Source: Halorubrum ezzemoulense DSM 17463 (GTDB taxonomy: Archaea > Halobacteriota > Halobacteria > Halobacteriales > Haloferacaceae). Taken from it: 38,834 bases of DNA. The notes beneath the pieces were generated by a model that saw only the letters and a list, made by a program, of their open reading frames with translations, made no database searches and had not been told where the DNA came from. A program made the translations under genes and the position numbers. The stretch is taken from NCBI RefSeq assembly GCF_002114285.1, contig NZ_NEDJ01000029.1, positions 1-38,834 on the forward strand, in the 5' to 3' direction. This document shows positions 1 to 38,834 of the stretch, in pieces; positions within the stretch are counted from its first letter, which is position 1; each line of letters starts with the position of its first letter.

Positions 1-2
1 TG

Positions 3-173
3 GAACAGGCCGCTCGGACCTACGGCTTCCTCCGGTCACTGAACCTTACTGGGGCACCGATCCACAGTCTCGTGGACTGTATCGCTGTCAATGTATTCCG
101 CTAGTTCCGCCAGTCTACCGAAGAGCGTGAACGTTTCAAACAGGATTTGAGATCCATAGTAGTAGGATTCTAA
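3..173 (+). pseudogene. possible remnant of a VapC-type PIN toxin
   Basis: The frame from base 3 enters the window already open and reads 33 residues to a TAG at 102-104. It contains AARTYGFLRSLNL followed by IHSLVDCIAV, which resembles the late part of VapC PIN ribonucleases (a helix ending in YxxLR, then the RSxxDCLIA strand with an acidic active-site Asp). After the TAG the same frame continues for 22 codons to a TAA at 171-173 and has RERFKQDLRSI, which could be a decayed version of the final acidic motif. The gene would therefore be broken by a stop, and its 5' part lies outside the window. The match is short and by eye only. The rest of 1-307 shows no other gene. It sits directly before an intact hicBA pair, which fits a toxin-antitoxin-rich island. 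Confidence 0.35.
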
Positions 174-307
174 CACATCTAGGGGCGGATCTGTTGAAAT
201 CCTCGGCCGCTAGTAGTTCGTCAAGCTCATGCCGAATACAGAGAGCGAATACAACACGATCCACTACACACACCAGATTTATTCGACTCCCAAGCCTCTC
301 TAGAGTC

Positions 308-592
308 ATGAGTACAGACATCGACGACCCCGGCGATGAGGAGCCCATACTGCCGGTCAACATTTCACTGTCTGTTGGCGAGAGCGGAGACATGTGGATT
401 GCTCGTGACGAAGACACCGGTGTCACGTCGCAAGGAAAGACCCGGGAGGCAGCGCTCGAAAACCTCGACGAGGCCGTCGCCGGCTATCACGGTGCTGGAG
501 AGTCGCCGAGCGACGAGGAACTCCGTACGATGGGGATTAACCCGGAACAGAACAACTCTGGGTCACTGGACGAGTCTGACGTGTTCCAGTGA
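308..592 (+). CDS. hicB: HicB-family antitoxin
   Basis: This 94-residue protein is the likely antitoxin of a type II HicAB pair, which would bind and neutralise the HicA RNase encoded next. The partial RNase H-like HicB fold is visible: a strand region ending in GDMWIARDEDTGVTSQGKT, then REALENLDEAVAGYHG, the usual HicB helix. The acidic tail carries no obvious DNA-binding domain, as is common in short haloarchaeal HicB proteins. I chose the ATG at 308 rather than the longer frame from 194, because the upstream residues are low-complexity Ser/Thr. A TATA-like AGATTTATT at about 276-284 also lies 28 nt before 308, giving a leaderless transcript. The stop is 4 nt before hicA, so the two are co-transcribed. 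Autoregulation is usual in the family but no operator is evident here. Confidence 0.8.
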   Translation: MSTDIDDPGDEEPILPVNISLSVGESGDMWIARDEDTGVTSQGKTREAALENLDEAVAGYHGAGESPSDEELRTMGINPEQNNSGSLDESDVFQ

Positions 593-596
593 CTGT

Positions 597-851
597 ATGG
601 CACAAGGAACGTTTTCGGGCAAAGAGATCGTGAAGGTGATGGTGAACAGCGGTATCTACGAGTGGGACCGAACGAACGGTGACCATGCGATACTCCGCTG
701 GGAACCGCCCGTAGACCACGATTCGGACGCGCGTACTGTTCCGGTCCCTCTACACGACGAGGTCAATATGGGAACGTTGCGGAGCATCGCCGAGCAGGCC
801 GGCGCAAAGGATTTCGACGAATTCTGTGCGTGGATCAAGCGTAACAGGTAG
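597..851 (+). CDS. hicA: HicA-family mRNA interferase toxin
   Basis: This small basic protein of 84 residues has the double-stranded RNA-binding-like fold of HicA toxins, which cleave mRNA during translation. The motifs in order are SGKEIVKVMVNSG (helix 1), GDHAILRW with the catalytic His at about residue 30, and VPLHDEVNMGTLRSIAEQAG, the conserved strand and final helix. The length is normal for the family. The start is the ATG just after the hicB stop; an in-frame extension upstream overlaps hicB in another frame and is not credible. It forms an operon with hicB. All key residues are present, so the toxin is probably active. The 230 bases downstream hold no gene, only a 12-nt direct repeat at 934-945 and 1043-1054. 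Confidence 0.85.
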   Translation: MAQGTFSGKEIVKVMVNSGIYEWDRTNGDHAILRWEPPVDHDSDARTVPVPLHDEVNMGTLRSIAEQAGAKDFDEFCAWIKRNR

Positions 852-1083
852 CTCATACCAACCTCTTCGGTCCAGTGATGACCGACTGCTGAATTGTGAT
901 TGTGGCAGCAATGCGGGGTGGGAAGACACCGTAGTGCCGCCGTAAATAGCCGTATACGGGCTTCAAAGTCGAATTAAATCGCTATTTCTATTGTGTGGAA
1001 CTCCCGGGAACTGGTGTATAGTATGAAAAAACACACCCCACGGTGCCGCCGTAACGAAAGCCACCGCTGCGATATTTGTTCAG

Positions 1084-1839
1084 CTACTGAGCAAGCAACC
1101 CTCCGTCGACAATGATTGGCTGTCCCATCACGTAGGAGGAATCCTCCGAACAGAGCCAAACGACTGTATTGGCTATCTCTTGGGGCTCACCGAGGCGTCC
1201 TGCTGGAATACCCGCAGTGATGCGGTCCATTTCCTCGCTGTTGTCCTCACCCGCCTGTTGGACCATTGGCGTTTCGATGACACCCGGACAGACAGCGTTG
1301 AACCGGATTCCATCTTCAGCGTAATCAACCGTTGCCCGTCGAGTCAGTCCAATAACACCGTGTTTGCTGGCCGCGTAGTGCGCGCTCCCGTTCGCACTCA
1401 CGCCAGCGACCGAGGAAGTGTTAACAATGGCGCCACCACTCCGTTCAATCATCTCCGGAATCTCGGCTTTCAGACATCGCCAGACGCCTTTCAGATTCAC
1501 GTCAATCATCCGATCCCACTCCGCCTCGTCATATTCAGCAAGGCGATTACCCTCATCTGCGATGCCGGCATTGTTGTGTGCGAAGTCAAGCCCGCCGTAC
1601 TCGTCGAGTGCCGTCTGTACCATCGCGTCAACATCGTCAGAGTCGGTGACGTTTGTTTTGACGAACGTCGCTTCGCCGCCGTCACTCGTGATCATCTCAA
1701 CTGTCTCCTGGCCACCTTCCTCGTCGATATCGGCGACAACGACTTTTGCTCCTGCTTCGGCAAACCGAAGTGACGACTGTCGACCGATTCCCGATCCACC
1801 GCCAGTGACGACCGCAACTCCGTCTTGTATTCCGTTCAT
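1084..1839 (-). CDS. SDR-family oxidoreductase
   Basis: This is a classical short-chain dehydrogenase/reductase of 251 residues, a cytosolic NAD(P)-dependent alcohol/ketone oxidoreductase. Visible motifs are the Rossmann TGGGSGIG at residues 12-19, VVADID with Asp37 at the end of strand 2 (favours NAD(H)), NNAG at 89-92, Asn115 in VNLKG, the catalytic Ser at 142-143, and YAASK giving Tyr155 and Lys159. The C-terminal GQPIIVDGG is typical. I start at the ATG at 1839; a GTG 15 bases upstream is possible. The TATA-like GTTTAATA (1871-1878 on the other strand) suits the later start. Substrate cannot be read from sequence; 3-oxoacyl-ACP reductase-like and sugar or steroid dehydrogenase-like members look alike. 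It stands alone on its strand in the low-GC island. Confidence 0.85.
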   Translation of the reverse strand: MNGIQDGVAVVTGGGSGIGRQSSLRFAEAGAKVVVADIDEEGGQETVEMITSDGGEATFVKTNVTDSDDVDAMVQTALDEYGGLDFAHNNAGIADEGNRLAEYDEAEWDRMIDVNLKGVWRCLKAEIPEMIERSGGAIVNTSSVAGVSANGSAHYAASKHGVIGLTRRATVDYAEDGIRFNAVCPGVIETPMVQQAGEDNSEEMDRITAGIPAGRLGEPQEIANTVVWLCSEDSSYVMGQPIIVDGGLLAQ

Positions 1840-2093
1840 AGTGTCTTCCACCACGCTGTTTCACGTGGAGTATTAAACATTAATAAACAACCATTATATA
1901 TCTATCGGCAAGATTTCATACAAAGATAGTATGACTGCCTCTCCCTGAAAAATAATTTTACAGAGAAATAATCGGCTGATTTAGTTTTGAATTTTAATTG
2001 TCGATGTAATTGTCAAGAGATTCAAAAATGTGTGCGACCAGCAGGCGCGAGCCTGACGAAACCAACAAGTGAACCAAGAGATGAGAGTATGTA

Positions 2094-2585
2094 ATGAACG
2101 CGTCACGACGAAACGTACTGGCAGCAACAGTAACCGGCTCCACACTCGGGCTCGCTGGATGTGGCGACCTCGCGGGCTCGGACGGCAACGTAACTGAACA
2201 GACCGATGCCGAGGAGGGCGGAACCGAGAACGACAACGAGGCGAGCGCAACGATCGCACTTGATGTTCAAGACGAGATTCAGGAAGCTCAAGAAGAAATT
2301 GGAACACGTGTTCAAGAGGAGAATCTCTCGCGGGAGGACGCGCAGGTAGAATTCCGTGACGCCCAGATAGAGATTATTTCGGCCGCGATTGAGGACGTGC
2401 GAACGTACGCAGCTGATGCTGAGGGGCTCACTGTCCAAAACACCAACGAGCAGGTAGGTGCGGTTCTCGTCAGCGGGCCGGCCGCGGCAGTATTAGGCAC
2501 GCTTGATGCCGACCCAGTAAACTCGCTGCTATCCGCGTCTGATTTCCCCGCTCCTCAGGAAGGCGGACAGCCCAATGGGTCCTGA
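2094..2585 (+). CDS. Tat-exported lipoprotein, function unknown
   Basis: I do not recognise the family. The 163-residue product begins with SRRNVLAATVTGSTLGLAGC, a twin-arginine signal followed by a lipobox whose Cys would be lipidated, so it is probably anchored on the outer face of the membrane. After the Cys comes an acidic Asp/Glu/Asn/Thr-rich linker (to about residue 55). A helical region (about 58-110) follows, rich in Glu, Gln and Ala, including QEAQEEIGTRVQEENLSREDAQ, with possible coiled-coil character. The tail contains VGAVLVSGPAAAVLGTL. No catalytic motif is visible. It lies in the lower-GC island between divergently and convergently oriented genes and has no obvious partner. Confidence is high for a coding gene and low for function. 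Confidence 0.7.
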   Translation: MNASRRNVLAATVTGSTLGLAGCGDLAGSDGNVTEQTDAEEGGTENDNEASATIALDVQDEIQEAQEEIGTRVQEENLSREDAQVEFRDAQIEIISAAIEDVRTYAADAEGLTVQNTNEQVGAVLVSGPAAAVLGTLDADPVNSLLSASDFPAPQEGGQPNGS

Positions 2586-2633
2586 TGAGGTCGAGTTTTT
2601 CAAAACCACATAGTGACCGTATCATCATCCGCG

Positions 2634-2751
2634 TTCGGTTAATCCCCAGCCGACAGCTCTGTGCGGTTTGAGTATCGGTCGCTCCTGCCGTGTACGCCCG
2701 GCTCAAGCAATCTTGGACCGCATAGGATATTACTGAGAGAATTAACCGAAC
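2634..2751. repeat. 118-bp segment bounded by perfect 11-bp inverted repeats (MITE-like)
   Basis: GTTCGGTTAAT at 2634-2644 is the exact reverse complement of ATTAACCGAAC at 2741-2751. The 96 bases between them carry no ORF of note. The architecture resembles a miniature inverted-repeat element or the fused ends of a lost insertion sequence. I could not find a convincing target-site duplication at the borders, so the call is tentative. A second small inverted repeat, AGTTTT-GAAAT-AAAACT, lies at 2781-2797. The remainder of the 386-base stretch from 2586 to 2971 contains no gene that I can support. Confidence 0.45.
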
Positions 2752-2971
2752 ACTAATAACCATATCACGACTTCGGCGACAGTTTTGAAATAAAACTGGC
2801 AAGACGCTAGTGTCAAAATAGCGTACAGGAAACGGGGTTTCTGAACAGTAAAATCAAATCTACAAGGCTCTTCCCGAACTCAGTGAAACACTACTATTCG
2901 CAAATTGATAGAACATTCCGTGATGAATACGGGGCGCGAGTCGGTCACTGCAAATTAAACCGTTTGTGTGG

Positions 2972-3418
2972 TTATCTGAGCCCGATCTCCTTGTGACGCT
3001 TGTACAGATAGACTACACCAGCCGGAATCGTGATTAGTTGCACGGCCGAGAACACAAACGAACCCAAGTGCAGTATAGCAACGCCGCCCCACAGCACTCG
3101 GTTTGGTATCCAGTCACATTCTTTCTGACGGAGTGCTCTGGTATCGAGATAGATGCAGAGTGAGTACAGTGGGGCTAGAAGGCCCCCGATTAGAACGGTC
3201 GCTACCACCGAGAGCAAGGAGTATAAGAATAGCAAGCCAGTCTCTGGACTGGAGGGCACGAGGCTGGGTGGAGAACCGGCCAGTGGTTCGCTCACCAACT
3301 GAAGAAGACTGTATGAGGCCTGCACTAGCACAAAAACCACGATGAAGAACGCGACTCCATACCACCATCGTGAATTGGTGGACCTATTGGAAGACCTTCC
3401 GGGCGACTTTTCGGACAT
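2972..3418 (-). CDS. small membrane protein, function unknown
   Basis: This 148-residue protein is not recognised. It has a short polar N-terminus (MSEKSPGRSSNR) and then three or four hydrophobic segments: about 20-42 (WYGVAFFIVVFVLVQ), 62-90 (GLLFLYSLLSVVATVLIGGLL) and 106-140 (WGGVAILHLGSFVFSAVQ, then ITIPAGVVYLY). It ends with basic residues (YKRHKEIGLR), so the C-terminus is probably cytoplasmic. The pattern is that of haloarchaeal accessory membrane proteins without a catalytic motif. It lies alone in the island between the MITE-like repeat and the recombinase, on the same strand as the recombinase but 189 bases away. The base composition is lower in GC than the core genes to the right. 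Confidence 0.6.
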   Translation of the reverse strand: MSEKSPGRSSNRSTNSRWWYGVAFFIVVFVLVQASYSLLQLVSEPLAGSPPSLVPSSPETGLLFLYSLLSVVATVLIGGLLAPLYSLCIYLDTRALRQKECDWIPNRVLWGGVAILHLGSFVFSAVQLITIPAGVVYLYKRHKEIGLR

Positions 3419-3585
3419 AGGCTGTTGGAAAGAATGTGATTGTGGCCGGGCATGTAAATTGTGGACCGAGACCTCTGACTCGATACTTACGCAGACTACA
3501 CCCTCTCTATTCAGCAGTCAGTAGCAGCCTATATCATATATCGAATAGTTGTTTCGCTAGGTTGGGCAAGAGCCATCTACAAATT

Positions 3586-3601
3586 GGCCTACGATTAGGC
3601 C
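3586..3601. repeat. inverted repeat GGCCTA-CGAT-TAGGCC at the 3' side of the recombinase gene
   Basis: A perfect 6-bp stem with a 4-nt loop lies 6 nt after the recombinase stop codon. It could be part of a terminator for that gene or a recombinase-binding/attachment site. A closely related hairpin (4355-4368) lies on the other side of the same gene, which makes the recombinase-site reading worth considering. Confidence 0.45.
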
Positions 3602-3607
3602 TATAGA

Positions 3608-4276
3608 TCAGTAGAGAGAACGCGACTGAATCGTCGGCTCAAAAACCGGATCCGCACCCGGGTCGGACTCGACGCTGCCCGTGACGTACGAGATCTTCTT
3701 GCGTTCTCGCTCGGCAGCTGCCGGACTCATTTCTCCGAGGTAGTGGTTCCGGAACGTCTCCCAGTCTTCCCACCCACCGAAGCTCATTACCACGGCGGGA
3801 AGGACACCACAGTCCCACAAGAGATGTCCGCCCCAGGTCCGTCGGAGGTCATGGACATCGAGATAAGTCCATCCCTGGTCACCAGTTGCCGCGTAGCGTC
3901 GCTCGCCAGCTCGCTTCACCCAGCGATAGATCGAGTTCGGCTCAACGCCGACAACCGGCTCGTCAGGATCACGCTCGTACGACAGCGTCCGAACAGAACT
4001 GGCGAGTTCTTTCGGGATCGGCGTCTCGCGATACTTCCCGCGTTTCGCATAGTCGTTCCAGACGCGGAGGAAGCCGTCGGGAGCGTGCGTGAAGTCGTTG
4101 CTGGTGACGCTGGCGATCTCCTCGCGACGGAGGCCGGCCTGAACGCCAAGTCGAAACGCAATCTCCTGCTCGGGGGACTTCGCCTCGTCGATGAGCGCTG
4201 CGACCTCGTCGTTCTCGTCGCTCTGGCTGAGCCAGACCCGCTTCCCGTCTCGTTTGGGGTAGTCGTCGAGCCTCAT
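3608..4276 (-). CDS. tyrosine recombinase / phage-type integrase (catalytic domain)
   Basis: The 222 residues carry the catalytic fold of tyrosine site-specific recombinases, which cut and rejoin DNA through a 3'-phosphotyrosine. Visible active-site residues are Arg50 in AGLRREEI, a likely Lys near 78-81 (AKRGK), His142 and Arg145 in HDLRRTW, Trp169 in GGWEDWETF (in place of the second His) and Tyr179 in NHYLG. The usual N-terminal SAM-like core-binding domain is missing or reduced to about 30 residues, so the protein is short for an integrase. No stop or frameshift truncates it in this window. The start ATG at 4276 follows a T/A-rich TATA-like stretch near 4300-4307. It is the last gene before mutY and probably marks the right end of an integrated element. 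Confidence 0.85.
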   Translation of the reverse strand: MRLDDYPKRDGKRVWLSQSDENDEVAALIDEAKSPEQEIAFRLGVQAGLRREEIASVTSNDFTHAPDGFLRVWNDYAKRGKYRETPIPKELASSVRTLSYERDPDEPVVGVEPNSIYRWVKRAGERRYAATGDQGWTYLDVHDLRRTWGGHLLWDCGVLPAVVMSFGGWEDWETFRNHYLGEMSPAAAERERKKISYVTGSVESDPGADPVFEPTIQSRSLY

Positions 4277-4354
4277 AGTAGGCTTAACTGAGAGATGCTA
4301 CTAAAAACCGTGTGGAATGGGTGTCTGAGGGGGTCGATTTGACTGCGAGATCGG

Positions 4355-4368
4355 GCCTATCGGTAGGC
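4355..4368. repeat. inverted repeat GCCTA-TCGG-TAGGC upstream of the recombinase gene
   Basis: A 5-bp stem with a 4-nt loop lies between the recombinase start and the mutY stop. It shares GGCCTA-N4-TAGGC with the hairpin at 3586-3601. The pair brackets the recombinase gene. It may instead act in termination of mutY transcription, which ends 16 nt away on the minus strand. Confidence 0.4.
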
Positions 4369-4383
4369 GAATACCGGATGAAG

Positions 4384-5385
4384 CTACTCAAGACGAGTGA
4401 TCGTCTCATTGCCTGATTCCTCTACCTCAATTAGCCCGTCATCATCTAAATCTGAAAGCAGATCTTGAAGCCATTCCTGTCCGTAATCGCCGTCTGGTGT
4501 ATAGTCCACGCGAATTTTGTGTCCAAGGGTATCGAGACTCATCTCGTCGTGGTTACTGAGAACCCGAACAATACGACCACGGAACTGCCGCCGACTTCCT
4601 TCGAAACTCGGCTGTGTGGGCACATCGGGCGCGGTGAAGTCGCCAGTCTGGTAAGCATGACACCACTCGCGCCATGGACAACCCGCTTCGTCACAGCGGG
4701 GCTTCTTCCCACAGGCGACACCACCAAGTTCCATGATTGCGTTGTTCCAGACGCGGGATTCTCCGGGCGGCATAAGAGCGCTCGCAACGGTTTCGTAGTC
4801 TGGTTCATCAGCATCATGTATCTCCGAAAATGCCCGATACAGCACCCGCTTCACGTTGGTATCGACGACGGCGTCGCCATTGTTGAACGCGAACGACGCC
4901 ACCGCGTTGGCGGTGTAGGGTCCGACGCCCATCAGCTCGCTCAGTCCGTCTGGGTCCTCGGGAAACGTCCCGTCGTGGTCGTCCTCGACCTGTCCGGCCG
5001 CCTCGTGGAGGTACTTCGCGCGGTTGTTGTACCCCAGCGAGTGGTCGGACCAGAAGGCGACCACGTCGGCTCGATCGGCGGCGGCTAGGTCGGCGGTCGT
5101 CGGCCACTCGTCGAGGAAGTCCTCCCACGCGGGGACGACCCGGTCGAGCTGGGTCTGCTGGCTCATCACCTCGCTGACGAGGATCTCGTAGGGGTCCTCT
5201 GTGCGGCGCCACGGGAACGCGCGGTGGTCGGCCTCGTACCAGTCGACGAGCGCGTCGCGGACCGCGTCGCGGTCGGCGGGGAGCTCCGGCGCGTCCTCGG
5301 GATCCCCCTCGCCGCTAGCGCCTCCGCCCTCGCTGCCGCCGCTCTCGCCCTCGGCGCGGTCGCCCGCACCGTCCGAGTCGGTCAT
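4384..5385 (-). CDS. mutY: A/G-specific adenine DNA glycosylase MutY
   Basis: This base-excision repair enzyme removes adenine mispaired with 8-oxoguanine. After an acidic, Gly-rich N-terminal tail (1-35) the HhH-GPD domain shows SEVMSQQTQ with the catalytic Glu72, LMGVGPYTA (helix-hairpin-helix, 151-159) and AVVDTNVKR with Asp175. An iron-sulfur cluster follows with Cys225, 231, 236 and 242; its C-x5-C-x4-C-x5-C spacing differs from the bacterial x6-x2-x5, as I recall from haloarchaeal homologues. The last 80 residues resemble a winged-helix-like end. Length 333 fits haloarchaea. The gene starts 24 nt after the PIN-like gene and is probably co-transcribed with it. Codon use changes sharply near codon 172: the 3' half is lower in GC like the island, the 5' half is core-like, which suggests a recombination border inside the gene. 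Confidence 0.92.
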   Translation of the reverse strand: MTDSDGAGDRAEGESGGSEGGGASGEGDPEDAPELPADRDAVRDALVDWYEADHRAFPWRRTEDPYEILVSEVMSQQTQLDRVVPAWEDFLDEWPTTADLAAADRADVVAFWSDHSLGYNNRAKYLHEAAGQVEDDHDGTFPEDPDGLSELMGVGPYTANAVASFAFNNGDAVVDTNVKRVLYRAFSEIHDADEPDYETVASALMPPGESRVWNNAIMELGGVACGKKPRCDEAGCPWREWCHAYQTGDFTAPDVPTQPSFEGSRRQFRGRIVRVLSNHDEMSLDTLGHKIRVDYTPDGDYGQEWLQDLLSDLDDDGLIEVEESGNETITRLE

Positions 5386-5409
5386 ATCCCCGGTCCGGGC
5401 GGCGGCGGT

Positions 5410-6081
5410 TTATCGGTGCTGGTCCCCGTCGGTGCGGGCCGGCGCCATCGTCCGCGGGTCGCGGTCGGGGCCGGGGTACTCCCCGCCGACCGCGTCCGGA
5501 TACAGCTTCGCCGGGTCGAACACCGTCGCGAACGCGCGCGACTCCCGGACGCTCACGGGGAGTCTGTCGCGCAGCCCGGCCGCTGCCCCCGGCCCGGTCA
5601 GCGAGGGGTCGAGGCTTATCACCTGCATCGCGCCGCCGCGGTAGGCGGACGCCAGCGCGGGATGATCGCCCGAGGGCTGCGCGACCGGTTCGCGCCACGC
5701 CTCGACCGCGTCGCGCCAGTCTGCCGCTAGCTCTGGCTCCGCGAGGGACGCGATCACCGCCTCGGCGTCGTCGAGGAGCGGGTCGCTGGCGACGAGCGTC
5801 GTCCACGCGTGCGACCGGAGCGCGTCGAGCGCCTCACGGGCGTCGCCGCCGAGGAGGAGATCAGCCGCGAGCGCGTCCGCACCGGCGACGACGCGGGCCG
5901 GGCTGGGATCGAGGGGGTCGGTCACTTCGTTCCCCTCACCGCCGGAGTCGCCGTCGCCCCCGGAATCGCCACCGTTCCCGTCCGCCGTCGAGCGCACGGC
6001 GTCGAGCGCTCGTCGCACGTCCGCCTCGTCGAGGTCGCCGCCGAGCGCGGCCGCGCGCTCGAACAGGTCGCCGAAGGTCAT
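5410..6081 (-). CDS. PIN-like domain haloarchaeal protein
   Basis: This 223-residue protein belongs, I believe, to a haloarchaeal family described as PIN-like (DUF7384 from memory). Signs are the acidic positions in GADALAADLLLGGDAREALD, the HAWTTLVASDPLLDDAEAVI segment, GDHPALASAYRGGA and a late SLDPSLT, the order of strands and acids in VapC/PIN nucleases. A Gly/Asp/Ser-rich insert occurs at about residues 38-52. The ATG at 6081 is preferred because a TATA-like ACGATACG lies about 27 nt upstream on this strand (6105-6112), and longer upstream frames run into the divergent hydrolase. It is first in a two-gene unit with mutY. Whether it cuts nucleic acid is inference from the fold alone. Confidence 0.65.
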   Translation of the reverse strand: MTFGDLFERAAALGGDLDEADVRRALDAVRSTADGNGGDSGGDGDSGGEGNEVTDPLDPSPARVVAGADALAADLLLGGDAREALDALRSHAWTTLVASDPLLDDAEAVIASLAEPELAADWRDAVEAWREPVAQPSGDHPALASAYRGGAMQVISLDPSLTGPGAAAGLRDRLPVSVRESRAFATVFDPAKLYPDAVGGEYPGPDRDPRTMAPARTDGDQHR

Positions 6082-6168
6082 GCCCGCCGGTCGTCGCCGC
6101 GGGCGTATCGTCCTTGCGGCCGGACGGAGAGGCCGAACGTTATTGGCCGCCGCGTCGAAGTCCGCCGC

Positions 6169-6978
6169 GTGACCGATCGCTCCTCCGACGATCCGACCGT
6201 CGCCGTCCCGCAGGTCCCGGTCGAGGACCTCGCTGTCGACGCGAACGCGAACCGACTTCGAGATCGGGCCGCCGACCTGCCGAGCGGCGTCGACCTCGCC
6301 GTGTTTCCCGAGTACGCGCTCACGGGGTTCGTGGCCGACGAACGGCTCCGGGAGGCCGCGCTGTCCCGGGACGTGGCGCGCGCACGGCTCGAATCCGTCG
6401 CCGAGACCGCCGGCCCGGCCGTGGTCGCGGGGTACGCCGAACGGGACGGCGACGCCGTATACAACGCGACCGCGTACGTCCCGCCGGGAGGGTCCTCCGA
6501 GGACGGCGGCGGAGAGTTCTCCGCCTACCGCAAGCGACACCTGTGGGACGACGAGGCGGAGTGGGTCGAGCCCGGCGGCGACCGCGTGATCGTCGAGACG
6601 CCCGCCGGACCGACCGGACTGCTGACCTGCTACGACCTCAACTTCGTCGCGGAGAGCGCGTGGTTCGCTGAGCGCGCGGTCGACGCCCTCGTCGTCGTCG
6701 GCGCGTGGCCCGCCGACCACGTCGCGAACTGGCGGCTCCTCGTCCGAGCGCGCGCGCTCGACGGGGTCAGGTGGACCGTCGGCGCGGGGCGCACGGGAAC
6801 CGCGGGCGGCGCGCGTCCGGCGGAGGCGGCGACCTACGCGGGCAACTCCCTCGTCGTCCGCCCCGACGGCGCGGTCGCCGCCGAGCTCGGCCGGGAACCG
6901 GCGACGCTGACCGCGACCCTCGACCGAGACACGCTCTCCGCGCAGCGCGATCTGGTGGGGGCTGTCGACGACATCTGA
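6169..6978 (+). CDS. carbon-nitrogen hydrolase (nitrilase superfamily)
   Basis: This cytosolic amidase-type enzyme of 269 residues hydrolyses a C-N bond through a Glu-Lys-Cys triad. The triad is visible: Glu48 in FPEYALTG, Lys122 in YRKRHLW and Cys154 in LTCYDLNF. A later ANWRLLVRARALD segment is typical of the family. The substrate is not evident; omega-amidase-like, carbamoylputrescine amidase-like and general amidases share these motifs. The GTG at 6169 is chosen because the region before it is the divergent promoter (TATA-like AACGTTATTG at 6136-6145, about 28 nt upstream) and the residues before it do not resemble the family. Its stop overlaps the first inverted repeat of the dpsA promoter region. 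Confidence 0.85.
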   Translation: MTDRSSDDPTVAVPQVPVEDLAVDANANRLRDRAADLPSGVDLAVFPEYALTGFVADERLREAALSRDVARARLESVAETAGPAVVAGYAERDGDAVYNATAYVPPGGSSEDGGGEFSAYRKRHLWDDEAEWVEPGGDRVIVETPAGPTGLLTCYDLNFVAESAWFAERAVDALVVVGAWPADHVANWRLLVRARALDGVRWTVGAGRTGTAGGARPAEAATYAGNSLVVRPDGAVAAELGREPATLTATLDRDTLSAQRDLVGAVDDI

Positions 6979-7057
6979 AACTATTCTTTTCAGTTTCGAA
7001 AAAGTAGTTTTCTCAGTAGGAACTATTAAGTAGGTCGCGCGCGTATGTATAGTTGAA
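6977..7057 (+). promoter_or_regulatory. dpsA promoter with two inverted repeats
   Basis: The 79-base gap before dpsA is A/T-rich compared with its surroundings. It holds GAAACT-N9-AGTTTC (6977-6982 and 6992-6997) and GAAAA-AGTAG-TTTTC (6998-7012), directly followed by a TATA-like CTATTAAG at 7023-7030, about 30 nt before the ATG. The repeats sit immediately upstream of the TATA box, where a regulator binding site or BRE-proximal operator would be expected. Iron or oxidative-stress control is known for haloarchaeal dpsA, but which protein binds here cannot be read from sequence. Confidence 0.55.
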
Positions 7058-7606
7058 ATGAGCACCCAGAAGCAGTCACGTCAGCGATACGGCGACGTTC
7101 ACGAGAGCGAAGCGCTCCGCGTCCCCGAGGAGAAGGCAGAACAGCTCGTCGACGCGCTCAACAGCGACCTCGCGGCGACGTACGTCCTCTACCACCAGGT
7201 CAAGAAGCACCACTGGCTCGTCGAGGGCGCCGAGTTCCTCGGCATCCACGAGTACCTCGGCGAAGTCGCGGAGGACCTCGAAGAGGGCGCCGACGTCCTC
7301 GCGGAGCGCGCGCAGGCGCTCGGCGGCGTGCCGCTCTCGGGCGGCGCGAACTACGAGGAGCACGCACCGGTGACCCCCGAGGACGCCGACGCCTACGACA
7401 TCCGGACGTCGCTGGAGCACGACCTCGAGATGTTCGGCGACATCACCGAGCAGCTCCGCGAGCACATCCAGCTCGCCAACAACCTCGGCGACTACAACAC
7501 CGAAGAGCAGCTCCGTGACATCCTCGAAGACATCGAGGAACACGGCCACCACCTCGAGCACTACCTCGAAGACGACACGCTCGTCACGAGCGAGACGCTC
7601 GAGTAG
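7058..7606 (+). CDS. dpsA: DNA-protecting ferritin-like protein DpsA
   Basis: DpsA is a dodecameric ferritin-like protein that oxidises and stores iron and protects DNA from peroxide. The 182-residue sequence matches haloarchaeal DpsA throughout. The intersubunit ferroxidase residues fit the Dps spacing: His52 and His64, then Asp79 and Glu83. A polar N-terminal tail (MSTQKQSRQRYGDV) precedes helix A, and the C-terminus is rich in Glu and His (EDIEEHGHHLEHYLEDD). The ATG at 7058 follows a good TATA element. A T-rich tract follows the gene. It is monocistronic and convergent with the DUF1684 gene. Confidence 0.95.
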   Translation: MSTQKQSRQRYGDVHESEALRVPEEKAEQLVDALNSDLAATYVLYHQVKKHHWLVEGAEFLGIHEYLGEVAEDLEEGADVLAERAQALGGVPLSGGANYEEHAPVTPEDADAYDIRTSLEHDLEMFGDITEQLREHIQLANNLGDYNTEEQLRDILEDIEEHGHHLEHYLEDDTLVTSETLE

Positions 7607-7647
7607 ACCGGCCCCGGCGGACTGCTTCCGGCACGTCCCGACGTTCG

Positions 7648-7664
7648 ATTTTCCGCTTTTTCGC
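7648..7664 (+). terminator. T-rich terminator after dpsA
   Basis: GATTTTCCGCTTTTTCG lies about 42 nt after the dpsA stop in otherwise GC-rich sequence. Runs of T are the usual archaeal termination signal, so this is a likely end of the dpsA transcript. Confidence 0.5.
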
Positions 7665-7724
7665 GCTACGTAGCGGCCGCACAGTCGACCGCGTCACCAA
7701 TTGTACTTCCGATCGCCTCGCCGA

Positions 7725-8270
7725 TCAGTCGAGGTCCGGGGCCCGCTCGCCCGCGGGGACGACGACCTCCAGCCAGTTCTCTTCCGGCGGCAGCGGACAG
7801 GAGAACGTCTCGCTGTACGCGCAGAAGGGGTTGTACGCGAGGTTAAAATCGATCGTGACCGCGTCGCCGTCGGCGAGCTCGCGCTCGGGTGCCAGCTCCA
7901 TGTACCGACCCTGGTGGTACGTCTGCTGGCCGGTCGTCTTGTCGCGGAAAGGGACGAAGACGGCGCCGTCGTCGCCCTCCTGGCGGTAGCCCGCGAGCGT
8001 GTGCTCCGTCCCGTTAATCTCGAGCGCGAAGGTGACGATCCGGAGGTACCGGACCGGGTTGCTCGCGGTCGTCTCCATCTCGACCGGATCGGGGCCGTCG
8101 TGGACGGTGACGGTCGCCTCGACGCGGTAGTCCGGGTTCGGGGGAAAGTAGTCGAGCCCGTCGAACTCGTCCCGGTGTTCCGGGGGGATCGGCGACTGCG
8201 GGTGGTCGTCGAAGAACTCGTCCTTCTCCCGGCGGTTCGCGCGGAGCCGCTCGGCGTAGTCCTCGCTCAT
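7725..8270 (-). CDS. DUF1684 family protein
   Basis: The 181-residue protein shows the DUF1684 pattern. It has an N-terminal helix with ERLRANRREKDEFF, then HPQSPIPPEHRDEFDGLDYFPPN, a beta-rich middle, and the signature YNPFCAYSETFSCPLPPEENWL near the C-terminus, followed by VVVPAGE. Its biochemical function is unknown; the fold is beta-rich and no catalytic site has been proven. The start ATG at 8270 is the only good one before the family-like sequence begins. There is no signal peptide, so it is cytosolic. It lies 81 bases downstream of an HTH regulator on the same strand, possibly co-transcribed, and converges on dpsA. Confidence 0.85.
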   Translation of the reverse strand: MSEDYAERLRANRREKDEFFDDHPQSPIPPEHRDEFDGLDYFPPNPDYRVEATVTVHDGPDPVEMETTASNPVRYLRIVTFALEINGTEHTLAGYRQEGDDGAVFVPFRDKTTGQQTYHQGRYMELAPERELADGDAVTIDFNLAYNPFCAYSETFSCPLPPEENWLEVVVPAGERAPDLD

Positions 8271-8351
8271 GCCCGGTCCGACGAGCGCCGGCGGTTTCAG
8301 GCTCGCGGTTCCGGCGCCGGTGTCTCTACCGCCGAAGCGGTCGCGACGCCG

Positions 8352-9053
8352 TCACAGCGCTTGGAGGTCGGCCAGACAGTCGTCGAGGTCGCGGTTCGAC
8401 GTGGCCAGCGACACGCCGTCGACCCGGGCAAGGTCGGCGGCGTGGTCCCAGAGGTCGCCGTCCTCGATCCCGGGGAGCACGACGGCGTTCGGCGTCGGGC
8501 TCACGACCCGCAGCGCGACGAGCGGCGACTCGCCGCGCGTCACCCGGGTGAACACGAGCGCGCGGTTCGTCGACTGGCCGTACAGCCGGTAGAACTCCTC
8601 GCTGGAGAGCCGCGTGATCGCCTGGATCGAGTCGATGACGGTGTGGCCGTTCACGTGGTCGTGGTCGCCGCGGACGACCTCCGTCGCGCCCATCGCGTCG
8701 TAGAAGTCCGCCAGGGGGACCGCCGTCGAGTACTCGCGGAGGTCGTGGACGATGTCGCTCTCGAACCCGGCCGAGAGCACCCGAGCGTGCTGTCGGAGGC
8801 GGCCGCCGCCGCGGCGCTCGTCGATGTCGAGGAGTCCTTCGACGGTCCGCCGGACGACGCCGATCCCGGGGCTCTCGCGCCGGCCGCTCTCGTAGTCGGA
8901 GACGACTGACGAGGGGACGCCGAGCTGGTCGGCCAGCTCCGTCTGTGAGACGTCGAAGTCGGTCCGCCACTTCCGGAGCGTCGCGCCCGGGTCGTCGCTC
9001 AGCGTTATCTCGCCGGCGATCCGGCGGGAGAGCTCCTCGCGTGCGTCGCTCAT
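8352..9053 (-). CDS. XRE-type HTH transcriptional regulator (COG1709-like)
   Basis: This 233-residue DNA-binding protein has a helix-turn-helix at about residues 27-62, with LRKWRTDFDVSQTELADQLG then SSVVSDYESGRR, a classical Cro/XRE pattern. A short N-terminal segment (ELSRRIAGEITLSDDPG) precedes it, as in archaeal COG1709 regulators. The C-terminal 140 residues form a conserved domain of unknown ligand, with SPLVALRVVSPTPNAVVLPG and a terminal DLARVDGVSLATSN. Targets are unknown. It may control itself and the DUF1684 gene downstream. The only reasonable start is the ATG at 9053. Confidence 0.8.
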   Translation of the reverse strand: MSDAREELSRRIAGEITLSDDPGATLRKWRTDFDVSQTELADQLGVPSSVVSDYESGRRESPGIGVVRRTVEGLLDIDERRGGGRLRQHARVLSAGFESDIVHDLREYSTAVPLADFYDAMGATEVVRGDHDHVNGHTVIDSIQAITRLSSEEFYRLYGQSTNRALVFTRVTRGESPLVALRVVSPTPNAVVLPGIEDGDLWDHAADLARVDGVSLATSNRDLDDCLADLQAL

Positions 9054-9147
9054 GGCCTGAACGGACGACCGAACGCCGCGAAAGGGTACCGTTCGTCGCG
9101 CGTCGAAACCGACCGGAGCCCGGCCTGGGCGAGGACGCGGCCGCGGC

Positions 9148-9426
9148 TCACTCTAAGTACAGCGAGTAGACGATGACCGCGAACCCGATCGCCGTGAGGA
9201 GGCCGTCGACGGCGATGCCGACCGCGAGGTCGGCGCCGATAATCTGGTGGGAGACGCCGCCCAACAGCGCCCCGACGGTGACGATGCCGAAGCCGACGCC
9301 GAGTTCGCGCAGCGACCGGTCGCCGGTCCGGTCGTACGCGCGGAGCGCGTAGTAGGTGATACTGCCACCGAGCACTAGGATGGCGGTCTTTGCGACGATG
9401 ATCGTCAGGTCGATGTAGGGAGTCAT
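9148..9426 (-). CDS. small three-helix membrane protein (DUF7521-like)
   Basis: This 92-residue protein consists almost entirely of membrane segments: about 7-27 (LTIIVAKTAILVLGGSITYYA), 40-61 (LRELGVGFGIVTVGALLGGV) and 66-90 (ADLAVGIAVDGLLTAIGFAVIVYSLYL). I believe this matches a haloarchaeal family (DUF7521 from memory) commonly paired with a small HTH protein. Its ATG overlaps the end of the upstream HTH gene by 4 nt, so the two are translationally coupled. The function is unknown; a membrane sensor or partner for the HTH protein is a reasonable inference. Confidence 0.75.
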   Translation of the reverse strand: MTPYIDLTIIVAKTAILVLGGSITYYALRAYDRTGDRSLRELGVGFGIVTVGALLGGVSHQIIGADLAVGIAVDGLLTAIGFAVIVYSLYLE

Positions 9427-9821
9427 GTTTCCTCTCGTAGCTCCGACCACAGGTCGGCCAGTCGCTCGTCTCGGGTCCGCTCCGGCCGAGAGAACTCCAC
9501 GTCGAACTCGCGGCTGCCCGCGTCGCCCTCGTCGCCGTCGCCGACCGAGACGGTGACGGCGTCGAACGACACCGAGTACCGCGTCGTGTGCTGTCCGTCC
9601 CGCCGGATGTCGGTCGACTCCGACAGCAGGGAGGCGTCGGTGAGCATCTCCAGTTTCCGGTAGGTCGTCGACAGGGGGATGTCGCACTCCTCGGAGAGTT
9701 CGCTCGCGGTCTTCGGCTCGGTGAGCGCCGCGACGATCCGACGGGCCGCGTCGTCGGCCAGCGCGTCGAGCACCTCGTCGACCGACGGCGGCTCCGGCTC
9801 TCGCGACGGGTCCCGCACCAT
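9423..9821 (-). CDS. winged-helix (ArsR-like) transcriptional regulator
   Basis: This 132-residue DNA-binding protein has a winged helix over residues 14-75: VDEVLDALADDAARRIVAAL, then TASELSEECDIPLSTTYRKLEML as recognition helix region, and a wing ending in TRYSVSFD. The C-terminus is acidic and charged (PERTRDERLADLWSELREET). The architecture is a haloarchaeal ArsR-like regulator. It heads a two-gene unit with the small membrane protein and is divergent from the K+ channel gene at 9932, so the 110-base gap may serve both. The effector is unknown. Confidence 0.82.
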   Translation of the reverse strand: MVRDPSREPEPPSVDEVLDALADDAARRIVAALTEPKTASELSEECDIPLSTTYRKLEMLTDASLLSESTDIRRDGQHTTRYSVSFDAVTVSVGDGDEGDAGSREFDVEFSRPERTRDERLADLWSELREET

Positions 9822-9931
9822 GCGTGACGGTTCGGCCCCCGGGACTTAAACCATTGAATTTCCGCCGAGGCGGCGGGGCTCGCGGCCGCCACTCCTCCCT
9901 CTTTTGTGTGGCGCCGCCGTACGGCGATACC

Positions 9932-11566
9932 ATGGACACGTGGAAGCGTCGAGTCGGCGGGTACATCGCGTTCGTGGCCGTCGTGCTCGTCTCCACCACC
10001 GTTTCCTACCGGTGGGGGATGCGGGTGTACGAGAACGACCCGCGCACCCTGATCGAGTCGTTCCAATTCGCGATCGAGATGTTCACGACGACCGGGTTCG
10101 GTGGCGACGCCTCGTCGTGGCAGACCCAGGAGATGCACGCGTTCATCGCCGTGATGGACCTGGTCGGCATGGTGCTTCTCATCGGGGCGCTGCCGGTCGT
10201 CGCCACGCCGCTCCTCGAGTCCGCGTTCTCGACGACCGTCCCCCGGTCGCTGGACGCGGACCTGAGCGGCCACGTCGTGGTCGCCTCCGACACCACGCGC
10301 TCCGACGCGCTCCTGGACGAGTTCGACTCGGCGGGGGTCACCTACGTCGTCGTCGAACCCGACCCGGACCGGGCGCTGGCGCTGTACGAGGCGGGTCACA
10401 TGGTGATCCGCGCCGACCCGGAGACGACGGCGGGGCTCGAGAGCGCCCGCCTCGGCGCCGCCCGCGCCCTCGTCACCGACCTCCCGGACCGGGTCGACGC
10501 GAGCATTGTCCTCGCCGCGAAGGAACTCTCGGCCGACGTCCGCGCGCTAAGCGTCGTCGCGGACCCGAGCCGAGAGCGGTACCACCGGCTCGCCGGCGCC
10601 GACGAGGTGCTCTCCCCGCGGTCGCTGCTCGGCGAGAGCCTCGCCTCGAAGGTGACGACGGCGGTGCGGACCGACCTCGACGAGGCGGTCGCGGTCGGCG
10701 ACCTGCGGATCGCGGAGGTATCGATCCACCACGGGAGCGGCCTCGCCGGATCGACGCTCGCCGGGAGTCGGATCGGCGAGCGTACCGGCGTCGACGTGAT
10801 CGGTGCGTGGTTCAACGGCGCGTTCGAGGCGGCGCCGCCGCCGGACGCGACGCTGTCTGCGGGGACAGTTCTGCTCGTCTCCGGGACCGAGGGACAGGTG
10901 GAGCGGCTCGTGGACCTGACGAACGCGGCAGCCCGCCGGTTCGGCGCGGGCGAGACGGTCGTCATCGGACACGGGCAGGTCGGGAAGACCGTCGCGAACG
11001 CGCTCGAATCGGCCGACCTGCCGGTGACGGTCGTCGACCGCGACGGCGCCGAGGCGATCGACGTGGTCGGGGACGCGACGGAGCCGGACACGCTGCGGGA
11101 CGCCGGCGTCGCGGACGCGCGGACGGTCGTCCTCGCGCTCCCCGACGACACGACGGCCGAGTTCGCGACGCTCGTGGTGCGCGACCTGGCGCCGAACGTG
11201 GAGCTGCTCGCGCGGGTCGAGGACGCCGAGAGCGTGCCGAAGATGCACCGCGCCGGGGCCGACTACGTGCTCTCGCTCTCGACGGTGACCGGGCGGATGT
11301 CGGCGTCGGCCGTGCTCGCGGACCGGGACGTGCTCTCGCTAGACACCCACGTCGAGGTCGTCAGGACCGAGGCGTCCGCGCTGGTCGGCCGGACGGTCGG
11401 ACAGGCCGCCGTCCGCGAGACCACCGGCTGTACCGTCATCGCGATTGAACGGGGCGACGAGCTCGTCACCGACGTGGGCCCGGAGACGCGGGTCGAGCGG
11501 GGCGACGAGCTCGTCGTCGTCGGCACCGACGAGGGAGTCCGCGCGTTTGAGCGCGCGTTCGCGTAG
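9932..11566 (+). CDS. potassium channel/TrkA-type protein with two RCK units
   Basis: This 544-residue membrane protein probably gates K+ flux by nucleotide binding. It has two N-terminal membrane helices (about 9-29 and 66-92) with a pore loop and filter-like TTTGFGGD at 52-59. Two RCK (TrkA-N plus TrkA-C) units follow. The first begins GHVVVASDTTRSDALL and lacks the Gly-x-Gly-x-x-Gly dinucleotide motif. The second has IGHGQVGKTVAN at about residue 348 with a following VVDRD acidic strand end, and is intact. Each unit ends in a TrkA-C domain (one near 265-330, one near 470-540). The ATG at 9932 fits the first membrane helix; a weak TATA-like stretch (9901-9908) is 27 nt upstream. The filter differs from the canonical TVGYGD, so ion selectivity is uncertain. 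Confidence 0.85.
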   Translation: MDTWKRRVGGYIAFVAVVLVSTTVSYRWGMRVYENDPRTLIESFQFAIEMFTTTGFGGDASSWQTQEMHAFIAVMDLVGMVLLIGALPVVATPLLESAFSTTVPRSLDADLSGHVVVASDTTRSDALLDEFDSAGVTYVVVEPDPDRALALYEAGHMVIRADPETTAGLESARLGAARALVTDLPDRVDASIVLAAKELSADVRALSVVADPSRERYHRLAGADEVLSPRSLLGESLASKVTTAVRTDLDEAVAVGDLRIAEVSIHHGSGLAGSTLAGSRIGERTGVDVIGAWFNGAFEAAPPPDATLSAGTVLLVSGTEGQVERLVDLTNAAARRFGAGETVVIGHGQVGKTVANALESADLPVTVVDRDGAEAIDVVGDATEPDTLRDAGVADARTVVLALPDDTTAEFATLVVRDLAPNVELLARVEDAESVPKMHRAGADYVLSLSTVTGRMSASAVLADRDVLSLDTHVEVVRTEASALVGRTVGQAAVRETTGCTVIAIERGDELVTDVGPETRVERGDELVVVGTDEGVRAFERAFA

Positions 11567-11715
11567 AGCTGGGTTGGTTCGCCCGCTCGGCTCGCGGCGC
11601 TGACTCGGCCCGCGCCGCGGATTCGAGCGGGCTCGCGCCGCTGCTCCCGCTCGCGCCGCCGGTCTCGGCGCGACGAGTCGAACGGTTCAAGTATTCGCTG
11701 GCTGTTCGTATCCGT

Positions 11716-12087
11716 ATGAAAGACCAGGGACGCTCCACGCGCAAGCGGACCGGCGGCCGACTCAAGCACGCCTCGAACAAGAAGCGCCACCAGCTCGGCC
11801 GCGAGCCCGCCGAGACGACCGTCGGCGAGACCCGACTCCAGTACATCGACTCCCGCGGCACGGAGAAGAAGGTCCGCGCCCTCTCGACGAACGTCGCGCA
11901 GGTCGCCGACGACGGCGAGGTCAGCGAGGCCGAGATCGAGAACGTCGTCGACAACCCCGCGAACGTCAACTACGCCCGCCGGAACATCGTCACGAAGGGC
12001 GCCGTCATCGAGACATCCGCCGGCCGCGCACGCGTCACATCCCGCCCCGGCCAGACCGGCCAGGTCAACGCGGTCCTGCTCGACTGA
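11716..12087 (+). CDS. rps8e: 30S ribosomal protein eS8 (S8e)
   Basis: This is an archaeal/eukaryotic small-subunit ribosomal protein of 123 residues. The N-terminus MKDQGRSTRKRTGGRLKHAS and the block RNIVTKGAVIETSAGRARVTSRPGQ (here split into two adjacent motifs) are diagnostic of eS8. A TATA-like TTCAAGTA at about 11686-11693 lies 26 nt upstream, implying a leaderless transcript. The 149-base gap before it is GC-rich with short repeats of GCTCGCG(G/C)CGCTG but no gene. rnhB follows after 48 bases in the same direction. Confidence 0.96.
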   Translation: MKDQGRSTRKRTGGRLKHASNKKRHQLGREPAETTVGETRLQYIDSRGTEKKVRALSTNVAQVADDGEVSEAEIENVVDNPANVNYARRNIVTKGAVIETSAGRARVTSRPGQTGQVNAVLLD

Positions 12088-12135
12088 ACGCGGCCTTTCT
12101 GAAGGTATTTCAGCCCGCACGCCCACCAGCGACGC

Positions 12136-12843
12136 GTGTACCTCGGCGTCGACGAAGCCGGCAAGGGACCCGCGCTCGGACCGATGGTCGCGGCGGCGGT
12201 CGCCGCCGACCCGGCGGACCTCCCCGCCGGCGTGGACGACTCGAAGCGGGTCGCGCCGGCCAGACGCGAGGAGATAGCGGCGGCCCTCCGGGGCGACCCG
12301 GCCGTCGCCGTCGGCGTCGCCCGCGTTGACCCCGACGAGATCGACCGCCCCGACACCGACATGAACACCCTCACCGTCCGTGGTCAGGCGCTGGCGGTCC
12401 GGGACACCCTCGCCGACCTCCCCGCTGGCGTCGCCGAACCGGTCCGCGTCGTCGCCGACGCGGGCGACACCAGCGAGGAGCGGTTCGCGCGGCGGCTCGG
12501 CGAGTTCGTCGAGGGCGACGGTGCGGACGGAGCCCGCGGCGACGATGGGACCCACCCCGCGGTCGACGTGACGGCCGCCCACGGCGCCGACGAGGACGAC
12601 CCCGTCGTCGGCGCGGCGAGCGTCGTCGCCAAGGTGGTCCGCGACGCCGCGATGGCCGACCTCGACGCCACGTATCCCGACTACGACATCGGGAGCGGCT
12701 ACCCGAGCGACCCGGCCACGCGAGCCTTCCTCGCCGCGTACGTCGGCGACCACAGGGCGCTACCCGACTGTGCGCGCGAGTCGTGGGCGACCTGTGAGGA
12801 CGCGCTGGCGGCCGCCGAGCAGTCGGCGTTAGACGAGTTCTGA
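12136..12843 (+). CDS. rnhB: ribonuclease HII
   Basis: RNase HII cleaves RNA in RNA/DNA hybrids and excises misincorporated ribonucleotides. The 235-residue sequence starts at a GTG and immediately shows VDEAGKG with catalytic Asp6 and Glu7. A third acidic residue is in VVADAGDTSEERF, and the late block PVVGAASVVAKVVRD is typical of archaeal RNase HII. An acidic, Gly-rich insert (about 128-145) is a haloarchaeal feature. The GTG start is supported by a TATA-like GGTATTT (12104-12110) about 28 nt upstream. It runs in the same direction as rps8e and converges with the GDT1-family gene. Confidence 0.93.
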   Translation: MYLGVDEAGKGPALGPMVAAAVAADPADLPAGVDDSKRVAPARREEIAAALRGDPAVAVGVARVDPDEIDRPDTDMNTLTVRGQALAVRDTLADLPAGVAEPVRVVADAGDTSEERFARRLGEFVEGDGADGARGDDGTHPAVDVTAAHGADEDDPVVGAASVVAKVVRDAAMADLDATYPDYDIGSGYPSDPATRAFLAAYVGDHRALPDCARESWATCEDALAAAEQSALDEF

Positions 12844-12874
12844 AAGCGGGCCGGAGCCGCTCGGCGCTCAGCCC

Positions 12875-13576
12875 TCAGAACAGCCCGGCGATGACCCCGC
12901 CGAGCGTCCCGACGATCGTCTCCCACACCGAGAAGCCGGTCGCGATCGCCAGCACCGTGTCCGCGCCGAAGAAGGCGAACAGCAGCGCGGAGCCGAAGTG
13001 CGCGAGCCGCATGTCGACCCGGCCGGCGAACGTGTGGAAGAAGTAGGCGTTCGCGAGGCTCACCGGGATGATCGCGAGCATCTCGCCGGCCCAGATGGCC
13101 GAAGTCGCGCCGTACTGGACCGCCAGGCCGATGGTGACGAGCTGCGTCTTGTCGCCGAACTCGCCGGTCGCGGTGAGTAGGAAGATGGGGAAGAAGCCGC
13201 CGAGCGACCCAGAGTACCTGTCGAGCCGCCCCGGGAGCGAGAGGTCGTCGAACGCGGCCAAGCCGCCGTCGGTGCGCTCCGCTTCCGGGGTCGTCCCGCG
13301 CGACGGCGCGGACCGGTACAGCAGGACCGCGAAGACGAAGAACAACACCGCGGTGATCGCGTCCAACACGACCGGCGGGAGCGCCGACTGGAGTGCCTGC
13401 CCGAACGCGATCTCCACGGCGGTCCACCCGGCGAACGCCGAGCCAGCGGCCGCGACGACGACCTTGGGATCGTACCGCGTGGAGAGCCCGGCGATCATCA
13501 GCTGTACCTTCTCGCCCGGCAGCACCGCGAGCTGCGTCACGAACGCGATCGCGACGATCTCGACGTAGCCGGTCAT
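12875..13576 (-). CDS. TMEM165/GDT1 family cation transporter
   Basis: This 233-residue protein with six or seven membrane helices belongs to the GDT1 family, whose members exchange Mn2+ or Ca2+. The family has two copies of E-x-G-D-(K/R)-(T/S). The second copy is intact here (ATGEFGDKTQL, about residue 137), while the first is altered to LPGEKVQL (about 19-26), so the pseudo-symmetry is broken. A soluble acidic linker (90-120) divides the halves. Its ATG overlaps the stop of the DtxR-type regulator by 4 nt, so the two are coupled. With that neighbour, manganese export is the most likely role (inference). Confidence 0.85.
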   Translation of the reverse strand: MTGYVEIVAIAFVTQLAVLPGEKVQLMIAGLSTRYDPKVVVAAAGSAFAGWTAVEIAFGQALQSALPPVVLDAITAVLFFVFAVLLYRSAPSRGTTPEAERTDGGLAAFDDLSLPGRLDRYSGSLGGFFPIFLLTATGEFGDKTQLVTIGLAVQYGATSAIWAGEMLAIIPVSLANAYFFHTFAGRVDMRLAHFGSALLFAFFGADTVLAIATGFSVWETIVGTLGGVIAGLF

Positions 13577-14277
13577 GCGTCGCCCGCCTCCTGACCGTCG
13601 GTCGCGGCGGTCGACTCCGCGGCGCGCCGAACGTACACGCGGTCCGCGACCGCCTCCGGCAGCCCGTGTTCGTCCCCGTCGCTCGTCCGGACGGTGACCA
13701 GCCCGAAGGAGGTGATATCGACGACCTCGACGGTCGTTCCGGGCGTTATCTCGGCGTCGACGAGGAACTCCAGCACGTCGGGGTCGCGGTCGCTGACGCG
13801 GGCGACCGTTCCCCGTTCACCCGGATCCAGCGCCGCGACGAGCGTCGTCCCGGCGTCCTCCGGCGTCGAGAGGTCGGCCGGCGGGATCGGGTCACCGTGC
13901 GGGTCGGCGGCGGGGTAGTCGAGGACGCGCTCGACCCGACGCGTGAACTCCTCGCTGACGTGGTGTTCGAGCGCGTCAGCCTCGTCGTGGACCTCGGTCG
14001 CCTCGTAGTCCAGCTGCTCTGCGAGGAACGCCTCGATGAGGCGGTGTCGGCGGACGACCTCCAGCGCGGCGACCTCGCCCGCGGGCGTGAGCTCGACGCC
14101 CGTGTACTTCTCGCGGGAGAGCAGGCCGCGGTCGGCGAGCGTTTCCACCATGCTTGTCACCGTCGCGGGGGTCTTGTCGAGCGAGTCCGCGATCTGTGAG
14201 GTCGAGACGGGCGGTCCCACCCGCGACTCGATCCGATAGATCGACTTGAGATAATCTTCGACGGCGTCGGTCGGCAT
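13573..14277 (-). CDS. DtxR/MntR-family metal-dependent repressor
   Basis: This 234-residue regulator binds DNA when loaded with Fe2+ or Mn2+. Domains in order are a winged helix (5-62) with VSTSQIADSLDKTPATVTSMV, a metal-binding/dimerisation region (65-135) with VVRRHRLIEAFL and EADALEHHVSEEF carrying the Glu/His ligands, and a C-terminal FeoA-like SH3 domain (about 150-215) with PGTTVEVVDI and FGLVTVR. It is leaderless or nearly so: TATA-like ATTAATTTA on this strand at about 14299-14308 lies 27-29 nt before the ATG. It shares an operon with a GDT1-type transporter, which suggests a Mn-responsive circuit, though an iron-sensing role cannot be excluded. Confidence 0.88.
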   Translation of the reverse strand: MPTDAVEDYLKSIYRIESRVGPPVSTSQIADSLDKTPATVTSMVETLADRGLLSREKYTGVELTPAGEVAALEVVRRHRLIEAFLAEQLDYEATEVHDEADALEHHVSEEFTRRVERVLDYPAADPHGDPIPPADLSTPEDAGTTLVAALDPGERGTVARVSDRDPDVLEFLVDAEITPGTTVEVVDITSFGLVTVRTSDGDEHGLPEAVADRVYVRRAAESTAATDGQEAGDA

Positions 14278-14457
14278 AGACGTTTTTGACTGGTCTAAAT
14301 TAATAGTTTGTCGGATGCGTTTTCTGTTCTTGCCAAAGGCATAACGAGAGGCGAGTCGAAACGGTGATCTCGAAAACCGTCGCTGTGAGCGATCGGAAAC
14401 CGATCGAACGTCACATCCGGTCGAGAATTAGGGGTCGCCGACGCGCGGTCGGTCGGC

Positions 14458-16050
14458 TTATTTGACCGTCAGCAGGCGGCGCAGGATGTCGCCGTACGCT
14501 GGCCGGGTGATCAGCACACCGACCAGCACGCCGAGGACGGTGAAGATGGCGAACCCGGAGAGGTCGCCGAGCGACAGCACCATCAGCGGCGACATCGCGA
14601 TGATGGTCGTGGCCGCGGCCGCGCCGATCACCCAGAACGCCCGCCGGAACCGGGAGTCGAACACTTTCTTCGAGTTCACGTCGCCCTCGCTCATCACCTC
14701 GTCGGCGATGATGACGAGGTCGTCGACACCGGTCCCGACGACCGCGATGAAGCCGGCGATCACCGCGAGTTCGAGCGGGTAGCCGAGCAGCGCCGCGAAC
14801 CCGAGCAGGGCGTACACCTCCGTCAGCGCCGTGACGATCATCGGGAGCGCGACGCGCGGTTCGCGGTAGCGGAGGAACACCATCCCGGCGACCGCCAACA
14901 CCGAGAGCACGCCGATGACCAGCGAGTACGTCCGGAAGTTCTCACCCTGCGAGGCCGAGATGGACGAGGAAGTCCCCTCCCCGCTGATGTCGAGGTCGGC
15001 CGGGAGCGCGCCGGCGCGGAGGTTCAGCGAAATGGTCTGCGCCTCGGCGAACTCGCCCGTCGTGAGCCGGAAGTTCCCGGTGTCGGCCCACGAGCCGGCC
15101 GCCATGCTGTCCGCGAGGCCCGGGTCCATCCCGAAGGAGTTGACGACCTCGCCGTCGACGACGAGCAGGAGACACGGGTTCGAGTTCTCTATCTCACCGG
15201 TCTCCTCGTTGTATCCGCACCGGTCCGCCCCCGTCTGGTACGCGTCGGCGAAGCCGCGTTGCGCCACGGCGTCTTGGAAGGAGTGCGCCGGCGACTGGCC
15301 GCTCTCGGCGGTGTTGCGCACTGTGACCGGGACGTACGCTCCGGTACCGCGGTCGCTCTGGGCCGCGGTCCCGATCGTCTCGAAGTCGCCTTGGGTCAGC
15401 GTTCCCTCCTGAACCGCGGTGCCGTTTCCGTCCGGGTACGCGATGTCGATCCGGACGGTCCCGCGCTCCTCGAGGAGGTCGATCACTTCTTGCCGGCCTT
15501 GCCCCGGCACCTCGACGAGGATGAAGTACTCCCCGGTGATCGACTGGATCTGTTGGACGCTGCCGCCCGAGAGGCCCGCCTCGTTGATCTTCCCCTGGAT
15601 GACGTTCATCGTCTCGTCGCGCGTCTCCTGCGTGACACCCGACCGAACCTCCGCGTACTCGTAGCCCGCGGCGTCCATCGCCGCGCGGAACTGGGACTCC
15701 GTCACGGACGGCTTCGTCACCTCGACCGCGCCCTCTTCCGGAACGACGCCGACGTTTCGGACGGAGGCGTTGTCCAGTTCGGCCGCGACCGCGTCCGCGA
15801 CGCTCTCGGGCGTGTCACCGCCGAACGCGACATCCGTCGCGGTGTATCCCGAAAGCGGCGCGCGGACCCGCGTCCCGCCCGCCAGATCGAGGCCGTACTG
15901 GAGGTTCGTGACCCCCTGCTGGGCCTCGCTGACGTTCTCCCCGGGCGCCGGCTCCGGCCCGAACCCGGGAGCGAAGAGCGCCACGGACGACCCGATCACG
16001 ACGACGACGAGCAGCAGGATTCGCCAGTTCTTCTTGATCGGTTCGAGCAT
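14458..16050 (-). CDS. secD: protein translocase subunit SecD
   Basis: SecD works with SecF at the SecYE channel and uses the proton motive force to aid protein export. This 530-residue protein has an N-terminal helix (9-27), the LQYGLDLAGGTRV motif (about 51-63), a large extracellular region (about 65-350), and five more membrane helices that include FIAVVGTGVDDLVIIADEV, with conserved charged residues in helix 4. The organisation is normal for haloarchaea, where secF precedes secD. The ATG overlaps the secF stop (TAATG), so translation is coupled. No gene lies in the 180 bases between it and dtxR. Confidence 0.95.
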   Translation of the reverse strand: MLEPIKKNWRILLLVVVVIGSSVALFAPGFGPEPAPGENVSEAQQGVTNLQYGLDLAGGTRVRAPLSGYTATDVAFGGDTPESVADAVAAELDNASVRNVGVVPEEGAVEVTKPSVTESQFRAAMDAAGYEYAEVRSGVTQETRDETMNVIQGKINEAGLSGGSVQQIQSITGEYFILVEVPGQGRQEVIDLLEERGTVRIDIAYPDGNGTAVQEGTLTQGDFETIGTAAQSDRGTGAYVPVTVRNTAESGQSPAHSFQDAVAQRGFADAYQTGADRCGYNEETGEIENSNPCLLLVVDGEVVNSFGMDPGLADSMAAGSWADTGNFRLTTGEFAEAQTISLNLRAGALPADLDISGEGTSSSISASQGENFRTYSLVIGVLSVLAVAGMVFLRYREPRVALPMIVTALTEVYALLGFAALLGYPLELAVIAGFIAVVGTGVDDLVIIADEVMSEGDVNSKKVFDSRFRRAFWVIGAAAATTIIAMSPLMVLSLGDLSGFAIFTVLGVLVGVLITRPAYGDILRRLLTVK

Positions 16051-16934
16051 TACCGCGCCACCCCCTCGAACTTGTACCAGCGAAGCAGCGAGACGTTCAT
16101 CAGGTACGTGTTCATCAGGTCGGCGCAGAGCCCGACCGCGAGGATGATCCCGATGTCACGGAGCAGCCCCACCCCGAACACCGAGGCGCCGATCGCCATC
16201 ACGACCATCGCGGCGATGGAAGTGAGCGTCATCGTCACCCCGGTCCGCATCGCGCGGCTCACGGACTCGTAGAACTCGCCGGTCCGTCGCAGCACGGAGT
16301 CGTTCAACAGGATGTCCGAGTCGACGCTGTATCCGATGATCATCAGCAGCGCCGCGATCGTTCCGAGCGTCATCTGGATGCCGAGGAGGTTCATCGCCGC
16401 GATCGGGATGACGAGGTCGGAGAACGCGGACGCGACGACCGCCAGCGAGGGGACGAACGTCCGGAACAGCGCGAACACGAGGACGCTCATCCCGAGGAAC
16501 GCGATCGCCACGCCGATGATGGCGGTCCGCGCGGTGTCGCTCGCGAAGCTCGGCGACACCTGATCGACCGCGGTCGTGGTCAGTCCCGCCGCCTCCGCCT
16601 GGTCTTGGAGATCGTTCGCGAGCCCCTCCGGATCGTCCTGTGACGCCTGGAACGTGACGACGACGACGTCGTCGCCGGGGATCGTTCGGACCGAGTCGGG
16701 CTCCCGCTCGAAGGCCGTTTGGATCTGCTGTTCGACGTCGCCGCTCGCGTCGTCCGCGACTCGCAGCTCGACGCCGCCGGTGAACTCCAGTCCCAGGTTC
16801 GCGGGCGCACCGGTGGCGACGACCCAGCCGCCGATAATCGCCAGCGCGAGGACCAGAAACGCGAGCGGCACCGCCGCGAGCTGCCGGTTCGAGTAGTCGG
16901 TGTAGTTGACTTCCGGCACCTCGATCGCTACCAT
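16050..16934 (-). CDS. secF: protein translocase subunit SecF
   Basis: This is the partner of SecD in the translocase accessory complex. The 294-residue protein has helix 1 at about 20-42, the LGLEFTGGVELRV motif (67-79), an extracellular region (80-160) and five more helices with GYSVDSDILLNDSVLRR (conserved Asp pair) near residue 205. The start ATG at 16934 is supported by a TATA-like GGCTTATT on this strand at 16961-16968, about 27 nt upstream, so the secF-secD unit has its own leaderless promoter. The DUF5812 gene 82 bases upstream is on the same strand. Confidence 0.95.
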   Translation of the reverse strand: MVAIEVPEVNYTDYSNRQLAAVPLAFLVLALAIIGGWVVATGAPANLGLEFTGGVELRVADDASGDVEQQIQTAFEREPDSVRTIPGDDVVVVTFQASQDDPEGLANDLQDQAEAAGLTTTAVDQVSPSFASDTARTAIIGVAIAFLGMSVLVFALFRTFVPSLAVVASAFSDLVIPIAAMNLLGIQMTLGTIAALLMIIGYSVDSDILLNDSVLRRTGEFYESVSRAMRTGVTMTLTSIAAMVVMAIGASVFGVGLLRDIGIILAVGLCADLMNTYLMNVSLLRWYKFEGVAR

Positions 16935-17016
16935 AAATACCGCTTCCTCCGCGGGCGCGAATAAGCCTTCTTATCTGGTGGGCCGACGGCGGCGACCGAG
17001 GCTGTAACCCCCCGCG

Positions 17017-17487
17017 TTACGGGAGGTACCGCACGGCGACGACGCCCGGCTCCGATCGGATCTCGACGCGGTTCACGCCCAGTCGGGCGGCGCGCGAGAG
17101 CGTCCCCTCCCGGTCGTCGATCACGTCCGCGACCGCCGCCTCCGTCTCCGACTCCGGCGGGGTCAGCACGTGGACCTCGCCGACGCCCGCGCGCTCCTGC
17201 CGGGCGAGTTCTCCCGTCGGGGTCTCCGCGGCGAGTTCGCGCTCGTGAACGGTCGGCGGCTCCGGGCTCTCCTCTATCGAGAGCGCGCGGCGCGCGTCGA
17301 CCTCGACCACCTGATAGGTGACCTCCATCGGCGGGTCGGGGGCGACGGTCGCCTCGACGGCGTCGTCGACGTCGAGGCCGGGGTTCGAGCTCAGCGTGTG
17401 AACCTGTCCGTCGTGGACATCTTTCAGCACCGCCGAGTCGCTCTCGACGTGCGTGACGAGGAACGTGCTCTCCTTCTCGTCGGTCAT
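17017..17487 (-). CDS. DUF5812 family protein
   Basis: This 156-residue soluble protein matches the haloarchaeal DUF5812 pattern as I remember it: STFLVTHVESDSAVLKDVHDGQVHTLSSNPG at the start (split here over two strands), then VTYQVVEVDARR, a charged linker, GEVHVLTPP, and the C-terminal SRAARLGVNRVEIRSEPGVV ending in RYLP. No catalytic motif is apparent and the function is unknown. It lies upstream of secF on the same strand, a neighbourhood I would expect to be conserved in haloarchaea, but secF has its own promoter. Confidence 0.78.
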   Translation of the reverse strand: MTDEKESTFLVTHVESDSAVLKDVHDGQVHTLSSNPGLDVDDAVEATVAPDPPMEVTYQVVEVDARRALSIEESPEPPTVHERELAAETPTGELARQERAGVGEVHVLTPPESETEAAVADVIDDREGTLSRAARLGVNRVEIRSEPGVVAVRYLP

Positions 17488-17548
17488 TGCGTTCGGCTAG
17501 TCGCTCTGACGACTTCCGGCTTTCGAGCCGCGGCCGCGGGCCGTCGTT

Positions 17549-18112
17549 TCACGCCGGCCCGCCGGCGTCGCCCGACGCGTCGCCGTCGACGGCCGCGCCG
17601 TCGTCAGTCCCGCCGCGGAGTCGAAAGTGCGTCGCGAAGACGGCGAGCGCGGCCGCGACGGGCGGGACGAACCCCGCCAGCTGCGGGAGCGCGTACAGCG
17701 CGTTGACGAGGACGGAGCCGCTCGGGTCTCGGAGCCCCTCGGGCGCCGAGATGACCATTCCGAGGTACAACGAGAGCAGGAACAGGAAGCCGGCGACTCC
17801 CATCCACCGGTCGTACGTGGCCGCGACCCGGTCGCCGCGGCGGTGGCGCCGGGCGACGAACAGTATCGGCGCGAGCAGCGGGCCGACGGCGCCGAGCCCG
17901 GCGACCACGAACAGCGACCGCGAGAACAGGAACGTCCCCCCTTGCGCCGACACGGTTTCGCCCATCCAGACGACCAAGGCGAGAGTGACGACGAGCGCGA
18001 CGAACCCGGCCGCCAGCGCGCCGAGCGCGGCGTACGCCCGCATCGTCCAGGACTCGGTCGCGCGGAACGCGTACGGGATCGCGCCGAACACCCCGCGGTA
18101 GGCGTCTGCCAT
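17549..18112 (-). CDS. conserved haloarchaeal membrane protein, function unknown
   Basis: This 187-residue protein has four or five predicted helices: about 25-50 (YAALGALAAGFVALVVTLALV), 60-85 (LFSRSLFVVAGLGAVGPLLAP), 105-122 (GVAGFLFLLSLYLGMVI) and 135-162 (VNALYALPQLAGFVPPVAAAL). An Arg-rich loop (RRHRRGDR) at 88-95 is probably cytoplasmic. The last 25 residues are Asp/Gly/Ala-rich and disordered. I do not know its function. It is divergent from the cis-prenyltransferase-like gene with a 79-base gap, and the pairing may be functional. Confidence 0.65.
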   Translation of the reverse strand: MADAYRGVFGAIPYAFRATESWTMRAYAALGALAAGFVALVVTLALVVWMGETVSAQGGTFLFSRSLFVVAGLGAVGPLLAPILFVARRHRRGDRVAATYDRWMGVAGFLFLLSLYLGMVISAPEGLRDPSGSVLVNALYALPQLAGFVPPVAAALAVFATHFRLRGGTDDGAAVDGDASGDAGGPA

Positions 18113-18191
18113 CGACTCCGATAGGGGCGTCAGCGAATTAAACCCCTCGTCGTCGGGAAACCATTTATACGCGCGACCGGATCCCCCTGAC

Positions 18192-18845
18192 GTGGGTCTC
18201 TACGACACGTATCTCGCGACGCGCCACCGTCTCCACGACGCCGAGCCGCCGGCGCACGTCGCCCTCGTCCTCACGGAGCGGGACCTCCTCGCCGACGGCG
18301 CGTTCGACACGCTGTCGTCGGCCATCGGCTGGGCGTTCGAGTACGGTGCGGAGCGCGTCACTGTCTCCGTCTCCGTCCTCGACGGGGCCGTGGCTCCGAC
18401 GCTGATCCGCGAGCTCCGCCGGCTCGATGTCCCCGCGGAGACGGTGGTCCGCGGCCCAGACGCCGACGCGCCGGGGGAAGCGGGAAGCGACCTCGGCGGC
18501 GACTCCGCCGCGGGCGACACCGACGCGCCGGTCCGGATACTGGTTGGCCTCGGCGGTAAGGCGGAGTTCGCCGGCGCCGTCCGCGAACTGGCGAACGACG
18601 TCGCGGCCGGCGAGATCACGCCGGACGCCATCGACGAGGCCGACGTCTCGGAGCGGCTGCTATTCCCCGAAGAGCCCGACTTGGTCATCAAGACGGGCGC
18701 CGAGCGGCTCTCCGACTTCGCAATCTGGCAGTCCGTGTACGCCGAGCTCTACTTCACCGACGTGAACTGGCGCGACTTCCGCAGGCGGGAGTATCTCCGC
18801 CCGGTCTTGGACTTCCAGGACCGACAGCGCCGGTTCGGCCGCTGA
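18192..18845 (+). CDS. cis-prenyltransferase (UppS)-like protein lacking the catalytic Asp motif
   Basis: The C-terminal half clearly belongs to the undecaprenyl/dehydrodolichyl diphosphate synthase family: PDLVIKTGAERLSDFAIWQ, then YAELYFTDVNWRDF and FQDRQRRFG. The N-terminal strand PPAHVALVL aligns with the family's start, but the DGNRRWA block that supplies the catalytic Asp is replaced by TERDLLADG. The Arg of the RTG motif is Lys. At 217 residues it is shorter than active enzymes (about 250-300). It may be a non-catalytic partner or a pseudoenzyme. The GTG start at 18192 sits 22-28 nt after a TATA box (TTTATAC, 18164-18170), i.e. leaderless. An acidic insert occurs at about 93-115. Confidence 0.75.
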   Translation: MGLYDTYLATRHRLHDAEPPAHVALVLTERDLLADGAFDTLSSAIGWAFEYGAERVTVSVSVLDGAVAPTLIRELRRLDVPAETVVRGPDADAPGEAGSDLGGDSAAGDTDAPVRILVGLGGKAEFAGAVRELANDVAAGEITPDAIDEADVSERLLFPEEPDLVIKTGAERLSDFAIWQSVYAELYFTDVNWRDFRRREYLRPVLDFQDRQRRFGR

Positions 18846-18874
18846 CGCGCTCGGACCGCGGCCGTCGAGTTCCG

Positions 18875-20041
18875 CTACCAGACGAACGCGAAGAGCGCGG
18901 TGAACGTCACCAGCGCGCCCACCGTCGAGAGGATCGGCACGACGTTCTGCATCAGCACGACGCGCGCGCTCGTTCCCGGGTTGAACAGGTCCGACGCCGA
19001 GGGGACGTCGCTCGCGTCGCCCTCCCCGATCGCCGGCATCTCGTCGGCCGTCAGCGCCCCGACGGAGACCGTCGGTTCCTTCTCGCCTTTGATCCCCTGT
19101 CGGACGGTCACCGTGCGGGTCGCGCGCCCCCAGCCGAGCCCGACGATCGACATGGTCGCGATGATGACGAACGACGCCGGAATGCCGACCGCGGAGAGGC
19201 TGATCACGATCCCGGAGGAGACGACCGCGACGACGATGGCGGCCGTCAGCGGGAGGTCGGTGATGTCGTTACCGAGCGTGTCGAGCGTCCGTCGGGCGAT
19301 GGTGAACGCGCCGACCGCGACGGCGGCGCTGCCGAGGAGGATCATCGGCGTCATCTCCACGCCGTCCAGCGCGACCAGCGGCGCGATGGCGTTCGCGATG
19401 TTCGAGGTTCCCGAGGAGAACGCCATCAGGCAGCCGATCGCGATGACGACGACTCCTCCCGTCAGCTCGCGTCGGGTCGTGTTCGGGCCGAGGGTCGGGC
19501 GCGGTATCGGCCCCGACCGGTCGAACTCGAACAGCGCACCCTCCGTGCTTTCGATCGCCACCCAGCGGTCGATCGCCGAGTAGAAGTAGCGGCCGACGAC
19601 GCCCGAGACCCAGAACCCGATGATCGGCGCGACGAGCCACCAGATCGCGATCTCGCCCATCACCGCCCAGTCGAGGGTGTTCGTCGCGATCCCGAGCCCG
19701 GCGATGGAGCCGACCGCCGTCATCGACGTCGACGCCGGGACGCCGGCGAAGTTGCCGACGAACAGCGCGCCGCCGATGAAAAAGAGGACGATGATACTCG
19801 TCTCCAGCGTAAACACGTTCGCCCCGGTGACGAGGTCCTCGCCGAGCGTCGTGACGACGCGCTGGCCCAGTGTCCCCGCCCCGACGAAGAAGAACACCGA
19901 CATCAGCCCCGCCGCGCCGGCCTTCGATAGCACGTCCGCGCCGACCGCCGGCCCGAACGCCGGTCCCGTCGTCGCCCCGCCGATGTTGTATCCGACGAAC
20001 GCCGCCACCGCGACGCCGACGAGAAGAAGAGCTTCGACCAT
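18875..20041 (-). CDS. inorganic phosphate transporter, PiT family
   Basis: This 388-residue integral membrane protein couples phosphate entry to a cation gradient. Ten or so helices are visible in two inverted halves. The first carries FVGYNIGGATTGPAFGPAVG and FVGNFAGVPASTSMTAVG, the second SSGTSNIANAIAPLVAL, which corresponds to the G-x-N-D/N-x-x-N-A signature of PiT proteins. A cytoplasmic loop (about 310-355) is acidic. The start at 20041 is preferred over one 21 bases upstream, because the TATA-like GTTTAACAG on this strand (20066-20073) lies about 29 nt before it. No PhoU gene lies beside it. It converges with the cis-prenyltransferase-like gene. Confidence 0.88.
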   Translation of the reverse strand: MVEALLLVGVAVAAFVGYNIGGATTGPAFGPAVGADVLSKAGAAGLMSVFFFVGAGTLGQRVVTTLGEDLVTGANVFTLETSIIVLFFIGGALFVGNFAGVPASTSMTAVGSIAGLGIATNTLDWAVMGEIAIWWLVAPIIGFWVSGVVGRYFYSAIDRWVAIESTEGALFEFDRSGPIPRPTLGPNTTRRELTGGVVVIAIGCLMAFSSGTSNIANAIAPLVALDGVEMTPMILLGSAAVAVGAFTIARRTLDTLGNDITDLPLTAAIVVAVVSSGIVISLSAVGIPASFVIIATMSIVGLGWGRATRTVTVRQGIKGEKEPTVSVGALTADEMPAIGEGDASDVPSASDLFNPGTSARVVLMQNVVPILSTVGALVTFTALFAFVW

Positions 20042-20157
20042 ATACGAGAACAGACGACGCACGCGCTGTTAAACGGACGGGGTCCGTCCGCGTCGGCACC
20101 GGCCCCCTGCCCTTGGGTCGCCGCCGACCCCTGACACGAGTGCGACGCGGCGGACGG

Positions 20158-20979
20158 CTACCCGCCCAGGAAGTCCTGTCGCACGCCCTCGTCCGCGAGC
20201 AGTACGTCGCCGCGGTCGGTGTAGCGGTTCTCGCCGTTCACCAGCACGTACCCGCGGTCGCAGCGGCGCAGCGCCTCTTTCGCGTTCTGCTCGACCATCA
20301 GCACCGCCGTCCCCCCATCGTTGATCCTGTCGATCCGGTCGAACATGTCGGAGACGAGGTCCGGGGCGAGGCCGGCCGAGGGCTCGTCGAGCAGCAGGAG
20401 GTCGGGGTCGAGCATGAGCGCTCGCCCCATCGCGACCATCTGCCGTTGCCCGCCGGAGAGGGTTCCGGCCTTCTGCTCGCTGCGCTCCCTGAGGATCGGG
20501 AAGCGGTCGTAGATCGTCTCGATCTGGTCTTCAGGCACCTCGTCGAGGATGTACGCGCCCATTTCGAGGTTCTCGCGGACGCTGAGTCCGGGAAAGACGT
20601 TGTCGTTCTGCGGGACGAAGCCGACCCCCTCGCGGATGATCTGTTCGGGCGCCAGCCCGTGGATCGGCTCCCCCTCGAACTCGACGGTCCCGCCCATGTG
20701 GGTCGTGAGCCCGAAGACGGTCTTCATCACCGTCGACTTCCCGGCGCCGTTCGGCCCGACGACGGTCACGTACTCCCCGTCGGCCACGTCAAGGACCACG
20801 TCGGAGAGGATCTGGAGGTCGCCGTACCCGGCGTCGAGGTCGCGCAGGCGAAGGATCGCGTCGCCGTCGATCGCGTGGTCGGTGCCGGCGGTGGCAGTCG
20901 CGTCCGAATCACCGGCTTCGCTCGCTTCCGTCTCGGCGGCTGTCGTCTCCGCGTCGTCCGCCGCTGCGTCGGCCGTCAT
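20158..20979 (-). CDS. livF: branched-chain amino acid/amide ABC transporter ATP-binding protein LivF
   Basis: This is one of the two ATPases of a HAAT-type importer. The 273-residue protein has an unusual 40-residue acidic, Ala-rich N-terminal tail before the nucleotide-binding domain. Motifs are Walker A GPNGAGKS (about 76-83), the Q-loop FVPQND, signature LSGGQRQ (about 168) and Walker B LLLLDEPSAG. The LivF hallmark GVGFVPQNDNVFPGLSVREN is present. It is last in the livHMGF operon and overlaps livG by 4 nt. A start closer to the domain is possible, but the coupled ATG at 20979 is supported by the overlap. Confidence 0.92.
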   Translation of the reverse strand: MTADAAADDAETTAAETEASEAGDSDATATAGTDHAIDGDAILRLRDLDAGYGDLQILSDVVLDVADGEYVTVVGPNGAGKSTVMKTVFGLTTHMGGTVEFEGEPIHGLAPEQIIREGVGFVPQNDNVFPGLSVRENLEMGAYILDEVPEDQIETIYDRFPILRERSEQKAGTLSGGQRQMVAMGRALMLDPDLLLLDEPSAGLAPDLVSDMFDRIDRINDGGTAVLMVEQNAKEALRRCDRGYVLVNGENRYTDRGDVLLADEGVRQDFLGG

Positions 20980-21929
20980 AGCTCCTCACCCAGGTACGCC
21001 TCGATGACCCGCTCGTCGTTCCGTATCTCGTCGCCGGTCCCCTCGGCGAGCACGCTGCCCTGATGCATGACGATGACGCGTTCGCAGTTCTCCATGATGA
21101 TGTCCATGTCGTGCTCGACGAGTAGGAAGGTGTAGCCGTCCGCGCGCAGGTCGTGGATCCGGTCGAGGAGCTTCTCCTCTAAGGTCGGGTTGACCCCGGC
21201 GAGCGGCTCGTCGAGCAGCACCATCTCGGGGTCGGTCATCAGCGCCCGGGCCATCTCCAGCAGCTTCCGCTGTCCGCCGGAGAGGTTCCCCGCGTGTTCG
21301 TGCGCGAGGTGATCGATCTCGAAGAACTCCAGCGTCTCCCACGCCCGCTCGCGGAGCGCGGTCTCCTCCTCGACGACGGCGCCGCGGAGCCCGGGCGTCA
21401 CCGCGCGGATCGCGGACTCGCCGAGCTGCCCCTGCGGCGCGAGCATGAGGTTCTCCAAGACGGTCATCTCGGAGAGCTCGCGGGCGATCTGGAACGTCCG
21501 GACCAGCCCCTCCCGCGCGATCTGGTGCGGTTTGAGGCCGGTGATCTCCTCGCCCTCGAAGTACACCGACCCGCCGGTCGGCTCGTGGACGCCGGTGATA
21601 CAGTTGAATGTCGTTGACTTGCCTGCGCCGTTCGGCCCGATGAGCCCGGTCAGCGAGCCGGACTCGACCTCGAAGGAGGCGCCGTCGACGGCGGTGACGC
21701 CGCCGAAGCGCTTGACCAACCCCTCCACGCGGAGCGGGGGTGCCTCCGAGGGAGACCCCGACGGGACGTGTTTCGCCGCCTCCTCCACCTCGCTGTCGTT
21801 CGCCTCGGGCTCGCCGATCGTTCCGTCCGCCGTCGCGGTGACGGGGTCGGTGGCGGCGACGTCTCCCGGGTTGGGCGCGTCCGCGTCGGTCTCGGCGGAG
21901 TCGCTCGGGTCGGGGGCGTCGCTACTCAT
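20976..21929 (-). CDS. livG: branched-chain amino acid/amide ABC transporter ATP-binding protein LivG
   Basis: This is the second ATPase of the importer, 317 residues. A 70-residue acidic, Pro/Ala/Asp-rich tail precedes the domain (PPLRVEGLVKRFGGVTAVDG). Walker A GPNGAGKST, signature LSGGQRK and Walker B MVLLDEPLAG are intact. The LivG-specific VRTFQIARELSEMTVLEN and the C-terminal VIEAYLGEEL are present. I start at the ATG at 21929; a GTG 9 bases earlier is also in frame. It overlaps livM by 8 nt and livF by 4 nt, so all are coupled. Confidence 0.92.
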   Translation of the reverse strand: MSSDAPDPSDSAETDADAPNPGDVAATDPVTATADGTIGEPEANDSEVEEAAKHVPSGSPSEAPPLRVEGLVKRFGGVTAVDGASFEVESGSLTGLIGPNGAGKSTTFNCITGVHEPTGGSVYFEGEEITGLKPHQIAREGLVRTFQIARELSEMTVLENLMLAPQGQLGESAIRAVTPGLRGAVVEEETALRERAWETLEFFEIDHLAHEHAGNLSGGQRKLLEMARALMTDPEMVLLDEPLAGVNPTLEEKLLDRIHDLRADGYTFLLVEHDMDIIMENCERVIVMHQGSVLAEGTGDEIRNDERVIEAYLGEEL

Positions 21930-23271
21930 CGCTCTCACCTCCGGCGGGCCGCTCGGAGAGGTCGACGGCCGCGGCCGTCTCGATCCGGTCGCCGAGGATC
22001 CCCTCGGGCCGTCGGTGGATGATGAACACCAGCACGAGCCCGAGGAAGACGAACTGGAGCGGCGCGACGTTCTCGGTCGCGTACGCGAGGAACGTCACCG
22101 GGTCCAGCGAGGCGACCGCGTCGGCGAACGACGGCGGCGTCTGCGCGTCGATGAGTCCCCGGACCGTCCCGCCGACGCGGCGGGGCCCCTCGAACAGTAC
22201 CGCCGCGAAGACGATCCCGCCGAGGACGGAGCCGGTGTTCGACCCCGACCCGCCGATTATCACCGCGATGAACACGTAGAAGGTGAGGAGCGGCCGGAAC
22301 TGCGGCGTCGGCGAGACGTTGCCCTGGCTGCCGAACCAGAGGATGCCAGCGAGCCCCATCAGCGCGCAGCCGATGACGAACACCTTGATCTTCACGAGGT
22401 TCACGTCCTTGCCGAGCGAGTCGGCGACGAGCTCGTCCTCCCGGATCGCCTTCATCGTCCGGCCGAACGGCGAGCGGCCGAGGCGTTCGAGCAGGAGGTA
22501 GAAGCCGACGAGGAAGGCGGCGAGGACGGCGATGTACCCCCACCCGATGAGGATCGGCTGCGAGATGCCGAGGCCATCGCTCCCGAAGACGCCGAAGACG
22601 AGGTCGCCGAACGCGGTCGGCGTCCCCGCCTGCCCGTCGACGAGGAACAGGTCGCGGACCGGGTTGTCCGGCATCCCCATCCCGCGACCCCCGCCCGTTC
22701 CGGCGCCGATCGTGTCGCGCAGGAAGTTGTCGAAGGCGCTCGACTGGAGCGACAGGCGGACGATTTCCGAGAGGCCGAGCGTCACGATGGCGAGGTAGTC
22801 GGCCTTGAGTCGCAGCGCCGGCAGGGCGGCGACCCCGCCGAGCAGCGCCGCCATGCCCATTCCGGCGACGATGCCGACCGGGAGCGGCAGTCCGAGCCCG
22901 GGCGGCCCGAAGGCGGGGTCCGGCGAACGGACGACCATTCCCATCGTGTACACGCCGACGGCCATGAACCCGGCGACGCCGATGTTGAAGAGGCCGGTGT
23001 ACCCCCACTGGAGGTTCAACGCGAGCGCGGTGAGCGCGTAGACGAGCCCGAGGAACGTCAGCGTCTCTAGGAGTCCGACGACGCTGTTGAGCCCGTCGGT
23101 GAACGTCAGCAGCGTCGCCGCGGCGTAGATCGCGAGCAGCGTCCCGACCACGAGCCCGAGGTCGCTCTCGCGGGCGGCCTCGACCAGCGCCGCCGTCGCG
23201 CTCTCGGGCGCCTCCGACCCGCCCGCGGACGGCCCGGAGGCGGAGCCGCCGGGTGCGTCGGCGTCGCTCAT
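21922..23271 (-). CDS. livM: branched-chain amino acid/amide ABC transporter permease LivM
   Basis: This is a membrane channel subunit of the importer, 449 residues. A Ser/Gly/Ala-rich tail (1-35) precedes about nine helices. Typical LivM features are LQWGYTGLFNIGVAGFMAVG near residue 90, the coupling region LGRSPFGRTMKAIREDELVADSLG (about 285) that meets the ATPases, and VIIGGSGSNTGSVLGGIVF late in the protein. The ATG overlaps the livH stop by 4 nt (ATGA). The internal extracellular loop (about 190-235) is longer than in bacterial LivM. Confidence 0.92.
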   Translation of the reverse strand: MSDADAPGGSASGPSAGGSEAPESATAALVEAARESDLGLVVGTLLAIYAAATLLTFTDGLNSVVGLLETLTFLGLVYALTALALNLQWGYTGLFNIGVAGFMAVGVYTMGMVVRSPDPAFGPPGLGLPLPVGIVAGMGMAALLGGVAALPALRLKADYLAIVTLGLSEIVRLSLQSSAFDNFLRDTIGAGTGGGRGMGMPDNPVRDLFLVDGQAGTPTAFGDLVFGVFGSDGLGISQPILIGWGYIAVLAAFLVGFYLLLERLGRSPFGRTMKAIREDELVADSLGKDVNLVKIKVFVIGCALMGLAGILWFGSQGNVSPTPQFRPLLTFYVFIAVIIGGSGSNTGSVLGGIVFAAVLFEGPRRVGGTVRGLIDAQTPPSFADAVASLDPVTFLAYATENVAPLQFVFLGLVLVFIIHRRPEGILGDRIETAAAVDLSERPAGGESDE

Positions 23272-24389
23272 GCGGTCGTCACCCCGCCGAACAGTCCCTC
23301 TGGGCGCAACAACAGCATCAGGATCATCACGGCGAACGCGGCGGCCTGGTTGAAGTCGGAGGGGATCCAGATCGTCGAGGTGGTGAACACGACGCCGATG
23401 ACGAGGCCGCCGACGATGGCGCCGTACACCGAGCCGATCCCCCCGAGGATCACGGCCGCGAAGATGAGGAGCAGGAGGAGCCAGCCGAAGTCGAACTGGA
23501 TCGTCCCGCGGAGCAGCACGTAGAGGTAGCCGGACGCCCCCGCGAGCCCGCCGCCGATGATCCACGTGGCGGTGACGACGCGCTCGGCCGGGATGCCGGT
23601 GATGAGCGCGAGGTCCTTGTTGTCGGCCATCGCCCGCATCGCGGTGCCGAGCTTCGTGTGCTGGAGCATGCCGTGCATCGCGAGCATCAGTCCGACCGCG
23701 GCCACGAGGATGGTGAGCTCGTGCGCGTTCACCGAGAGCCCGAGCGGGTCGAACGCGAGGTTCGACGCGTCGACGCTGGCGGTCACGCCGCGCCGGTCGG
23801 AGCCGTACCCGAACTGGAGCAGGTAACGGACGATGAGCGCCGCGCCGATAGAGGCGATGAGCAGGGAGATCCCGTCGCGATCCCGCATCGGCTTGTAGAA
23901 CGCGCGGTCGAGCGCCACCGCGAGCAGCGCCGTGACGACGAACGCCGCGACCAGTCCGACGAGGATCGCGCCCGGCGTCGTGAGGATGTGCGCGCCGATG
24001 GCGCCCGGCGAGGCGTTCCCGGCGTCGCGGACCGTCAGGAGCGCGCGGACCGGGATGTCGCCGAGGCCGGCGATCAGGAACGCGACGCCCCACCCGGAGA
24101 ACGCGCCGACGCTGACGAGGTCACCGTGCGAGAAGTTCGCGAACGAGAGGATGCTGTACGTCATCGAGAGGCCGATCCCCGCGAGCCCGATCACGAGGCC
24201 GATCACGACCCCGTTCCAGAGGTTCGAGCCGAGCCGGTCGACGGAGAGCGACCCTCCTATCGGGCCGAGGCCGACACCCGCGAGCTTCGCCGCGAGATCG
24301 ACGAGGAGCAGGCCCGCAAGGAGGACGACGAAGAGAAGCCCCGGCCGAGCCCGCGCCGCGTCGACGATCGACGAGTCAGTTGTTCCCAT
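23268..24389 (-). CDS. livH: branched-chain amino acid/amide ABC transporter permease LivH
   Basis: This is the second channel subunit, 373 residues with about eight helices. The LivH signature is SMTYSILSFANFSHGDLVSVGAF (about 75-97, written here as adjacent parts SMTYSILSFANFSHG and DLVSVGAF). The ATPase-coupling loop is LGTAMRAMADNKDLALITGI, and the late IFAAVILGGIGSVYGAIVGG segment is typical. It is first in the operon. A TATA-like GTTATTTACC on this strand at 24428-24437 would give a leader of about 15-20 nt. No binding-protein gene is adjacent; the candidate is the permuted protein at 29097-30470. Confidence 0.92.
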   Translation of the reverse strand: MGTTDSSIVDAARARPGLLFVVLLAGLLLVDLAAKLAGVGLGPIGGSLSVDRLGSNLWNGVVIGLVIGLAGIGLSMTYSILSFANFSHGDLVSVGAFSGWGVAFLIAGLGDIPVRALLTVRDAGNASPGAIGAHILTTPGAILVGLVAAFVVTALLAVALDRAFYKPMRDRDGISLLIASIGAALIVRYLLQFGYGSDRRGVTASVDASNLAFDPLGLSVNAHELTILVAAVGLMLAMHGMLQHTKLGTAMRAMADNKDLALITGIPAERVVTATWIIGGGLAGASGYLYVLLRGTIQFDFGWLLLLLIFAAVILGGIGSVYGAIVGGLVIGVVFTTSTIWIPSDFNQAAAFAVMILMLLLRPEGLFGGVTTA

Positions 24390-24510
24390 GTGTACGTCTC
24401 ACTGACACAGGGTGGGTCACCGAGCGGTAAATAACTCGCTGTTCGGACAAACATCGATACCTCGAAAGCGCCTGACAGCTGTCACCCCCCACCGCGTCCC
24501 GAACGCGGCC

Positions 24511-25449
24511 TCAGTCGCCGCCCGCGGCCCGCGCCCGACGCCGCGCCGCCTCCGGCGAGCGCCCCTCGCGCAACAGCGCCTCGACGAACAGCTCGCCGGC
24601 CTTGTACGACGACCGGACCATCGCGCCCGACGCGCAGTAGAGGAAGTCGAACTCCTCCTCGGCGACCCGCCGCCACGTCTCGAAGATGTCGGGGTGGACG
24701 TACTCGAACACGTCGAGGTGCGAGCGCGAGGGCTGGAGGTACTGGCCGAAGGTGACCACGTCGACGCCGACCTCGCGGAGGTCGCCGAGCGTCCGGTACA
24801 CCTCGTGGTCGTACTCGCCGACGCCGAGCATGAGGCTCGTCTTGGTATGGATGTCGGACCTCTTGTCGACCCGATCGAGGACGGCGAGCGACTGCTCGTA
24901 GTTCGCGCGGCGGTCCCGGACCGGCCACTGGAGGCGCTCGACCGTCTCGACGTTGTGGGCGATCACGTCCGGCCCGGCGTCGATGATGCGATCGATCGCT
25001 TCCGGGTCGCCCTGGAAGTCCGGGATGAGCGTCTCGACGAGGATCTCGGGGTCGCGGCGCTTGATCGCCCGGATCGTCTCGGCGAAGTGCGCCGACCCGC
25101 CGTCGGCGAGGTCGTCGCGGTCGACGGACGTGAGGACGACGTAGTCTAACCCGATCTCCGCGACCGCGTCCGCGACGTTGGCGGGCTCGTCCGGGTCGAG
25201 CGGCTCCATCCCGCCCGTCTCGACGTCGCAGAAGTTACAGCCGCGCGAGCAGCGGTCGCCCATCAGCATGAACGTCGCCGTGCCCGGGCCGTCGTTCCCC
25301 GACCAGCACTCGCCCATGTTCGGGCAGTTCGCCTCCTCGCAGACCGTGTGGAGGTCGTGCTCGCGGAGGGTGGACTTGATCTCCGTGAACCGACTCCCGG
25401 ACGGCGGGCGCGACTTCAGCCAGTCCGGCTTCCGGCGGCCGCGTGACAT
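24511..25449 (-). CDS. lipA: lipoyl synthase
   Basis: This radical SAM enzyme inserts two sulfurs into octanoyl groups on lipoyl domains. The 312-residue protein shows the auxiliary cluster Cys set CEEANCPNMGEC (about 37-48), the radical SAM CxxxCxxC as CSRGCNFC (about 68-75) and the C-terminal MVRSSYKAGE, whose Ser ligates the auxiliary cluster in known LipA structures. Length is normal. The start ATG at 25449 is followed directly by the family's basic N-terminal segment. No lipB or lplA lies beside it. The last 20 residues are Arg/Ala-rich. Confidence 0.95.
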   Translation of the reverse strand: MSRGRRKPDWLKSRPPSGSRFTEIKSTLREHDLHTVCEEANCPNMGECWSGNDGPGTATFMLMGDRCSRGCNFCDVETGGMEPLDPDEPANVADAVAEIGLDYVVLTSVDRDDLADGGSAHFAETIRAIKRRDPEILVETLIPDFQGDPEAIDRIIDAGPDVIAHNVETVERLQWPVRDRRANYEQSLAVLDRVDKRSDIHTKTSLMLGVGEYDHEVYRTLGDLREVGVDVVTFGQYLQPSRSHLDVFEYVHPDIFETWRRVAEEEFDFLYCASGAMVRSSYKAGELFVEALLREGRSPEAARRRARAAGGD

Positions 25450-25545
25450 GGATGATCCTTAGCGTCCGAGCGCAAAAGGATGCGGGTCGCCGAGGCGGCC
25501 CGGGGTCTCGCCGACCGCGGGTTCACGCCTCGGGACCGCCCCGGC

Positions 25546-26553
25546 TCATGCCTCCGGGACAAACACGTTCATCGACGGCGTCTGGATCCCTTGGAACTTG
25601 TTCTTCCAGTTGTACGCGATGTTCAGCACGCGCCGCCGGTCGCCCGGCGGTCCCGTCACCACGCTCACGGAGGTCCCGTCTTCCGGGATCTCGACGCGGG
25701 TATCCCGCCAGTCGAACCCGGCGAGCAGTTCCGAGGGGTTCTCGACCGACACCGTCCCGCTGTTCCTGTTCACCTCGTAGAGGCGGTAGGCGTCGGCTTC
25801 GAGCAGCCGCTTGATCTCTTCAAGATCGTCGTCGAAGTGTGCTTCGAGCGCGTCGGCGGTGTGGTAGCCGCAGACGATCAGGTGCGCGAACGTCTCGACG
25901 TTGCGCGGGTTCTGCTCTGCCTCGCGGAGGTGGTCGAAGTACGCGAGCTTCTCCTCGCGGTCGAGGTCGAGGATCGCGTTGACGATCCGGGCCGCCTCGC
26001 GCTCTCCCTCCGTCGCGTCCGAGTCCGTGAGGACCTCGTCCGCCCGCGACCCCGTGTTCTGCCCCCGCGAGACGTCGAGGACGTTCTTGAGGTGTTTCGC
26101 GCGGTCGTACACCGCCGACTTGTACGACCAGTCGCAGTCGCGGACGTCGTCCGGGTAGCCGTCGAACTCGCGAAGGAGCGCCTCGCGGTCCTCGGGGAAC
26201 CCGATCTCCTCGCGGAAGTCGCTCCACGCCGTCGCGTCCTCGAAGAGCCCGAACTGCGTCAGCGTGTCCTGCCCGAGGTTCGCCCGCGTGCCGCCGCTCG
26301 CGACGAACTTGGCCTCGACGAACGTCTCCCCGTCGGGCGACTCGACGATCAGATCGCCCAGCGAGTCGTAGGAGTTGCCGGCGTGGCGAACCGCGGTCAG
26401 GTCGGGGAAGTCGCTCCGGAGCCGGTCGGCGAGCGCCTCGCCGAGATCGGGTCGCCCCCGCTCTTCGAGGTCGGCGTCCGGCTCCGCGCCGTTCGCGAGC
26501 TGCGCCGTCAGCTTCTCCGTGGCCTCGACCCAGCCGCGCTCGTGTTTGCCCAT
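25546..26553 (-). CDS. PD-(D/E)XK nuclease-like protein, uncharacterised
   Basis: I do not recognise a named family. Residues 35-85 show the layout of a PD-(D/E)XK nuclease core: a helix with PDLGEALADRLR (Glu39), then VRHAGNSYDSLGDLIV with Asp67, then GETFVEAKF giving Glu80 and Lys82, the D-Xn-E-x-K triad of restriction and repair nucleases. The next 250 residues are a charged, mostly helical region with FAHLIVCGYHTADALEAHF, then a C-terminal beta-rich part (VSVVTGPPGDRRRVLNIAYNW). No methyltransferase or specificity subunit is nearby, so a repair or defence role is open. The ATG at 26553 is preferred because the codons before it do not look coding. Length 335. Confidence 0.6.
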   Translation of the reverse strand: MGKHERGWVEATEKLTAQLANGAEPDADLEERGRPDLGEALADRLRSDFPDLTAVRHAGNSYDSLGDLIVESPDGETFVEAKFVASGGTRANLGQDTLTQFGLFEDATAWSDFREEIGFPEDREALLREFDGYPDDVRDCDWSYKSAVYDRAKHLKNVLDVSRGQNTGSRADEVLTDSDATEGEREAARIVNAILDLDREEKLAYFDHLREAEQNPRNVETFAHLIVCGYHTADALEAHFDDDLEEIKRLLEADAYRLYEVNRNSGTVSVENPSELLAGFDWRDTRVEIPEDGTSVSVVTGPPGDRRRVLNIAYNWKNKFQGIQTPSMNVFVPEA

Positions 26554-26701
26554 GTGGCGTGTCGGTCGGCGACGGGAGATAAAGGAACCGCGTACTGGCG
26601 GCGAGCTCCCGACCGCCGTCGGTCGTCGGATAAACCGTGCCGCGAACGAGGTGCGTTTAATTCGGTCGCGTCCGAACGGCCGGCCAACGGCGTGTGTAAA
26701 A

Positions 26702-27118
26702 ATGGATGAGGTCGCCCCCGGGCTCCTCGTGGGGACGATGTCGGACGCCGAAGACGAGTCGCTGCTCCGGCGCCGCGGCGTCGACGCCGTCGTGTCGCTG
26801 ACGTACGACGACCCGGACACCGGCGCCGTCGCTCGCGTCGACGCGCCGATGACGGACGGGCCGCGAAACGAGTACGAGGCGTTCGCCACCGCCGCGGAGA
26901 CGGTCGTGGAGCGGCGCGAGGCCGGACAGCGCGTCCTGGTTCACTGCTCGGCCGGCGCCTCCCGCAGCCCGGCGGTCGCCGCGGCGGCGATGGCGCGACT
27001 GACGGACCGGGGCCTCGACGAGGCGTTCGAGCAGGTGCTCGCGCGGCGATCCGAAGTCGACCCGCACGACGCGCTGGTCCGGCGGGCGGCGACGTTCGTA
27101 ACCGGAGGTAGCGAATGA
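26702..27118 (+). CDS. dual-specificity protein phosphatase
   Basis: This 138-residue cysteine-based phosphatase would dephosphorylate Ser/Thr/Tyr-phosphorylated proteins or small substrates. The P-loop HCSAGASRSP gives catalytic Cys82 and Arg88; the candidate general acid is Asp52 in APMTDGP. The N-terminal DEVAPGLLVGTMSDAEDES resembles the substrate-recognition start of DUSP domains. The short length means only the catalytic domain is present. A TATA-like GTTTAATT at 26655-26662 gives a short leader. It is divergent from the nuclease-like gene and convergent with tRNA-Thr. Confidence 0.88.
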   Translation: MDEVAPGLLVGTMSDAEDESLLRRRGVDAVVSLTYDDPDTGAVARVDAPMTDGPRNEYEAFATAAETVVERREAGQRVLVHCSAGASRSPAVAAAAMARLTDRGLDEAFEQVLARRSEVDPHDALVRRAATFVTGGSE

Positions 27119-27137
27119 GCGGCGAGGTCGCAGGAAG

Positions 27138-27209
27138 AGCCTAGGCCGAGATTTGAACTCGGGGTCTCGTCCTTACCAAGGACGCGCTTTACCGCTAAGC
27201 TACCCAGGC
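27138..27209 (-). tRNA. tRNA-Thr (GGT)
   Basis: Read on the minus strand, the 5' arm GCCTGGG (27203-27209) pairs with CCTAGGC (27139-27145) with one G-U pair and is followed by a U discriminator (27138), as in archaeal tRNA-Thr. The anticodon loop is CTTGGTAAG, anticodon GGT. The T arm is CCGAG-TTCAAAT-CTCGG. No intron or encoded CCA is seen. A TATA-like CCATAAAGTC (about 27236-27245 on this strand) precedes it by about 31 nt. Confidence 0.95.
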
Positions 27210-27307
27210 ACGCACTCAGTTGTTGACCGGATTCGACTTTATGGGTTTCGATCCGCGGGCGCGACGTCCGGGAATCGGGACCGGTTCCGGCGTCGTCCCC
27301 GATCCGG

Positions 27308-27970
27308 TCACCGATCGGTCGCGCTGACGGCGCGATCCGAGATATCGGCGATACGGTCGGCGGTCGTCTCAGGTAGCGCCCGGCCCGCGGGCGGGAACTC
27401 GCCGTCGCAGTCGGCCGCGAGGTCGCGGGCGTACGCGAGGAGTTCCTCGGGCGGGTCGCCGCCGACCGCCGTGGTCCCGGCGACGACGGCGAGTTCCAGC
27501 GCGTCGACCTCCAGGTTGCGGTCGAGCCCGACCGCCGTCTCGGCGTCCGTCCCCTCGCGGTCGCGGAGCGTCTGGTCGCGGCCGAACGCGCGCACCACGT
27601 CGACCGCGGGGCGGGCGGCGTCGGTACACGCCAGGAGCGAGAAGCCGCGGGAGACGAGCACGTCGGCAGCGAGGATGTCCATGTCCGCGTCGATGTCGGC
27701 GGCGGTCGGCGCGGTCACCCACGGCTCCTCGCGGGCCACCGTACGGGTGAGCCGCAACCCCTCGTAGATGAGCTGTACGCCGGCGGCGCGATCGGTCACG
27801 TCGCCGAGCTCGACGTCGGGGTCGAGCGCGCGAGCGGTGACCAGCGCCAGCACGCCGGGGGTCACCGCCGCCTCGCCGATTCGCGCGTCGAGGGCCTCGC
27901 GGAGCTGTTCGGGCTCGACGTCCGCGAGCGCCTCGCGCGCGGCGTCACGCGCTCGCGCGGCATCGTCCAT
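27308..27970 (-). CDS. conserved haloarchaeal protein (DUF7114-like)
   Basis: This 220-residue, all-helical, acidic soluble protein matches a haloarchaeal family I recall as DUF7114. Conserved stretches are TPGVLALVTARALDPDV, AAGVQLIYEGLRLTRT, then IDADMDILAADVLVSRGFSL with acidic residues, AFGRDQTLR, and LEVDALELAVVAGTTAVG. The acid-rich DADMDILAADVL pattern recalls polyprenyl synthetase-like helical folds, but the DDxxD motifs are not convincing, so no reaction is proposed. It is divergent from the enoyl-CoA hydratase family gene with a 59-base gap. Confidence 0.65.
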   Translation of the reverse strand: MDDAARARDAAREALADVEPEQLREALDARIGEAAVTPGVLALVTARALDPDVELGDVTDRAAGVQLIYEGLRLTRTVAREEPWVTAPTAADIDADMDILAADVLVSRGFSLLACTDAARPAVDVVRAFGRDQTLRDREGTDAETAVGLDRNLEVDALELAVVAGTTAVGGDPPEELLAYARDLAADCDGEFPPAGRALPETTADRIADISDRAVSATDR

Positions 27971-28029
27971 TGGTAACCGGTAGACGAGCGAAGGGCAAAG
28001 ACCTTTGGAAACGAACGGGATTCCGTCCC

Positions 28030-28737
28030 GTGATCCGAACCCGAACCGACGGCGACGTGCGCGTCGTCACGCTCGACCGCCCCGAGGCGCGCAACGCGCT
28101 GCGCCCCGCCGACCTGACCGCCTTGTGCGAGGCCTTCGAACCGCCCGCGGCCGGCCCCCGGGCGCCGGTGACGTACCTCCGCGGCGCAGGCGACGCCTTC
28201 TGCGCCGGCGCCGACCTCGACGCGGTCGCGGCGCTCGACGACCCGGAGACGTTCGCGCGGCGGGGCCAGCGCGTGGCCGCCGCGATCGAGGACTCGCCGT
28301 CGGCCGTCGTCTGCGGGGTCGACGGTCCCGCCCGCGGCGGCGGCGTCGAACTGGCGCTGGCGGCGGACGTGCGCGTCGCGACGCCGCGGGCGACGTTCGC
28401 CGAGCCGGGGGTCTCCCTCGGTCTGTTCGGCGCGTGGGGCGGAACGGTGCGACTGCCGCGGGTGATGGGCGAAGGGGAGGCGCTCGACGTCGCGCTCTCG
28501 GGACGGGTACTCGACGCGGAGGCCGCCCTCCGGACCGGGCTCGTCTCGCGCGTCGTCGACGACCCCAGATCTGTGGCCGACGCGATAGCGGCGGGCGAGG
28601 CCGACGCGCTGGCGGCGATCAAGCGCCGGCTCCGCGACCGTCGGGACGACGGGGCGCAGGAGCGCGCGGAGGCCGCGGCGTTCGCCGACCTTCACGACGC
28701 CCACGCCGACGAGATCGCGCGACAGCGCGAGCGGTGA
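28030..28737 (+). CDS. enoyl-CoA hydratase/isomerase family protein
   Basis: This 235-residue crotonase-fold enzyme acts on acyl-CoA thioesters. Features are VVTLDRPEARNALR near the start, the oxyanion-hole segments GAGDAFCAGADL (about 58-69) and PARGGGVELALAADVRVA (about 102-119), and FAEPGVSLGLFGAWGGTVRL (about 126-145). One expected catalytic Glu is present in GVELALAAD-type context, while the second (usually in PExxxGL) corresponds to the Glu of AEPGVSLGL. It is shorter than typical (about 255). A GTG at 28030 is preferred over an ATG 60 bases upstream that lies in the divergent promoter. The exact reaction is not determinable. Confidence 0.85.
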   Translation: MIRTRTDGDVRVVTLDRPEARNALRPADLTALCEAFEPPAAGPRAPVTYLRGAGDAFCAGADLDAVAALDDPETFARRGQRVAAAIEDSPSAVVCGVDGPARGGGVELALAADVRVATPRATFAEPGVSLGLFGAWGGTVRLPRVMGEGEALDVALSGRVLDAEAALRTGLVSRVVDDPRSVADAIAAGEADALAAIKRRLRDRRDDGAQERAEAAAFADLHDAHADEIARQRER

Positions 28738-28835
28738 GGTGGCCGCCGCGGCGTCACCGCACCGTCCACGTCGCCCGGCAGTCTCGATCTCAAAGACTTA
28801 AGTGAGTCTCCAAACAAAAGACGAGTGCGAAGCAC

Positions 28836-28906
28836 GCACCGGTAGTGTAGTGGTATCACGCAACCTTGCCATGGTTGCAACCCGAGTTCAAATCTCGGCC
28901 GGTGCA
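28836..28906 (+). tRNA. tRNA-Gly (GCC)
   Basis: The acceptor arm GCACCGG (28836-28842) pairs perfectly with CCGGTGC (28899-28905), followed by discriminator A (28906). The D arm is GTAGTGTAGTGG, the anticodon loop is CTTGCCATG with anticodon GCC, and the T arm is CGAG-TTCAAAT-CTCG. No CCA is encoded and no intron is seen. A TATA-like ACTTAAGT near 28796-28803 lies about 37 nt upstream. Confidence 0.96.
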
Positions 28907-28978
28907 CTTCCTGCGATCGTGCCCCGGCCTGACTCCCGCTCGCTTCACTCGCGGGAGTCCCGGCCGGTGTATTTTCTG
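28896..28978. repeat. partial second copy of the tRNA-Gly 3' end, with a strong hairpin between
   Basis: CGGCCGGTGCACTTCCTG at the tRNA end (28896-28913) recurs as CGGCCGGTGTATTTTCTG at 28961-28978, with 15 of 18 positions identical and three C-to-T changes. Between them GACTCCCGC (28931-28939) pairs perfectly with GCGGGAGTC (28951-28959), and the flanking CCGGCC/GGCCGG can extend the stem. tRNA 3' ends are favoured attachment sites of archaeal integrases, so this may be the scar of a lost element. The hairpin plus T-rich tail could also act in termination. Confidence 0.5.
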
Positions 28979-29096
28979 AGCGAAGCGAGGAAATTACCGA
29001 GAGTGATTTGAACGCTATCAGTTGCGGTTCAACTCTCTCAGAGCCGGCCGGCGCGGTTCACGTGCGAAAAACCGGAACGGGTCTCCGTCGAGGTTT

Positions 29097-30470
29097 CTAC
29101 TGGTTCAGCACGCTCGACCACTGGCTGGTGTACGTCGCCTGGTTCGGCTCGAACGAGACGCGCTCGGTAATCGTCCCGTCGCGCTCCTCGAAGGCGTTCA
29201 CGTACGACTCCTCCAGCGACTGGCCGTAGGCGTCGTTGAGGTACAGCGTCCCCGAACTCGCCGCGCCGACCGTGTCGCTGACGGCGAGGTCGGCCATCGC
29301 GGGCCCCTGAAGCAGGTCGGAGGGCGCGGTCCGGAAGATGTAGTCGTTGTCCTCCAGATCGGTCACGTTCGGGTCGGTCGAGGACGGCGAGATGCCGACG
29401 ACGCCGTTCGGGATGAACACCTGGTCCGAGACCTGGAGGTTAACGTTCGACGACGCCGGGCCCACGACGGCGCCGTAGCCCGCGTTGACGATGGCGTTCG
29501 CGCCCGAGATACCGGCCTGCGGGTCCGTCTGCGTGTCCTCAACTCGGGTCTCGACGTCGACGTTGATCCCCGCGTCGTTGACCTGCGTCGCCGCGAGCAG
29601 GGCGCCGTCGCGGATCGGGACGCCGAGCGGACCGAGGTCACCCGTCTCCGGCATCAACACGCCGATTCGCGCGGTGAACGAGTCGACGCCGACCGGGTCC
29701 GCGGCGGTCGCGTTCCGGTCCTCCTCGGAAAGTTCGTTGCCGAACTCGACGGTGTCGAGGGTGACGAGTTCGCCGTCTTGGAAGTCGACGATGTCGTACG
29801 CGGCGGTGGCGATATCGCCGTTGACGTCGAAGTTGACGCCCGAGGACGCGCCCACGTAGTGGACCGGATCGCCGGCGGCGACCGTCTCGACGGCCTCGGG
29901 GAGGTCCGCGGGGCCGAACTCGTCGCCGCCGGGATTAGCGACGGTCCGGACGCGGTCGCGGATCGCCTCGCCGCTGTTCTCGCCCGCGGCGGTCGCCGCG
30001 AGGATCTCGACCGCCATCGCGTCGTACGCCTGCGCCGTGAACACGCCCGGCTCCTCGCCGTACTCCTCCTGATACGACTCGGTGAAGAACTCCGCGCCGG
30101 GACCGCCGGCCGAGGGCGCGGTGCCGATGACGTTGTTCATGTCGTTGTCGACCTCGCCGGGCAGGTCGCTGTCGATCAGCCCGTCGGGGACGATGATGTC
30201 GAGGTCGGGCGCGCTGTCGGCGAAGTCCGAGTAGAAGTCGCGGAACAGCTGGATACCGGACTGCGGGAACCCGACGACCATCACGGCGTCCGGGACGTTG
30301 CTCTGGTCGCCGCCGTCGGACCCGTCGGAGCCGTCGTCCCCGTCCATCCCGTCGCCGCCGTCGCCGCCGTCGGACCCGTCGCCGCTCTCCGTCGAGCAGC
30401 CGGCGAGCCCCGCGATGCCGACCGCGCCGGCGCCCTTGAGTACGTCGCGTCGCTGGATTCTTCGCTTCAT
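29097..30470 (-). CDS. HAAT-type solute-binding lipoprotein with circularly permuted mature domain
   Basis: A binding protein of the branched-chain amino acid/amide (LivJ, type I) class, 457 residues. Residues 1-25 are a Tat-type signal with RRDVLKG and lipobox LAGC (Cys25), then a Gly/Asp/Ser linker to about 56. The family order is linker, IGVLMPETGDLG..., middle, then the VMVVGF... half. Here the linker is followed at once by NVPDAVMVVGF (58-68) and the normal C-terminal half to VTLDTVEF (about 243). Only after a short bridge comes the normal N-terminal half (SFTARIGVLMPETGDLG, 264-280), ending at SQWSSVLNQ (449-457). The ligand-site motif SPSST (361-365) is kept. One open frame and a normal leader argue for a functional permuted protein. 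ATG at 30470 follows a TATA-like ACTTATAATG. It may serve livHMGF. Confidence 0.85.
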   Translation of the reverse strand: MKRRIQRRDVLKGAGAVGIAGLAGCSTESGDGSDGGDGGDGMDGDDGSDGSDGGDQSNVPDAVMVVGFPQSGIQLFRDFYSDFADSAPDLDIIVPDGLIDSDLPGEVDNDMNNVIGTAPSAGGPGAEFFTESYQEEYGEEPGVFTAQAYDAMAVEILAATAAGENSGEAIRDRVRTVANPGGDEFGPADLPEAVETVAAGDPVHYVGASSGVNFDVNGDIATAAYDIVDFQDGELVTLDTVEFGNELSEEDRNATAADPVGVDSFTARIGVLMPETGDLGPLGVPIRDGALLAATQVNDAGINVDVETRVEDTQTDPQAGISGANAIVNAGYGAVVGPASSNVNLQVSDQVFIPNGVVGISPSSTDPNVTDLEDNDYIFRTAPSDLLQGPAMADLAVSDTVGAASSGTLYLNDAYGQSLEESYVNAFEERDGTITERVSFEPNQATYTSQWSSVLNQ

Positions 30471-30745
30471 CCTGTGAGCGAATACCATGCGAGCCATTAT
30501 AAGTGTATCCACGACCACAAATACCACACCCGCGAACTCCCCGGATTCAGACGGCTCCTCTCGCGGTCTGGGAGGCTTACGGTGCGTCTCGGGCCGGACC
30601 GGCGGCGACCGGAAACGCGGGTCGTTCCCGCTCGCTGATAGGTGGTCGGGGGCGCGTGACGGAACGCGAACGGGACGCCCCGTCGAACCGGGATCGGCCG
30701 CCGTGGCGACGGGGACTCGACCGCACCTCGCCGCCACCCGTCGGC

Positions 30746-32404
30746 TCAGTACCCCTGCGCGTTCCCGTCCTTCCGGGGTTCGGTGGCGGCCGAGAGGACC
30801 CCGTCGCGGTTGCGAGCGATCTGCGCGCCGCCGAACATGACCGGCGAGAGCGTCCGCACGTCGTGATCCTTCCGGACCAGTTTGGCTGCGGCGTCGTCGT
30901 CGAAGTGAGGTTCGAGCGCGAGTTCGCCGCCCTCGCGGTAGCGCCACCGCGGCTCGTCGAGCGCGCGCTGGAGGGGCATATCGTAGTCGACCAGATTCGA
31001 GATCACCTGGACGTGGCCCTGCGGCTGCATGTACCCGCCCATCACGCCGAACGCCGCCCAGTCGTCCTCGTCGAACCGGACCACGCCAGGGATGAGGGTG
31101 TGGAAGGGGCGCTTGCCTGGTTCGCGGCTGTTCGGGTGGTCCGGGTCGAGCGAGAACGAGGCCCCGCGGTTCTGGAGGGCGATGCCGGTGTCGCCCGCGA
31201 CGAGCCCGGAGCCGAAGCCGGCGAACCGCGAGTTGATGTAGGAGACGACGTTCCCGGCGTCGTCGGCGACCGTGAGCAGCACGGTGTCGGCGTCCTCCGC
31301 GTTCGCGTTCGGCACCCCGAAGGAGACGTCGTGCGAGGCGGTCTCGCCGACGCGGGCGGCGCGCTCGGCGGCCCAGTCGGCCGACACGAGCGGGGGGATC
31401 TCCTCGTACTCCGGGTCGGTGATGTAACGGTGGCCGTCGTGGAAGGCTCGCTTCAATGCCTCGGCGAAGTAGTGGACGCGCTCGGGGGAGTCGTAGTCGT
31501 GCTCGCCCGCGCCCAGTTCGGCGGCGACGTTGAGCGCCTCCAGCGCGATGAGCCCCTGATTGTTCGGCGGTAGCTCGTACACCTCGGCGCCGTTGTACGT
31601 CGTCGACACCGGCTCCGGCCACTCGACCTCGAACTCGGCGAGGTCGTCGACGGTCATGAACCCGCCCTGCGACTGGACCTCGTCGGCGATCGCCTCGGCG
31701 ATCTCGCCCTCGTAGACGGCGTCCGCGCCCTCCTCTGCGATCGTCTCCATCGACTCGCCGAGCCGCGGGAGCGTCACCGTCTGGCCGACGGCCGGCGGCT
31801 CGCCGTCGAACAGGAACGCCTCGCGGGCATGGTCGTCGGTGAACAGCGCGTCGGCGCTCGCCCCGTAGGAGGCGATCACCTCGGACACCGGGTACCCCTC
31901 GGTCGCGTACCGGATCGCCGGTGCGAGCGCGTCGGCGAGCGTGAGCCGACCCAGCTTCTCGACGGTCGCCTCCCAGCCGCGGGCCGTCCCCGGGACGGTG
32001 ACCGCGTGCGGCCCGTAGAACGGCATCTCGGCCTCGCCGGCGTCGTCGACCGCGTAGCCGCCGTCGTCCGGGTAGTAGGAGTCGGCGTCGTCGCCCTCGG
32101 CGAGCGCCGCCCGCACACTTTCGATCGTCGCGTCGGCGGGCGCGCCGCCGCAGGAGCGCATCGCGCCGACCTCGCCGTCGGCGGTCCGGTACAGCGCGAA
32201 CACGTCGCCGCCGAGCCCGGTCGAGGTCGGCTCGACGACGTTGAGCGCGGCGGCGGTCGCGACCGCCGCGTCGAACGCGTTGCCCCCCTCGCGTAACACC
32301 TCGATCCCCGCCTGGCTCGCGAGCGGCTGGCTTGTCGCCACCACGCCGCGCTCGCCGTACACGGTCGACCGCCGCGAGGTGAATCGGTCTAAGTCCGGAT
32401 CCAT
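30746..32404 (-). CDS. ggt: gamma-glutamyltransferase family protein
   Basis: This Ntn-hydrolase transfers or hydrolyses gamma-glutamyl groups; it is made as a precursor that self-cleaves at a Thr. The 552-residue sequence shows VVATSQPLASQAGIEVL, GGNAFDAAVATAAALNVVEP and TGLGGDVFALY at the start, PPNNQGLIALEAL in the middle, and DADTVLLTVAD with Thr374 as the likely nucleophile, then FGSGLVAGDTGIALQNRG and GKRPFHTLIPG. There is no signal peptide, so unlike many bacterial GGTs it appears cytoplasmic. The ATG at 32404 is supported by a TATA-like GTTTATGT (32428-32435) about 27 nt upstream. It is divergent from the dpp operon. Confidence 0.9.
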   Translation of the reverse strand: MDPDLDRFTSRRSTVYGERGVVATSQPLASQAGIEVLREGGNAFDAAVATAAALNVVEPTSTGLGGDVFALYRTADGEVGAMRSCGGAPADATIESVRAALAEGDDADSYYPDDGGYAVDDAGEAEMPFYGPHAVTVPGTARGWEATVEKLGRLTLADALAPAIRYATEGYPVSEVIASYGASADALFTDDHAREAFLFDGEPPAVGQTVTLPRLGESMETIAEEGADAVYEGEIAEAIADEVQSQGGFMTVDDLAEFEVEWPEPVSTTYNGAEVYELPPNNQGLIALEALNVAAELGAGEHDYDSPERVHYFAEALKRAFHDGHRYITDPEYEEIPPLVSADWAAERAARVGETASHDVSFGVPNANAEDADTVLLTVADDAGNVVSYINSRFAGFGSGLVAGDTGIALQNRGASFSLDPDHPNSREPGKRPFHTLIPGVVRFDEDDWAAFGVMGGYMQPQGHVQVISNLVDYDMPLQRALDEPRWRYREGGELALEPHFDDDAAAKLVRKDHDVRTLSPVMFGGAQIARNRDGVLSAATEPRKDGNAQGY

Positions 32405-32636
32405 ACTCTCGATCCGGTCGCCCGGCACATAAACATCGATCCGGATCTATCCGGTCTGTTCGCTCCCGACCGAACGATCTGCCACCGGAAGGCGGGGCTC
32501 GGTCGCGCTTCGCCAGACAATAGTGAACGATCATGTCAATACGTCCAATTGTCACCGAATCGGTCAATTACTGTACGGATGACGACCTGATGTACTGAAT
32601 AGAATAGTTTTTAACGGCCGACGTGTACGTGTTGGT
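32405..32636. promoter_or_regulatory. divergent promoter region between ggt and dppA
   Basis: This 232-base gap carries a TATA element for each direction: GTTTATGT on the minus strand (32428-32435) for ggt and TTTTTAA (32608-32613) for dppA, each about 26-28 nt from its start codon. Directly before the dppA start is the palindrome ACGTGTACGT (32621-32630), placed where a bound repressor would block the start. The A/T-rich middle holds three GTCAAT/GTCACC-like repeats (32535-32575). No gene is seen. Confidence 0.6.
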
Positions 32637-34328
32637 ATGTCTCACTCTGACAACGGACAGACGAAATCGGCAGCGACTCGCCGACGGGTTCTCGCCGCAA
32701 TGGGCGGTGCGAGCGTCGTCGGCCTCGCAGGTTGTGTCGGCGGCGACGGCGGCGACGGGTCCGACGGCGGCGACGGCACGAACGAGTTCGTCGCGTCGGC
32801 GGCTGCGAACCCGGGCACGTTCGACCCGACGATCATCACGGACGCGACCTCCAACTCCGTCGTCGGCACCATGGCCTACGAGCGGTTGGTCGCGCTGACG
32901 TTCGACTACTCCGAGTTCCGGGGCGAACTCGCCTCCAGCTACGAGCAGGTCGACGAAACCACGTTCCGGTTCCAGCTCCGCGAGGGGGTCACGTTCCACA
33001 ACGGCGACGAGTTCACCGCCGAGGACGTTCAGTTCTCCATCAACCGGACGAGCGGCACGACGAACGACGCCGACGTCTCCTTCATCGAGAACGTCGAGAT
33101 ACTCGGCGACTACGAGGTCGAAATCACCTCGACCGACCCGCACGCGCCGTTCTTGAACGACCTCGCCGCGGTCCCGATCCTCACGAGCAAGACCGACGCG
33201 ATCAGCGAAAGCCCGGAACAGGACGACCACTCGTTCACCGAGCAGACCCTCGGTACCGGACCGTGGGAGCTGGAGGAGTTCTCGGCCGAGGACCGAGCCG
33301 TCCTCGTCCCCTACGACGACTACTGGTACGACGGCGACGACTACCCCGGCACGGCGCCGTGGGACCGGGTCACGATCCGGGTCATCCCGGAGCAGGTCTC
33401 GCAGGAGGAGGCGATGGCCGCCGGCGAGCTCGACATGATCGACAACGCGGCGCCCTTCGAGCTCGACCAGTGGGAGAACCAGACCGGCGAGGTCGTCACC
33501 GGCAGCGCCGTCGGGTTCGACTTCATCACCTATCCGGTCAACCAGAGCCCGTTCACCAACGAGAAGCTCCGCCGCGGAATGACCCGGTTACTCCCGAAGT
33601 CCGACGTCATCGAGGCCGTCTTCGGCGGCTATGCGACGGAGCTCGCCGGCCCGATCAGCCCCGGTCTCGGAGCGTTCTGGGACCCCGAACACGAGCAGAA
33701 CCTCCTCGACGAGTACGTCGGCCAGGACGAGGAGGAGGGCCTCCGGCTCATCGGCGAGGCGTTCGAGGAGGAGGGCATCGAGGCGCCGTTCGACGTCTCT
33801 TTCATCACCAACGTCAACCGGACCCGCGAGCGGTGGATGGAGATCATCCAGCAGACGATGGACGAGACTGAGTACTTCAACGCGGAGCTCGACGTCCGCG
33901 CCTTCGACGACCTCGTCCCGTTCCTGCTCGACCCTGAGGGCGCCGCGGCCAGCACCGACGTCGTCGGCATCGGCTGGACGGGCGGCTCCGACCCGGACGG
34001 CCACATCAACCAGCTGCTCCACTCCAGCCAGCACGTCCCCGACGGATTCAACTGGAACCTCTACGAGAACGAGGAGATGGACTCGCTGATCACCGAGGGG
34101 CAGACGACCCTCGGCGCCGAGGAGCGACTCCCGATCTACCAGGACATCCAAGAGCTCGTCGCGCAGGAGGTCCCGATGGCGAACATGTGGACCGGCGACG
34201 TGATCGACGTGCTCAACCCGGCCAACGTCGAGTCTGTCGACCAGTGGAGCCCGCACCCGAACGCGAGCAACCGGTACAACACGCTGTACAAGCCGCACCT
34301 CGACGAGATCGTGTACCCGGCGGAGTAA
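32637..34328 (+). CDS. dppA: dipeptide/oligopeptide-type ABC transporter substrate-binding lipoprotein
   Basis: This 563-residue binding protein of the SBP_bac_5 class captures peptides or similar solutes for DppBCDF. It begins with a Tat signal (TRRRVLAAMGGAS) and lipobox LAGC (Cys33), then a short Gly/Asp linker. The mature part has TFDPTIITDATSN, FRFQLREGVTFHNGDEFTAEDVQFSI (family signature, here split as FRFQLREGVTFHNG and DEFTAEDVQFSI), GTGPWELEEF and LPIYQDIQELVAQEVPMANMW. Leaderless start at 32637. First gene of a five-gene operon. Substrate is not certain; peptides, gamma-glutamyl compounds or nickel are known for the class. Confidence 0.92.
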   Translation: MSHSDNGQTKSAATRRRVLAAMGGASVVGLAGCVGGDGGDGSDGGDGTNEFVASAAANPGTFDPTIITDATSNSVVGTMAYERLVALTFDYSEFRGELASSYEQVDETTFRFQLREGVTFHNGDEFTAEDVQFSINRTSGTTNDADVSFIENVEILGDYEVEITSTDPHAPFLNDLAAVPILTSKTDAISESPEQDDHSFTEQTLGTGPWELEEFSAEDRAVLVPYDDYWYDGDDYPGTAPWDRVTIRVIPEQVSQEEAMAAGELDMIDNAAPFELDQWENQTGEVVTGSAVGFDFITYPVNQSPFTNEKLRRGMTRLLPKSDVIEAVFGGYATELAGPISPGLGAFWDPEHEQNLLDEYVGQDEEEGLRLIGEAFEEEGIEAPFDVSFITNVNRTRERWMEIIQQTMDETEYFNAELDVRAFDDLVPFLLDPEGAAASTDVVGIGWTGGSDPDGHINQLLHSSQHVPDGFNWNLYENEEMDSLITEGQTTLGAEERLPIYQDIQELVAQEVPMANMWTGDVIDVLNPANVESVDQWSPHPNASNRYNTLYKPHLDEIVYPAE

Positions 34329-34366
34329 CGGTCTCAAACATCCGATAGCGCCCTCAATTCACCCCG

Positions 34367-35317
34367 ATGAGTCTCCAACGATTTGTCATTAAACGCAGCC
34401 TGATAACCATCCCGCTGCTGCTCGGGATATCCCTGCTCACCTTCGGGATGGTCCACGCCATTCCCGGCGACCCGATCGACTTCATCACGCTGTTCACGGA
34501 GCTCGATCCGCAGACGGAGATGGAGATCCGGGCCGAGTACGGCCTCGACCAGCCGGTGTACATCCAGTACATCGACTGGGTCACCAGCGCGGCGACCGGC
34601 GACTTCGGCCGGTCGATCATCACCCGCGACCCGGTGATAAACGAGATCATGGAGCGGCTCCCGTACACGCTCGTGATGGGGATCATGGCGTTCGGCGTCA
34701 CGCTCGCCACGGCTATCCCGACCGGCGTGATCGCGGCGTACTACCGCAACACCAAGATCGATCAGGCCAGCCGCGTGTTCGCGCTGCTCGGGATCGCGAT
34801 CCCGAACTTCCTGCTCGGCCTGCTGCTGCTCTTGATCTTCGCGAGCTGGCTCGACCTGTTCCCCATCCTGCCGCCCACCAGTAAGGGGATCCTCAGCTAC
34901 GACATGCTGGTGTACACCCTGTTGCCGGCGATCACCATCGGGACCGGTTCCACGGCTCTGCTGATGCGACTGATGCGGTCCTCGATGGTGGAGGAACTCG
35001 ACAAAGACTACGTCCGGACGGCGCGCGCGAAGGGGCTCCCGGAGCGGACGGTCGTCCGGAAACACGTCCTGCGGAACTCGCTGATCTCCGTCGTCACCGT
35101 GGCGGCGATCCAGGTCGCGTTCATCATCAGCGGCTCCGTCGTCGTCGAGATCGTCTTCTCGTATCCGGGTATCGGACGGCTGCTCGTCGATCGGGTGGGT
35201 AACCGCGACTTCCCGGTCATCCAGGCGATCGTCCTCCTGATCGGCGTCGCCGTGATACTCGCGAACTTCGTCGCCGACGTGCTCTACGCGTACCTCGATC
35301 CCAGAATCCGATACTAG
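34367..35317 (+). CDS. dppB: dipeptide-type ABC transporter permease DppB
   Basis: This is a channel subunit, 316 residues with six helices. Typical DppB features are the N-terminal helix SLITIPLLLGISLLTFGMVH, the PGDPIDF segment, LDQPVYIQYIDWV, and the ATPase-coupling loop with DKDYVRTARAKGLPERTV, where the EAA-type motif ends in ARAKG. The C-terminal YAYLDPRIRY is standard. It begins 38 bases after dppA and is followed 3 bases later by dppC. Confidence 0.94.
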   Translation: MSLQRFVIKRSLITIPLLLGISLLTFGMVHAIPGDPIDFITLFTELDPQTEMEIRAEYGLDQPVYIQYIDWVTSAATGDFGRSIITRDPVINEIMERLPYTLVMGIMAFGVTLATAIPTGVIAAYYRNTKIDQASRVFALLGIAIPNFLLGLLLLLIFASWLDLFPILPPTSKGILSYDMLVYTLLPAITIGTGSTALLMRLMRSSMVEELDKDYVRTARAKGLPERTVVRKHVLRNSLISVVTVAAIQVAFIISGSVVVEIVFSYPGIGRLLVDRVGNRDFPVIQAIVLLIGVAVILANFVADVLYAYLDPRIRY

Positions 35318-35320
35318 ATA

Positions 35321-36406
35321 ATGTCAAGCGAAACCTCACAGCGGACGACGGAACGCGGACGAATACGGGTCTCCGGCTTCGACGTCGAGCGCGTCGACTC
35401 CCGAGACCCGCTCTCCTCGTGGCAGCCCGACCTCCAGTCGGAGGAGGGGCGTGGTCGCCTCGAGTACGCGTGGATGCGGTTCAAACGGAACCGCCTCGCG
35501 CTGTTCGGCGCGGCCACCATCGTCTTCATGGTGCTGCTCGCGGTGTTCTCCCGTCCGATCCAGCTCCCGACTAGCTTCCCGGTGCTGGCCGGAGAGACGG
35601 TCCAGCCGTTCTCGCTCGCGCCGGCCGACCCCGCGAACCAGGACGTGATCACCGGGTACCGGGAGCCCACCCTGGAGAACCTCCTCACTTGGCCGCCCAC
35701 CGGACTCTACCTGTTCGGCGCCGACTGGGCCGGCCGCGACATCCTCTCGCGGGTGATGTACGGCGGGCGCTGGAGCCTCTCGATCGGCTTCATCGCCGTC
35801 GCCATGGCCCTCCTCGTCGGGATCCCGCTCGGCTCGATCGCGGGGTACTACGGCGGCAAGATCGACGAGATCATCATGCGCCTCGTCGACCTGCTGTACG
35901 CGTTCCCGTTCATCGTGCTCGCGATCGCGGTCATCGCCGTCCTCGGTCGCGGCTACTGGGAGATGATCCTCGCCCTGGTCGTCGTCGGGTGGCTCCCGTA
36001 CGCCCGCATCATCCGCGGCGAGATCCTGAGCGTGAAGGAGAACGAGTACGTCACCGCGGCGAAGGCGCTCGGCTCCCGCGACCGCTCGATCATCGCGCGG
36101 CACATCCTCCCGAACGCCATGGCGCCGGTGATCGTTCAGGCGACGCTCAGCATCGGCACCACGGTGCTCGTCGCCGCGGCGCTCGGGTTCATCGGGCTCG
36201 GCCTGTCCCCGGCGAGCGCGGAGTGGGGCGTCATGCTCAACGTCGAGCAGGACGCGATCGCCCGCGGCCGCTGGTGGGCCGGGCTGTTCCCGGGCCTCGC
36301 CATCTTCGTCTTCGTGATGGCGATCAACCTCGTCGGCGACGGCGTCCGCGACGCGTTCGACCCGCAGGGCGACCAGACCGACACCGACACCGGGGGGCTC
36401 CGCTGA
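35321..36406 (+). CDS. dppC: dipeptide-type ABC transporter permease DppC
   Basis: This is the second channel subunit, 361 residues. A long charged N-terminus (1-60) precedes helix 1 (LALFGAATIVFMVLLAVF). Then come TGLYLFGADWAGRDILSRVMYGGRWSL (a DppC hallmark, about 125-151, given in two parts by GADWAGRDILS and RVMYGGRWSL), the coupling loop EYVTAAKALGSRDRSI, and LGFIGLGLSPASAEWG. The tail is acidic. Its stop overlaps the dppD ATG (TGATG), giving translational coupling. Confidence 0.94.
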   Translation: MSSETSQRTTERGRIRVSGFDVERVDSRDPLSSWQPDLQSEEGRGRLEYAWMRFKRNRLALFGAATIVFMVLLAVFSRPIQLPTSFPVLAGETVQPFSLAPADPANQDVITGYREPTLENLLTWPPTGLYLFGADWAGRDILSRVMYGGRWSLSIGFIAVAMALLVGIPLGSIAGYYGGKIDEIIMRLVDLLYAFPFIVLAIAVIAVLGRGYWEMILALVVVGWLPYARIIRGEILSVKENEYVTAAKALGSRDRSIIARHILPNAMAPVIVQATLSIGTTVLVAAALGFIGLGLSPASAEWGVMLNVEQDAIARGRWWAGLFPGLAIFVFVMAINLVGDGVRDAFDPQGDQTDTDTGGLR

Positions 36407-37497
36407 TGGCGATGCTCGAAGTCGAGGACCTCAACGTGCGGTTCTACACCGACGACGGGGTCGTCAAGGCGACGAACGACCTCTCGTACCGGATCGAGGC
36501 CGGCGAGCGGTTCGGCGTCGTCGGCGAGAGCGGGGCCGGGAAGAGCGTCACGAGCCTCGCGCTGATGCGCCTCATCGACGAGCCGGGCGTCATCGAGAGC
36601 GGCGAGATCCGGTTCAAGGGCCAGAACATCTTGGAGATGGATGAAGAGGAGATGCGCGAACTCCGCGGCAACGAGATCGCGATGATCTTCCAGGACGCCG
36701 GGACCGCGCTGAACCCGTCGTACACGGTGGGCGAGCAGATCTCGGAGGCGATCCGGTACCACATCGGGCTCGACGAGGAAGCGGCGCGCGAGCGCGCCAT
36801 CGAGACGCTGGAGTCGGTCGGGATCCCCTCGGCCGCCGAGCGGTACAGCGACTACCCGCACGAGTTCTCCGGCGGGATGCAACAGCGCGTCGTGATCGCG
36901 ATCGCGCTGTCGTGCGACCCCGACCTGATCATCGCCGACGAGCCGACCACCGCGCTCGACGTCACCATCGAGGCGCAGATCCTCGAACTGCTGGAGGAGG
37001 TCGCGACCGAGTTCGACACCGCCATCCAGCTCATCACCCACGACCTCGGCGTCGTCGCCGAGTTCTGTGACCGGGTCATGGTGATGTACGCCGGCCACCC
37101 GGTGGAGATGGCGCCGGTCGAGGACGTGTACTACGACCCGCAACACCCGTACACCGTCGGGCTGATGAGCTCCATCCCGCGTATCGGCGACGAGCGCGAC
37201 CGGCTCCAGACGATCCCGGGCCGGATGCCGGACCTGATAGAGATGCCGCCGGGCTGTAACTTCCACCCCCGGTGTCCGTACGCCGAGGAGTCGTGTACCC
37301 GCATGGAGCCCCAGCTCGTCGACGTCGAGACGGGAGAGCCCGCGGACCCGATCAACAGCGACGCGCAGAGCGCCGCGTGTCTCGCACACACCGGCGAACT
37401 CACCGGCGAACTCGACTACGAGGTGACCGTCCGCGGCGAGGACGACCCGGTCGGGTCGGGCGACGCGGCGAGCTCAGCGGGGGTGAGCGACCGATGA
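36406..37497 (+). CDS. dppD: dipeptide-type ABC transporter ATP-binding protein DppD
   Basis: This ATPase subunit has 363 residues. Walker A GESGAGKS (about 43-50), Q-loop IFQDAG, signature FSGGMQQ (about 158) and Walker [14 protein letters not shown] are intact. The C-terminal oligopeptide-transport domain has [15 protein letters not shown] and a late ACLAHT, whose Cys residues can hold an iron-sulfur cluster in related proteins. The start ATG overlaps the dppC stop; an alternative ATG six bases on is also possible. It overlaps dppF by 4 nt. Confidence 0.94.
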
Positions 37498-38813
37498 GCG
37501 GCTCCGAGCCGCTCCTCCGCGTCGAGGGGCTCGAGAAGTACTACGAGTCCGAGAGCGACTTCATCGACCGGCTCCTCGGCCGGCAGAAGAAGGTGAAGGC
37601 GGTCGACGGGGTCTCCTTCGAGATCGAAGCGGGAGAGACGCTGGGGCTGGTCGGCGAGAGCGGCTGCGGGAAGAGCAGCATCGGCCGGTCGATCCTCCAG
37701 CTCCGCGAGCCGACCGCCGGCTCGGTATACTTCAAGGGCGAGGACATCACGGCGTTCTCCGACAGGGAGCTCCGGGATCTGCGAAAAGAGATGCAGATAA
37801 TCTTCCAGAACCCGCAGTCGAGCCTCAACCCGCGGCTGACGGTGAACGACATCATCGGAGAGGCGCTCGACATCCACGGGATCGAGGGGGGCGTCTCCCG
37901 CGACGCCCGGATCAAGGAACTGCTCGACCGCGTCGGGCTCAACGCGAGCCACGCCAACCGGTACCCGCACGAGTTCTCCGGCGGACAGCTCCAGCGGATC
38001 GGGATCGCCCGCGCGCTCGCCGTGGACCCCGACTTCATCGTCTGCGACGAGCCCGTCTCGGCGCTCGACGTGTCGGTCCAGGCCCAGATCCTCAACCTGT
38101 TGGAGGACCTCCAAGACGAGCTTGGGATCGCGTACCTGTTCATCGCGCACGACCTCTCCGTCGTCGAGCACATCGCCGACGAGATCGCCGTCATGTACCT
38201 CGGCAAGATGGCCGAGATCGGCACGCCAGAGGAGCTGTTCGCGCCGCCGCAACACCCGTACACCGAGGCGCTGCTGTCGGCGATCCCGGAGCCGGACCCG
38301 CTGTGGGAGGGCGACCGGATCCTGCTGGAGGGGTCGGTTCCCTCCCCGATCGATCCCCCGTCCGGCTGTAAGTTCCACACGCGGTGTCCCCGCGTCATCC
38401 CGCCCTCGGACTACGAGTTCGAGCAGGCGGAGTGGCGCGCGGTCATGTCGCTCCGCCACCGCGCCCGCGAGGAGGACATCGCCGTCGAGACGTTCGACGC
38501 CGGCGAGAGCGCGCTGATGGGGGCGCTCCGCGAGGAGCTCGACCTCCCATCGACGCTGTCGGACCCGGAGGCAGAGGAAGTGGTCCAAGAGGCGCTCCGG
38601 CTGGTCGCCGACGAAGAGTTCGAGCACGCCGAGCGGGTGCTCGACGAGACGTTCGACACGCCCTGCTCGACGGACGAACCGGTGCTCCGCCAGACCGACG
38701 CGGGGCGCGTCGCGTGTCACCTCTTCGACCCGGCTTACGAAGCCGGGCCGACCGAGGGGGCGGCGCCCGACGACGGTACCGCCCCCGGCTCGGCCGCGAG
38801 CGGCGACGACTGA
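37494..38813 (+). CDS. dppF: dipeptide-type ABC transporter ATP-binding protein DppF
   Basis: This is the second ATPase, 439 residues and long for the family (about 330). The nucleotide-binding domain has Walker A GESGCGKSS, IIFQNPQSSLNPRLTV, signature FSGGQLQ and Walker B DFIVCDEPVSALD. The C-terminal Cys-rich domain begins GCKFHTRCPRV but the partner Cys residues (TPCSTDEP and RVACHLFDP) come only about 75-100 residues later. The insert between them is acidic and helical and contains AEEVVQEALRLVADEEFEHA. The tail is Gly/Ala/Asp-rich. It is last in the operon; 21 bases of sequence follow in the window. Confidence 0.93.
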   Translation: MSGSEPLLRVEGLEKYYESESDFIDRLLGRQKKVKAVDGVSFEIEAGETLGLVGESGCGKSSIGRSILQLREPTAGSVYFKGEDITAFSDRELRDLRKEMQIIFQNPQSSLNPRLTVNDIIGEALDIHGIEGGVSRDARIKELLDRVGLNASHANRYPHEFSGGQLQRIGIARALAVDPDFIVCDEPVSALDVSVQAQILNLLEDLQDELGIAYLFIAHDLSVVEHIADEIAVMYLGKMAEIGTPEELFAPPQHPYTEALLSAIPEPDPLWEGDRILLEGSVPSPIDPPSGCKFHTRCPRVIPPSDYEFEQAEWRAVMSLRHRAREEDIAVETFDAGESALMGALREELDLPSTLSDPEAEEVVQEALRLVADEEFEHAERVLDETFDTPCSTDEPVLRQTDAGRVACHLFDPAYEAGPTEGAAPDDGTAPGSAASGDD

Positions 38814-38834
38814 CCACGCTCCGTCGCCCCCCCC

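What the first reader, a model, noticed from the sequence alone, without database searches (positions are those of the whole stretch)
29097..30470. Natural circular permutation of a LivJ-type solute-binding lipoprotein
The ORF is full length (457 codons) with an intact Tat/lipobox leader, but the mature protein is out of order. The block that normally follows the linker (SFTARIGVLMPETGDLG through SQWSSVLNQ) is at the C-terminus (264-457). The block that normally ends the protein (PDAVMVVGFPQSG through DFQDGELV, VEF) directly follows the linker (58-243). The old termini are joined by about 20 residues and the new termini lie in a loop between a helix and a strand of the second lobe. Type I binding proteins have three crossovers at a hinge, so the fold can in principle survive this cut. 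I know of no described permuted member of this family; permuted proteins exist in other families.
Basis: partly seen in the sequence, partly recalled or inferred. Interest (0 to 1): 0.87.

Follow-up and report, generated by a model that had tools for sequence, protein, structure and literature searches.

The report
Recurrently permuted amino-acid-binding lipoprotein in haloarchaea
A salt-loving archaeon makes the capture protein of an amino-acid importer with its two halves in swapped order, and relatives show that evolution has made this same swap at least three separate times, so it is a natural experiment on how proteins can be re-wired without breaking.

Summary
ORF 29097-30470 (-) encodes a LivJ/HAAT-type binding lipoprotein (Pfam Peripla_BP_6) whose C-half (residues 58-243) precedes its N-half (264-457). 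A profile of canonical relatives gives two out-of-order matches (263 and 273 bits) in native order and one complete match (550 bits) after rotation. It is not a mis-assembly. The permuted gene is in 48 of 52 genomes of the genus and, by my count, about 160 of 392 sampled Halobacteriales genomes in nine families, under purifying selection (dN/dS about 0.2). It is paired with a livFGMH transporter. Canonical-order relatives, 55-66% identical per half, occupy the same locus (GGT-SBP-livFGMH-lipA) in other species. Trees of the binding protein and, independently, of LivFGMH put permuted genes in four separate groups. AU tests reject a single clade and imply at least three independent permutations, all at the same helix-strand loop. 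One lineage (three genomes) was permuted again at another loop and kept the joining linker. A naturally permuted type I binding protein is known (TpMglB-2), with a different cut and ligand class. Recurrent permutation at one site, with canonical orthologues at the same locus, appears undescribed. Structure prediction was inconclusive (shallow permitted alignment).

The parts
29097..30470 (-). Permuted HAAT/LivJ-type solute-binding lipoprotein gene (457 codons)
30396..30470 (-). Tat-type leader and lipobox (residues 1-25, ...GLAGC)
   Evidence: PF10518 TAT_signal E=6e-4, below its curated cut-off; aligned with canonical leader
30300..30395 (-). Acidic Gly/Asp/Ser linker (residues 26-57)
   Evidence: sequence; same kind of linker in relatives
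29742..30299 (-). Former C-terminal half, now first (residues 58-243)
   Evidence: PF13458 positions 191-312; canonical profile 195-375
29682..29741 (-). Joining linker between old C-terminus and old N-terminus (residues 244-263)
29100..29681 (-). Former N-terminal half, now last (residues 264-457)
   Evidence: PF13458 positions 2-186; canonical profile 3-192
20158..20979 (-). livF-like ABC ATPase of the cognate transporter
   Evidence: PF00005; next to SBP in most relatives
20976..21938 (-). livG-like ABC ATPase (BCA_ABC_TP_C)
   Evidence: PF00005 and PF12399
21925..23271 (-). livM-like permease
   Evidence: PF02653 hit 22198-23067
23268..24389 (-). livH-like permease
   Evidence: PF02653
30746..32428 (-). 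Gamma-glutamyltranspeptidase, conserved upstream neighbour that shows orthology of the locus
   Evidence: PF01019

Best explanation
The gene encodes the membrane-tethered binding protein of a LivFGMH-type amino-acid importer. Its type I (Venus flytrap) fold is retained, but the chain starts and ends in a helix-strand loop of the second lobe instead of at the ends of the LivJ chain. The old ends are bridged by about 20 residues. Shown: the swapped order, its conservation, purifying selection, pairing with livFGMH, and canonical orthologues at the same locus. Shown by trees: at least three (most likely four) independent permutations at the same loop, plus one later re-permutation at another loop. 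Inferred mechanism of origin: tandem duplication and in-frame fusion, then loss of the first copy's N-half (leaving signal and linker) and of the second copy's C-half; the joining linker would then be the old C-terminal tail plus the old N-terminal linker. Inferred, not shown: the fold itself, and function as ligand capture as in LivJ, with the lipid tether moved from lobe I to lobe II.
For: Order and completeness. Spread: 48/52 genus genomes, 110/170 family and about 160/392 order genomes by my count of genomes with one collinear match at E<1e-90; canonical relatives gave at best about 2e-73 in one match. Independent origins: protein tree needs 4 changes, 0% of bootstrap trees have one permuted clade. 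AU p: all permuted 0.0004, c+d 0.001; a+b+c 0.0004, a+b+d 0.011. Each half alone also needs 4 changes. Independent LivFGMH tree agrees; AU p all 0.0004, c+d 6e-7, a+b+d 1e-5. Same-locus canonical orthologue: GGT-SBP-FGMH-lipA in G041 versus permuted in G024. Purifying selection: median dN/dS 0.21 (C-half), 0.22 (N-half). Of 86 columns at least 90% conserved in canonical proteins, 75 keep the residue in permuted ones. Re-permutation: P0001 60-304 maps to 237-481 and 304-456 to 86-234 of the G413 protein, in three genomes.
Against: The fold was not shown: AlphaFold models had pLDDT 52 and 35, because only close relatives could be used. No fused-duplicate intermediate was found. Junction linkers are mostly too divergent to trace to canonical leaders; only one pair, L046 versus L160, is suggestive (shuffle p 0.03, one of 16 tried). 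One gain with reversions needs only one step more on the protein tree (5 versus 4).
Confidence: 0.85

Rival explanations
1. A single ancient permutation, followed by several reversions to the canonical order or by gene conversion with canonical paralogues, explains the scattered distribution.
For: One gain plus four losses costs only one step more than four gains on the protein tree. The cut loop is the same in all four groups.
Against: No canonical protein has extra residues at the loop, whereas the one clear re-permutation kept the joining linker. Conversion would have to replace both halves: each half alone, and the separate LivFGMH genes, give the same picture.
Confidence: 0.12
2. Mis-assembly or collapsed tandem duplicate in a draft genome.
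For: The window's genome is a 155-contig draft.
Against: Collinear full-length permuted orthologues occur in complete or near-complete genomes, e.g. G021, G042, G045 each in one contig, and at 50-96% identity across nine families.
Confidence: 0.01
3. The permuted protein is no longer a transporter subunit but a tethered sensor or other binding lipoprotein, free to be re-wired.
For: In this window livFGMH lies about 4.7 kb from the gene with other genes between, and some permuted genes have no LivFGMH within the stretch read.
Against: Most permuted genes sit directly against livFGMH, the separation here is due to a local inversion, and binding-protein and transporter trees agree in the placement of the permuted groups.
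Confidence: 0.08

Closest known systems
TpMglB-2 (Tp0684), 'Type Ic / Cluster Bc' glucose-binding lipoprotein (PMC4990184)
   Same: Naturally circularly permuted type I solute-binding lipoprotein of an ABC importer; retains ligand binding and closure; found in a family of relatives.
   Different: MglB (sugar) branch, not HAAT. The first three strands of the N-lobe move to the C-terminus, so the cut is in lobe I; here the cut is near mid-chain in lobe II. The permuted portion there aligns poorly (13%), here halves are 55-66% identical to canonical relatives. No repeated origin or canonical orthologue at the same locus is described there.
Canonical LivJ/LivK HAAT binding proteins (e.g. PDB 3td9, 4n0q, 1usg)
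   Same: Same family, both halves match by sequence, conserved motifs, LivFGMH partners.
   Different: Order of halves swapped, joining linker of about 20 residues, tether attached to the other lobe (lobe assignment from general knowledge of LIVBP, not tested here).
Engineered permuted halves of Thermotoga ribose-binding protein (PMC9815098; abstract only)
   Same: Type I fold studied by permutation.
   Different: Laboratory constructs of permuted halves, not a natural whole protein.

Membership tests
HAAT / LivJ-type substrate-binding protein (PF13458) | Sequence match to Peripla_BP_6 above cut-off | tested here: met
   109 bits against cut-off 31.7; each half matches its own part of the profile
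HAAT / LivJ-type substrate-binding protein (PF13458) | Canonical order of N- and C-halves | tested here: not met
   Halves swapped; restored order doubles the score. The protein is therefore filed as a permuted derivative, by descent, of this family, not as an ordinary member
HAAT / LivJ-type substrate-binding protein (PF13458) | Secretion signal and lipid anchor | tested here: met
   Twin-arginine leader and lipobox by sequence; TAT_signal weak; aligned with canonical leader
HAAT / LivJ-type substrate-binding protein (PF13458) | Genetic linkage to LivFGMH | tested here: met
HAAT / LivJ-type substrate-binding protein (PF13458) | Bilobed type I fold | tested here: inconclusive
   pLDDT 52; best PDB matches are LivJ-type but cover about half and TM is about 0.3; second model pLDDT 35
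HAAT / LivJ-type substrate-binding protein (PF13458) | Binds an amino acid or amide | not testable with these tools
   Needs ligand-binding assay
TpMglB-2-like Type Ic / Cluster Bc | Cut after the third strand of the N-lobe | tested here: not met
   Cut is at PF13458 position 186-191 of 343; TpMglB-2 from PMC4990184
TpMglB-2-like Type Ic / Cluster Bc | MglB-type sugar-binding sequence family | tested here: not met
   Best Pfam match is Peripla_BP_6, best solved relatives are branched-chain amino-acid-binding proteins
Natural circular permutation | Whole circle present, none lost, one match after rotation | tested here: met
   Canonical profile 3-375 of 375 covered after rotation
Natural circular permutation | Fused tandem-duplicate intermediate (expected under the duplication model, not required) | tested here: not met
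   None among the ORFs collected; tandem permuted pairs do exist, e.g. G250, G335

The most novel reading that the evidence does not exclude
One binding-protein family in haloarchaea is a permutation hot spot: at least three, probably four, independent circular permutations fixed at exactly the same loop, plus a re-permutation of an already permuted protein. This would suggest positive selection for moving the lipid tether from lobe I to lobe II of a Venus flytrap, or a recurrent DNA mechanism acting on repetitive linker sequence.
Probability: 0.75. Interest if true: 0.82.

Novelty: new variant of a known kind. Interest (0 to 1): 0.76.

Why it matters
Natural circular permutations are usually found as single old events between distant relatives (general knowledge). 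Here permuted and canonical orthologues, 55-66% identical per half, sit at the same locus with the same transporter, and the switch happened repeatedly at one loop. That makes the cause testable: tether geometry, folding at high salt, export by Tat, or a DNA mechanism. It also matters for annotation, because domain tools see two out-of-order partial hits, and for biosensor design, where permuted binding proteins are built by hand.

Tried and rejected
Mis-assembly: rejected by independent genomes. Viral contigs: no relative. Plasmids: relatives listed as two pieces, as expected for canonical order; arrangement not checked one by one. A phylum-wide sample listed matches at E<1e-50 only in Halobacteriales. 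Search for fused duplicates: none. Tracing junction linkers to canonical leaders: mostly no signal. AU tests of a+b (p 0.09 and 0.15) and b+d (p 0.12) did not reject, and a+d did not finish, so four origins are likely but only three are supported by tests. Literature searches found no description of permuted HAAT or haloarchaeal binding proteins in the open library; subscription papers and preprints were not searched.

Full report
WHAT IS THERE. The minus-strand ORF 29097-30470 encodes 457 residues: a twin-arginine leader with lipobox (1-25), an acidic linker (26-57), a block that is normally the C-terminal half of a LivJ-type protein (58-243), 20 joining residues (244-263), and a block that is normally the N-terminal half (264-457). 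Pfam Peripla_BP_6 matches the last block at profile positions 2-186 and the first at 191-312. BLAST against the canonical relative in G041 gives two off-diagonal blocks of 63% and 58% identity, with the signal peptides in place. A profile from 45 canonical haloarchaeal proteins gives 263 and 273 bits for the halves in native order and 550 bits for the whole after rotation. The rotation optimum falls exactly on the joining stretch.

NOT AN ARTEFACT. Single collinear matches to the whole query occur in 48 of 52 genomes of the genus, at up to 96% identity and in one-contig genomes. By my count of genomes with a match at E<1e-90 they occur in 110 of 170 genomes of the family and about 160 of 392 sampled genomes of the order, in nine families. 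The strongest single match of any canonical-order relative was about 2e-73, so the threshold separates the two forms. Named permuted carriers include many Halorubrum species, Halohasta salina and Halobellus salinus. In the window's group both halves are under purifying selection (median dN/dS 0.21 and 0.22; joining linker 0.23). Of 86 columns at least 90% conserved in canonical proteins, 75 keep the residue in permuted ones.

PARTNER. Both forms usually sit tail to tail with livFGMH on the opposite strand. In this window livFGMH lies at 20158-24389 on the same strand, because the segment from livF to tRNA-Gly is inverted relative to genome G024 with unchanged outer neighbours. In G041, a genome of the same genus, the canonical gene occupies the same position: GGT, binding protein, FGMH, lipA.

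HOW OFTEN. I extracted 159 homologues (112 permuted, 47 scored as canonical). One of the 47 (L166/L227, G413) proved to be re-permuted. On trees of the two halves joined in canonical order, permuted proteins fall in four groups: a (L102, L103), b (L092, L094, L101), c (Halorubrum, Halohasta and others, including this window) and d (a large group across families). Group c is nested in a canonical clade with 99/100 support. No bootstrap tree had one permuted clade. AU tests reject all permuted together (p 0.0004), c+d (0.001), a+b+c (0.0004) and a+b+d (0.011); a+b and b+d are not rejected. Each half alone needs four changes, which speaks against chimaeras. The LivFGMH genes, an independent data set, give the same groups and also reject all together, c+d and a+b+d. 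Hence at least three origins, probably four. All cut the chain at the same loop. Joining linkers are 16-22 residues and differ between groups.

REVERSION. One gain with four losses costs five steps against four, so parsimony alone is weak. However, canonical proteins have no extra residues at the loop, whereas the one clear re-permutation kept its scar.

SECOND PERMUTATION. In G413, and at 98% and 90% identity in G784 and G788, the protein starts at query residue 304, runs to the end, continues with the C-half and the group-d joining linker, and ends with the first 41 residues of the N-half. It groups with d. So three linear cuts of one circle exist, and the genus of G413 holds permuted, re-permuted and apparently canonical forms (the canonical ones are judged from match pattern only).

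MECHANISM. Inferred: tandem duplication, in-frame fusion, then loss of one copy's N-half and the other's C-half. Tandem permuted pairs exist (G250, G335), but no fused intermediate was found, and junction sequences give at most a hint, L046 versus L160. The repeated use of one loop may reflect structural tolerance, selection for tethering through lobe II, or both. For TpMglB-2, tethering was suggested as a reason (PMC4990184); this remains a hypothesis.

WHAT IS KNOWN. TpMglB-2 is a solved, naturally permuted type I binding lipoprotein with relatives in spirochaetes and Gram-positive bacteria. It has a different cut, family and ligand class. No description of permuted HAAT proteins was found in the open literature searched.

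LIMITS. No confident structure, no ligand, no assay.

Noticed in passing
window 20158-28907: The block livFGMH, lipoyl-synthase-like radical SAM gene, X447, tRNA-Thr, DUF7114, enoyl-CoA hydratase, tRNA-Gly is inverted relative to genome G024, with the same outer neighbours (PHO4 and SBP-GGT).
   Followed up: partly
L227 5896-7341 (G413), also G784 and G788: A second circular permutation of an already permuted binding protein: cut between the first helix and second strand of the N-half, joining linker retained.
   Followed up: yes
L080 (G016): Permuted gene interrupted by about 1.4 kb of other DNA between codons around 346-354, possibly an insertion element.
   Followed up: no
L075-L079 (Halorubrum-genus genomes): In some genomes of the genus the binding-protein-livFGMH cassette near lipA and GGT is a distant group-d type in other orientation, suggesting replacement of the whole cassette at the locus.
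   Followed up: partly
L123, L124, L153/L174 (family f17): Two diverged permuted binding-protein genes in tandem next to one livFGMH operon; one copy has no evident lipobox.
   Followed up: no
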